Positions 1 through 45,187 of a DNA stretch of 45,187 nucleotides are shown piece by piece; position 1 is the first letter of the stretch, and each line of letters begins with the position of its first letter. Below the pieces are notes generated by a model. That model made no database searches, had not been told where the DNA came from, and was given only the letters and a program-made list of their open reading frames with translations. Origin of the DNA: Blastocatellia bacterium. Lineage in GTDB: Bacteria > Acidobacteriota > Blastocatellia > HR10. The stretch covers positions 1 through 45,187 of the forward strand of contig DATLZR010000168.1 of NCBI GenBank assembly GCA_035573895.1. The letters run 5' to 3'. The translations under genes and the position numbers were made by a program.

Positions 1-140
1 TCCCTCACCACCACCCTCGGATTCCGACTGTGCAACACCTTCGTGATCGCACTGGTCAACGTCGTCTTCCCATGATCTATATGCCCTATCGTCCCCACAT
101 TCACATGCGGCTTGGTCCGCTCAAATCTCTCCTTGGCCAT
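1..140 (-). CDS. tuf: Elongation factor Tu, N-terminal fragment (runs off window)
   Basis: EF-Tu delivers aminoacyl-tRNA to the ribosome as a GTPase. The minus strand reads [20 protein letters not shown] followed by IDHGKTTLT, the invariant start and G1 (P-loop) region. The start codon is at 138-140, with an AAGGAGAT ribosome-binding site about 7 bases upstream. Only 46 codons are present because the gene leaves the window at base 1. The gene lies directly downstream of four tRNA genes on the same strand, the classical thrU-tyrU-glyT-thrT-tufB arrangement, and is probably cotranscribed with them. Confidence 0.97.
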
Positions 141-168
141 AATCAATATCTCCTTTTGAAGGAATGGC

Positions 169-244
169 TGGAGCCGACGACCGGGATTGAACCGGTGACC
201 CCCACCTTACCAAGGTGGTGCTCTACCTCCTGAGCTACGTCGGC
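169..244 (-). tRNA. tRNA-Thr (GGT anticodon)
   Basis: A 76-base cloverleaf with the CCA end encoded. The acceptor stem GCCGACG pairs with CGTCGGC. The anticodon stem CCACC/GGTGG encloses loop TTGGTAA, giving anticodon GGT. The T-loop is TTCAATC. It is the last tRNA before tuf, 28 bases from its start codon. Confidence 0.97.
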
Positions 245-255
245 TCAAGATATAT

Positions 256-330
256 TGGAGCGGGCGACGGGATTCGAACCCGCAACACCGAGCTTGGAAG
301 GCTCGTGCGCTACCATTGCGCTACGCCCGC
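256..330 (-). tRNA. tRNA-Gly (TCC anticodon)
   Basis: A 75-base cloverleaf with encoded CCA. The acceptor stem is GCGGGCG/CGCCCGC. The anticodon loop CTTCCAA, closed by CGAGC/GCTCG, gives TCC. The T-loop is TTCGAAT. It is separated from the downstream tRNA-Thr by 11 bases and from the upstream tRNA-Tyr by 4 bases, so it belongs to one polycistronic tRNA transcript. Confidence 0.97.
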
Positions 331-334
331 CCGC

Positions 335-424
335 TGGTGCAGGGGGTAGGATTCGAACCTACGTAGGGCGTGAAAGCCCGCTGGGTTTACAGCCCAGTGC
401 CTTTAGCCGCTCGACCACCCCTGC
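335..424 (-). tRNA. tRNA-Tyr (GTA anticodon)
   Basis: A 90-base tRNA with a long variable arm, as expected for bacterial tRNA-Tyr. The acceptor stem is GCAGGGG/CCCCTGC, and the anticodon stem CTGGG/CCCAG encloses CTGTAAA (anticodon GTA). CCA is encoded. A 108-base spacer separates it from the upstream tRNA-Thr(TGT). The spacer holds a small hairpin (GAAACC-TAT-GGTTTC, 466-480) but no convincing promoter. Confidence 0.97.
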
Positions 425-532
425 CCGCACCATGAGATGAGTAACCCGGGATAATCGGAGGAGAGGAAACCTATGGTTTCTCCCGCGCTCCCGATCACCC
501 ATCGTCGTCCTGTCAAAGATCAGTGCTTTTAC

Positions 533-608
<76 letters not shown>

Positions 609-977
609 TCACCTTTTCGGCCCACCGTCATCATCACACCACCCGTTTCACAGGAGCCGTCGTCCCCCTTGGCGGGCTTGCTGATCCCTCCGAGGGCAAA
701 CGGACACCGTGATGACAAAACTGCCTGTTAGACAAAACCTAAATAATAACAAAATTCTTTCCGGGCGCAAGTCGTCGCATGAAGAAATCTGAGGACCAGC
801 CGAACCCCAAAAGAGAGGGAACGCTTGCGGGCCCTTCTCCGTTTTTTCTGTCTATGGTCGGGCGGCAGACTGTTCAAGCACTGGCAGGTGAGAGATTCAC
901 TCACAGAGCAGCGCCGCCAGTACGCCCGCCCCGACTCGCGCGCAACCGGGATGCAGCGGGAGAGCGCGTCGGTTCCT

Positions 978-1007
978 TTGGACGAAACCGTCGCTCGATG
1001 ATATAGT
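978..1007 (+). promoter_or_regulatory. Putative sigma-70 promoter giving a leaderless permease transcript
   Basis: TTGGAC (978-983) and TATAGT (1002-1007) are separated by 18 bases. The predicted transcription start falls within a few bases of the ATG at 1016, and no Shine-Dalgarno sequence precedes that ATG. This suggests a leaderless mRNA. The rest of the 609-1015 gap shows no convincing gene. Confidence 0.5.
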
Positions 1008-1015
1008 ACTCGCGT

Positions 1016-2242
1016 ATGAATCCGATAGAGGCGATGAAAATCGCCCTCGATGCCATCTGGGCACACAAGCTGAGGAGTTTCCTCACTCTGCTGGGCATCA
1101 TCATCGGCGTGGCCGCGGTGATCCTTGTCGTCATGGGCGTCGAAGGGTTCAATGCCTATTTTAACGAGCGCGTCGCCGATCTCGGCTCGAATGCCTTTTA
1201 CGTGAGCAAATTCGGAATGATCACCAGCTGGGATGACTTCCTCAAGCAAAGCCGACGGAATAAAGATGTGACCTTCGACGATGTCGAGGCGATTCTCAAT
1301 AACCCGCGCCGACGCTACGTGCGTGATGCCGCTGCCGAGGTGAGCACCATCGGTCAGGTGAAGTTCGGGGCGCAGACGCTTCAGGATGTGCGGATTTACG
1401 GCGTCACCCATAACATGATCGAAATTGACAAAAAGGAGGTGGCCGAGGGGCGCTATATCTCCCGGGAGGAAGAAGAACGCAGCCGATTTGTCTGCTTCAT
1501 CGGGTGGGACGTGGCGAAGGAATTTTTTGAATCCGTTGACCCGCTCGATAAAGAGATCAAGATCGCCGGACTGCCGTTTCGCGTCGTGGGAGTCGGCCAG
1601 GAACAGGGCACAGTCTTCGGTCTGCCGCGCGATAATTACGTCATCATCCCCATCACCACATTTCAGAAGGTCTTCAGCACGCGGCGTTCGATCGGCATCC
1701 GCGTCTCGGCCACGGGACCGCTCGACATCAACAATGCGGTAGATGAAGTACGAGTCGTTCTGCGGAGTCGCCGCCACCTCAGCTACTCGGAGGAGGACAA
1801 CTTCGGGATTTTGACTTCGGAAGGGCTCATGAGCTTCCGCGATAAAATGGTGGGGACCATTCAGATGGCGACCATTGGTGTGGCCTCGATCGCCCTTTTG
1901 GTGGGCGGAATCGTCATCATGAATATCATGCTCGTCTCGGTCACCGAGCGCACCCGCGAAGTCGGCATTCGAAAATCCATCGGCGCGCGACGTCAGGACA
2001 TCCTGCTGCAATTCCTCTACGAATCCATCACGCTCGCCCTGATTGGAGGGAGTTTGGGAATTCTACTGGCCTACGGGGTGGGGAAACTGGTCTCCAGCCT
2101 TCTTCACCTGCCGCTGGAGCTGCCGCTGGGATGGACGCTGGCGGCCGTGCTGATTTCAGCCGGCGTGGGGTTGTTCTCGGGCGTCTATCCGGCATATAAG
2201 GCCGCGACGCTCGATCCGGTCGAAGCGCTGAGAGCAGAATGA
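1016..2242 (+). CDS. ABC transporter permease, MacB/FtsX type (first of a pair)
   Basis: A 408-residue inner-membrane permease of the MacB/LolC/FtsX superfamily. The N-terminal transmembrane helix contains LTLLGIIIGVAAVI (about residues 22-40). A periplasmic MacB-PCD domain of roughly 230 residues follows. Three C-terminal helices make up the FtsX domain, with the family signature VTERTREVGIRKSIGARRQ near residue 310 and the ending YPAYKAATLDPVEALRAE. In this superfamily the permease transmits ATP-driven conformational change across the membrane rather than forming a channel. The stop overlaps the next permease (ATGA). No ATPase gene lies beside the pair, since the other neighbour is the tRNA-tuf operon, so the partner must be encoded elsewhere. 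The substrate cannot be told. Confidence 0.9.
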   Translation: MNPIEAMKIALDAIWAHKLRSFLTLLGIIIGVAAVILVVMGVEGFNAYFNERVADLGSNAFYVSKFGMITSWDDFLKQSRRNKDVTFDDVEAILNNPRRRYVRDAAAEVSTIGQVKFGAQTLQDVRIYGVTHNMIEIDKKEVAEGRYISREEEERSRFVCFIGWDVAKEFFESVDPLDKEIKIAGLPFRVVGVGQEQGTVFGLPRDNYVIIPITTFQKVFSTRRSIGIRVSATGPLDINNAVDEVRVVLRSRRHLSYSEEDNFGILTSEGLMSFRDKMVGTIQMATIGVASIALLVGGIVIMNIMLVSVTERTREVGIRKSIGARRQDILLQFLYESITLALIGGSLGILLAYGVGKLVSSLLHLPLELPLGWTLAAVLISAGVGLFSGVYPAYKAATLDPVEALRAE

Positions 2243-3483
2243 AGGGACAGGAACTTCAGGAAAGCATCAAGATGGCGCTGGCCACGCTCCTGGCGCACAA
2301 GCTGCGAGCGGCCCTGACGATTCTCGGCGTTGTCATCGGCGTGATGACGGTTATGGCCATCGCCTCGGTCGTCGCCGGTATTCAGACACAGTTCAGTCAG
2401 CTCATTGACGCTTTTGGAACGCGCACGCTCTTCATCTTCCGATTCGAGCCGGGTATTCGTCTGGGGCGCATTTCCGCCGAGGAGCGTCAACGTCCGCCCC
2501 TGAGTTACGAAGATGCGATCGCCATCGCCCAGTCCTGTCCCTCGGTCGAGGTAGCCGTTCCCATCATCGGGCCGCCTCCGGACAGCCGTCCGGTGGTTCG
2601 CTATCGCGATCAAGAACTCTACACCGCCGAAATTCGGGGGACCCTCCCTCAAATCGAGCGGATCACGACCATTCATATTGCTCAGGGGCGCTTCTTCACC
2701 GAACTGGAAAACACCCATCGTCAGGAAGTGTGCGTCATCGGCTCAGCTATCGCCGATAAACTCTTCCCCACGTTGAATCCTCTGGGGAAGACGCTGCAGA
2801 TCGGAGCGCGCCAGTTCACCATCGTCGGGGTGATGGAGAAGCGGGAAAATATCTTCGCCGGCAGCGATGAAGGGGGCGAGAACAGTCTCATCTATGTTCC
2901 CTACGAAACGCTCAAGAAACTCTATCCTCAACTCCGGGATCACTTCATCATGGCGCAGGCGGCTCCCGGTCGCATGGATCAGGCCATTGACGAGATCACG
3001 AATTTGCTCCGCCGACGGCGAGGCGTCCCTTACGACAAGCCCAATAACTTTGGCATCTCGACGCCCGATGCCCTGCGACGACAGTTCAACCAGATGACCG
3101 TGGCCATCTTCGCTCTCATGTTCGCCATTTCGAGCGTGGCACTTGTGGTGGGAGGCATCGGCGTGATGAATATCATGCTCGTATCGGTCACGGAACGGAC
3201 GCGGGAGATCGGCATTCGCAAGGCCATTGGAGCACGCCGCCGCGACATCACCTGGCAATTTCTCATCGAGGCGATGATGCTCACGGCCATCGGAGGCGTG
3301 ATCGGTGTGCTCGGCGGATGGGGATTGAGCGAGCTGGTGAAGCTGCTTCTGCCCACCTACATGCCGCTGTGGGCACCGGTGGCCGGACTGACCGTTTCCA
3401 TCAGTGTGGGACTCTTCTTCGGCCTGTGGCCGGCCATGAAAGCCGCCCGGCTCGATCCCGTCGAAGCCCTGCGCTACGAATAG
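2239..3483 (+). CDS. ABC transporter permease, MacB/FtsX type (second of a pair)
   Basis: A 414-residue paralogue of the preceding permease with the same layout: N-terminal helix (LTILGVVIGVMTVMAIASVV), a periplasmic MacB-PCD domain, and an FtsX domain with GIGVMNIMLVSVTERTREIG and terminal ARLDPVEALRYE. It starts inside the stop of the upstream gene, so the two are translationally coupled and may form a heterodimer. Acidobacteria often carry many such permeases, some without an adjacent ATPase; that is background knowledge and not shown here. Confidence 0.9.
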   Translation: MKGQELQESIKMALATLLAHKLRAALTILGVVIGVMTVMAIASVVAGIQTQFSQLIDAFGTRTLFIFRFEPGIRLGRISAEERQRPPLSYEDAIAIAQSCPSVEVAVPIIGPPPDSRPVVRYRDQELYTAEIRGTLPQIERITTIHIAQGRFFTELENTHRQEVCVIGSAIADKLFPTLNPLGKTLQIGARQFTIVGVMEKRENIFAGSDEGGENSLIYVPYETLKKLYPQLRDHFIMAQAAPGRMDQAIDEITNLLRRRRGVPYDKPNNFGISTPDALRRQFNQMTVAIFALMFAISSVALVVGGIGVMNIMLVSVTERTREIGIRKAIGARRRDITWQFLIEAMMLTAIGGVIGVLGGWGLSELVKLLLPTYMPLWAPVAGLTVSISVGLFFGLWPAMKAARLDPVEALRYE

Positions 3484-3562
3484 AGCCATCTCCTGAGCCG
3501 GGAGATCTCGTGCGCCACACTGGACGACCCGATCCGCGGGACCCGAAAAACCATCGGAGGCA

Positions 3563-4504
3563 ATGATGCGCAGAGAGATTCTCCTGATCTCCTCCACGGT
3601 TCAAAGGCGCGCTTGCGTTGTTGCCCTGCTGCTTGTGGGACTCCCCCTTCAGCCGGAAAATGTGAAAATCATCCGCGAGAAGACCGAAGCGCGATTGCGG
3701 GAGATCGCAGCCAGCACGCGTGGAGCGGTGGGACTGACCGTCGTGGACCTGACCAGTGGCGAGCGATTCGGCATCAATGAGAATCTCCTTTTCCCCCAGG
3801 GGAGCGCGATTAAGATCCCCATCCTGATGGAAGTTTATAAGCAAGCCCATGAGGGGAGATTCCGGCTGACGGATCGGCGGCGCATTGAGAAGGCAAGCAT
3901 CGTGGGAGGGAGCGGCATCCTCAAGGAATTCGGCGAAGGACTGTCCGAGTTGAGCATTTACGATCTGTGCGTGCTGATGATCGTGCTGAGCGATAACACG
4001 GCGACCAATATGCTCATTGATCTGGTCGGGATGGAGAACGTCAACCGGACGATGGCTTCGCTGGGGCTGGTGCGGACGCGGCTGCAACGGAAGATGATTG
4101 ACACGGCAGCTTCCGCCCGGGGCGAGGAGAATCTCTCGACGCCTGCCGAAGCGGCTCGCCTCATGGAGATCCTCTATCGCGGTGAGTTCATTCGTCGCGA
4201 TATCTGTGAGGAGATCCTGGCCATTTTGAAAAAGCCCAAGCGAACGGCGCTGAGTTCAGGACTTCCCCCGGAGGTGCCGATCGCCTCAAAGCCCGGCGGG
4301 ATTGCGGGAGTTTCCACCGAGTGGGCCATCGTCTATCTCCCTAACCGCCCTTACGTGATCGTCGTGATGGAGAACTATGGGATGCAAGAGGAGGCATCCA
4401 CGGCTTTTCGCGACATCTCTCGAACCGTGTACGACTATTTCTGGCGGTTGGCTCGAGCGACCCGCTACGGCACCTATGTGAACCCTCCTTCCCAGAGGGG
4501 CTGA
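3563..4504 (+). CDS. Class A beta-lactamase-like serine hydrolase
   Basis: A 313-residue protein with a hydrophobic N-terminal stretch (ACVVALLLVGLPL, about 17-29) suggesting export. Penicillin-recognising motifs are present: S81-x-x-K84 (GSAIKIPI), S143-D144-N145, and S242-K-P-G in place of KTG. The omega-loop Glu that deacylates beta-lactams in class A enzymes (R-x-E-x-x-L-N) is not visible; the matching stretch reads RTRLQRKM. It therefore fits the broad Beta-lactamase2 (PF13354) group of uncertain substrate better than a resistance enzyme. The start is set by GGAGG just upstream of ATGATG. The stop lies before a gene-free stretch. Confidence 0.85.
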   Translation: MMRREILLISSTVQRRACVVALLLVGLPLQPENVKIIREKTEARLREIAASTRGAVGLTVVDLTSGERFGINENLLFPQGSAIKIPILMEVYKQAHEGRFRLTDRRRIEKASIVGGSGILKEFGEGLSELSIYDLCVLMIVLSDNTATNMLIDLVGMENVNRTMASLGLVRTRLQRKMIDTAASARGEENLSTPAEAARLMEILYRGEFIRRDICEEILAILKKPKRTALSSGLPPEVPIASKPGGIAGVSTEWAIVYLPNRPYVIVVMENYGMQEEASTAFRDISRTVYDYFWRLARATRYGTYVNPPSQRG

Positions 4505-4895
4505 ACCGCTGGCCCGCGCCTTGCTGAGAATCTGCAGGAGCGGCCTAATACCAATTGCCTTTTGAAAAACCCTCATAAATTGCCCACAACTGGTTACGGG
4601 ATCGGGACCTGTACACCTCTTCCGCAATCCGCAATGGGTATGACCCACAGGCTCAACAGCGGCGAGCTTCGCTCTCACACGGCGCCAGCTCTACCTGATC
4701 CGTATATCTTCCGCCACCTCATGCACGGGGAAGCTCTGGCTCTCTGAGCAGCCACTTGGGGGTTTCTGAAACTACTCGGTGGTGAGACACACTTAAAACA
4801 ACGACACCCAAGTGATCTCACCGACCGAGAAGAGGAGCACCTCAAGGCACGATCCCGAAGGAAAAACCCGGATCGGCGTTCCTGATAGTTGTTCT
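4505..4895. other. Gene-free flank of the cassette array
   Basis: No convincing coding sequence was found on either strand. The stretch is of mixed composition and contains no recognisable attC, tRNA or insertion-sequence end. It marks the distal (3') boundary of the cassette array whose last attC-like site begins near 4896. Confidence 0.5.
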
Positions 4896-4967
4896 TTCTA
4901 ATCATGTGCATGAGGCTCAAGTCCAGCGGCAGCGCGCAGCGCCTTCCGCTCCAAGCCATTGTTAGGC
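4896..4967 (-). other. attC-like site (distal end of array)
   Basis: On the minus strand GCCTAAC (4961-4967) is the R'' core. The inner arms GGCT..GCGG and CCGC..AGCC can pair around a GC-rich loop. The R' core is degenerate (ATTAGAA near 4896-4902). The stop codon of the HicB remnant lies inside GCCTAAC, as is common for cassette genes. Confidence 0.6.
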
Positions 4968-5159
4968 TGGCGCGGGTTGCTCTTCAATATCTACATATTC
5001 GCTGGTCGTGGGCTGACAAGGAGAAAGACCTTCCTTCCCCGTACCTTTCAGATGTGATTCGATAGCCCTGCGGATCAACTCAGGGCCTCCCTTTTGTTCT
5101 CGGCGGGAGTCGGGGGCAGAGGCGCCAATAATTTTTTTCGCAACTGCGATGTATCGCAC
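4962..5159 (-). pseudogene. HicB-type antitoxin remnant, copy 1
   Basis: A 65-codon reading frame starting MRYIAVAKK, like the usual HicB N-terminus (MKY-hydrophobic-E/K). It ends IRRAIESHLKGTGKEGLS then PTTSEYVDIEE. The central segment of a HicB fold (Y-x-A-x-x-P-x-L-P-G-C) is missing, replaced by SAPDSRREQKG, so the gene has an internal deletion. Its tail matches that of copy 2 at 11337-11569, showing common ancestry. The stop codon sits in the attC core. Family assignment rests on tail similarity and on the HicA-like remnant directly upstream. Confidence 0.65.
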
Positions 5160-5164
5160 TCCTC

Positions 5165-5290
5165 TTTTTGTCTGAGTCCAGCTCGTTTCAAAATACTCTT
5201 GAGTGTGGCCGGTGATAGGCTCAGTCCCGGCTTACCGGCCCAGCGACAGTTCCCGGCTTAATCGGCCGTCTGAAATTGGCGGTGGCGGGC
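5165..5290 (-). pseudogene. HicA-type toxin remnant, copy 1
   Basis: HicA is a small double-stranded-RNA-binding-fold mRNA interferase. Two frames together recall it: NFRRPIKPGTV in one frame and LSLSPATLKSILKRAGL in another. These match the ends of typical HicA proteins (H/R-P-x-K-P-G-x-V then L-x-x-G-T-L-x-S-I-L-x-Q-A-G-L). A single-base loss near GTCGCTGGGCC, relative to copy 2, breaks the frame. The N-terminal half, including the catalytic His region, cannot be recognised. It lies just upstream of the HicB remnant, the normal hicA-hicB order. Confidence 0.6.
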
Positions 5291-5391
5291 CCTTGTCCTC
5301 ACAAGATACAATTCATCCTTTTCAAGCGTTTTGTCCTTTTACTGAGACCAAAGAATCGCTCCTCTTTTTTTGCCTCTACAAGTCAACCAGC

Positions 5392-5463
5392 CCCTAACGG
5401 CTACTTTGACCGGCCGCGGCAAGCGATTGCGAGCCAGCGGTCCGGTCCAATGTGATGTTAGAC
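5392..5463 (-). other. attC-like site
   Basis: On the minus strand GTCTAAC (R'') and GTTAGGG (R') bracket 72 bases. The arms TTGGACCGG and CCGGTCAAAG pair with one interruption. The site separates the HicAB remnant cassette from the phosphatase-like cassette and supplies the stop codon of the latter. Confidence 0.8.
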
Positions 5464-5975
5464 ATCGGGCCACCGACGAACCACGTCGCCCTGCCACGGG
5501 GATTCAGGCCATCCCTCCCTGCCGCGTGCCACATGAACTTCGTTCAGATACGCGATAACGACTCCCCCCTCATAGCCGAGTTCACGTAGAACGCAGCCGA
5601 GGACGGTACCGGTGCAACCCCGGCCACCATAGCAGGGGACGACAACGCCCCGGCCAGATCGGAGAGATTGGATTGTGGTACGTACCGCCCCACGGAGATA
5701 AGACCAACCTTACGCTGTGGATTGCGAGGCGGCCCGCCGCCTACTAGGTCTTCAAGATGTTCCGCAAAGATCGTTGCCAGCGGTGATGGGTTCTGGCTGC
5801 AGGGATGTAGAGAAACAAGACAGGAGAAACCGCTCTCGTAAATAGCTGCCCATGGCCAATTCGGACGGGGAAGTCTCATTCCCGCAAGAGGAGCCGGTGC
5901 CTTCAGGACCCAATAGAGATCGCCTGGAACGTGAAGACCGACGACTTGTGGTCCTTGGTTAGCTGGAATCAGCAT
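5458..5975 (-). pseudogene. Dual-specificity phosphatase-like protein, frameshifted
   Basis: The N-terminal frame begins MLIPANQGPQVVGLHVPGDL with an ATG at 5973-5975. It carries a plausible alpha/beta segment (WPWAAIYESGFSCLVSLHP). Near 5690-5705, close to a run of C/G, the recognisable sequence moves to another frame: TTIQSLRSGRGVVVPCYGG, then RGCTGTVLGCVLRELGYEGG. VPCYGGRGCTGT recalls the C-x5-R-T/S-G phosphate loop of cysteine phosphatases, although the expected R-T-G reads R-G-C-T-G. The second frame ends at TAA inside the attC core at 5458-5460. The gene is either a decaying cassette or has one base wrong in the assembly. Function is tentative. Confidence 0.55.
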
Positions 5976-5990
5976 ACCATAGCTCCCGAT

Positions 5991-6056
5991 GTTTACCCCC
6001 TGAGTTAAGCCGACTTGCGTGGCGGAGCAGATTCGGCTTGAACGAATTGGTTAGGC
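5991..6056 (-). other. attC-like site, close to the class 1 integron consensus
   Basis: The minus strand reads GCCTAAC (R''), then TTCGTTCAAGCCGA, a variable loop, and TCGGCTTAACTCA. This is very similar to aadA-type attC arms. The R' core is degraded to GGTAAAC. The stop codon of the Kelch-repeat gene lies directly before R''. Confidence 0.85.
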
Positions 6057-6057
6057 A

Positions 6058-7206
6058 TCAGTTCCGACTGCCAGTATTTATGCGACGGACCAGCCACGCC
6101 TGTGCGGTCGGCCGGATGTCGTTGTCATAGCCGCCACTAACAAGCACTGTCGAGTTTGGCAGGAGAACAGCCGAACTGAAGGCGAGGCGACTGCCAATAC
6201 GTCCACTTGCCCTGGTAAATGTTGACATGCCGGGTGTCCACACCTCGACATCGTTAGCGTCTCCCGCAACAACTACCTCCCCCGACGGCAGGACGGTCGC
6301 CGCATCAACTATCTTGTACCGCGGTGTCAACAGCGCGGGTCCTGATGAAAATTGTCCCGTTCGGGGATCAAAGATCTCTGTTTGTGCGATACGAGACCGC
6401 TCATCACAATCATTTGATCCGCCGATCACCATTACCCGCCCATCCTTGAGTAGTACAGCGCCATGCTTGCATCTAGCCTGCCGCATTGACCCTGTCACCG
6501 TAAATGTCCTTGTGCCCGGGTCGAAAATCTCGGCGGAACTGGTCGCTTGGTTGCGCCCACGTTGCCCGCCAACAACCAGTACACGCCCGTCGTTCAAGCG
6601 AACTGCGGCATGGTGGGCTCTGGCCTCATGCATGAGGCCTGCCGGTATGAACTGGCCCTTCTCTTGATCAAAAACCTCTGCTTGGCGGACGGGGTGATTG
6701 GTGGCCGTCGCTCCGCCAACGATCAGTACTGACCCATCCGGCAGAGATGTTGCCGTTGCATCCATTCGCGGTGTCGCCATCGGCTTCGTAGGCAGGAACG
6801 AGCGAGTTGGCGGGTCAAAGATCTCGGCGGAAGAGGTCGTAGCATCTCCAGTCCATCCTCCGGCGACCAAGACTCTACCGTCCTTCAATAGCGCCGCAAC
6901 GTGAGACACCCGCGGGACATGCATGGGTTGTGTTACTACCGAAGTCGCCTTGTTGAGGTAGAGCAGCTCAGCAGACCGCTCAACCGGACTGCACCCGACA
7001 CCACTGCATCCGCCGGTCACCAGAACAGAATTTGAACTAATGACCGTAACCTTATGGGCCGCGCGAGGTCTCGAAAGACCGGCAGTCGGTTGAACGGTCC
7101 ATCCGCCTGTCGGCGTTACAGCGTGATCAAAGGGCACCATAAACAAAATTACACAGCCTGGGATGGCGAAAATAAGCAAGCTAGTTTTCATGAGTGTTTT
7201 CATGAT
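6058..7206 (-). CDS. Exported Kelch-repeat beta-propeller protein (cassette gene)
   Basis: A 382-residue protein from the ATG at 7204-7206, which has a strong AAGGAGAGAA ribosome-binding site. A start at 7272 is possible but lacks one. The N-terminus MKTLMKTSLLIFAIPGCVIL is a signal peptide or anchor. At least six Kelch-type blades follow, each with a hydrophobic strand before a diglycine (RVLVAGG, SVLIVGG, RVLVVGG, RVMVIGG, EVVVAGD, TVLVSGG) and a trailing A-E-I-F-D-P-x-T strand. These resemble galactose-oxidase/Kelch propellers. No catalytic residues can be assigned, so it is probably a binding or scaffold protein outside the membrane. It is unusually large for a single cassette. Confidence 0.8.
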   Translation of the reverse strand: MMKTLMKTSLLIFAIPGCVILFMVPFDHAVTPTGGWTVQPTAGLSRPRAAHKVTVISSNSVLVTGGCSGVGCSPVERSAELLYLNKATSVVTQPMHVPRVSHVAALLKDGRVLVAGGWTGDATTSSAEIFDPPTRSFLPTKPMATPRMDATATSLPDGSVLIVGGATATNHPVRQAEVFDQEKGQFIPAGLMHEARAHHAAVRLNDGRVLVVGGQRGRNQATSSAEIFDPGTRTFTVTGSMRQARCKHGAVLLKDGRVMVIGGSNDCDERSRIAQTEIFDPRTGQFSSGPALLTPRYKIVDAATVLPSGEVVVAGDANDVEVWTPGMSTFTRASGRIGSRLAFSSAVLLPNSTVLVSGGYDNDIRPTAQAWLVRRINTGSRN

Positions 7207-7259
7207 TCTCTCCTTTTGCGTTTTGCCGAAAATAAGCAAGCTGGCTTTCATGAGCGTGC
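7159..7259 (-). repeat. Tandem duplication at the 5' end of the Kelch gene
   Basis: A segment containing ATAAGCAAGCT and TTTCATGAG (plus strand) occurs twice, about 60 bases apart (near 7170-7200 and 7228-7258). As a result MKTSLLIF of the signal peptide is preceded by a near copy, MKASLLIF. The duplication creates the extended upstream reading frame. Confidence 0.7.
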
Positions 7260-7276
7260 GAGTCATGCGCATTGCT

Positions 7277-7342
7277 GCCTAACGATGTGCCGATAACCTG
7301 CGGGCGCCGCAGGCGACCATCAGGCTCATCGGTTTGTTAGGC
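7277..7342 (-). other. attC-like site
   Basis: Minus strand GCCTAAC (7336-7342) and GTTAGGC (7277-7283) are perfect reverse complements bracketing 66 bases. The arms AACCGAT and ATCGG pair near the ends, with CGCCTGCGG/CCGCAGG closing the loop. The stop of the membrane-protein cassette lies within R''. Confidence 0.85.
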
Positions 7343-8059
7343 GACCGCACCGAGCCTCTGACCTGCCCATTGCAAGCTGCGCCACGCTTGGATCACTACT
7401 GCCAAGCACCAGACTCCAACAAACGGACCGACATCGAGGTAACCGGCCCCGGCGGGCAGTACTGGGAATGGAATAAGGTTCAACACAATGACCAGTGCCC
7501 CAAGGACGAAGCCAGAAGCAGCGAACGGCCAACGGAACCGCGGATGTCTCGTCACAGCATAGGCAAAGAAGAGCGTTCCCAGTCCATTATAAATGTCCCA
7601 CGCCACATCGAGCCCGAGCCAAATGCTGACAGGTTTTCGCATGGATTCAGGCGCATATTGCTTTGCAGCGCGTTGGACCAGGGCCATCGCAGAGAAGAGG
7701 CATCCTGGCAAGACATTGTGGATCGAACCTAGGACAGCAGCTACAGAGCGCCCATTCAAGTGGAGGAGAAAGTGCAGACCGATGCTACTGATACAGATCG
7801 CTGGACCCAGGAACGCAGCAACAGCCGCCTTCGCTCGGGGAGGCGATGGTGCAAATGTGCGAGTTAGATAGAGAATACATGCACAGAGCCCTGCCACAAT
7901 TGCTGTCTTTATCCAGTGGCGTTCATAGGCACTTCCCTTGAAGATACCCTGGGAGCGCCCGCCTCCGGCGTGCTCGTTAAGCTGGCTCCATACGGGCGCT
8001 CCCCGATTTTCCTCGCACATGACCAACGTCCAGTTCACGAGTGATTCCTGCGAACTCAT
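7337..8059 (-). CDS. Multi-pass membrane protein of unknown function (cassette gene)
   Basis: A 240-residue protein with about five to six hydrophobic segments: WIKTAIVAGLCACILYLT, the AAVAAFLGPAICISSIGLHF region, a VLPGCLFSAMALVQ region, LGTLFFAYAV, FVLGALVIVLNLIPFPVL and FVGVWCLAVVIQAW. The first ~45 residues are polar. I recognise no family. It is bounded on both sides by attC-like sites and its TAA stop is part of the downstream R'' core, so it is a complete cassette gene. GGAAAG before the ATG is a weak ribosome-binding site. Confidence 0.7.
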   Translation of the reverse strand: MSSQESLVNWTLVMCEENRGAPVWSQLNEHAGGGRSQGIFKGSAYERHWIKTAIVAGLCACILYLTRTFAPSPPRAKAAVAAFLGPAICISSIGLHFLLHLNGRSVAAVLGSIHNVLPGCLFSAMALVQRAAKQYAPESMRKPVSIWLGLDVAWDIYNGLGTLFFAYAVTRHPRFRWPFAASGFVLGALVIVLNLIPFPVLPAGAGYLDVGPFVGVWCLAVVIQAWRSLQWAGQRLGAVA

Positions 8060-8104
8060 TTATCTTTCCAGACTGATTACGACTCCTCGACTGTGGAAGT
8101 TGAT

Positions 8105-8182
8105 GGCTAACGCTCGCGCTTCAGCCGCAAGCAGCCCAAGCGCAGCGACGGAAAGCCTGTCGGGTGCATGCGCTGGTTAGCC
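8105..8182 (-). other. attC-like site
   Basis: Minus strand GGCTAAC (R'', 8176-8182) and GTTAGCC (R', 8105-8111) are reverse complements enclosing 78 bases. The inner GCGGCTGAAGCGCGAGC is shared with the attC-like site at 11797-11855, which suggests related cassette ends. Confidence 0.8.
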
Positions 8183-8205
8183 ACTGCTCCATTTCACCAA
8201 CACAA

Positions 8206-8586
8206 TCACCAAACCACCCGAACAGCATACTTGGCAATACTTGGATCCCTGCTTACCAGCATATCTTCTTCAACCTAGCTTGTCCAACTAGCAAACGGTC
8301 GAAAGGGTCTTTGTGATAGGCAGGCAAGTTCTCCTGTACCAGCGCAGGCACTAATCAACAGGCAATATCTGGATGCTGTTGGTTTGTCGTTGAGTTTCGA
8401 CAACCTCTTTCAAGGGCAAGGCTAGCCTGAGTTTTAGTAGGTGAAGTTTGATTTGAACTTCCCAAATGCTGACTCGGCTTAGCAACAAAACATTCTTCTT
8501 GACAGAGTGCCATGGCCTGCAGCGAGAGTTTGGCCGGTTCACTATCCCACCAGATAAATGTGCGCGTATGCAGCAACAGTTTCATG
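8206..8586 (-). pseudogene. VapC-like PIN-domain toxin, decayed
   Basis: VapC proteins are Mg2+-dependent PIN-domain ribonucleases. The frame starts MKLLLHTRTFIWWDSEPAKL, where the family has the catalytic Asp in MKLLLDTHTF; here it is His6. After ALCQ the similarity moves to a second frame, LLLSRVSIWEVQIKLHLLKL to QTNSIQILPVD. It moves again to ENLPAYHKDPFDRLLV and finally EDMLVSRDPSIAKYAVRVVW before the TGA at 8206-8208. At least two or three indels plus loss of the first metal-binding Asp make it non-functional. It lies directly downstream of the antitoxin remnant. Confidence 0.75.
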
Positions 8587-8596
8587 CGTTGCCCGT

Positions 8597-8806
8597 CAGA
8601 ATTCATCGGGTAATCTTTCGTCAAACTCCGGCCTGGTCCAGACTCGCCCCCGCGCGCAAACCTGCTACACGACCCGAGACAGGCACCAGACGAGCGACAG
8701 GCGTCGTGCCATCGGTGAGAATCCACTCGACCCCTGAAGCAATCTGGGAGAGCAATTCTTGTAAGCGTGCTTGAGCTTCCTTCACGTCAATTTCTTTGGG
8801 ACCCAT
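8597..8806 (-). pseudogene. Phd/YefM-type antitoxin, frameshifted at the C-terminus
   Basis: The first ~50 residues are intact and typical of Phd/YefM antitoxins: MGPKEIDVKEAQARLQELL, then a GVEWILTDGTTPVARLVPV strand-turn-strand. A good AAGGAGAAAG site precedes the ATG at 8804-8806. Near a GGGGG run at about 8650 the expected C-terminal neutralising peptide moves to another frame (RVWTRPEFDERLPDEF, then TGA at 8597-8599). In the original frame translation stops after 61 codons. The pair is a Phd-VapC type II module carried as a cassette. Confidence 0.7.
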
Positions 8807-8847
8807 AGAACTTTCTCCTTATGAACCGATTCGCGTCATGTTTGGCT

Positions 8848-8915
8848 GGCTAACAACACAGCGGATAAGCTGTCCGGGCGTTAAGCACCGGGACAGCTCC
8901 ATCCGCGGGTTAGGG
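8848..8915 (-). other. attC-like site, near-ideal palindrome
   Basis: Minus strand CCCTAAC (R'') and GTTAGCC (R') enclose 68 bases. The arms GCGGATGGAGCTGTCC and GGACAGCTTATCCGC pair completely apart from the extra G of GGA against A. That is the extrahelical-base pattern integrases use to choose the recombined strand. Confidence 0.9.
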
Positions 8916-8919
8916 GGCA

Positions 8920-9291
8920 TTATGTTGCTTTCTGAGTTATGGCTTTACGCTGAGCCATCCACTGCAAGACTACATCCACAACCCTAGCCTTAGATACCTT
9001 CGTTATGTCCACAGGCAAGTTGTTGGCTCTGCAAAAAGCCTTTAGATAGGTTTTGCTTTTACTTTGGATGAACCTTTCCACAACCCCCGAATTCGAGGAA
9101 ATGAAATCTTGATACAGTCTATCATACTCTGACCGAAGTTCTGCGTCAGGCGGCAAGGCTTCTTTTGATTGCCGTAATTTTGTCTGTCTCGGCTTATTCT
9201 CTTTGCTCAGGGCTTCCAACTCGCCTTTTATCTCGGTAAGAAGTTCTTCTACTTGTTCTATTTTCTTTTTGATGGTTTCAAGTCTATTCAT
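8920..9291 (-). CDS. Small coiled-coil protein, predicted partner of the cassette ParA-like ATPase
   Basis: A 123-residue protein overlapping the ATPase stop by ATGA, so translation is coupled. Residues about 1-45 are a heptad-rich, charged coiled coil (IKKKIEQVEELLTEIKGELE). The C-terminal half (FIQSKSKTYLKAFCRANNLP then VVDVVLQWMAQRKAI) resembles a small helical SAP- or Rho-N-like module, but I cannot assign a family. By analogy with ParA-ParB, ParA-ParC and MinD-MinE pairs it may regulate or be positioned by the ATPase; this is inference. Its composition is richer in A/T than the flanking cassettes. Confidence 0.75.
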   Translation of the reverse strand: MNRLETIKKKIEQVEELLTEIKGELEALSKENKPRQTKLRQSKEALPPDAELRSEYDRLYQDFISSNSGVVERFIQSKSKTYLKAFCRANNLPVDITKVSKARVVDVVLQWMAQRKAITQKAT

Positions 9292-10151
9292 TGATTCAAA
9301 ACCCTTTCAACGTTTCGCCATAAATCTGCAAAGTGCTCTTCAAAATCACGGGGGAAGGCCCGTCCCGGTATCGCGCGCTTGATATCAACCCTTTCGGGAA
9401 TGAACGAGTCCCAAGTCTCTATATACACCCCATCTCTACGCTTATCATCACAAACCACTTTTGATTCCCTCCAGTATCCTTCCGTTTCTCGTGTAAGCCT
9501 TCCTCCGTACAACTTGGCCTTATTCATAAAAACAGCAATTTTGGGATCGGGCCATGGCTGTATTCGGTAGCGAAGACCATCTATCATCAAACCAATGCCA
9601 CGTGAGGCAAAAACATCGGGATTGACAGGGATAAGAATAAGGCTTGAACAACTCAGCACTGAATAAGAAAGGGCGGTAAAGTTTGGAGGGCAATCGAAGA
9701 AGACATAGTCGTAATCAAATTTCTTCGAATGTTCAATCTTTCCAAGCAAAGCCCTGATAAAGTGTTTGACTTTCTCTCTGTCAAAAACCTCAAGTTCGAG
9801 CCAATATAGATCAACCACCGACGGTACAAAATGAAGGTTGGGGCTCATTGGGTAGATGAAGGACGCATCAATCGGAAAATCGAAATACCCACCTTCCATC
9901 TTGTCATACTTCTCAAGGGCATCCAGGATGGTTTTTTTCTTCTTTCTATGCTTGTTTTCATACCAGCTTTCGAACTCCCCGTACATAGCACCGCTCTCTT
10001 GCAGTTGTACGGCGAGCGTGAGGCTCATCTGAGCATCTGTGTCTACAACCAAGACCTTCCTGCCTTTTTCTGCTGCATATTTAGCAAGAAGCCAAGTTAC
10101 CGTTGTTTTGCCAACACCACCTTTGAAGTTGATAGTTGCGATCCCCTTCAT
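9288..10151 (-). CDS. ParA/MinD-like P-loop ATPase (cassette gene)
   Basis: A 287-residue protein from the ATG at 10149-10151, preceded by a GGGAGG site. It has the deviant Walker A of the ParA family (NFKGGVGKTT, residues 8-17), the A' region VVDTDAQMSLTL, and Walker B YDYVFFDCPPNFTALS. These ATPases dimerise on ATP and position DNA or protein cargo on the nucleoid or membrane. It differs from the housekeeping parA at 33596: there is no parS or ParB next to it, and a coiled-coil protein is encoded directly downstream. It lies between two attC-like sites, so the two genes form one large cassette (about 1.3 kb). The A/T-rich codon use suggests a different donor. Confidence 0.88.
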   Translation of the reverse strand: MKGIATINFKGGVGKTTVTWLLAKYAAEKGRKVLVVDTDAQMSLTLAVQLQESGAMYGEFESWYENKHRKKKKTILDALEKYDKMEGGYFDFPIDASFIYPMSPNLHFVPSVVDLYWLELEVFDREKVKHFIRALLGKIEHSKKFDYDYVFFDCPPNFTALSYSVLSCSSLILIPVNPDVFASRGIGLMIDGLRYRIQPWPDPKIAVFMNKAKLYGGRLTRETEGYWRESKVVCDDKRRDGVYIETWDSFIPERVDIKRAIPGRAFPRDFEEHFADLWRNVERVLNQ

Positions 10152-10192
10152 TCGTTGCCTCCCGTGACCGTTGGAGACGATGTAGCACTGCT

Positions 10193-10253
10193 GCCTAACG
10201 CTCGGTATCAGCCGCGCCGCCACCAGGTGTCAGCCTGCATACCGTTGTTAACG
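10193..10253 (-). other. attC-like site
   Basis: Minus strand CGTTAAC (slightly degenerate R'') and GTTAGGC (R', 10193-10199) enclose 61 bases. The arms CGGTATGCAGGCTG and CGGCTGATACCG pair with one extrahelical base. The site separates the nuclease gene (stop at 10275) from the ParA-like cassette. Confidence 0.85.
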
Positions 10254-10274
10254 GTCTCGTTCAATCCCCCCTCC

Positions 10275-11306
10275 TCATTGGACTTCAAGTAGGGTGCCGC
10301 TCAGACCGCAATACTCCAAGAGCTTCCTTGCGTTGGCGATACAACCAGGAGTACTGTAGTGGGTCTCAATGAACAATCCGTTACTGAGCTTCTTGGGTGC
10401 ACGAAAGTCATCACCGTAACGGTGCTTTGGTTCGATATTCACGAGGTAGCGTTTGCGGCCTGAAATCATGGGACAGTTTTCCCTGCGCAATTTGCCTTTC
10501 TTGATCAACCACTCTGCTGTGTTCACCAAGATGTCGTAAGAATTCCTCACAGTAAAAGTGTCACGCTCGATCCTCATCGTCCTTGGGCACTGGCTGGGTG
10601 GAATTTCTATAGGGGCGAGTGGATGCTCTGGCTGAGGCGAGATGACCTCGTTCAGCCTTTCCAGAATGAAGTCCTCAGCTTCTTCAGGTGTAATATCGCA
10701 GTCCGGATGGGCCTCTTTGGCGATGGTCAGAAACACAGGAACTATGCCCTTCGTCAAACTCAGGGGATCTTCTAGTAACGACTCCCACACCTCGTCGAGC
10801 ATTCCGAGTTTCGTTAGCAGCCTATCAATGCTATTGATGTTCGTGATTGACACAGTGTTCAGTTTTCTGACAATAGCGTTCATGTCGTCGTGTTCAATAT
10901 CTATTTTCCAAACGATTCGTTCGGCCATCGGCGTTCCTTCCTGGAATGCACGGAAAAGGATCCAAACTGCACCGTTCGTGAGAATCCCATATGACACCCC
11001 CTGATTGAAGCAGTACTTCGCTAACTGGCCGAGTACTTGTCTTTCCTCAACATCAATAGACATCTTCTTCGCCTCGACGAACAGAACCTTCTTACCGTCC
11101 AACAACAAGCTGTAGTCGGGTACTCCCTCCTCCGCAGAGACGTTTGGTCGCACTTTGTCTGGGTCTTCCGTATCCCATCCGAGGCCTCTCAGAATCGGGT
11201 CAATGACTTGATTCCTCGTGGCCGTCTCGTTTTGCTCGTAGAACGACCGGTGTGCTCGAATTCGTGTGGTTACTCGCTGGATCAATTCTGAGAGTTCAAG
11301 CATCAT
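10275..11306 (-). CDS. Solitary HsdR_N-type PD-(D/E)xK nuclease
   Basis: A 343-residue protein. Residues about 5-150 form the N-terminal nuclease domain of type I restriction HsdR subunits: Glu27 (NETATRNQVI), Asp64 (GVPDYSLL), Glu78-x-Lys80 (LFVEAKK), then GQLAKYCFNQGVSYGILTNG. There is no helicase motor, so this is one of the stand-alone HsdR_N proteins; some are linked to phage defence, others are uncharacterised. The C-terminal ~150 residues (TFTVRNSYDILVNTAEWLIK to HYSTPGCIANARKLLEYCGL) may recognise a target. A GGAGG site precedes ATGATG. Only 30 bases separate it from the HicB remnant and no full attC lies between, so the two cassettes appear fused. Confidence 0.85.
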   Translation of the reverse strand: MMLELSELIQRVTTRIRAHRSFYEQNETATRNQVIDPILRGLGWDTEDPDKVRPNVSAEEGVPDYSLLLDGKKVLFVEAKKMSIDVEERQVLGQLAKYCFNQGVSYGILTNGAVWILFRAFQEGTPMAERIVWKIDIEHDDMNAIVRKLNTVSITNINSIDRLLTKLGMLDEVWESLLEDPLSLTKGIVPVFLTIAKEAHPDCDITPEEAEDFILERLNEVISPQPEHPLAPIEIPPSQCPRTMRIERDTFTVRNSYDILVNTAEWLIKKGKLRRENCPMISGRKRYLVNIEPKHRYGDDFRAPKKLSNGLFIETHYSTPGCIANARKLLEYCGLSGTLLEVQ

Positions 11307-11335
11307 CGCCTCCAGAGTCTATCCCGATGACCTGT

Positions 11336-11342
11336 GTTAGGC
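11336..11342 (-). other. Isolated R''-type attC half-site
   Basis: Minus strand GCCTAAC closes the HicB remnant (it contains its TAA), but no palindromic arms or R' core follow before the nuclease gene begins at 11306. I read it as an attC that lost its R' half by deletion. Confidence 0.55.
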
Positions 11343-11569
11343 AGTTGGCGTGGATTGTTCTTCGGTATCGAAATATTCACTGGTCGTCGGCTGACGAAGG
11401 GGAAGATCTTCTTCCCTCGTATCTTCATCTTCCCGATGTAATTCGATAGCTTCACGAATCAACCTCAGGACCTCTCTTTTGACCTCGGCGACCGCGACAC
11501 AACCCGAAGTCTGGGACACGGGGGCCAATAAATTTTTTCTCCCTCCTCCACAACCGCGACGCATTGCAT
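11337..11569 (-). pseudogene. HicB-type antitoxin remnant, copy 2
   Basis: HicB antitoxins neutralise HicA and usually autoregulate. The frame starting at 11567-11569 reads MQCVAVVEEGEKIYWPPCP, a clear HicB start. After a frameshift the second frame gives SGCVAVAEVKREVLRLIREA, then IELHREDEDTREEDLP and PTTSEYFDTEE, matching the P-G-C-x-x-x-x-T-x-E-E-x-x-x-x-I-R-E-A-I-E-L-x core. It is much better preserved than copy 1, from which it differs in the position of its indels. The stop lies inside GCCTAAC. Confidence 0.75.
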
Positions 11570-11578
11570 CTTACACCC

Positions 11579-11746
11579 CTATTTCTGTCCGAGTCCAGCT
11601 TGTCTCAAAAAATGCTCTTGAGTGTTTGCCCGGTGGTAGGTTCAGTCTCAGCTTACCCTCCACAGTAACAGTTCCGGGCTTAATCGGCTGTCTGAAATTG
11701 GCGGGGCTGCCTTTCCAAGCATCTTGATGACAGCCCCTACCTTTAC
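11579..11746 (-). pseudogene. HicA-type toxin remnant, copy 2
   Basis: The pieces in order are VKVGAVIKMLGK (HicA N-terminal helix), ANFRQPIKPGTVTVEGKLRL, then in another frame TLKSI and, after a run of T, RQAGLGQK and TAG. The catalytic His region between the first two pieces has been deleted, and indels at GGGCAAAC and TTTTTT break the rest. Copy 1 carries different indels, so the two decayed independently. Confidence 0.7.
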
Positions 11747-11796
11747 TCCGAACGAAGAATAGCTCCTTTTTTTTACCTCCGCAAGTGAACCAACCC

Positions 11797-11855
11797 GCTT
11801 AACGCTCGCGCTTCAGCCGCAAGCGGAGCATGTCGGATGGAAGCGCTTGTTGGGC
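11797..11855 (-). other. attC-like site
   Basis: Minus strand GCCCAAC (R'') and GTTAAGC (R') bracket 59 bases. AAGCGCTTC and GAAGCGC pair near the ends. The loop-side sequence CTTGCGGCTGAAGCGCGAGC is shared with the site at 8105-8182. Confidence 0.8.
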
Positions 11856-11862
11856 GCCAGCG

Positions 11863-12090
11863 TCACCCTGGGGATGTTGCCGAACGCCCGCCTTTTCGAG
11901 GAATAGTAACAACTCTTCCACAAGCCTGTCTGCTCTTCTCTCCGGCTTCACCACGAGTTGCATCTGTGCTCATCGCCGCGTACTTGATCCAAAGGCGCGA
12001 GTTTCGGTAATCGGTAACTACCTGCCAAGCCTCAAAGTCTCGGTAGACACAGTTCGCCAATCCGGGACCGATACACACTTCGAGGAGCAT
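11863..12090 (-). CDS. Small hypothetical cassette protein, possibly frameshifted
   Basis: A 75-residue frame starting MLLEVCIGPGLANCVYRDFE and continuing WQVVTDYRNSRLWIKYAAMS. I recognise no family. The last 30 residues look less protein-like than the overlapping frame (LVVKPERRADRLVEELLLFL), which would fit an amphipathic C-terminal helix, so a frameshift near 11960 is possible. The gene is the only candidate in this cassette, which lies between the attC-like sites at 11797 and 12173. Confidence 0.35.
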   Translation of the reverse strand: MLLEVCIGPGLANCVYRDFEAWQVVTDYRNSRLWIKYAAMSTDATRGEAGEKSRQACGRVVTIPRKGGRSATSPG

Positions 12091-12172
12091 CTTTGCGAAA
12101 ACGTCTCAAGCTCTCCGAGTTCATCTTTCATCGGTTTGCATCTACCCGACATCTATGCACTGACACATGGCT

Positions 12173-12244
12173 TCCTAACGGCCTGCGCTTCATCTGCGCC
12201 GCCGGAGCGCAGCGGCCGGCGTCAGATGCAAGCCCGTGTTAGCT
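12173..12244 (-). other. attC-like site
   Basis: Minus strand AGCTAAC (R'') and GTTAGGA (R') bracket 72 bases. GCTTGCATCTG pairs with CAGATGAAGC with an extrahelical base, and a GC-rich inner hairpin (CCGG/CCGG) closes the loop. It lies 50 bases downstream of the aldo/keto reductase stop. Confidence 0.85.
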
Positions 12245-12293
12245 CGGCTTAGAGGCGAAACCCCATACAGATAACAGGCGGGTGGCATCGCGA

Positions 12294-13238
<945 letters not shown>

Positions 13239-13250
<12 letters not shown>

Positions 13251-13720
13251 CTTGCCAACTGTGGTCGTAGCGGCTTGCAACTGCCACGACCGCCGCCAGC
13301 GAACTCCCTGCCCCTCGGTCAACAAGCTACGCTTGGTGCCCTTCTTGCCCCGATCGGTGGGATTTGACTCCGTCTCTTCCTGCTCCAAAGGAGCCTTGCT
13401 CATGGCGCCGTCCACGACTTGCCATTCCCACTCCAGGCCCACCTGCTGATCGTAGACCAAGAGCCTAGCCCGCCACAACGGCTTGAAGACCCCGGCCTGG
13501 CACCACTCTTGAAAACGGTCGTGTACCGTGCTGGTAGCTCCCAGACTGCGCGGCAGCGCTTTCCACTGACGTCCGGTGCGCAGCACATAGTAAATGGCAT
13601 CCATCGCTTGACCATCCGGCACGCATGGCCGTCCCCCTTGGGACCAGACTCCTGATGTGGCACCAGTGGCTCGATCTGGCTCCAAAGCGCGTCAGAGATG
13701 CGCCATCCACCGCAGGCTGA
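13239..13720 (-). pseudogene. IS5-family transposase fragment, frameshifted and 3'-truncated
   Basis: Recognisable segments in order: WRISDALWSQIEPLVPHQES, then a frameshift around the GGGGG of the GGRPCVPD motif, then DGQAMDAIYYVLRTGRQWKA, LGATSTVHDRFQEWCQAGVF, and VDGAMSKAPL, which holds the DxS/T-x-x-K-A-P catalytic region. Next come the GKKGTKRSLLTEGQG motif and, in another frame, LAAVVAVASRYDHSW. The remainder of the DDE domain, including the second Asp and the Glu, is absent. It cannot be active. Confidence 0.8.
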
Positions 13721-13735
13721 TCAGTATCCTGTCAT
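13239..13735 (-). mobile_element. IS5-family insertion sequence remnant
   Basis: About 0.5 kb related to IS5-family elements. It covers the N-terminal part of a transposase and stops where an attC-like arm begins, so the downstream half and that terminal repeat were lost. I could not identify the other terminal inverted repeat with certainty near 13735. It probably entered the array by insertion and then suffered a deletion that removed part of an attC. Confidence 0.75.
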
Positions 13736-13809
13736 CTCCTCCATTGCACATGCCTAGTAGAGGAATATTGTACCCGATCAGAGGTCTTCGGATAGGCTCT
13801 GAGATAAGC

Positions 13810-13937
13810 GCCCAACGGCAGGGGGATAATCCGCGCGGTCACAGCCAGGCACGCCACGTGAACCAGAACAACACAAATGACCAACTGCCGTGCGTTGACG
13901 TGCGCGCAGCGCGGTCGGCTTCATTCCCGTGTTGGGC
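13810..13937 (-). other. Long attC-like site
   Basis: Minus strand GCCCAAC (13931-13937) and GTTGGGC (13810-13816) are exact reverse complements 128 bases apart. The inner arms are less clear than at other sites, but long attC sites of this size are normal in integrons. It lies 37 bases downstream of the SnoaL-like gene. Confidence 0.6.
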
Positions 13938-13973
13938 CGCCTCTTGATCTATTTGCTGCGCTTCCGGTTACCT

Positions 13974-14375
13974 TCACGAACGAGGAATTAGCCCTAACTG
14001 TTTCGCCATCGTCGCAGAGTCATAATACAACCGTGCCCGCCGAATCACGCCCCCTTCGACATCGTAGATTGCACACATTGGGATCTCGACGCGCTTGTTT
14101 GTAGGAGGCATGCCCATCAGGGAACCTGTATTAACGCCATGGAAGGTGAACTCCAGGACGATGGACTTGTCATCTGCGACAAGATTGCGGACTTCCGCGC
14201 GGGCTTCGGAGAATGCCGTGTGGTAGAACATGTCAAGCATTGCACTGATGGCCTCGCGCCCGCGTAGAGGTTCGACCTGACTGAAATCCTGAAATGTTGC
14301 GTCCTCTGCCATGAACTTGGGATCGTGATTGGCCAAGTAGGCCTGGACTACTTTGATGTTGTCTTGTGCTGACAT
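13974..14375 (-). CDS. SnoaL-like/NTF2-fold protein (cassette gene)
   Basis: A 133-residue cone-shaped alpha+beta-barrel protein of the SnoaL-like/ester cyclase group. Typical features are the N-terminal helix (NIKVVQAYLANHDPKFMAED), ATFQDFSQVEPLRGREAI with the family's RG-x-x-x-I/V, and strands VLEFTFHGVNTGSLMGMPPT and YDVEGGVIRRARLYYDSATM. Such proteins bind or isomerise small hydrophobic molecules; the ligand is not predictable. AAGGAGAAG before the ATG is a good ribosome-binding site. It is the first intact cassette gene at the integrase end of the array. Confidence 0.85.
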   Translation of the reverse strand: MSAQDNIKVVQAYLANHDPKFMAEDATFQDFSQVEPLRGREAISAMLDMFYHTAFSEARAEVRNLVADDKSIVLEFTFHGVNTGSLMGMPPTNKRVEIPMCAIYDVEGGVIRRARLYYDSATMAKQLGLIPRS

Positions 14376-14625
14376 TTTCTTCTCCTTTCAGGGTTGAACT
14401 GTGATTGGTTTCCGCATCAATACCGAGACCGCCCTTGCACGTGTTAGTGGGGCGTTGGGTGAATCACTTTCACTTACAGCGGATGAGCGTTTACCACCTC
14501 CTTAGACGATGAGGCTCTCCAGGGTGGCCGAGTACGGTACAGGTAATCATAGTGCTCAAGGTCTATCCGGGGCTATGCTGTCAACGATATCCTACGCTGA
14601 CGCGCGCATCCATTGTGACAGAGCA

Positions 14626-14740
14626 GCCCAACGGGCGCGAGTTGAGCGGCTCCCCCGACGAGCATCGAAGCTCGTGGCTTTCGACGCGAGGAGTGGGGCG
14701 AAGCCGCGAAGCGGAGTCCGCTCCAACCGAGCGGTTGGCG
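14626..14740 (-). other. attC-like site abutting the integrase remnant
   Basis: Minus strand CGCCAAC (R'', 14734-14740) and GTTGGGC (R', 14626-14632) bracket 115 bases. GGTTGGAGCGG and CCGCTCAAC pair with an extrahelical G. The coding remnant of the integrase runs up to the R'' core. A further GTTRRRY-like motif (GTTGGGT, 14454-14460) lies downstream without partner arms. Confidence 0.55.
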
Positions 14741-14928
14741 CTTGCCGTGAAGATGAATCGTTTGATCCAGGCCACGTAAGCTTCTTTTGCTCTGAGGCTA
14801 TAAGGCCTCACCCGGATTGCCTGACGCACCTCATCCGGGAGTTTGGGCTTACGTGCGCCGGCAGATTCTGACCAAAAAAGCAGGGCTGACCGCAGGCTGC
14901 CAACCGTTCCTTGGCGATGCCGACTCAC
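14741..14928 (-). pseudogene. Integron integrase (IntI) N-terminal remnant
   Basis: About 63 codons. The segment LPDEVRQAIRVRPYSLRAKE followed by AYVAWIKRFI matches the N-terminal SAM-like DNA-binding domain of IntI tyrosine recombinases (IntI1 has R-x-R-I-R-x-x-x-Y-S-x-R-T-E-x-A-Y-V-x-W-x-x-x-F-I). After a one-base shift the sequence continues HGKRQP, matching the F-H-G-x-R-H-P that follows in the family. It then ends at an attC-like R'' core. The catalytic domain (R-H-R-Y) is absent here and elsewhere in the window. It is transcribed in the same direction as the cassettes, the less common arrangement. Confidence 0.75.
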
Positions 14929-15432
14929 GGGAGTTGAACCTTTTCAGCATCAGGCTCTCCATGGAGATGTATTCCCCTCACTGCAACCTCAATCAACCTA
15001 CGCTTCCTAAAGGCGGCGAGAGTTTACACCGATGGCGACCTTCGGTCAAGTTAATGTTGGCCTTGGCCCCGTGAGCCCTGACGGATAGCTGTTGGTCTCT
15101 CGCGCGATAATGCCCCGGCAGAAGTGGACAGGCACAAGAGGAGCAGCCGATCAGGTGGATGAGAAGAGTCGCGGAGTGAGGGCAAAAATGGCGTTCGGGA
15201 GAACCGCCCGTGAAGTGTGGGACCGTTTCAACTTCAGAAAATTTCGGTTCATGTCTAAACAGGTCTGCAGTTCCAAGGATCTCATCACCGTTCTGACGTT
15301 GCCGCACCAGTTCTAGACCTGAACCCAAAGTTCTCACTCAATATTGGGGTTTCGGAGCACTTCGGCATCTCAATATCTCGTGGCCTGAAATTAACGGCGC
15401 CATCTGTGAAACGATGACGAGATGTGGCGAGC
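14929..15432. other. Gene-free junction between integron remnant and chromosome
   Basis: About 500 bases without a convincing gene. A 74-codon plus-strand frame at 15092-15316 is not preceded by a ribosome-binding site and resembles nothing I know. The stretch may hold deleted integron or mobile-element sequence. Confidence 0.4.
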
Positions 15433-15461
15433 TTGAAAACGCAGGAGGGCTATGCTAGAGT
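15433..15461 (+). promoter_or_regulatory. Putative promoter of the pyrophosphatase gene
   Basis: TTGAAA (15433-15438) and TAGAGT (15456-15461) are 17 bases apart, and TGC before the -10 makes an extended -10. The start codon lies about 65 bases downstream. Confidence 0.45.
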
Positions 15462-15528
15462 GTGGCCTCACTGGCGTGAGGACCACGAGGGAAATTATCA
15501 CAGCAACAAGGCATGTGAGAGGAGTGTG

Positions 15529-17565
15529 ATGGATTCCGCCCTGATTTTGGCATCAGCCTTTCTGGGAGTTATCGGGCTCAGTTTCGCCGGGTTAACCTAT
15601 TGGCAGGTCCTGCGCTATCCGGCCGGCGAAGGACTGATGATCGAAATCTCCAACGCCATTCACGAAGGGGCGATGGTCTTTCTCAAGCGCGAGTATAAGA
15701 TTCTCGCGCTTTTCATCGTGGCTGTGGCCGTGGCCCTGTCCATTGGCCTTCCCGAGGGGAATAAAACGGCACTGTCCTTTATTGGGGGAGCGCTCTGTTC
15801 ACTGCTGGCAGGTTTCTTCGGCATGAAGGCGGCGACGCGGGCCAATGTGCGCACAGCCGAAGCCGCCCGGCGTCACGGTCAACGCGCTGCCTTAATGGTG
15901 GCCTTCAACGGTGGATCGGTGATGGGAATGTCGGTGGCCAGTCTGGGATTGCTCGGCGTCGGCATTTTGCTCTACATCTATTTGCGCGTGCTGGCGTTCC
16001 CCCCGGAGAAAGTCGCTGCCATCATCAGCGGCTATGCGATGGGGGCCAGCTCCATCGCCCTGTTTGCCCGCGTGGGCGGAGGCATTTATACAAAGACGGC
16101 CGACGTGGGGGCTGATCTCGTTGGCAAAGTGGAAGCGGGAATTCCTGAAGATGATCCGCGCAATCCGGCCACCATTGCCGATAATGTCGGCGACAATGTG
16201 GGTGATGTGGCAGGAATGGGAGCCGACCTGTTTGAATCCTATGTCGGATCCATCGTGGCCACGATTGCGATTGCGGCGACGGCGTGGCTTCCGGGAGATC
16301 GCTTCTCCTGGATGGTGTTGCCGCTTCTGGTAGCAGCCATCGGCACATTGAGTTCGCTCGTCAGCCTGATGGCGGTCAAACTCCTGAGAAAGGCCGAACC
16401 GGCGACGGTTCTCAAAGCGGCCACCGTGATGGCGACTGTCCTCATGCTTGGGGGATCGCTGCTGGCCGTCATTCTCCTCGATCTCGATCTGCCGCAAAGC
16501 CCCGTCTATTACGGTCCGTTTTGGGCGATCCTCAGCGGGGCGATCTCCGGACTGCTGATCGGATATATCAGCGAGTACTATACCTCGAAGAGACCGATTC
16601 TGGAGATTGCCCGGGCGGCTACGACCGGACCGGCGACGAATGTGATCACCGGCATCGCCGTGGGGATGAAATCCACCATCCTGCCGGTTCTGGGCATTTG
16701 CTTGGCCGTGCTGGTGGCGCACCAGGTCGCCGGGCTCTATGGCATTGGTATTTCGGCCGTCGGCATGTTGGCCACGACGGGCTTGATCATGTCGGTGGAT
16801 GCCTATGGACCGATTGCCGATAATGCCGGGGGAATTTCGGAGATGAGTCGGTTGGGACATGAGACGCGCAAGATTACTGACAGTCTAGATGCACTGGGCA
16901 ATACGACGGCGGCTGTCGGGAAGGGATTCGCCATCGGCTCGGCGGCGCTCACGGCGTTGGCGCTGTTTTCCGCCTACAAAAGTGCGACCCAGCTACCCAG
17001 CATTGATCTCACCGATGCCCGCGTCGTCATCGGTCTTTTTATCGGAGGCACGATCCCCTTCTTCATCGCCGCCTCAACGATGTCGTCGGTGGGCCGCGCC
17101 GCGTTCAAAATGGTGGAGGAAGTCCGCCGCCAGTTTCGTGAAATCCGGGGACTCATGGAGGGTAAAGCCAAGCCGGATACGGCACGCTGCGTTGACATCT
17201 CGACGGCAGCAGCGCTCAAGGAGATGATCGCCCCCGGTCTGACGGCTGTTTTTGTCCCGGTTGTCGTCGGATTCCTTCTCGGGAAAGAAGCCCTTGGCGG
17301 CGTTCTGGCCGGAGCCACCCTCGCCGGTGTGATGCTGGCCCTGCTCATGGCCAACGCTGGCGGCGCCTGGGATAACGCCAAGAAGCACATTGAAAAGGGA
17401 AACTTCGGCGGCAAAGGCAGCGACGCTCACAAAGCCGCCGTCATCGGCGATACTGTTGGGGATCCCTTCAAGGATACCGCCGGGCCGTCAATGAATATCC
17501 TCATCAAGCTGATGTCCATCGTGAGTCTGGTCATCGCGCCCGTGCTCGGCGCAGGAGTCTTCTGA
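15529..17565 (+). CDS. hppA: Membrane-bound ion-pumping pyrophosphatase, K+-dependent type
   Basis: A 678-residue polytopic enzyme that couples PPi hydrolysis to H+ or Na+ export. Substrate-binding motifs are present: [20 protein letters not shown] (about 190-210), [20 protein letters not shown] (about 217-237), and C-terminal [30 protein letters not shown] near residue 456 has Ala where K+-independent enzymes have Lys, so it belongs to the K+-dependent class. Whether it moves Na+ or H+ cannot be read with confidence. The start is fixed by GAGAGGAG before the ATG at 15529; an upstream in-frame start at 15424 lacks a ribosome-binding site. It stands alone with its own promoter. Confidence 0.96.
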
Positions 17566-17730
17566 GGCAGGAGTGCGCATGAGATAGAGAACACACGCGG
17601 TCCGCACGTCCTTTCAGGGCACGCTCTCGTTTTTCGTACTTCGCGTCAGAGGGAGAAGGAGTGTTTTTGCCTCGGTGAGGGAGGGGGCGGCTCCTGTCTG
17701 TTCCGCGCGTGAATGAGAGGGAGGAGAAAA

Positions 17731-18384
17731 ATGAGGATGTGTTGTCAGAATCGGAAAAATTCACAAGGCGTGGCGAGTCTTTCCTCGCTCCTGGCACTGT
17801 GGTCGTTGCTCAGCTTCCTTGTTGTTCATTTTTCTCTGCCTCCGCGGGCTGGATTATCCCGCTCCTCACCAGCAGAGACGGTGCTCCGGCGTGAGAGGCC
17901 CCAATCGAATGTCAGCAATCCAGCAGAGGAACTTGAGCGAGATCCATCCCATGTTGCTTTGACGGCACGTCCGAGAGGGAATGACACGGCCTCCCCTCAT
18001 GAACCGTCGAGCACTCGCATTTTTCTGGCGACGGCCTATTGTTTGCCGGGACGGACAGCGTCGGGTTCGCCGGTTGGCCCCGGTGTGATCGCCGCCGATC
18101 CCGAAGTGCTGCCTCTCGGCTCGATTGTGCGTCTGGTTGCGGGGCGCTATTCCGGCACCTATACGGTTCTCGATACGGGAGCCAAAGTGCGCGGACACAT
18201 GGTGGATATTTGGATGCCGAGCAAGGAGGAAGCTCGGCGTTTCGGCGTTCGCCGGGTCAAGCTCCAGGTCCTCCGGCACGGTTGGAAAGGGTCATCTCGC
18301 GGAGGCACCATCCCCTTCAGAAAAAACTCCTCCCGAGCGCAGGCTGTGACTGGTTCAACGCTCCGGCAAAGAGGGGCGCGCTGA
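17731..18384 (+). CDS. Exported 3D-domain (double-psi barrel) protein
   Basis: A 217-residue protein. Residues about 15-40 (SLSSLLALWSLLSFLVVHFS) are a signal peptide or anchor, then comes a ~70-residue low-complexity linker. The C-terminal 3D domain (PF06725) reads TAYCLPGRTASGSPVGPGVI, AADPEVLPLGSIVRL, GTYTVLDTGAKVRGHMVDIW. The three Asp residues that name the family (AADP, LDTG, VDIW) are present. Related domains occur in MltA lytic transglycosylases and YabE/YuiC peptidoglycan hydrolases, so a cell-wall role is likely. A GGAGGAG site precedes ATG 17731. The tail after residue 185 is basic and unstructured. Confidence 0.85.
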   Translation: MRMCCQNRKNSQGVASLSSLLALWSLLSFLVVHFSLPPRAGLSRSSPAETVLRRERPQSNVSNPAEELERDPSHVALTARPRGNDTASPHEPSSTRIFLATAYCLPGRTASGSPVGPGVIAADPEVLPLGSIVRLVAGRYSGTYTVLDTGAKVRGHMVDIWMPSKEEARRFGVRRVKLQVLRHGWKGSSRGGTIPFRKNSSRAQAVTGSTLRQRGAR

Positions 18385-18496
18385 AACTGGTTGTGGCCTG
18401 GCGAGAGTACCGTTGTTTGTTCTCAGACGTTGTGCTCCGCTAGTCTGTCCCGAGCTTCCTCATGGAAACATCACTGCGCATCTATCCGCAGCATCC

Positions 18497-18605
18497 GAGC
18501 CCGCGCAAGCGGGCAGTTCGAATCTAGCCTGGGGTGAACGCACGCGAACCCAGGACAGGCGACGCCTCAAAATTTTCTCCAGGCCCGCGGGACGCGGGCA
18601 CACCC
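18497..18605. repeat. Dispersed intergenic hairpin repeat, copy 1
   Basis: Two palindromic units (GCCCGCGCAAGCGGGCAG at 18498-18515 and GGCCCGCGGGACGCGGGCA near 18582-18600) are joined by AATCTAGCCTGGGGTGAACG. The same two-unit order recurs at 36503-36605. The rest of the 18385-18857 gap holds no recognisable gene. Confidence 0.65.
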
Positions 18606-18857
18606 CTGGGAGGGCAGCGGTACCGTCTCATTCGCCCATGTGAGCAGTTGAACCAGGGATGTAATTTCTGCTGAGTCCGGGAGTGTTTAGGAAGTGGCGA
18701 TCAAGATCGGTATTGGAAAGCTGACTCCACCCCGCCTTTGGTCCTGAACAACGGGTCATCAATCGGATCCACTTACTGCCCAATACGTTCAGGCATCGTG
18801 ACCTCGTCAGCCAGCCCCGATGCCACCATGAAGACCTCTATGGCTCGGCTTCCCGCT

Positions 18858-20957
<2,100 letters not shown>

Positions 20958-21135
20958 CGTGCGTCCGTGTGATGGCGATACGGTACATCAAAATCTTTTT
21001 CCGTTCAAGCGGGCTCCGAGTATAATAGGCAAGCGACGATGAGCGAAAGAGGGACCGGAAGTGCAACAACCGGGAACGAGCAAGTGGAATCATTGCTTGG
21101 ATTTTAACCGCGAGACGGAAGCCGCATAGCTTATC

Positions 21136-22653
21136 ATGACAGTTCGAGTCCGATTTGCCCCAAGCCCCACCGGTCATTTGCACGTCGGCAACGTGCGGAC
21201 GGCTTTGTTCAACTGGCTCTTTGCCCGCCAGCAGGGGGGACGTTTCATCCTGCGGATCGAGGACACCGATCTTGAACGGTCGCGTCGGGAGTACGAGGAG
21301 CAGATGCTCCAAGACCTGAGGTGGCTGGGGCTGGACTGGGATGAGGGACCGGACGTGGGCGGCGACTATGGCCCCTATCGCCAGAGCGAGCGCCTGGATA
21401 TCTATCGCCACTACGCGCGTCAGCTTCTGGAGGGCGGCTGGGCCTACCCCTGCTTCTGCACGGAAGAGGAACTCGAGCGGGAACGCGAGCGCGCCGTGGC
21501 CGAACACCGACCGTATGTTTACTCCGGGCGTTGTCGCCATCTGCCGGCGGAGGATGTGGCGCGTCGCCTCCACGCACGCGTACCCCATACGATCCGCTTC
21601 CGCGTGCGCCCGGGGCTCATCATCTGGGATGATCTCGTGCGGGAACGGGTGCAATGGGAGGCAGCCCTCATCGGTGATTTCGTCATCCTCAAATCCGACG
21701 GATGGCCGGTCTATAACTTCGCCGTGGTGGTGGATGATCTGCTCATGCGCATCACCCACGTCATTCGCGGCGACGGTCATCTGCCGAACACACCGCGCCA
21801 GCTTCTCCTCTACGAAGCTCTGGGGGCGACACCTCCGCTGTTTGCTCACCTCTCGACAATTCTCGGACCGGACGGAACCAAGCTCTCGAAACGGCATGGG
21901 GCGACCTCGCTCGGCGAATTCCGCGAGCGCGGGTATCTGCCCGACGCCCTCTTTAACTTTCTCGCCTTGCTCGGATGGGCTCCTCCCGAGGGCCAGGGCG
22001 AAGTTCTCTCGCGGGAAGACCTGCTGGCGCTCTTTCGCCTGGAGCGCGTCTCCAGGGCTCCGGCGATCTTCGACGTCACCAAGCTCAATTGGATGAACCG
22101 GACCTATCTCAAGGCTATGCCGCGAGAGAGAGTCGTCCAGTCCGCTCTGGTCTATCTGCAGAAGGCCGGTCGCCTCGGTTCGGAACACGACGAGCGCCTG
22201 CGCGCCTGGCTGGAGCGCGTCGTTGATGCCGTCTTCACTCATCTGGAGACGCTCTCGGACATCGTCGAGCAGACGAGCATTATTTTCGACTACGATCTGG
22301 AAGCCGCTCGTGCCTATCCCGAGGTGGCACATCTGCTCCAGGATAGGGAGGCCCTCGATGCCCTGCGGGTGCTTGATGCGGAACTGGCGCGGGAGACCAC
22401 CATCACCAGGGAAACCTTCCGTGCTGCGTGTGCCCGCGTCTCCCAGCGTACTGGCCGAAAGGGACGGGCGCTCTTCCATCCCATTCGTCTGGCGCTCACG
22501 GCTCGTCCGTCCGGCCCGGAACTGGATAAGCTGGTCCCGATCTACGAAGAGGGTTCGCGGTTGACTCTACCTCGACCTGTGCTGTCGGTTCGGGCGCGTC
22601 TCCAGCGATTCCTCCAGTGGGCCACGCACGCACCGGCTCCCGGTATCGAGTAG
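21136..22653 (+). CDS. gltX: Glutamyl-tRNA synthetase
   Basis: A 505-residue class I aminoacyl-tRNA synthetase charging tRNA-Glu. The HIGH-type motif is FAPSPTGHLHVGNVRTALFN (residues 7-26), followed by RIEDTDLERS. The KMSKS equivalent is GTKLSKRHGATSL (about 247-259). The C-terminal anticodon-binding domain contains ETFRAACARVSQRTGRKGRA. The length is normal for a full enzyme. Whether it is discriminating cannot be judged. It starts 178 bases from the divergent nrdD-like gene and is followed 12 bases later by a membrane-protein gene, probably in one operon. Confidence 0.97.
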   Translation: MTVRVRFAPSPTGHLHVGNVRTALFNWLFARQQGGRFILRIEDTDLERSRREYEEQMLQDLRWLGLDWDEGPDVGGDYGPYRQSERLDIYRHYARQLLEGGWAYPCFCTEEELERERERAVAEHRPYVYSGRCRHLPAEDVARRLHARVPHTIRFRVRPGLIIWDDLVRERVQWEAALIGDFVILKSDGWPVYNFAVVVDDLLMRITHVIRGDGHLPNTPRQLLLYEALGATPPLFAHLSTILGPDGTKLSKRHGATSLGEFRERGYLPDALFNFLALLGWAPPEGQGEVLSREDLLALFRLERVSRAPAIFDVTKLNWMNRTYLKAMPRERVVQSALVYLQKAGRLGSEHDERLRAWLERVVDAVFTHLETLSDIVEQTSIIFDYDLEAARAYPEVAHLLQDREALDALRVLDAELARETTITRETFRAACARVSQRTGRKGRALFHPIRLALTARPSGPELDKLVPIYEEGSRLTLPRPVLSVRARLQRFLQWATHAPAPGIE

Positions 22654-22665
22654 GGAGGAGTTTCG

Positions 22666-23373
22666 ATGGATGCGGAACGTCTCTTCTTCCGTATCAATGG
22701 CCTCTTTTGCTTCGCCGTCGCGATTGACTTCCTCTGGAATGCCGGTCTCCTGTTGCGATCCTCGGCGAGAATTGATCCGCAGGCCGCCGGGAACCTCGAT
22801 CAATTCCTGCAATCTTACCTCCGTGATCTGGCGGGCGGAGCCCCGTATCTGCTTTCGCTCGTCCATTATCTTCCGGCGATGATGATGATCTCGCTCATGC
22901 TGGCCTTTTACCTCTATCTGCACCGGCGCTCGCGGCCGCTGTCGCTTCTGGCCCTTATCTTCGGTCTCGTGCTCAGCGGGATGCTGATCGTGCGCCAGTT
23001 TTCCGCCGGTCAACTGGCACAACTGGCCGTCAGATTCATCGGCGAGCCCGATCCCACGTCGCGCGTGGCCGTCTTCAAAGAGGCGAGCACGCTCTACGGT
23101 CTCTACCTCGCTCACGGGTTGCTCGTCAACCGCGCCAGCATGGTCGCGTATGCCTTCATCGGCTGGCTCTTTCGCAAGAGCTACAGCTTCTACGAGGTGA
23201 TCGTGGGAACAGCCTTCCTGGCCAGTTCCGGCGTCTTGTTCTTCCATGAGATTTCCCGGCGCTTGCTGGGAAGCGCGGGCGACTCCGCCACCTTCGCCAT
23301 TCCCGCCATCGCCTTCGCCCTGGCTGGCGTCGTCCTGCTTCGCGTCCGCGGCCGAGGGGAAAGCGAGGACTGA
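22666..23373 (+). CDS. Multi-pass membrane protein of unknown function
   Basis: A 235-residue protein with about six hydrophobic helices: LFCFAVAIDFLWNAGLLL, MMMISLMLAFYLYL, SLLALIFGLVLSGMLIV, LYGLYLAHGLLV with VAYAFIGWLF, VIVGTAFLASSGVLFF and IPAIAFALAGVVLLRV. The first loop is polar and lies outside. GGGAGGAG precedes the ATG. I cannot name its family; the topology resembles DUF4386-type proteins, but this is only an impression. It is probably cotranscribed with gltX. The 3' flank ends in the MarR promoter region. Confidence 0.7.
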   Translation: MDAERLFFRINGLFCFAVAIDFLWNAGLLLRSSARIDPQAAGNLDQFLQSYLRDLAGGAPYLLSLVHYLPAMMMISLMLAFYLYLHRRSRPLSLLALIFGLVLSGMLIVRQFSAGQLAQLAVRFIGEPDPTSRVAVFKEASTLYGLYLAHGLLVNRASMVAYAFIGWLFRKSYSFYEVIVGTAFLASSGVLFFHEISRRLLGSAGDSATFAIPAIAFALAGVVLLRVRGRGESED

Positions 23374-23532
23374 TCCCCCTCAAATCACCACAGACGCCCG
23401 GGGATCGTCTCGCCACTCCGCGTCCCTCTCCAGTCACCTGCAGTCACCCGCTACAAAGTACCGATCAACACAGTTCGTCTTCGGGGTGCCGCATTCTCTC
23501 GAAGTGCTTTGAAAGGGAGGAGGCTGAGGCCC

Positions 23533-23561
23533 TTGACAGGGACTGTGGGATCGGCAATATT
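23533..23561 (+). promoter_or_regulatory. Promoter of the marR-arsM operon
   Basis: TTGACA (23533-23538) and AATATT (23556-23561) are separated by exactly 17 bases. The -10 is contained in the left arm of the operator palindrome. Confidence 0.65.
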
Positions 23562-23578
23562 TGGTTCCTACAAATATT
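23556..23578. promoter_or_regulatory. Operator: perfect inverted repeat AATATTTG-N7-CAAATATT
   Basis: Two exact 8-base arms (23556-23563 and 23571-23578) overlap the -10 element and end 11 bases before the MarR start codon. Size and position suit a MarR dimer, so autorepression is likely. A/T-rich arms in a G/C-rich neighbourhood make chance unlikely. Confidence 0.75.
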
Positions 23579-23589
23579 AGAGAGGCGAA

Positions 23590-24105
23590 ATGACATCGCG
23601 GGGGAATCGGTGGGTGGAGCAGATGCATCGCGTGATCCGCGAGCTGATCGCCAAGTACCAGTGTCTCGATCGGAACCAAATCTGTTGCTACGGGATCTCG
23701 GTGGCCCAGTGTTACGCCCTGCGGGCCATCGCCGAGAATCCCCGGATCACCATGAACCGGTTGGCCGATGCCGTGAGTCTCACCGTGAGTACCATCACGC
23801 GGATTGTGGATCAACTGGTGGAGAAAGGGCTGGCCCGACGGATACCGGATCCTCAGGATCGTCGCGTCTGCCGCGCCGAGCTAACCCCACGGGGCCGCGC
23901 TCTGCTCCAGCGCATCGAGCGCGAACTCCTGGAGATGGAAAGAGCGGTTCTCGCCCGGATGACGCCCGGCGAGCAGGCTGCTGTGGTTCGGGCGCTCCGC
24001 GAGCTTTCTCAAGCGGTGGATGAGTGGCGGTCTCTCGCCACCTCTCAGCCTCTGAAGGGAGGACGCCATGCCAGAAAACGAAAAATCGGAAAAGTTAAAC
24101 GGTGA
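23590..24105 (+). CDS. MarR-family repressor, probable arsenic or thiol sensor
   Basis: A 171-residue winged-helix regulator. The HTH region is ITMNRLADAVSLTVSTITRI (about 57-76) and the wing is VEKGLARRIPDPQDRRVCRA. The dimerisation helices flank it. An unusual cysteine cluster, Cys25, Cys32, Cys33 and Cys41, precedes the DNA-binding domain. Together with the downstream arsM it suggests that As(III) or oxidants are sensed directly through thiols; this is inference. The final ~40 bases overlap arsM in another frame, so the two are coupled. The basic tail RHARKRKIGKVKR is encoded within that overlap. Confidence 0.88.
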   Translation: MTSRGNRWVEQMHRVIRELIAKYQCLDRNQICCYGISVAQCYALRAIAENPRITMNRLADAVSLTVSTITRIVDQLVEKGLARRIPDPQDRRVCRAELTPRGRALLQRIERELLEMERAVLARMTPGEQAAVVRALRELSQAVDEWRSLATSQPLKGGRHARKRKIGKVKR

Positions 24106-24934
24106 ACAGATCAAAGCTGCCGTCAAACGCGCCTACGGCGAACGTGTCACCGGCTGTTGCTCTCCCTCGTCGGTGGTTCCTCTGGCCGGGACGAAAAAGA
24201 AATGGGTCAGCAGGCTCGGATACGCCCAACGGGATGTCGAACGGCTGCCCTCGTCCGCCGTCGAGTTTTCCTTCGGCTGCGGAAATCCGCTGGCCCTTGC
24301 CGATATATGGGAAGGAGCTGTCGTGCTCGATCTCGGATCGGGCGCGGGGATGGATTGCCTGTTGGCCGCGGAGAAAGTGGGACCGACGGGGAAAGTCATC
24401 GGCCTCGATATGACTCCGGCGATGATCGAGCGAGCCCGGGAAAACGCTCGCGCCGCCGGCGTGACCAATGTCGAATTCCGCCTCGGCGACGCCGAACAGA
24501 TGCCCGTGGAAAGCGAGAGCGTGGATTGGGTCATCTCCAACTGCGTCATCAATCTCACTCCGAACAAGAGGAAGGTCTTCGCCGAAATTTATCGGGTCTT
24601 GAAACCCGGCGGTCGCGTCTCCATCAGCGATATTGTACTCGGCGAGCCCCTGCCCGAATCGGTTGCTCGCAATGTGACGGCCTGGGTGGGCTGCGTCGCC
24701 GGAGCCATCACCGAAGCCGAGTATCTTCGCGCTATGCGCGATGCCGGTTTAACCGGTGTCCGGGTTATCTCCCGATGGGTCTTGAGTCGTGATGAGCTTG
24801 GCGCTTTCCTCGCCGATTGCTCGGAGAATCTGGCACTCTCCGGGAACGCCGCGAAGGAACTGGACGCCGCTCTGGAGGCGGTGGAGGGAAACGTCTGGAG
24901 CGCCCGAATCGTGGCCGAGAAACCCATCCGCTGA
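24068..24934 (+). CDS. arsM: Arsenite S-adenosylmethionine methyltransferase
   Basis: A 288-residue Rossmann-fold enzyme that methylates As(III) to mono-, di- and trimethylated species, a detoxification by volatilisation. SAM motif I is VLDLGSGAGMDCLLAA (about 85-100). The conserved cysteines line up with those that bind As(III): Cys71 (FGCGNP), Cys159 (SNCVINL) and Cys209 (GCVAGA), with the upstream pair Cys30-Cys31. A GGAGG site precedes the ATG within the end of the MarR gene. Length and motifs are complete. Confidence 0.95.
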   Translation: MPENEKSEKLNGEQIKAAVKRAYGERVTGCCSPSSVVPLAGTKKKWVSRLGYAQRDVERLPSSAVEFSFGCGNPLALADIWEGAVVLDLGSGAGMDCLLAAEKVGPTGKVIGLDMTPAMIERARENARAAGVTNVEFRLGDAEQMPVESESVDWVISNCVINLTPNKRKVFAEIYRVLKPGGRVSISDIVLGEPLPESVARNVTAWVGCVAGAITEAEYLRAMRDAGLTGVRVISRWVLSRDELGAFLADCSENLALSGNAAKELDAALEAVEGNVWSARIVAEKPIR

Positions 24935-25067
24935 CGGGGATGTTTATCAAGCGTGGATTGCCCGTCCTGAAACGTTGAAATTCCGGGAGCGCACGCATCG
25001 TGCAATCTTAAACCGACGGGCGAGAAGCCTGCGCTCCCCCCGGGAGACTTTCCAGGAGAAAAAAGCG

Positions 25068-26165
25068 ATGACTCTTCTTGAAGCGATGAGACAGCACGAT
25101 TATGAAGAGGTGATTGCGCTGAACAACAACCGTTCGGGCCTGCGGGGATTCATCGTGATTCACGATACAACCCGGGGACCCGCTCTGGGAGGAATTCGCG
25201 TCTGGCGCTACGAGGATGAGGCGGAGGCGCTGGCCGATGGACTCCGATTAGCCCGCGCAATGACGTATAAAGCGGCACTGGCCGGACTCGACTGTGGAGG
25301 AGGGAAGGCGGTTGTCATCGAGCACCCGGAGATGCGACGGGAGGAGGCAATGCGGTTTCTCGGTCGCGTGGTGGAAAGCCTCCATGGGCGATTTCAAACG
25401 GGACGCGACCTGGGACTTACCGATCAGGACATCGCCGTGCTGCGTCAGGAGACCCGCTACATCGGCTGTGAAGGTGCCGAATCGGATGACTACACGGCCC
25501 TCGGCGTGATGTGTGGGATCCGTGCCTGTCTGGATCATCTTACCGGAGGGCAGCATACGCTCTCTGGTCTCCGGGTCGCCATTCAAGGACTCGGAGGAAT
25601 TGGGTGGCGATTGGCTCAAGTGCTGCGCGATGCCGGCTGTCATCTCATTGTGACCGATATTGACCGGGAGAAGACGCACCGCGCCGAAAGCGAACTTGGG
25701 GCGACGGTCGTCTCGCCAGAGGAGATTTATTCGGTGGAGGCGGATGTCTTTTCGCCCTGCGCGGTGGGAGGTGTCATCACCCAAGCGACGCTGCCTCGTC
25801 TGCGAGTCCGCATCATCGCCGGATCGGCTAATAATGTTCTGGCCGACCCATCTCTGGGGTGGCATGTGCGCGAACGCGGCATCCTTTACGCCCCGGATTA
25901 TCTGATCAACGCCGGGGCCCTCATTCACGGAGCCAATCTCTACCTTAAGGGGAAGAAGGACAATCGCGCCGAAGTCATGGAGATTTACGACCGCATGCGA
26001 GAGGTCCTTCGCCGGGCTGATGAGGAGAACCTTCCGACCAACGTCATCGCCGACCGATTGGCCGAGCAACGGGTGAAACCCTTCAAGACGTACCGCGACC
26101 TGTTCTGGAATTCACCGACACACGCTCAGGAGGTTAACGAGCCTACCCGAGGCTGCTGTGGTTGA
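25068..26165 (+). CDS. Glu/Leu/Phe/Val-type amino acid dehydrogenase (leucine dehydrogenase-like)
   Basis: A 365-residue NAD+-dependent dehydrogenase that deaminates a branched-chain or aromatic amino acid. The active-site region is RAMTYKAALAGLDCGGGKAV with both conserved lysines. The dinucleotide-binding motif is VAIQGLGGIGWRLAQ. Typical Leu/Phe dehydrogenase elements are HDTTRGPALGGIRVW and APDYLINAGALIHGAN. AGGAGAAAA precedes the ATG at 25068. The extension of the frame further upstream overlaps arsM and is not coding. The C-terminus RGCCG is slightly longer than usual. Exact substrate specificity is open. Confidence 0.9.
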   Translation: MTLLEAMRQHDYEEVIALNNNRSGLRGFIVIHDTTRGPALGGIRVWRYEDEAEALADGLRLARAMTYKAALAGLDCGGGKAVVIEHPEMRREEAMRFLGRVVESLHGRFQTGRDLGLTDQDIAVLRQETRYIGCEGAESDDYTALGVMCGIRACLDHLTGGQHTLSGLRVAIQGLGGIGWRLAQVLRDAGCHLIVTDIDREKTHRAESELGATVVSPEEIYSVEADVFSPCAVGGVITQATLPRLRVRIIAGSANNVLADPSLGWHVRERGILYAPDYLINAGALIHGANLYLKGKKDNRAEVMEIYDRMREVLRRADEENLPTNVIADRLAEQRVKPFKTYRDLFWNSPTHAQEVNEPTRGCCG

Positions 26166-26834
26166 TGGCTCGATGACACAGGAGGATCGGCCCACTTTCA
26201 ATAAGCGTTTCACACGATTTGTGACCTATCCAGAGCGGCAGAGTTCGGCCTCGCTCGCGCGGGAGCTGAACCCGACGAATTCGATTCCCCCGTTGAGGCA
26301 TGCTCGATGGGCCTGCGGGGCGGTGTCCTGCTGCTGAGCCTTTTTCACCCGCTCCGGTGAAACCAGATGAGATGCCGCTCCTTCTCAGAGCACTTCCCGT
26401 GCCACTGCTACGGCCAACAAAAGGAGGGCGACAATCCAATAGACCCCAATCGCCGAGCTTTGGCTCCCGGTGCTTCTCGGCGAGCCGGTGAATCCTCCGA
26501 AGACCATGTCGCTCCCAAAAGCGACCAACCTTGCTTCATGTAGAGGCGAGCAGTTCCAACCCGTTCGGGTCCAGGAGACCACCCGGGAAGATGGGACAGG
26601 CTCAGGAGCCCTTGGGCCATCGTAGTCCAGCCGGGCGAAGTCGGAGACGACCCCGTGCAAGACATGATCGAGGTGCTGACGTCCTTCCGTGTCCGCCTCG
26701 ACGAGGCACCGGTCGGCCCGGAACAAGACAAGGGGGATCCTGGAGGTCACCCAGCGTGAGGCTTAAGCGCACCTTCCGCTTAGAATCGCTCCGAGGGGAG
26801 GTCATTTGTCCGGGGTGTCTCGGAAGTGTGCTGG
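26166..26834. other. Gene-free stretch before rpmH
   Basis: About 670 bases with no convincing gene. Minus-strand frames at 26385-26750 encode mostly polar sequence with a hydrophobic tail (IGVYWIVALLLLAVAVA), but the frame overlaps an equally long competitor and has no recognisable start signal. GC-rich segments near 26235-26270 distantly recall the intergenic repeats at 18.5 and 36.5 kb. Confidence 0.4.
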
Positions 26835-26863
26835 TTGACACCCTCGGAGGGGTCTAGTATTCT
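26835..26863 (+). promoter_or_regulatory. Strong sigma-70 promoter of the rpmH-rnpA-yidDC operon
   Basis: TTGACA (26835-26840), a 17-base spacer and TATTCT (26858-26863). The predicted start is near 26870, about 35 bases before rpmH. Confidence 0.75.
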
Positions 26864-26904
26864 GTTGGCTTTCGGAAAACGACTCCGTTTCGCAGGAAGG
26901 AGAA

Positions 26905-27048
26905 ATGAAACGCACATATCAACCAAACAATCGGCGGCGCGCAAAAACGCACGGCTTCCGCATTCGCATGAGGACCAAAGGCGGGCGCGACGTTTTGCGC
27001 CGTCGGCGTCGCAAGGGACGCTATCGGCTCACGCCCGAGCATTACTAG
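26905..27048 (+). CDS. rpmH: Ribosomal protein L34
   Basis: A 47-residue, highly basic protein: [20 protein letters not shown], then a [17 protein letters not shown] tail. This is the standard L34 sequence of the 50S subunit. AAGGAGAA precedes the ATG. It stands at its classical place before rnpA, near the origin. Confidence 0.97.
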
Positions 27049-27180
27049 GAAATGCGACACGGGCGAGCGAAACTGCGAATGATTTTTGCCGGAGCCACGA
27101 AGATACGCTTTCTGCTGAATAGGCCGTGCGCCGGTAGTGCTCTCCTCGCCTGACGCAGGTAACTGGGCCAATGCGGAGAC

Positions 27181-27546
27181 ATGCCCGATGAGCGGTTCAC
27201 AAAAGCCGAACGGCTCCGTAAACGACCGGAATTTCGCCAGGTCTACGCGGCAGGACGGCGCTACAATCTCCCCCTGTTCACTGTCTTTGCTCTTCCCACG
27301 CCGCGGGGAAAGACACGGTTAGGCGTGACCGTGACGAAGAAAATTGGCCGAGCGGTCAAACGCAATCGCGCCAAGCGGCTGATTCGGGAAGTCTTCAGAA
27401 GAAACAAAAACCGCATCGGAGGATCATTCGATCTGGTCGTCAACGTCAAGGACAAACTGATCGAAGCGACCTATCGGGAGGTGGAAGCCGATTTTCTCAC
27501 CTTCATCGCTCGCTTGCGGAAAGACTATCGCAGCGAAGTCTCATGA
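27181..27546 (+). CDS. rnpA: Ribonuclease P protein component
   Basis: A 121-residue basic subunit that helps the RNase P RNA remove tRNA 5' leaders. The N-terminus [20 protein letters not shown] and the signature [19 protein letters not shown] (about 58-78) are diagnostic. Its stop overlaps yidD by ATGA. Confidence 0.96.
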
Positions 27547-27821
27547 CGCGCCTTGCTCTCATCCTGTTGAGACTCTATCAATACGCGGTATCGCCGCTTC
27601 TGCCGCCGTCATGTCGCTTTTTTCCGAGCTGCTCGGAGTATACCTATCAGGCGATCCGACGCTTTGGTATAGCGAGAGGAAGCTGGCTGGGTCTTCGCCG
27701 GCTGTTGCGCTGTCATCCGCTGTGTCCTGGTGGTTATGATCCGGTCCCGGAGCGGGTACCACCGCTTTGGCGGCGGAATCTTCGGAAGAATTTGGTAACG
27801 CCCCTGGCGGGCACTGAATAA
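27543..27821 (+). CDS. yidD: Membrane protein insertion efficiency factor
   Basis: A 92-residue protein with the YidD pattern: [34 protein letters not shown] and [14 protein letters not shown]. The conserved Cys residues are present. It assists YidC-dependent insertion at the inner membrane and sits between rnpA and yidC as usual, 4 bases before the latter. Confidence 0.95.
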
Positions 27822-27825
27822 GTCT

Positions 27826-29574
27826 ATGGAGAAACGAGTCCTCATTGCCTTCTTGCTCTCAACCGCGATTCTGGCGGTATGGTATTACTTTTTCACGCCG
27901 CCTGCTCCAAAACCCACCACACCCACAACGGGGCAGCAGGACAAACCATCTCCGCCTCGCTCGCCGGAAACACCTGCGGCGAGTGGTGCGCCATCGGTGG
28001 GGAGCATCTCGCCATCAGTTGAAATTCCCGAACGTGACATTCGGATTGAAACTCCGCTCTGGCGTGCGACCTTCACCAACCGAGGGGCCGTCGCCAAAAG
28101 CTGGTCCATCACCCACCTTCTCAACGGAAAACGCGTCCTCGGTGATGATCGTCAGCCGCTCGAACTGGTTCCCCAGACTCCCGATGTGGTGGAAAAACTA
28201 GGTCGTCCCTTTGCTCTCATCGCATCGGACGAGGCGATCACCCGCCTGCTCCAGAAGAGCACCTACGAGATCTCACCGGACACACCCCTGATTCAAATCG
28301 GGGAGAATGAGACCCGGCGGGTGACATTCACCTACCGGAACGACGCCGCTCAACTGGAAGTGATCAAAACGCTCACCTTTTACGGCAATCGCTATGATTT
28401 TGAGCTGGCGCTCGACGCCAAATATCGCGGCCAGCCACTGCCGCTTGAGCTGGTGATCGGTCCGAGCTTTGGCGATCAGAGCATCAAGAAGATTGATTCC
28501 TACACCAAGACCCCTCCTCTGGTCGTCGCCTATCAGAACGAGGACGCCGAGCGCATCCGACCGGAAAGTGTGCCCTCACAGCCTCTGACCGGTTCGATTC
28601 GATGGGCGGGAGTTGAGGACAACTACTTCGCTCTCGTCGCCATTCCCCCTCAACCGCTTGCGCACGTGAAAGTCACCGGCACCACCATCAAAGAGAGGAT
28701 TGATGACGAAGAGATAGAACGTCACTTCATCGCGGCGACTCTTCCCTTCCCTCCGGCTCAACGCTATCGCTTTTTCGCTGGGCCGAAGGATTTGCGGGCG
28801 TTGCGCACCCTGGATCAGCAACTGGGTGGAGTGGGGCTCGAAAGCGTCATTAACTACGGGGCTTTTGCCTTTATGGTGAAGCCGCTCCTGCAATGGATCT
28901 TGGTTCCCGCGCTTCATGCGACGCATCGGTTCAGCCAGAACTACGGTGTTGACATCATCCTCATCACCTTCGTCATCAACATGTTTTTCTTCCCTCTCCG
29001 TCGCACGAGCACCATCAAGATGCGCAAGGCTGTTGCCATGCAGCCGCGCCTGCGCGAACTGCAGGAGAAAATGAAAGGGCTGAAAAAGACCGATCCGAAG
29101 TTTCAGGACCTTCAGATGGAACAGCTCAGGCTCATGCGCGAGGCCAATCCGTTTAGCGGATGCCTGCCGCTGCTTCTGCAGTTGCCGATCTTCTGGGCAT
29201 TTTTCATCCTTTTGACCGTTTCCCTGGAGTTGCGCCAGGCCCCCTTCTTCGGCTGGATTGATGATCTTTCATCGCCCGACCGGTGGCATGTGTTGCCCAT
29301 CGCTATGTGCCTCTCGATGATCGCATCGAGTCTCATCATGCCGCAGCCGACCGGTGATCAGCAGCAAAAGGTGCAGCGGTTCATGATGGCCTATCTGATG
29401 CCGATTCTGCTGACCTACTTTTTCTTCTGGCGCGCGCCGAGCGGCCTGGTCCTTTACTGGATGTTCAGCAACATCGTCACCATTGCCCAGCAGTACTTCA
29501 TCAACCGGATGCTCGGCAGCCCGGCTGCTGCCCCCGATAAAGAGAAAGTCGCCAAGCCTGCCGTTTCATCATGA
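27826..29574 (+). CDS. yidC: Membrane protein insertase YidC
   Basis: A 582-residue YidC of the Gram-negative type. The N-terminal anchor is LIAFLLSTAILAVWYYFF (about 5-22). A Pro-rich linker follows, then a large periplasmic beta-sandwich domain (about 65-330). The conserved insertase core has five helices including YGVDIILITFVINMFFFPLR and FSGCLPLLLQLPIFWAFFIL. The core Arg (PLRRTS) of the hydrophilic groove is present. The C-terminus overlaps mnmE by ATGA. A large periplasmic domain implies a two-membrane envelope. Confidence 0.96.
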   Translation: MEKRVLIAFLLSTAILAVWYYFFTPPAPKPTTPTTGQQDKPSPPRSPETPAASGAPSVGSISPSVEIPERDIRIETPLWRATFTNRGAVAKSWSITHLLNGKRVLGDDRQPLELVPQTPDVVEKLGRPFALIASDEAITRLLQKSTYEISPDTPLIQIGENETRRVTFTYRNDAAQLEVIKTLTFYGNRYDFELALDAKYRGQPLPLELVIGPSFGDQSIKKIDSYTKTPPLVVAYQNEDAERIRPESVPSQPLTGSIRWAGVEDNYFALVAIPPQPLAHVKVTGTTIKERIDDEEIERHFIAATLPFPPAQRYRFFAGPKDLRALRTLDQQLGGVGLESVINYGAFAFMVKPLLQWILVPALHATHRFSQNYGVDIILITFVINMFFFPLRRTSTIKMRKAVAMQPRLRELQEKMKGLKKTDPKFQDLQMEQLRLMREANPFSGCLPLLLQLPIFWAFFILLTVSLELRQAPFFGWIDDLSSPDRWHVLPIAMCLSMIASSLIMPQPTGDQQQKVQRFMMAYLMPILLTYFFFWRAPSGLVLYWMFSNIVTIAQQYFINRMLGSPAAAPDKEKVAKPAVSS

Positions 29575-30992
29575 CCGATGACGCTCTCTCGCGTCAGACT
29601 GAGCATCGTTCGCCAGCTCCCGCAACTCAGGATACAATCGTTGCTCTCTCCACCCCGATGGGGCGCAGCGGTCTGGGCGTCGTCCGGCTGAGCGGCCCAC
29701 GCGCCCTGGCCATTACATGTCAGTTGTTTCGTCCCAAAGCGGCCCCTTCGCTGACTCCTCATCGAGCTACCTTTGGCACGCTTCATGAGCCTCAGACCGA
29801 TGAGCTCGTTGACGAAGCCGTCACCACCTTTTTCCCCGGCCCTCATTCGTATACCGGTGAGGATGTCGTCGAGATCAGTTGCCACGGAAGTCCCGTCATC
29901 CTCCGACGCGTCGTTGAACTGGCCCTTGAACTTGGAGCGCGGCTGGCGCGTCCGGGCGAGTTCACCCTTCGCGCCTTTCTCAATGGCCGCCTGGACCTGA
30001 CCCAGGCAGAAGCCGTCCGCGATCTGATCGAGGCTCAAACAATTTATCAAACCAAGGTTGCCCTGCGACAACTTCACGGCAGCCTCTCGCAGATGCTTCA
30101 GCCCCTCAAACAATCCCTCATCCATGCTATCGTTCACCTGGAAACAGCGGTCGAGTTCGCCGATGAAGATGTTACCCCTGAGAGTCGCCCCTCACTCATC
30201 GGACGGCTTGACGATCTCCTCACCCACCTGAGCGAGATCGAGAAGACGTTCCGCACGGGCCGCATCGTGCGCGAAGGCATCCAGTTGGCCATCGTGGGGA
30301 AACCCAATGTGGGAAAATCGAGCCTTTTCAACCGCCTGCTGGCGAAAGATCGCGCCATCGTGACCGAAATTCCCGGAACAACTCGCGATGCCCTGAGCGA
30401 GGCGGCTTCCATTGATGGTATCCCCGTCAACCTCATTGATACCGCAGGAATCCGCCATACCACCGACCGCGTCGAGAGCATCGGCATCACCCGAAGCCGA
30501 CAGGCTATCGCCGATGCCGATCTCGTGCTCGTCGTTTTGGATGCCTCCCAGCCCCTGGACGAAGACGACCGGACTGTTCTTCATGATACAGCCAAACAGC
30601 CACGACTCATCGTGGCCAACAAAAACGATCTGCCGCTCCGGTGGAAAACGGCGGATTTGGAGGCTTGGGGTGTACGCGAACCCCCCATCTCCGTCTCGGC
30701 TCTGACAGGAGATGGGCTCGATGCGCTCAAGCAGGAAATTCTGAAAGTCGTCCTGGGTGGCCGCGTCCATCCCGAAGATGTTATACTTACCAACGTTCGG
30801 CACCACCGCTTGATCGTTGAGGCGATGGAGGCTGTGCGAAGGGCAGTTCGGGCGTTGAGCGAAGGTTACTCGGAAGAAGTTGCTCTGGTTGGACTTCACG
30901 ATGCCCTGCGCGCGCTGGGTGAAATCACTGGCGAGGTCACGGTTGAGGACATCCTTGATCAGATCTTCTCAACATTCTGCATCGGAAAATGA
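29571..30992 (+). CDS. mnmE: tRNA modification GTPase MnmE
   Basis: A 473-residue protein that, with MnmG, installs the cmnm5 group at U34 of certain tRNAs. The N-terminal folate-binding domain begins [20 protein letters not shown]. The inserted G domain has G1 [12 protein letters not shown] (about 242-253), G2/G3 region PGTTRD and DTAGI, and G4 NKND. It ends with the catalytic C-I-G-K motif (FCIGK). The start overlaps yidC and the stop overlaps mnmG, giving a tightly coupled operon. Confidence 0.97.
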
Positions 30993-32881
30993 ATCGTTGG
31001 TTTGATCAGGACTTCGACGTTATCGTCGTGGGAGGGGGTCACGCCGGCTGCGAAGCGGCCCACGCGGCAGCTCGCATGGGATGCCGGACGGCACTGGTAA
31101 CTCTTGATGCCACACTCATCGCCCAGATGTCCTGTAATCCCTCGATCGGCGGGATCGCCAAGGGACATCTCGTCCGCGAAATTGATGCCTTGGGTGGACT
31201 CATGGGCATTGTTACCGATCGGATCGGAATTCACTTCCGCGTCCTCAATCGAAGTCGAGGCCCGGCCGTTCAGGCTCCCCGGGCACAATGCGACCGCGCA
31301 GCCTACCGCGAAGAGATGCAACGCTGGCTCCACCAAACCCCCAACCTTGACATTATCGAAGGAGAAGCAGCCGACCTGCTTATCGAGAATAACACGATTC
31401 GAGGACTCCAGCTAACCGATGGCCGGCGACTCGCCGCTCAAGCAGTGATTCTGACAACAGGTACGTTTCTCAACGGCCTCATTCATATCGGACGCTTGAG
31501 GTTCACGGCAGGCCGGATGAGCGAAAAGCCGTCGCTTAAGCTCGCAGCCTCGCTTCGACAGATTGGTTTTCGGGTGGGCCGACTCAAGACAGGAACCCCC
31601 CCACGACTCGATGGTCGCACAATTGACTTTTCTCAGGCCGAACGCCAACCGAGCGATGATCCCCCTCAGCCCTTTTCTTTCACAACGGAACGAATCACAC
31701 AGCCTCTGGTTGACTGCTTCATCGTCCACACGACGCCGGAGTCGCATGAGGTTATACGACGAAACCTAGAGAAATCAGCACTTTATAGCGGGCAGATCAC
31801 GGGTATCGGACCTCGCTACTGCCCCTCCATCGAAGATAAGATCGTCAAGTTTCCCGATAAAGAGCGCCATCAAATTTTCCTTGAACCCGAAGGCTATTTC
31901 ACCGATGAGATCTACCCCAATGGGATTTCATCGAGCATGCCCGTTGAGGTTCAGCTCGAATTTGTGCGCTCAATCCCCGGACTCGAACGGGCAAAATTTA
32001 TCAGACCGGCGTACGCTATTGAATATGACTTTGTTGACCCAACCGAACTCTATCCCTGGCTGGAGACCAAGCGCGTGGCCGGACTCTTTCACGCGGGGCA
32101 AATCAACGGGACGACCGGCTATGAAGAAGCGGCGGCTCAGGGGATTATGGCAGGCATTAATGCGGCTTTGAAAGTTCGGGGGGAGGATCCGCTTGTGCTC
32201 GGCCGATCTCAAGCCTATATTGGGATTCTGATTGACGACCTCGTGACCAAGGGCGTTGATGAACCCTACCGCATGTTCACCTCACGCGCAGAGCTTCGGC
32301 TGCTCCTCCGTCACGACAACGCTGACATGCGGCTGACGGAGATCGGATATCGGTTGGGACTGATCTCGCCAGAGCGATATCGCCTTTTTGTGGCAAAACG
32401 CCAGAAGCTCGAACGGCTCAAGCACCTCTTCAGCTCGATTCGATTGGGGCCGACGACGCCAGGTTATGACCGCTTCTCTTCCCTCACGGGCATCTGCCTG
32501 AACGAACCGGTTTCACTGGCACAGTTGATTCGTCGTCCCGAGGTTCAGAGTTGGCATATTCTTCCCCTCTTGCCCGACTCACTCCGGATGGAACTCCGAG
32601 ACGGTGAGCTTGATGTCGCGGTGAACGATTTGAAATACGAGGGGTACATTGAAAGTCAGCGGCTTCTGGCGGAAAAGCTTGAGCGACTGGAGGCGCGACG
32701 GATTCCTGAGGACCTGAACTTTGCCGAGATACCGGGACTATCACGGGAGATGCGAGAGAAACTCACCCGCGTCCGTCCCTGCACCCTGGGGCAAGCTCAG
32801 CGCATTCCGGGCGTAACGCCAGCCGCGATCGCCATCTTAAACCTCCATCTCGACCTGAGATCCCGACGTGAGAAGAAGTGA
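30989..32881 (+). CDS. mnmG: tRNA U34 carboxymethylaminomethyl-modifying enzyme MnmG (GidA)
   Basis: A 630-residue FAD enzyme and partner of MnmE. The FAD-binding motif is [20 protein letters not shown] (about 12-31). Family signatures are [20 protein letters not shown], a [15 protein letters not shown] motif and [20 protein letters not shown]. The C-terminal helical domain ends [13 protein letters not shown]. Full length and intact. It overlaps rsmG by 14 bases. Confidence 0.97.
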
Positions 32882-33500
32882 GAGAGAACGGGAGTTTGTC
32901 GAACACCTTGTTCGGCTTGCTCCACATTTTGGGCTTGAACTTTCGGCTGAGGTTCTCGAGAAACTGGCGTCTCACTACAGCTTGATTCTCCGATGGAATG
33001 AAAGGGTGAACTTGACTTCAACCCTTGAGCCGGCAGAGATCGCTCAGTTTCACTATCTGGAGTCGCTTTATGGGGCGACGCTGCTAAAGGCCGAACATGT
33101 CGTAGACATTGGTTCGGGGGCAGGATTTCCCGGATTAGTGATGGCCGTCTTTTGGCCAGAACTCAAGGTCACGCTCATTGAGAGGAATCGGAAGCGGGCC
33201 GTTTTTCTTCAGGAAGCGCTCTTTAAGCTTGGACTCGCACGGGCGAATGTTTTTTTCGGGTGCTATCAAGAATATCCGAGCAGAGACTTTGATGCCGTAA
33301 CCTGTCGTGCTCTTGATCGAATGCGCCAGGAACTTCCGTCCCTTCTTCGCTTTGGCTCATCCACCCGTCAGATTCTCATATTCGGCACGCCGGTGCTGGC
33401 CTCCTGGGTCGAAAAGGCCGCGCAAGGGAATTGGACGGTGAGCCGGTACAAGATTCCTCTGTCTCGTGAACGAATCCTGACGATCCTCCATCGGAATTGA
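32868..33500 (+). CDS. rsmG: 16S rRNA (guanine527-N7) methyltransferase
   Basis: A 210-residue SAM-dependent methyltransferase (GidB). The motif [17 protein letters not shown] near residue 42 and the SAM-binding [20 protein letters not shown] (about 79-98) identify it. The start is GTG, inside the end of mnmG. Conserved C-terminal Arg/Cys motif VTCRALDRM is present. parS begins 4 bases after the stop. Confidence 0.95.
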
Positions 33501-33503
33501 CCC

Positions 33504-33519
33504 TGTTCCACGTGGAACA
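33504..33519. promoter_or_regulatory. parS centromere site
   Basis: TGTTCCACGTGGAACA is a perfect 16-base palindrome and matches the conserved bacterial parS (TGTTNCACGTGNAACA). It is the ParB loading site and lies between rsmG and parA. Confidence 0.95.
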
Positions 33520-33595
33520 TGAGAAAAATTCTGCTTTCCTTTCCCAGCAATTTGTGCTATCTTGTGGAAAAATTCTGGCCGTGGGAGCACCCTTT

Positions 33596-34381
33596 ATGGG
33601 GAAGATCATTGCTGTCGCGAACCAAAAAGGGGGAGTTGGCAAGACAACAACGGCCGTCAATCTAGCCGCCTCGCTCGCCCTCCAGGGCCTACCTGTATTG
33701 CTCGTGGACATTGATCCACAAGCCAATGCGACCTCCGGTCTGGGCCTCAAGCGCGGGACGCTCACCAAATCAATGTATCACGTCCTCATCCTCAATGAGC
33801 CAATTCGTCACGTTATCGTCAACACAGCCATTGAAAAACTCTCTGTAGCACCGGCAGAGAGAAACCTCACGGGAGCGGAAATCGAATTAATCGAAGTGGA
33901 CCGGCGTGAGTTTCGCTTGCGCGAAGTCCTTCAGCCCATTTGCGATGATTATGAGTTCATCCTCGTTGACTGCCCCCCCTCACTCGGTCTGCTCACGCTG
34001 AATGCTCTCACCGCAGCCCACTCCGTCCTCATCCCCATCCAGTGCGAGTACTATGCCCTTGAAGGAGTCTCCGAGTTGTGGGATACCCTCATCCGCATCC
34101 GTCGAAATCTCAACCCAACACTCTCAATCGAAGGATTCCTCCTGACGATGCACGATGAACGAACCAACCTCTCCAACCAGGTCATGGCTGATTTGCGGGA
34201 CTTCTTAGGCTCACAGGTCTTCAAGACCGTTATCCCACGGAATGTGCGACTCGCTGAAGCACCAAGTCATGGCAAACCCGCTATTTTATACGATAGCAAA
34301 TCGCGCGGAGCTGAGAGCTATCTCAATCTCGCCAAGGAGGTCCTCAACCATGACAAGAAAGGCACTGGGGAAGGGGCTTAG
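33596..34381 (+). CDS. parA: Chromosome partitioning ATPase ParA (Soj)
   Basis: A 261-residue ATPase that moves the ParB-parS complex. Deviant Walker A is AVANQKGGVGKTTTAVNLAA (about 6-25), the A' motif is LLVDIDPQANATSGLG, and Walker B is FILVDCPPSLGLLTLNAL. Start at 33596 (ATG) with GGGAG at suitable spacing. An upstream in-frame TTG would run through parS and is unlikely. It overlaps parB by 32 bases. Confidence 0.96.
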   Translation: MGKIIAVANQKGGVGKTTTAVNLAASLALQGLPVLLVDIDPQANATSGLGLKRGTLTKSMYHVLILNEPIRHVIVNTAIEKLSVAPAERNLTGAEIELIEVDRREFRLREVLQPICDDYEFILVDCPPSLGLLTLNALTAAHSVLIPIQCEYYALEGVSELWDTLIRIRRNLNPTLSIEGFLLTMHDERTNLSNQVMADLRDFLGSQVFKTVIPRNVRLAEAPSHGKPAILYDSKSRGAESYLNLAKEVLNHDKKGTGEGA

Positions 34382-35210
34382 TGCCTTACTGGGTGACGCT
34401 AAGCCACCTGAAGAACGACTCGTAGAACTCGACATTGACCTTATTGATCCCAATACCCACCAACCACGGACCCGCTTCAGTGAGGAGAAATTACAGGAGC
34501 TTGCCGCCTCGATTAAAACCAATGGAATCGTTCAACCCGTTATCGTTCGCCGTCAAGGCCTGCGCTATCAGCTTATCGCGGGTGAGCGCCGATGGCGAGC
34601 AGCTCAGCTTGCCGGCCTGAAAAAAATCCCAGCCGTCATTCGTGACGTCGCCGATAATCAACTCCTTGAACTCTCACTTATTGAGAACATCCAGCGCGAA
34701 GACCTTAACCCGATAGAGGAAGCCCATGCCTATCAGCGTCTCATCGAGGGACTGAAGCTCACCCAGGAGGAAGTCGCCCAACGCGTCGGCCGTGACCGAT
34801 CCTCTGTGACAAACTATTTGAGGCTTCTCAAGCTCCCGCAGGAAATCCAAAAGCTCGTCGAGGATGAAAAACTCTCCATGGGGCACGCTCGTGCCTTGCT
34901 CGCTTTGCCATCGCCCCAGATGCAAAAACATGTCGCCTCGGAGATCCTCTCACGAAGCCTCTCGGTCCGTGAAACAGAACGAATGATCCAGCGCCTTCTG
35001 ACACCCGGGAGCAAAAGGAAGACGACTTCTAGCCAGATTAGCGATCCCAACATCCGAGCCGCCGAGGAGAAACTCTGCCGATGGCTGGGAACCAAAGTGA
35101 GGATTATCCCCAATGGAAGAGGTGGGCGCATTGAAATTGAATATTACTCGGATTCGGATCTTGATCGAATCTTCAATCTTATCCTTCACAAAGGAGTAGC
35201 AGACAAATGA
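34350..35210 (+). CDS. parB: Chromosome partitioning protein ParB (Spo0J)
   Basis: A 286-residue CTP-dependent DNA clamp that loads at parS. The N-terminus MTRKALGKGLSALLG is the ParA-stimulating peptide. The CTPase/box II motif GERRWRAAQLAGL and box region LIENIQREDLNPIEEAHAYQ are present. HTH: LTQEEVAQRVGRDRSSVTNY. The C-terminal dimerisation domain ends ILHKGVADK. AAGGAGG precedes the ATG, which is within parA. Confidence 0.96.
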   Translation: MTRKALGKGLSALLGDAKPPEERLVELDIDLIDPNTHQPRTRFSEEKLQELAASIKTNGIVQPVIVRRQGLRYQLIAGERRWRAAQLAGLKKIPAVIRDVADNQLLELSLIENIQREDLNPIEEAHAYQRLIEGLKLTQEEVAQRVGRDRSSVTNYLRLLKLPQEIQKLVEDEKLSMGHARALLALPSPQMQKHVASEILSRSLSVRETERMIQRLLTPGSKRKTTSSQISDPNIRAAEEKLCRWLGTKVRIIPNGRGGRIEIEYYSDSDLDRIFNLILHKGVADK

Positions 35211-35614
35211 AATTCCGCAAAACCAAGCCAGTGGAAGTACGCGGTTTCTTAGACGAGGGAACTGAGGTGATCGGCGACTTGAAGTTTTCAGAAGTACTTC
35301 ATCTGCATGGCCGTATCAAAGGTAAAGTATTATCCGACGGTGAAATTGTCGTTGGAGAGAAGGGAATTATCGAAGGCGATGTTGAAGTGGGCGTCCTTAC
35401 TCTGGGTGGGACACTCATTGGCAACATCATTGCCAAGCAAAAAGCCTACTTCCTCAGCACGGCCAAGGTTCGCGGCGATGTCTGCACTCCAATACTGCGC
35501 GTTGACGAAGGGGCGAGCTGGGAGGGGTCCATCACAACTAGTAGAAAAGACGACCGCCAGGAAAGCAAGCCGCACATTCGCGCGGCCGCCGCTGACCTTG
35601 AGACTGTTCGTTAA
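35207..35614 (+). CDS. Bactofilin
   Basis: A 135-residue bactofilin (PF04519), a self-polymerising right-handed beta-helix cytoskeletal protein. The core repeats of about six-residue rungs: TEVIGDLKFSEVLHLHGRIK, GEIVVGEKGIIEGDVEVG, TLIGNIIAKQKAYFLSTAKV. Short disordered ends flank it. It overlaps parB by ATGA. In myxobacteria bactofilins organise ParA/ParB-linked machinery, so a role in origin positioning is plausible. Confidence 0.93.
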   Translation: MKFRKTKPVEVRGFLDEGTEVIGDLKFSEVLHLHGRIKGKVLSDGEIVVGEKGIIEGDVEVGVLTLGGTLIGNIIAKQKAYFLSTAKVRGDVCTPILRVDEGASWEGSITTSRKDDRQESKPHIRAAAADLETVR

Positions 35615-35629
35615 AAGGGGATAGGCACT

Positions 35630-35812
35630 ATGGAAGAAACCAAAACACCAGTAGAACAACCCGATCAGGACATTAGCTACCACGCCGTTGAGAAAGACGG
35701 CGAAATTACGGCCATCTGGGAAATGAGAGGCAGAAAGCACATTCGAACTATTGATCCCAAAAGCGCCGAAGGGCGCCGAATTCTAGAAACATATAAACCG
35801 ACAGAAAAATAG
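35630..35812 (+). CDS. Small conserved-looking protein downstream of bactofilin
   Basis: A 60-residue acidic protein beginning MEETKTPVEQPDQDISYHAV and continuing EITAIWEMRGRKHIRTIDPK. A good AAAAGGGG ribosome-binding site precedes it by about 7 bases, and it lies 15 bases after bactofilin in the same operon. I do not recognise a family. Composition and codon usage look like real protein, so I keep it as a gene. Confidence 0.6.
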   Translation: MEETKTPVEQPDQDISYHAVEKDGEITAIWEMRGRKHIRTIDPKSAEGRRILETYKPTEK

Positions 35813-36740
35813 GCCTGCCTGCCCAGTGCCAAATCATTAACAGGCGTACTGCGTTACGACTTCCCTCCATCCTGCAAGGGGCAGGAGGAGGAATTACTGC
35901 CCGCTTCTTAAGCCTAAAAGGGAACGTGTCACAAGTTCCTGAAAACATAGACGATGGGACTGACTTCGGTACTCTGAGGTGGAGATGGTAGGGTATTTTT
36001 CGGCTCGTGGACGGGCGGATTTTCGAGTTCTGATCACATACCATTTTTTGCAAAAGTCAAGAGGCATTGCGCCGATAAAGCTGAGGACACTGCCTGAGGG
36101 GACTGTCTAGTCCCTTGGGGCCGGGAAAAATTTCAGCATTTTGGGTTTCCAGGATCCATCCGAATGTGGAGCGGGGACGAGCAGGCGGCCCAAGGGGGGA
36201 CAGGAAGTGAAGTTCGCGTGAGCGTCAGCCGATAGGTCGCCCCTCTTCGGGGCCTTAGGGGGAATGGGCGAGTGCCGCTGTCCTAAGATTCTTCACAGGC
36301 TCAACACGGTAGAGGGTTAATGAACTTGCCACTGGCTGGAGCTTGCCGCCTGCTCAGAGGTGGCTCGATTGTGGATCAGCCTTAACGGGCTGGTCTTTAA
36401 GCTTAGTTCCCCATTCGGGAGCTCGAGCAAGCAGGCGGACGGAAATTAACCCGGAGCGAGGACAGGCAAGCCCTTTGAGAAGGGAGCGTCGCATCTTTGC
36501 CTCCAAGTCCGCGAAGCGGGCAGCCAAATCTCGCTCGGGGTGAGCGTGAGGAAATGCAAGTTCCCATAATTTCGCCTCAAGCCCGCGCGAGCGGACAGCT
36601 CGACCCAACCAGGACGACGGCAACAGGCTTTATTTCTGAACTAGCCGCGTAACTCTTCCGAAAAAGAACACCTCACCGTAACGAGCTTTTCGGGCTCCAA
36701 CGAAGGGTGCTCAATACCCTCCCAGGGCCCAAAATTTTTC
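35813..36740. other. Long non-coding stretch between the par cluster and dnaA
   Basis: About 0.9 kb without a convincing gene. It contains GC-rich hairpins (for example GGGACT-GTCT-AGTCCC at 36099-36114) and the repeat copy at 36503-36605. Small frames across it have no ribosome-binding sites. Confidence 0.6.
36503..36605. repeat. Dispersed intergenic hairpin repeat, copy 2
   Basis: Two palindromic units, AAGTCCGCGAAGCGGGCAG (36504-36522) and AAGCCCGCGCGAGCGGACAG (near 36579-36598), are joined by AATCTCGCTCGGGGTGAGCG. The order and spacing match the copy at 18497-18605. Confidence 0.65.
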
Positions 36741-36741
36741 C

Positions 36742-36886
36742 TGTGGATTTTTCTTGCCAAAGGACCAATTTTGTGATAGTCTTTGGGCGGTTTTCAACAG
36801 GATAAGCTGTTGAACAAAATGAACTTATACATTTTAAGCGTGATTTAAAGTCGAAATTTTTGAGGTTGTGGAAATTCTGTGGAAAA
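36742..36886 (+). promoter_or_regulatory. dnaA upstream region with DnaA boxes
   Basis: DnaA-box-like TGTGGATTT (36742-36750), TGTGGAAAT (36867-36875) and TGTGGAAAA (36878-36886) lie upstream of dnaA. They could mediate autoregulation or form the second half of a bipartite origin. Confidence 0.6.
36793..36814. promoter_or_regulatory. Perfect inverted repeat upstream of dnaA
   Basis: TTCAACAG-GATAAG-CTGTTGAA: two exact 8-base arms with a 6-base centre, about 170 bases before the dnaA start. It may be a regulator-binding site or an RNA hairpin in the leader. Confidence 0.6.
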
Positions 36887-36983
36887 CACTTCTTAGTCTT
36901 TAAGACTCAAGGCTGTCATTGGCCTAGAATGAAATGGCGTTTTCAATCTTAGAGACGAGAGCTAAGGCCAGGGAGTAGGGCTT

Positions 36984-38378
36984 ATGGCGACAAACATCCG
37001 GGAGTCACTTCTGTCGGCAATTGAAAAGAGAGTCAACCATCAAAGCTTCACGACTTGGTTCTTACCTCTTGTTTTTCAAGATGTTAAGGATAACACCATC
37101 ATCATTGAAGCACCCAACAGCATGTTTCGTGATTGGATCATGGATAACTACCTCGAAACCATTGAAGAATCCCTTCAGGAACTTAATCTGAGCCATTACA
37201 AGGTCAAACTGACAACTCGTGGGGAGAGCGAGGTCAACGGGGTGCTTCTCCAAACTGAACCACCTCCAGAGTCACCGGGTGGGAACGGTGAGACGAAATT
37301 TAGTCTGGAAACGGAGGAATTTGTCAGGCCGATAGCTCGGTTTGTAGACATTGAACCTGTTGAGCTTCCCCTCAATCCCAAGTATACGTTTGACACGTTC
37401 GTTGTGGGATCATCCAACCAGTTTGCCCACGCGGCGGCCATGGCCGTAGCCGAATCCCCATCGAAGGCCTACAATCCTCTCTATATCTATGGGGGAGTGG
37501 GGCTGGGGAAGACCCATCTTATGCATGCCATCGGCCATGCGATCAGAGCTCGAAATAAGCATCTGCGCCTCACCTACATCTCTTCTGAACGCTTCATGAA
37601 TGAGCTTATCAACTCAATCCGTTACGACAAGACCTTGGCTTTCCGGGAGAAGTATCGCAACATAGATGTTTTGCTCATTGACGATATTCAGTTTCTGGCC
37701 GGTAAGGAACGGACACAAGAAGAGTTCTTCCACACCTTTAATGCGCTCTACGATGCGCAAAAGCAGATTGTTATCACAAGCGACTGTCCTCCTCGGGAAA
37801 TTCCGACGCTTGAAGAACGCCTCCACTCTCGCTTCGAGTGGGGATTGATCGCTGATATTCAGCCGCCTGACCTTGAAACAAAAGTTGCCATTCTCAAGCG
37901 AAAAGCCGAACAGGAAAAAATCAACCTTCCCGATAGTGTGGCCCTTTTCATTGCAAGCAAGATCAAATCAAATATTCGTGAGCTAGAAGGAGCACTGGTT
38001 CGGCTCATTGCCTATTCCTCGTTGACTGGATTGCCGATGAGCATTTCTCTGGCTCAGGAGACGCTTCGAGGAATAATTGATGAAGATGACAAGGCCATCA
38101 CCATTGAGCTTATCCAGAAAACCGTTGCCGATTACTACGGACTCCGAGTTTCAGATCTGAAATCAAAAAACAACTCGCGTTCCATCGCTGTGCCTCGTCA
38201 GATCGCCATGTATCTATGTAAACGAATGACAAAAGCCAGTTTACCCGAAATCGGAAGGGAATTTGGTGGCAAGCATCATACGACTGTTTTGCATAGCATC
38301 AATAAGATCAGCGAGTTATACGAACAAAAAGAAGATTTCCACAGAATTATCAACAGCCTAATTGATAGACTTAGATAG
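36984..38378 (+). CDS. dnaA: Chromosomal replication initiator DnaA
   Basis: A 464-residue AAA+ initiator. Domain I begins [20 protein letters not shown]. Walker A is [19 protein letters not shown] (about 167-185), Walker [21 protein letters not shown] (about 228), and the sensor/arginine-finger region is [11 protein letters not shown]. Domain IV has the DnaA-box-binding signature [18 protein letters not shown]. Full length. Domain II is short. It is flanked by DnaA boxes on both sides. Confidence 0.98.
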
Positions 38379-38640
38379 ACTTATGACACTTTTCCACAGA
38401 GGGGGCCTGTGGATGGCCTGTGGAAATTTTAAAATAGTTCCTGGAAGAAAAAGATTTCCACAGATTTTTGAGATTTTCACATTTCGTCCACAGCTTTTTC
38501 CACAGGCGGATGGAGGGATAAGCAATTGCTATTTCTATAAGTTAGCCATTTTTTCCACTTTTCCACAAGCACTACTAATTCTACTATCCTTATATATAGG
38601 GTTTTAAATCTTAGAGATAGTAAAAAGCGAATCCTTCCTG
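38379..38640 (+). other. Replication origin (oriC) between dnaA and dnaN
   Basis: Seven DnaA boxes or near-boxes: TTTTCCACA (38390, 38496, 38559), TGTGGATGG (38408), TGTGGAAAT (38419), ATTTCCACA (38454), TCGTCCACA (38484). The last box is followed by a short spacer and ACTACTAATTCTACTATC (38571-38588). These are DnaA-trios (3'-GAT repeats on the complementary strand), then an A/T-rich unwinding element (TTATATATAG). This is the box-spacer-trio-DUE order of the basal unwinding system. Confidence 0.9.
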
Positions 38641-38654
38641 AGGAGAACACAACG

Positions 38655-39785
38655 ATGATGGAATTCACTGCCAAACGATCTGACCTGCAAAAGGAACTCG
38701 GATTGGTTCAATCGGTTGTCGAGCGCAAGCACACGATTCCTATCCTGGCCAACGTCTTGATTGAATCGGACGATCAGGGAGTGAAAATTTCCGGTACCGA
38801 TCTCGACGTCAGTTTGAGGACGGTTGTCCCTGCTGAGGTGCTCTCGGGGGGGGGTGTAACGGTCGAGGCCCGTAAACTTTACGATATTGTGCGCACGCTT
38901 GGAGAGGAAGACGTTCGGTTTCGGGTTGAGGATAACCGTCTGGTGATAAGCTGTGGGCGCTCACGATTTCGATTGGCAACGCTGCCGGTCGAGAATTTTC
39001 CTCAATTACCACAGCTAGCGGTTACGGGCGGACTGCAGTTATCGGCAAAGGCTGCCGTTGAAATGGTCGAGCGGACTGTCTTTGCCACCACGCAAGAGGA
39101 GTCACGGTATGCCCTTTCGGGAGTTCAAGTAGAGATTGCTCCTGCCGAAGGTGGGGCAGGGCGCGTGAGAATGGTCGCAACCGATGGGCATCGGCTGGCA
39201 CTCAGCGAAATGACAATAGCTCACGGAACAGTCCTTCCGAGCACGACTTTGATTCCACGAAAGACAATGGTTGAGCTTACGCGCTTGATCAGTGGTGTTG
39301 TTGACGAGACCGAGCTTGTGCTCGTGCGCGATGAGAACCATGTTTATTTCAAGCTTGGTTCACGTGAGTTGATCTCGCGAATTCTGACCGGTCAGTTCCC
39401 AAACTATGAGATGGTCATTCCGAAGGAGCATGAGAGGCAAGCCGTTGTAAGCGGGGAAGCTTTCTCCGCAGCACTCCGGCGCGTTGCGCTTGTCGCGGAT
39501 GAGCGAAGTCGCGGTGTCCGTCTGGCCTTCTCTGAGGGGAGAGTGGAACTCACGGCCCGGAGACTGGACGAAGACGAAGAAGCCCGTGAAGACGTTCTCT
39601 GCCATTTTACGGGAGAGCCGTTGGAGATCGCCTTCAATAGCACGTATCTCATGGACTTCTTTCAAGTCGCCGGGACCGGAGATGTACGAATCGCGCTCAA
39701 GGATGGACAAAGTCCGGCTCTTCTCAGCCCCGAGCAAGGGGAGGGCGTCTACAAGTACGTTGTCATGCCGATGCGGCTTATATAG
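38655..39785 (+). CDS. dnaN: DNA polymerase III beta subunit (sliding clamp)
   Basis: A 376-residue three-domain clamp that tethers polymerases to DNA. N-terminal FTAKRSDLQKELGLVQSVVE and VERKHTIPILANVLIES, middle-domain VRMVATDGHRLALSEM and C-terminal YVVMPMRLI are typical. GAGGAG precedes ATGATG; either Met may start it. It follows oriC directly. Confidence 0.97.
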   Translation: MMEFTAKRSDLQKELGLVQSVVERKHTIPILANVLIESDDQGVKISGTDLDVSLRTVVPAEVLSGGGVTVEARKLYDIVRTLGEEDVRFRVEDNRLVISCGRSRFRLATLPVENFPQLPQLAVTGGLQLSAKAAVEMVERTVFATTQEESRYALSGVQVEIAPAEGGAGRVRMVATDGHRLALSEMTIAHGTVLPSTTLIPRKTMVELTRLISGVVDETELVLVRDENHVYFKLGSRELISRILTGQFPNYEMVIPKEHERQAVVSGEAFSAALRRVALVADERSRGVRLAFSEGRVELTARRLDEDEEAREDVLCHFTGEPLEIAFNSTYLMDFFQVAGTGDVRIALKDGQSPALLSPEQGEGVYKYVVMPMRLI

Positions 39786-39868
39786 ATCGCTACGGCAGCT
39801 TGGTACTTTTTTAGGGGGACGATTGGGTTCGGGGAATCTCGCCCCGAGCCTGATGGAGACAAAGCTAA

Positions 39869-40723
39869 ATGTTGTGGCGGCGAATTGAACGAGTCGTTGA
39901 CCCGGAGGTTGTCATCGAAGGAGCTGGTGTTCGTCTCCGTCGGAGTATTGGTACAAGGTCGCTGGATCAGCTTGATCCTTTTCTGCTTTTGGATCACTTT
40001 GTTTCGACTGACCCACAGGATTACCGGGCGGGGTTTCCCTGGCATCCCCATCGGGGGATGGAAACAGTCACTTACGTCCTTTCCGGTGTTATTCGCCACA
40101 GGGACACGCTGGGAAACTCCGGTTCTATTGGAGCGGGAGAAGTTCAGTGGATGACGGCGGGACGGGGCATTTTGCACGAGGAGATGCCCGAGGTGCGCCC
40201 GGAGGGAATTGATGGATTTCAGCTCTGGGTGAATCTCCCGGCGCGGCTCAAGATGACGGCGCCCCGGTATCAAAATATTCCGGCGCGTGACATTCCGGAA
40301 CTTCGGCGAGATGATGGCACGTGCATTCGGGTTATTGCCGGAACGGTGGAAGAGGCGAGGGGACCTATCTCGGGAATTGCTGTGGATCCACTTTATCTCG
40401 ATATTTTTCTTCCCCCTCAAGCTGTGTTCATTCACCCGATTACGCCCGGCCATAACGCCTTCTCCTACATCTATGATGGTCAGGCTCTATGGGGAGGGGA
40501 AGGGGCTTCCTTTTCCTCTCCGCGATTGATTGTATGGGGCGACGGTGAGGCCATCATGGTGCGAACAGAGGAAGGGCCGGTACGGTTCTTGCTCGTGGCC
40601 GGTCGGCCTTTGAATGAGCCCGTCGTGCGTTATGGTCCCTTCGTAATGAGCACATGGGAGGAGATCGAAGAGACGCTTCGCGAGCTTCGTGAAGGAACAT
40701 TTGCCGGTAAAGATAGCGGCTGA
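39869..40723 (+). CDS. Pirin-family bicupin protein
   Basis: A 284-residue double-cupin metalloprotein. The N-terminal cupin carries the metal ligands in FPWHPHRGMETVTYVLSG (two His and Glu) and a later His in GRGILHEEMPE. The C-terminal cupin includes SGIAVDPLYLDIFLPPQAV and the Pirin_C ending with GRPLNEPVVRYGPFVMST. Some pirins are quercetin dioxygenases and others act as redox or transcription cofactors; the role here is not predictable. No clear ribosome-binding site precedes the ATG. It may be transcribed from its own promoter, 83 bases after dnaN. Confidence 0.93.
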   Translation: MLWRRIERVVDPEVVIEGAGVRLRRSIGTRSLDQLDPFLLLDHFVSTDPQDYRAGFPWHPHRGMETVTYVLSGVIRHRDTLGNSGSIGAGEVQWMTAGRGILHEEMPEVRPEGIDGFQLWVNLPARLKMTAPRYQNIPARDIPELRRDDGTCIRVIAGTVEEARGPISGIAVDPLYLDIFLPPQAVFIHPITPGHNAFSYIYDGQALWGGEGASFSSPRLIVWGDGEAIMVRTEEGPVRFLLVAGRPLNEPVVRYGPFVMSTWEEIEETLRELREGTFAGKDSG

Positions 40724-40838
40724 AGGTCACCGGCGCACTCTCTGGTGAGGATTTTCGCCAAGAACGTGTGATCTGGATGGAGAACGATGTTGTGTCTGGA
40801 TTCTCTTTATCGTGGGAGTTGTGTTACACTACGGGCCG

Positions 40839-41699
40839 ATGACAACGACGAGCTTGCTCAACGATCTGGCATTACGCGATGATATTGTTGCTTTGTTGGA
40901 ACAGAATGATCGCCGGATTCCGATCAGCCTGATCGGTCGTGAGATTTTCCGTTTTCGCAATCCGCGCGTAGCGCACCTGCGGCACCTCCTGCTTCGGTTG
41001 TTCGCCGATGATCCCCGCTTGGTGGTACGGGAAGACGACTATCTTGAGCTGTTGCCGGACGAGCGGGAGTTTGCCCCTCTGAGCGCGAGCGAATACATCG
41101 TCCTGGATGTGGAAACGACCGGAATGAATCCCCGGATTGATCGGGTGATGGAGATCTCAGCTTTTCGGATTGCCCGGCGTGAACCACGAACTCCTCTCAG
41201 CATTACCGATGAGTTCACCACGCTCGTTCACCCGGAACGGGAGATCCCGCCCGCGATTACGTTGATGACCGGGATCACGAACGAAATGGTCGCTCGAGCG
41301 CCACGCTTTTGCGAGATCGCCGACGAACTGATTGCTTTCATCGGTTCGCGCGTGATCGTCGCACACAATGCCTCGTTCGACACGAATTTCCTCAACGCCG
41401 AGATCGGTCGAATCTACGGTCAACGCTTGGGGAACCTCTGTCTTTGCACGCTCAAACTCAGCCGCTCCCTTTTTCCCGAACTGGCCAACCATAAGCTTCC
41501 CACCATTGCCTATTACCTGGGAATCGAGATGGAAAATCATCATCGCGCCCGGGATGATGCCTGGGCGACAGCGAAGATGTTCCTCCGGATGCTCGATCTG
41601 CTCGAAGATCGGGGGATCGGGACGGTCTTTGAGGCGATGGAATTTCACCGCAAGAGGTCATCGCGGCGGGCTCTGTCTCGACAGAATCGCTATTTATGA
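40839..41699 (+). CDS. DEDDh 3'-5' exonuclease with an N-terminal extension (DnaQ-like)
   Basis: A 286-residue protein. Residues about 1-85 form a winged-helix-like extension (LRDDIVALLEQNDRRIPISL, HLRHLLLRLFADDPRLVVRE). The exonuclease domain has ExoI VLDVETTGMNP, ExoII VAHNASFDTNFLNAEI and ExoIII HHRARDDAWATAKMF with the H-x-A-x-x-D signature. It resembles the epsilon-like exonuclease of UvrC/DinG-associated and PolC-type proteins. A repair or proofreading role is inferred. ATG 40839 is chosen over an in-frame GTG at 40812; neither has a clear ribosome-binding site. It overlaps the next gene by ATGA. Confidence 0.88.
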   Translation: MTTTSLLNDLALRDDIVALLEQNDRRIPISLIGREIFRFRNPRVAHLRHLLLRLFADDPRLVVREDDYLELLPDEREFAPLSASEYIVLDVETTGMNPRIDRVMEISAFRIARREPRTPLSITDEFTTLVHPEREIPPAITLMTGITNEMVARAPRFCEIADELIAFIGSRVIVAHNASFDTNFLNAEIGRIYGQRLGNLCLCTLKLSRSLFPELANHKLPTIAYYLGIEMENHHRARDDAWATAKMFLRMLDLLEDRGIGTVFEAMEFHRKRSSRRALSRQNRYL

Positions 41700-42085
41700 A
41701 GGCGTCGGTGCTGGTGGCGGTGACGGACCTCTTTTTCCTCGCGCGGATTCAACGCGTGGCGGAGGAACTCGGGCTCACGGTCGTTCCGGTGCGAAATGTC
41801 GCTGACCTTCTGACCTGTGCCCGGAGCGAGCGCCCGGCAGCGATTATTTTCGACCTCATGGATCGGCGAATTGATGCGGAAGCGGCACTTGATGCCATCA
41901 AAGCGGATGACCAGCTCAAGGGAATTCCCACCGTTGGATTCTTCGCGCATGTCCATACGGAAGTGAAAGATCGAGCCCGTCGCGCGGGTTGTGATCGCGT
42001 GCTGCCCCGATCCGTCTTCATCCCGCAGCTTCCTCACCTTTTGATCGAGATCATCACCTCCGCCGCAGAAGGGCGTGAGCGTTGA
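41696..42085 (+). CDS. Degenerate receiver (pseudo-receiver) domain protein
   Basis: A 129-residue CheY-like alpha/beta protein. Asp53 (AAIIFDLMD) sits at the phosphoacceptor position. However, the acidic pair is reduced to one Asp (Asp11), the Thr/Ser switch is Ala (VGFFAH), and the conserved Lys is replaced (VLPRS). It therefore probably signals without standard phosphorylation or by protein contact. No output domain. Coupled to the exonuclease gene by ATGA overlap. Confidence 0.75.
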   Translation: MKASVLVAVTDLFFLARIQRVAEELGLTVVPVRNVADLLTCARSERPAAIIFDLMDRRIDAEAALDAIKADDQLKGIPTVGFFAHVHTEVKDRARRAGCDRVLPRSVFIPQLPHLLIEIITSAAEGRER

Positions 42086-42354
42086 TCGAGGAGGTTCTGC
42101 CCAGAAGCCCGCTTTTTATACCCTCTCAAATTCCTGATCTTTCCCGACTGGGGACGTTCGCCGGACGCGATGCTGTGCTGCTCCTGCCGTCGAAATGACC
42201 GGTACTCCGTCTGAAGATCGTTGCAAAAAATGTAGCGCCAGGCGTCCGGCCTGCGTGTGCCCACCAAGTGAAAGGTGTGCGCTACGTTTTCCCGGGGACC
42301 TGATGTAAAATACCGCGCTCGCCAGCGACACATTTTTTTCCGGGAGGAGCGATC

Positions 42355-44151
42355 ATGGGGCGACGGGAGAAAAAAGAAGTCGGCAGTTTCGATCCTCGGC
42401 ACCACTGCCTTCAGGTCCTGAGAAAAACCGTGCGAGCGGTTGGTCGAATGGCAGTGGTCCTGCTGCTGGTGACGACGGCGTTATTTGGCTTCAGTCGGCT
42501 GCCCGAGCCGGCAGATCTCGTGCTCATCAATGGAAAGGTGGTCACGGTGGATTCGTCCCGGCCACAGGCCGAGGCCGTTGCCATCCTGGGCGATAAGATC
42601 GCTGCCGTGGGGACGACGCGGGAAATCGAAGCTTACATCGGTCCCCGCACGCGGGTCATTGATCTACAGGGGAAGCTGGTGATTCCCGGTTTTATCGAAG
42701 GGCATGGACACTTCACCGGGCTCGGTCGGTCGCAGATGATCCTCGATCTGACCCGCGCGCGCTCCTGGGATGAGATCGTCGCGATGGTGGCGGAGGCGGC
42801 CAAGAAAGCGAAGCCGGGGGCCTGGATTTTCGGCCGTGGCTGGCATCAGGAGAAATGGACCAAAGTTCCTCAGCCCAACGTGGAAGGCGTTCCTTTGCAT
42901 CATGAACTGAGCCGCGTCTCGCCTCACAATCCCGTTCTTTTGACGCACGCCAGCGGTCATGCTGCTTTCGTGAATGCCCTGGCTTTGAAACTCGCAGGTA
43001 TTGATGCCCAAACGCCCGATCCTCCCGGAGGTGAGATCGTCCGCGACAGAAACGGTGAGCCGACCGGAATGCTTCGGGAGCGCGCTCAGGGACTAGTTCA
43101 AGCGGCCGTTGCTCGTGCCGAGGCCGAGCGGTCCGCGGAAGAGAGAGAGGCCATACGACGCGAAGAAATTCGTCTCGCCGCCGAGAAGGCTCTGGCCAAC
43201 GGCGTCACGACATTCCACGATGCCGGATCCTCGTTCCAGACGATTGATCTGTTCAAGAAGCTCGCCGACGAAGGCAAGCTTTCGGTGCGGCTCTACGTCA
43301 TGGTGCGGGGCGAGACTCTCGAAGAGATGGCCCGGAAGCTGCCGCAGTATCGGTTGATTGGCTACGGGAACGGCTTTTTAACCGTGCGGGCGATCAAGCG
43401 ACAGATTGATGGAGCGCTCGGCCCGCACGGAGCCTGGCTTCTGGAACCGTACGCCGATCTGCCCACGAGTCGTGGACTGGCGCTCGAATCCATCGAGGAA
43501 ATCACCCGGACGGCCGAACTAGCACTTGAGCATGGGTTCCAGCTCAACACCCATGCCATCGGCGACCGGGCCAACCGCGAGGTCCTCAATATCTACGAGG
43601 CGGTCTTTCGTCGGCATCCGGGCAAAAAGGACCTGCGCTGGCGGATCGAGCATGCTCAGCATCTTCATCCCGATGACATTCCCCGTTTCGCGCGATTGGG
43701 CGTAATCGCCTCAATGCAGGGAATTCATTGCACCTCCGATGGACCCTGGGTCATCAAGCGGCTTGGTGAGAAGCGGGCGCGCGAAGGAGCGTATGTCTGG
43801 CGAAAGCTCTGGGATGCCGGCGTGGTCGTCACCAATGGAACGGATACGCCGGTCGAAGACATCAACCCCATCCTCAGTTTTTATGCCACGGTGACGCGCC
43901 GTCTGGCTGACGGTTCGAGTTTTTTCCCTGAGCAACGTCTCACCCGCGAAGAGGCGCTCAAATCCTACACCCTGAACAACGCCTACGCCGCGTTTGAGGA
44001 GAAAATCAAGGGATCGGTCACGCCGGGCAAGCTCGCTGACCTTGTCGTTCTCTCGCGTGACATTATGACCATCCCCGAAGACCAGATTCCGGGCACCGAA
44101 GTCATCTACACGATTGTTGGCGGCAAGATCGTCTACTCCCGGCAGAAGTGA
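42355..44151 (+). CDS. Exported amidohydrolase, YtcJ-like
   Basis: A 598-residue metal-dependent hydrolase of the amidohydrolase-3 group. The N-terminus is basic, then VVLLLVTTALFGFSRL (about 33-49) acts as signal or anchor. The first metal motif is IPGFIEGHGHFTGLG (His-x-His). Later motifs: LTHASGHAAFVNALALKLAG, VTTFHDAG, LNTHAIGDRANREVLNIYEA, WRIEHAQHLHPDDIPRFA and the Asp motif NGTDTPVEDINPILSFYA. It likely cleaves amides or imides in the periplasm. GGGAGGAG precedes the ATG. The 42086-42354 upstream gap shows no gene. Confidence 0.92.
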   Translation: MGRREKKEVGSFDPRHHCLQVLRKTVRAVGRMAVVLLLVTTALFGFSRLPEPADLVLINGKVVTVDSSRPQAEAVAILGDKIAAVGTTREIEAYIGPRTRVIDLQGKLVIPGFIEGHGHFTGLGRSQMILDLTRARSWDEIVAMVAEAAKKAKPGAWIFGRGWHQEKWTKVPQPNVEGVPLHHELSRVSPHNPVLLTHASGHAAFVNALALKLAGIDAQTPDPPGGEIVRDRNGEPTGMLRERAQGLVQAAVARAEAERSAEEREAIRREEIRLAAEKALANGVTTFHDAGSSFQTIDLFKKLADEGKLSVRLYVMVRGETLEEMARKLPQYRLIGYGNGFLTVRAIKRQIDGALGPHGAWLLEPYADLPTSRGLALESIEEITRTAELALEHGFQLNTHAIGDRANREVLNIYEAVFRRHPGKKDLRWRIEHAQHLHPDDIPRFARLGVIASMQGIHCTSDGPWVIKRLGEKRAREGAYVWRKLWDAGVVVTNGTDTPVEDINPILSFYATVTRRLADGSSFFPEQRLTREEALKSYTLNNAYAAFEEKIKGSVTPGKLADLVVLSRDIMTIPEDQIPGTEVIYTIVGGKIVYSRQK

Positions 44152-44388
44152 GGAGGGGGAGTTCTTCTGCCACGAAGGAATCGTTCATGGAGCGATGACG
44201 GCCACCCTGAAACGATGAGAAACACGCACAGATTACCTGACCAACGGATGGGCCAACGAATCTGTGGATCTTTAAGGGGGAGAGGCCGGAGCACACGTGT
44301 GGGCTCGCTGGCCTCAAGTCCATGAGCCGGAGGTCGGCGGTGCCAGAGTGCGGAGTTTTCCCATACAGGCTGACTAAGGAGGATCGCT

Positions 44389-45187
44389 ATGAGGCCACGC
44401 TTTCTGCTAGGGCTCATCGTGATGGTGAGTTTTCTTGGCTTCACGACGGGCAGTCAGGCGCAGCAAAAGCTGCTCACTCTGGACGATATTTATGATCCGG
44501 TCAAGCGGGTGAATTTCAGCGGTTCACCGGCAACAGTGATAGCCTGGCTGGATGAGCATCATTATCTGCTGCGACGAACGGATCCGCAGACGCGTCGGTC
44601 GCGGCTCTTGAAGGTCAATGCGCTCAGCGGGGAGGAGCGGCCGTTTTTCGATACTGCCCGGATGGAAGCGGCGTTCGCTCGACTGCCCGGCGTGAGCGCC
44701 GAGGATGCCCGGCGCATCGCCGAGCGCACCTCGTTTGTCATGAATCGGACTCGCACGGCAGCCCTCATCAACTTTGCGCACGATCTCTTTTACTACGAAT
44801 TTGGCAGTGATGTGGCCGTGCGGTTGACCAACACTGCCGATGAGGAACTCGAAGAGGAGTTCAGCCCCGATGGGCGACTCGTCAGCTTCGTGCGCAACTT
44901 CAATCTCTATGTGGTCGAGATCGCCACCCAGCGCGAGCGACAATTGACCACCGACGGTCACGCCAAGCTCCTCAACGGGCGGCTCGATTGGGTTTATCAG
45001 GAAGAGCTATACGGTCGAGGGAATTTCAAGGGGTATTGGTGGAGTCCCGATTCCACCCGCATTGCCTATCTGCAACTGGATGAATCGCCGGTGAAAGAGT
45101 TCGTCGTCGTTGATCACATTCCCTACTACCAGACGGTGGAGGTCACGCCCTATCCCAAGGCGGGGACGCCCAATCCGATCGTGCGGC
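44389..45187 (+). CDS. Dipeptidyl peptidase IV family (S9B) peptidase, N-terminal part
   Basis: The first 266 codons of an exported peptidase. Signal peptide MRPRFLLGLIVMVSFLGFTT ends before SQAQQ. The beta-propeller domain begins LTLDDIYDPVKRVNFSGSPA. The DPP-IV double-Glu motif that binds the substrate amino terminus is seen in LDWVYQEELYGRGNFKGYWW. The catalytic alpha/beta-hydrolase domain lies beyond the window. AAGGAGGAT precedes the ATG. Such enzymes remove N-terminal Xaa-Pro dipeptides and fit a protein-degrading lifestyle. Confidence 0.92.
   Translation, partial: MRPRFLLGLIVMVSFLGFTTGSQAQQKLLTLDDIYDPVKRVNFSGSPATVIAWLDEHHYLLRRTDPQTRRSRLLKVNALSGEERPFFDTARMEAAFARLPGVSAEDARRIAERTSFVMNRTRTAALINFAHDLFYYEFGSDVAVRLTNTADEELEEEFSPDGRLVSFVRNFNLYVVEIATQRERQLTTDGHAKLLNGRLDWVYQEELYGRGNFKGYWWSPDSTRIAYLQLDESPVKEFVVVDHIPYYQTVEVTPYPKAGTPNPIVR

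Follow-up and report, generated by a model that had tools for sequence, protein, structure and literature searches.

A ParA-type ATPase and its coiled-coil partner form a conserved, mobile two-gene module

The ParA-type ATPase and the coiled-coil protein encoded at positions 8920–10151 of the window (the whole stretch of DNA analysed here, 45,187 nucleotides of contig DATLZR010000168.1 from a Blastocatellia bacterium) constitute a conserved, mobile two-gene ParA module that is new to the protein-family libraries compared. This conclusion rests on a constant partner, co-divergence of the two proteins, movement either in cassette form or as a lone insert, and the lack of any ParB or parS linked to the pair. 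The ParA ATPases described so far mostly work with ParB, MinE or cargo adaptors. The family described here moves as a 1.3–1.4-kb unit, without a cargo gene or known centromere and always with the same partner. Our preferred reading, with a probability of roughly 45%, is that of a self-contained mobile module in which a ParA switch and its coiled-coil partner most likely protect against foreign DNA. Among the papers searched, titles and abstracts on ParA with integron cassettes, the SAP domain or defence contain no description of the pair.

The ATPase and its partner

The ATPase (287 aa) is encoded at 9288–10151 and the partner (123 aa) at 8920–9291, both on the minus strand, with the partner ATG overlapping the ATPase TGA in an ATGA junction. 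These open reading frames bear out the complete ParA-like ATPase and ATGA-coupled partner that an earlier note had read from the DNA at this location. The ATPase matches Pfam AAA_31 (E = 1.8e-31) and contains a deviant Walker A motif, KGGVGKTT (residues 10–17), followed by DTDAQMSLT and a Walker B-like FFDCPP. It thus has the features of the ParA/MinD (deviant Walker A) superfamily, namely KGGxGKT with the signature lysine, the Walker A' and B aspartates and the ParA fold. The structure model (pTM 0.86) superposes on Soj, ParA and McdA with a TM-score of about 0.7, and the best sequence match in the PDB is Soj from H. pylori (E 2.7e-17). No specific family beyond generic ParA is found for the ATPase in NCBIfam, PADLOC or PHROG.

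In the family alignment, conservation is complete or nearly complete for residues K10, K15, D37, D39 and D153 and for the DCPP motif. The same holds for R254, K258 and R259, which correspond in position to the segment IPRNVRLAEAP of the Soj-type ParA encoded elsewhere in the window and may contact DNA. The family ATPase has a specific insert after the DTDAQ motif that is absent from this Soj-type ParA. MinD proteins are defined by a C-terminal membrane-targeting amphipathic helix; the ATPase model ends in a predicted helix (residues 268–285).

The partner model (pLDDT 83 overall, about 90 across most of residues 50–120) contains helices at residues 3–30, 49–64, 70–77, 80–89 and 101–122. The family alignment shows the same layout, in which a variable linker joins a helix at the N-terminus to a helical C-terminal domain (residues 49–122 in the window protein), as anticipated from the sequence in the form of an N-terminal coiled coil and a small helical C-terminus. 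Pfam matches among the 29 partners aligned, to SAP (best E = 1.6e-5) and Rho_N (best E = 0.0077), lie mostly below the cut-off; in one partner, SAP scores 16.4 bits, short of the cut-off at 23.9. A fold search of the PDB with the partner model returned no relative, and we therefore call the C-terminal domain SAP-like only tentatively. No specific family is found for the partner in NCBIfam, PADLOC or PHROG, where its matches are weak and coiled-coil-like (1.7e-7 for a coiled-coil-type match in PADLOC). Nor does the partner match any ParB or ParG family in Pfam, NCBIfam, PHROGs or the PDB sequences.

Linkage, co-divergence and distribution of the pair

A scan of the genome collection identified 32 loci, 29 of which are usable family members with 39–91% identity; they come from about 15 phyla and include one archaeal sequence. 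Two loci that are not clear members (L045 and L046) and one cut by a contig end (L044) were set aside, and L036 and L014 are the same locus, from genome G084. Every one of the 30 relatives with enough contig left to tell (28 of 28 collection loci, together with L012 and L013) has the partner gene directly downstream of the ATPase gene. Partner-type frames start near the ATPase stop, with a 4-base gene overlap in 17 of the 29 aligned pairs. The linkage search proposed in the earlier note thus revealed no family ATPase without the partner, in support of a conserved two-gene system.

Profile searches of 396 Acidobacteriota genomes recover the ATPase (E ≤ 3.6e-83) and the partner (E ≤ 1.3e-33) in the same four genomes and in no others; the next matches to the partner profile are coiled-coil noise at 3e-5 and weaker. 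The three genomes other than that of the window encode ATPases 51–55% identical to the one studied here. A single-sequence search had made the partner appear unique to the window, which the profile search rules out. Pairwise distances of the ATPases and the partners are strongly correlated (Mantel r 0.754, with none of 2000 permutations as high), at a mean identity across the family of about 22% for the partner versus 54% for the ATPase. On the preferred reading, the pair is obligate and its two genes are coupled in translation.

The nearest ATPases, 91% and 89% identical, are found in an Anaerolinea bin and a Nitrospira bin, respectively. These similarities between phyla point to interphylum transfer; misbinning of a recently moved unit is less likely to account for both. 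The relatives are mostly metagenome bins, so single taxon assignments may be wrong.

Carriage as a cassette and as a lone insert

The pair is located in a cassette array at 5392–14740 (minus strand), which is flanked by an ABC-permease/beta-lactamase-like region and a membrane pyrophosphatase-like gene (as judged from their open reading frames). A strict scan of the window detects six attC sites, all within 5392–12244 and starting at 5392, 7277, 8105, 8848, 11797 and 12173; 20 shuffled versions of the window give 0.35 sites on average. A relaxed scan, for which the null is 0–4 sites per window, adds weaker sites at 13810 and 14626. The genome of the window (3.9 Mb, 184 contigs) contains no integrase above the TIGR02249 cut-off, and only a Xer-type recombinase and N-terminal integrase remnants are found; the array thus represents an integrase-less attC cluster and not a complete integron. 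One remnant, of about 30 N-terminal residues, lies at the array edge (14740–14835, minus strand; TIGR02249 positions 3–34, E 4.6e-4). Its reading direction points toward the array, not outward. A second remnant is located on another contig of this genome (G000:C162:5741-5833), and both match only the N-terminal ~30 residues of the integrase.

The attC site downstream of the pair (8848–8915, minus strand) begins a few bases past the partner stop codon and folds far better than expected, with a z-score of −4.7 and none of 200 shuffles as good. The site upstream, at about 10190–10256 (minus strand), belongs to the preceding HSDR_N-like cassette and was recognised by reading the sequence. It has a good R' box (GTTAGGC) and a degenerate R'' box, and folds no better than chance (z −0.55). 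Of the two attC sites previously described as well formed, only the downstream one is so. Independent support for the cassette edges comes from locus L015, whose DNA is 83% similar to positions 8896–10162 of the window; in L015 the similarity extends from 28 bases after its upstream attC into the start of its downstream attC. The window pair is therefore bounded by attC sites, the upstream one degenerate, with homology confined between attC sites, as defines an integron cassette.

Similarity to the window cassette begins and ends at attC sites in two other genomes. At L015, L016 and L035 the pair is flanked by attC sites, and L015 and L035 also contain full-length IntI open reading frames, so that the proposed carriage as an integron cassette is seen in at least three other genomes. 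The pair resembles other cassettes, including those of integrase-less attC clusters, in being attC-bounded with a gene end that abuts attC. It differs from them in having two coupled genes per cassette and in that the same pair also occurs as a lone insert without attC.

Lone pairs without a detected attC are found among housekeeping genes, as read from the sequence: nuoD- and nuoG-like in L025, sufB- and sufC-like in L040, and nrdB- and fumarase-like in L037. Neither attC nor terminal repeats are observed for the pairs at L025:7980-9267, L040:384-1525 and L036:7925-9352. An empty site is available for L036: six congeners (L051, L052, L053, L055, L056 and L057) lack the pair between their alkP-like gene and serS. 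In the alignment of five of these with L036, the shared flanks delimit an insert of about 1.43 kb, for which no terminal repeats were found. The pair is thus horizontally mobile, either as a cassette or as a lone insert.

Other parts of the array show further features. Adjoining the pair, an orphan HSDR_N-like nuclease domain protein of 343 aa occupies its own cassette (10275–11306, minus strand). On the other side lies a decayed toxin–antitoxin cassette (8355–8806, minus strand), with a Phd/YefM-like antitoxin frame at 8621–8806 followed by an apparently frame-shifted PIN-type toxin. Segments 5045–5282 and 11429–11704, ~6.4 kb apart, are 77–90% identical in blocks and probably derive from a duplicated cassette. 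A Kelch-repeat protein is encoded at 6058–7272 (minus strand), with a tandem 34-nt repeat across its start (7164 and 7224).

Possible roles of the pair

The ATPase has the fold and motifs of the ParABS ATPases, but unlike in those systems the pair has no ParB-type partner and no parS, and it is not found on plasmids. The only parS-like site in the window (33504) lies beside the chromosomal parAB (about 33.5–35.2 kb); no such site is observed near the cassette and no ParB is linked to the pair, in keeping with the contrast to the chromosomal parABS drawn earlier. No family member occurs among 72,556 plasmids, among 50,697 phages or among the viral contigs searched. The plasmid matches L007 (a small E. 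coli plasmid ATPase) and L008–L010 were rejected as relatives, being ordinary ParAs with 27–33% identity. In view of the lack of linked ParB and parS and of members in the plasmid, phage and viral collections, we reject plasmid partition.

An ATPase that acts on DNA under regulation by the partner is likely. As a switch with the ParA fold, the ATPase would presumably form dimers upon ATP binding and attach to DNA without sequence specificity. The partner probably forms dimers as well, by way of the N-terminal coiled coil, and probably contacts or stimulates the ATPase with the same region; its small helical, perhaps SAP-like, C-terminal domain would hold the target, most simply nucleic acid. 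ATP-dependent DNA binding, stimulation of the ATPase by the partner and a role in defence are all inferred. The selected role would most likely be protection against phage or plasmid DNA and not replicon partition; defence is plausible and ranks first among the roles considered, with a probability somewhat below one half.

The linkage and co-divergence of the pair, its conserved catalytic residues, its mobility, the lack of members in plasmid, phage and viral collections and its restriction-type neighbours all count toward a protective module. Restriction or defence-type genes neighbour the pair at about ten of 31 loci, about a third as a raw count. They comprise DUF3644 and AAA_21 (L012), a NotI-like REase with methyltransferases and REase-ARP (L016), DUF3800 (L017), GmrSD_N and HEPN (L020), Mrr_cat (L023), Eco57I with SNF2/PLD (L028), an N6_N4 methyltransferase (L030), DUF4268 (L032) and, in the window itself, HSDR_N; L038 is the locus that fits a type III methyltransferase detected close to the pair. 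PADLOC models at E ≤ 1e-12 number 91 for 90 near genes versus 8 for 60 far genes, a contrast that counts redundant models and is qualitative only. Against protection, restriction or defence-type neighbours are missing at about two thirds of the loci read, the pair is not represented by any PADLOC model, and the SAP assignment is weak. Among described anti-phage systems in PADLOC, the ATPase has only partial matches, in the P-loop region; the candidate PDC-M28B resembles it there (E 1e-7), but the match spans only about 60 residues and the partner has none. It is rather unlikely that the pair represents a new defence class, one where a ParA-type ATPase works on incoming DNA together with a coiled-coil partner that binds nucleic acid, and where an integron cassette of two genes carries both from phylum to phylum.

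A different function is suggested by McdAB, which positions carboxysomes; here too, a ParA-type ATPase is combined with an adjacent small coiled-coil partner gene, whose product has no ParB or HTH match. The pair could then form a nucleoid ATPase gradient with the coiled-coil protein as an adaptor that spaces a widely present cellular cargo. The ATPase model is close to McdA, among others, and several copies lie co-directionally in operons of housekeeping genes (for example those of L025 and L040). However, the ATPase is only about 20% identical to McdA, a level it also reaches with other ParAs, and no solved structure matches the partner. Across the 32 loci, no carboxysome or microcompartment cargo genes, no recurrent neighbour and no conserved third gene are found beside the pair. 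A spread as sparse as 4 genomes in 396 and movement as a cassette are also ill suited to a core organelle function, and we consider positioning unlikely.

Maintenance of islands or cassette arrays, by addiction or segregation, would fit the presence of the pair in both. ParA homologues commonly stabilise DNA, and cassette arrays often hold stabilising toxin–antitoxin cassettes. The missing parS, ParB and plasmid members speak against such a module, as do the many chromosomal copies that stand alone with nothing there to stabilise. Because the pair often stands as a lone insert with no integron around it, array maintenance, one of the functions considered in the earlier note, is not the general role, and a maintenance module of any kind appears improbable. 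Equally small is the chance of a host regulatory pair in which the ATPase and a DNA-binding coiled coil target host DNA or host gene expression. The resemblance of some partners to SAP/Rho_N and the insertion within operons agree with this, but the patchy distribution, the interphylum transfer and the restriction-gene neighbours do not.

Action of the pair on foreign DNA, the preferred reading, would add a ParA machine to bacterial immunity; positioning of cargo would instead make it a portable positioning system.

Related nuclease-like proteins are encoded after the pair in two unrelated genomes (L016:9335-10330 and L023:9388-10296), the one in L016 being assigned to REase-ARP/PD-(D/E)XK.
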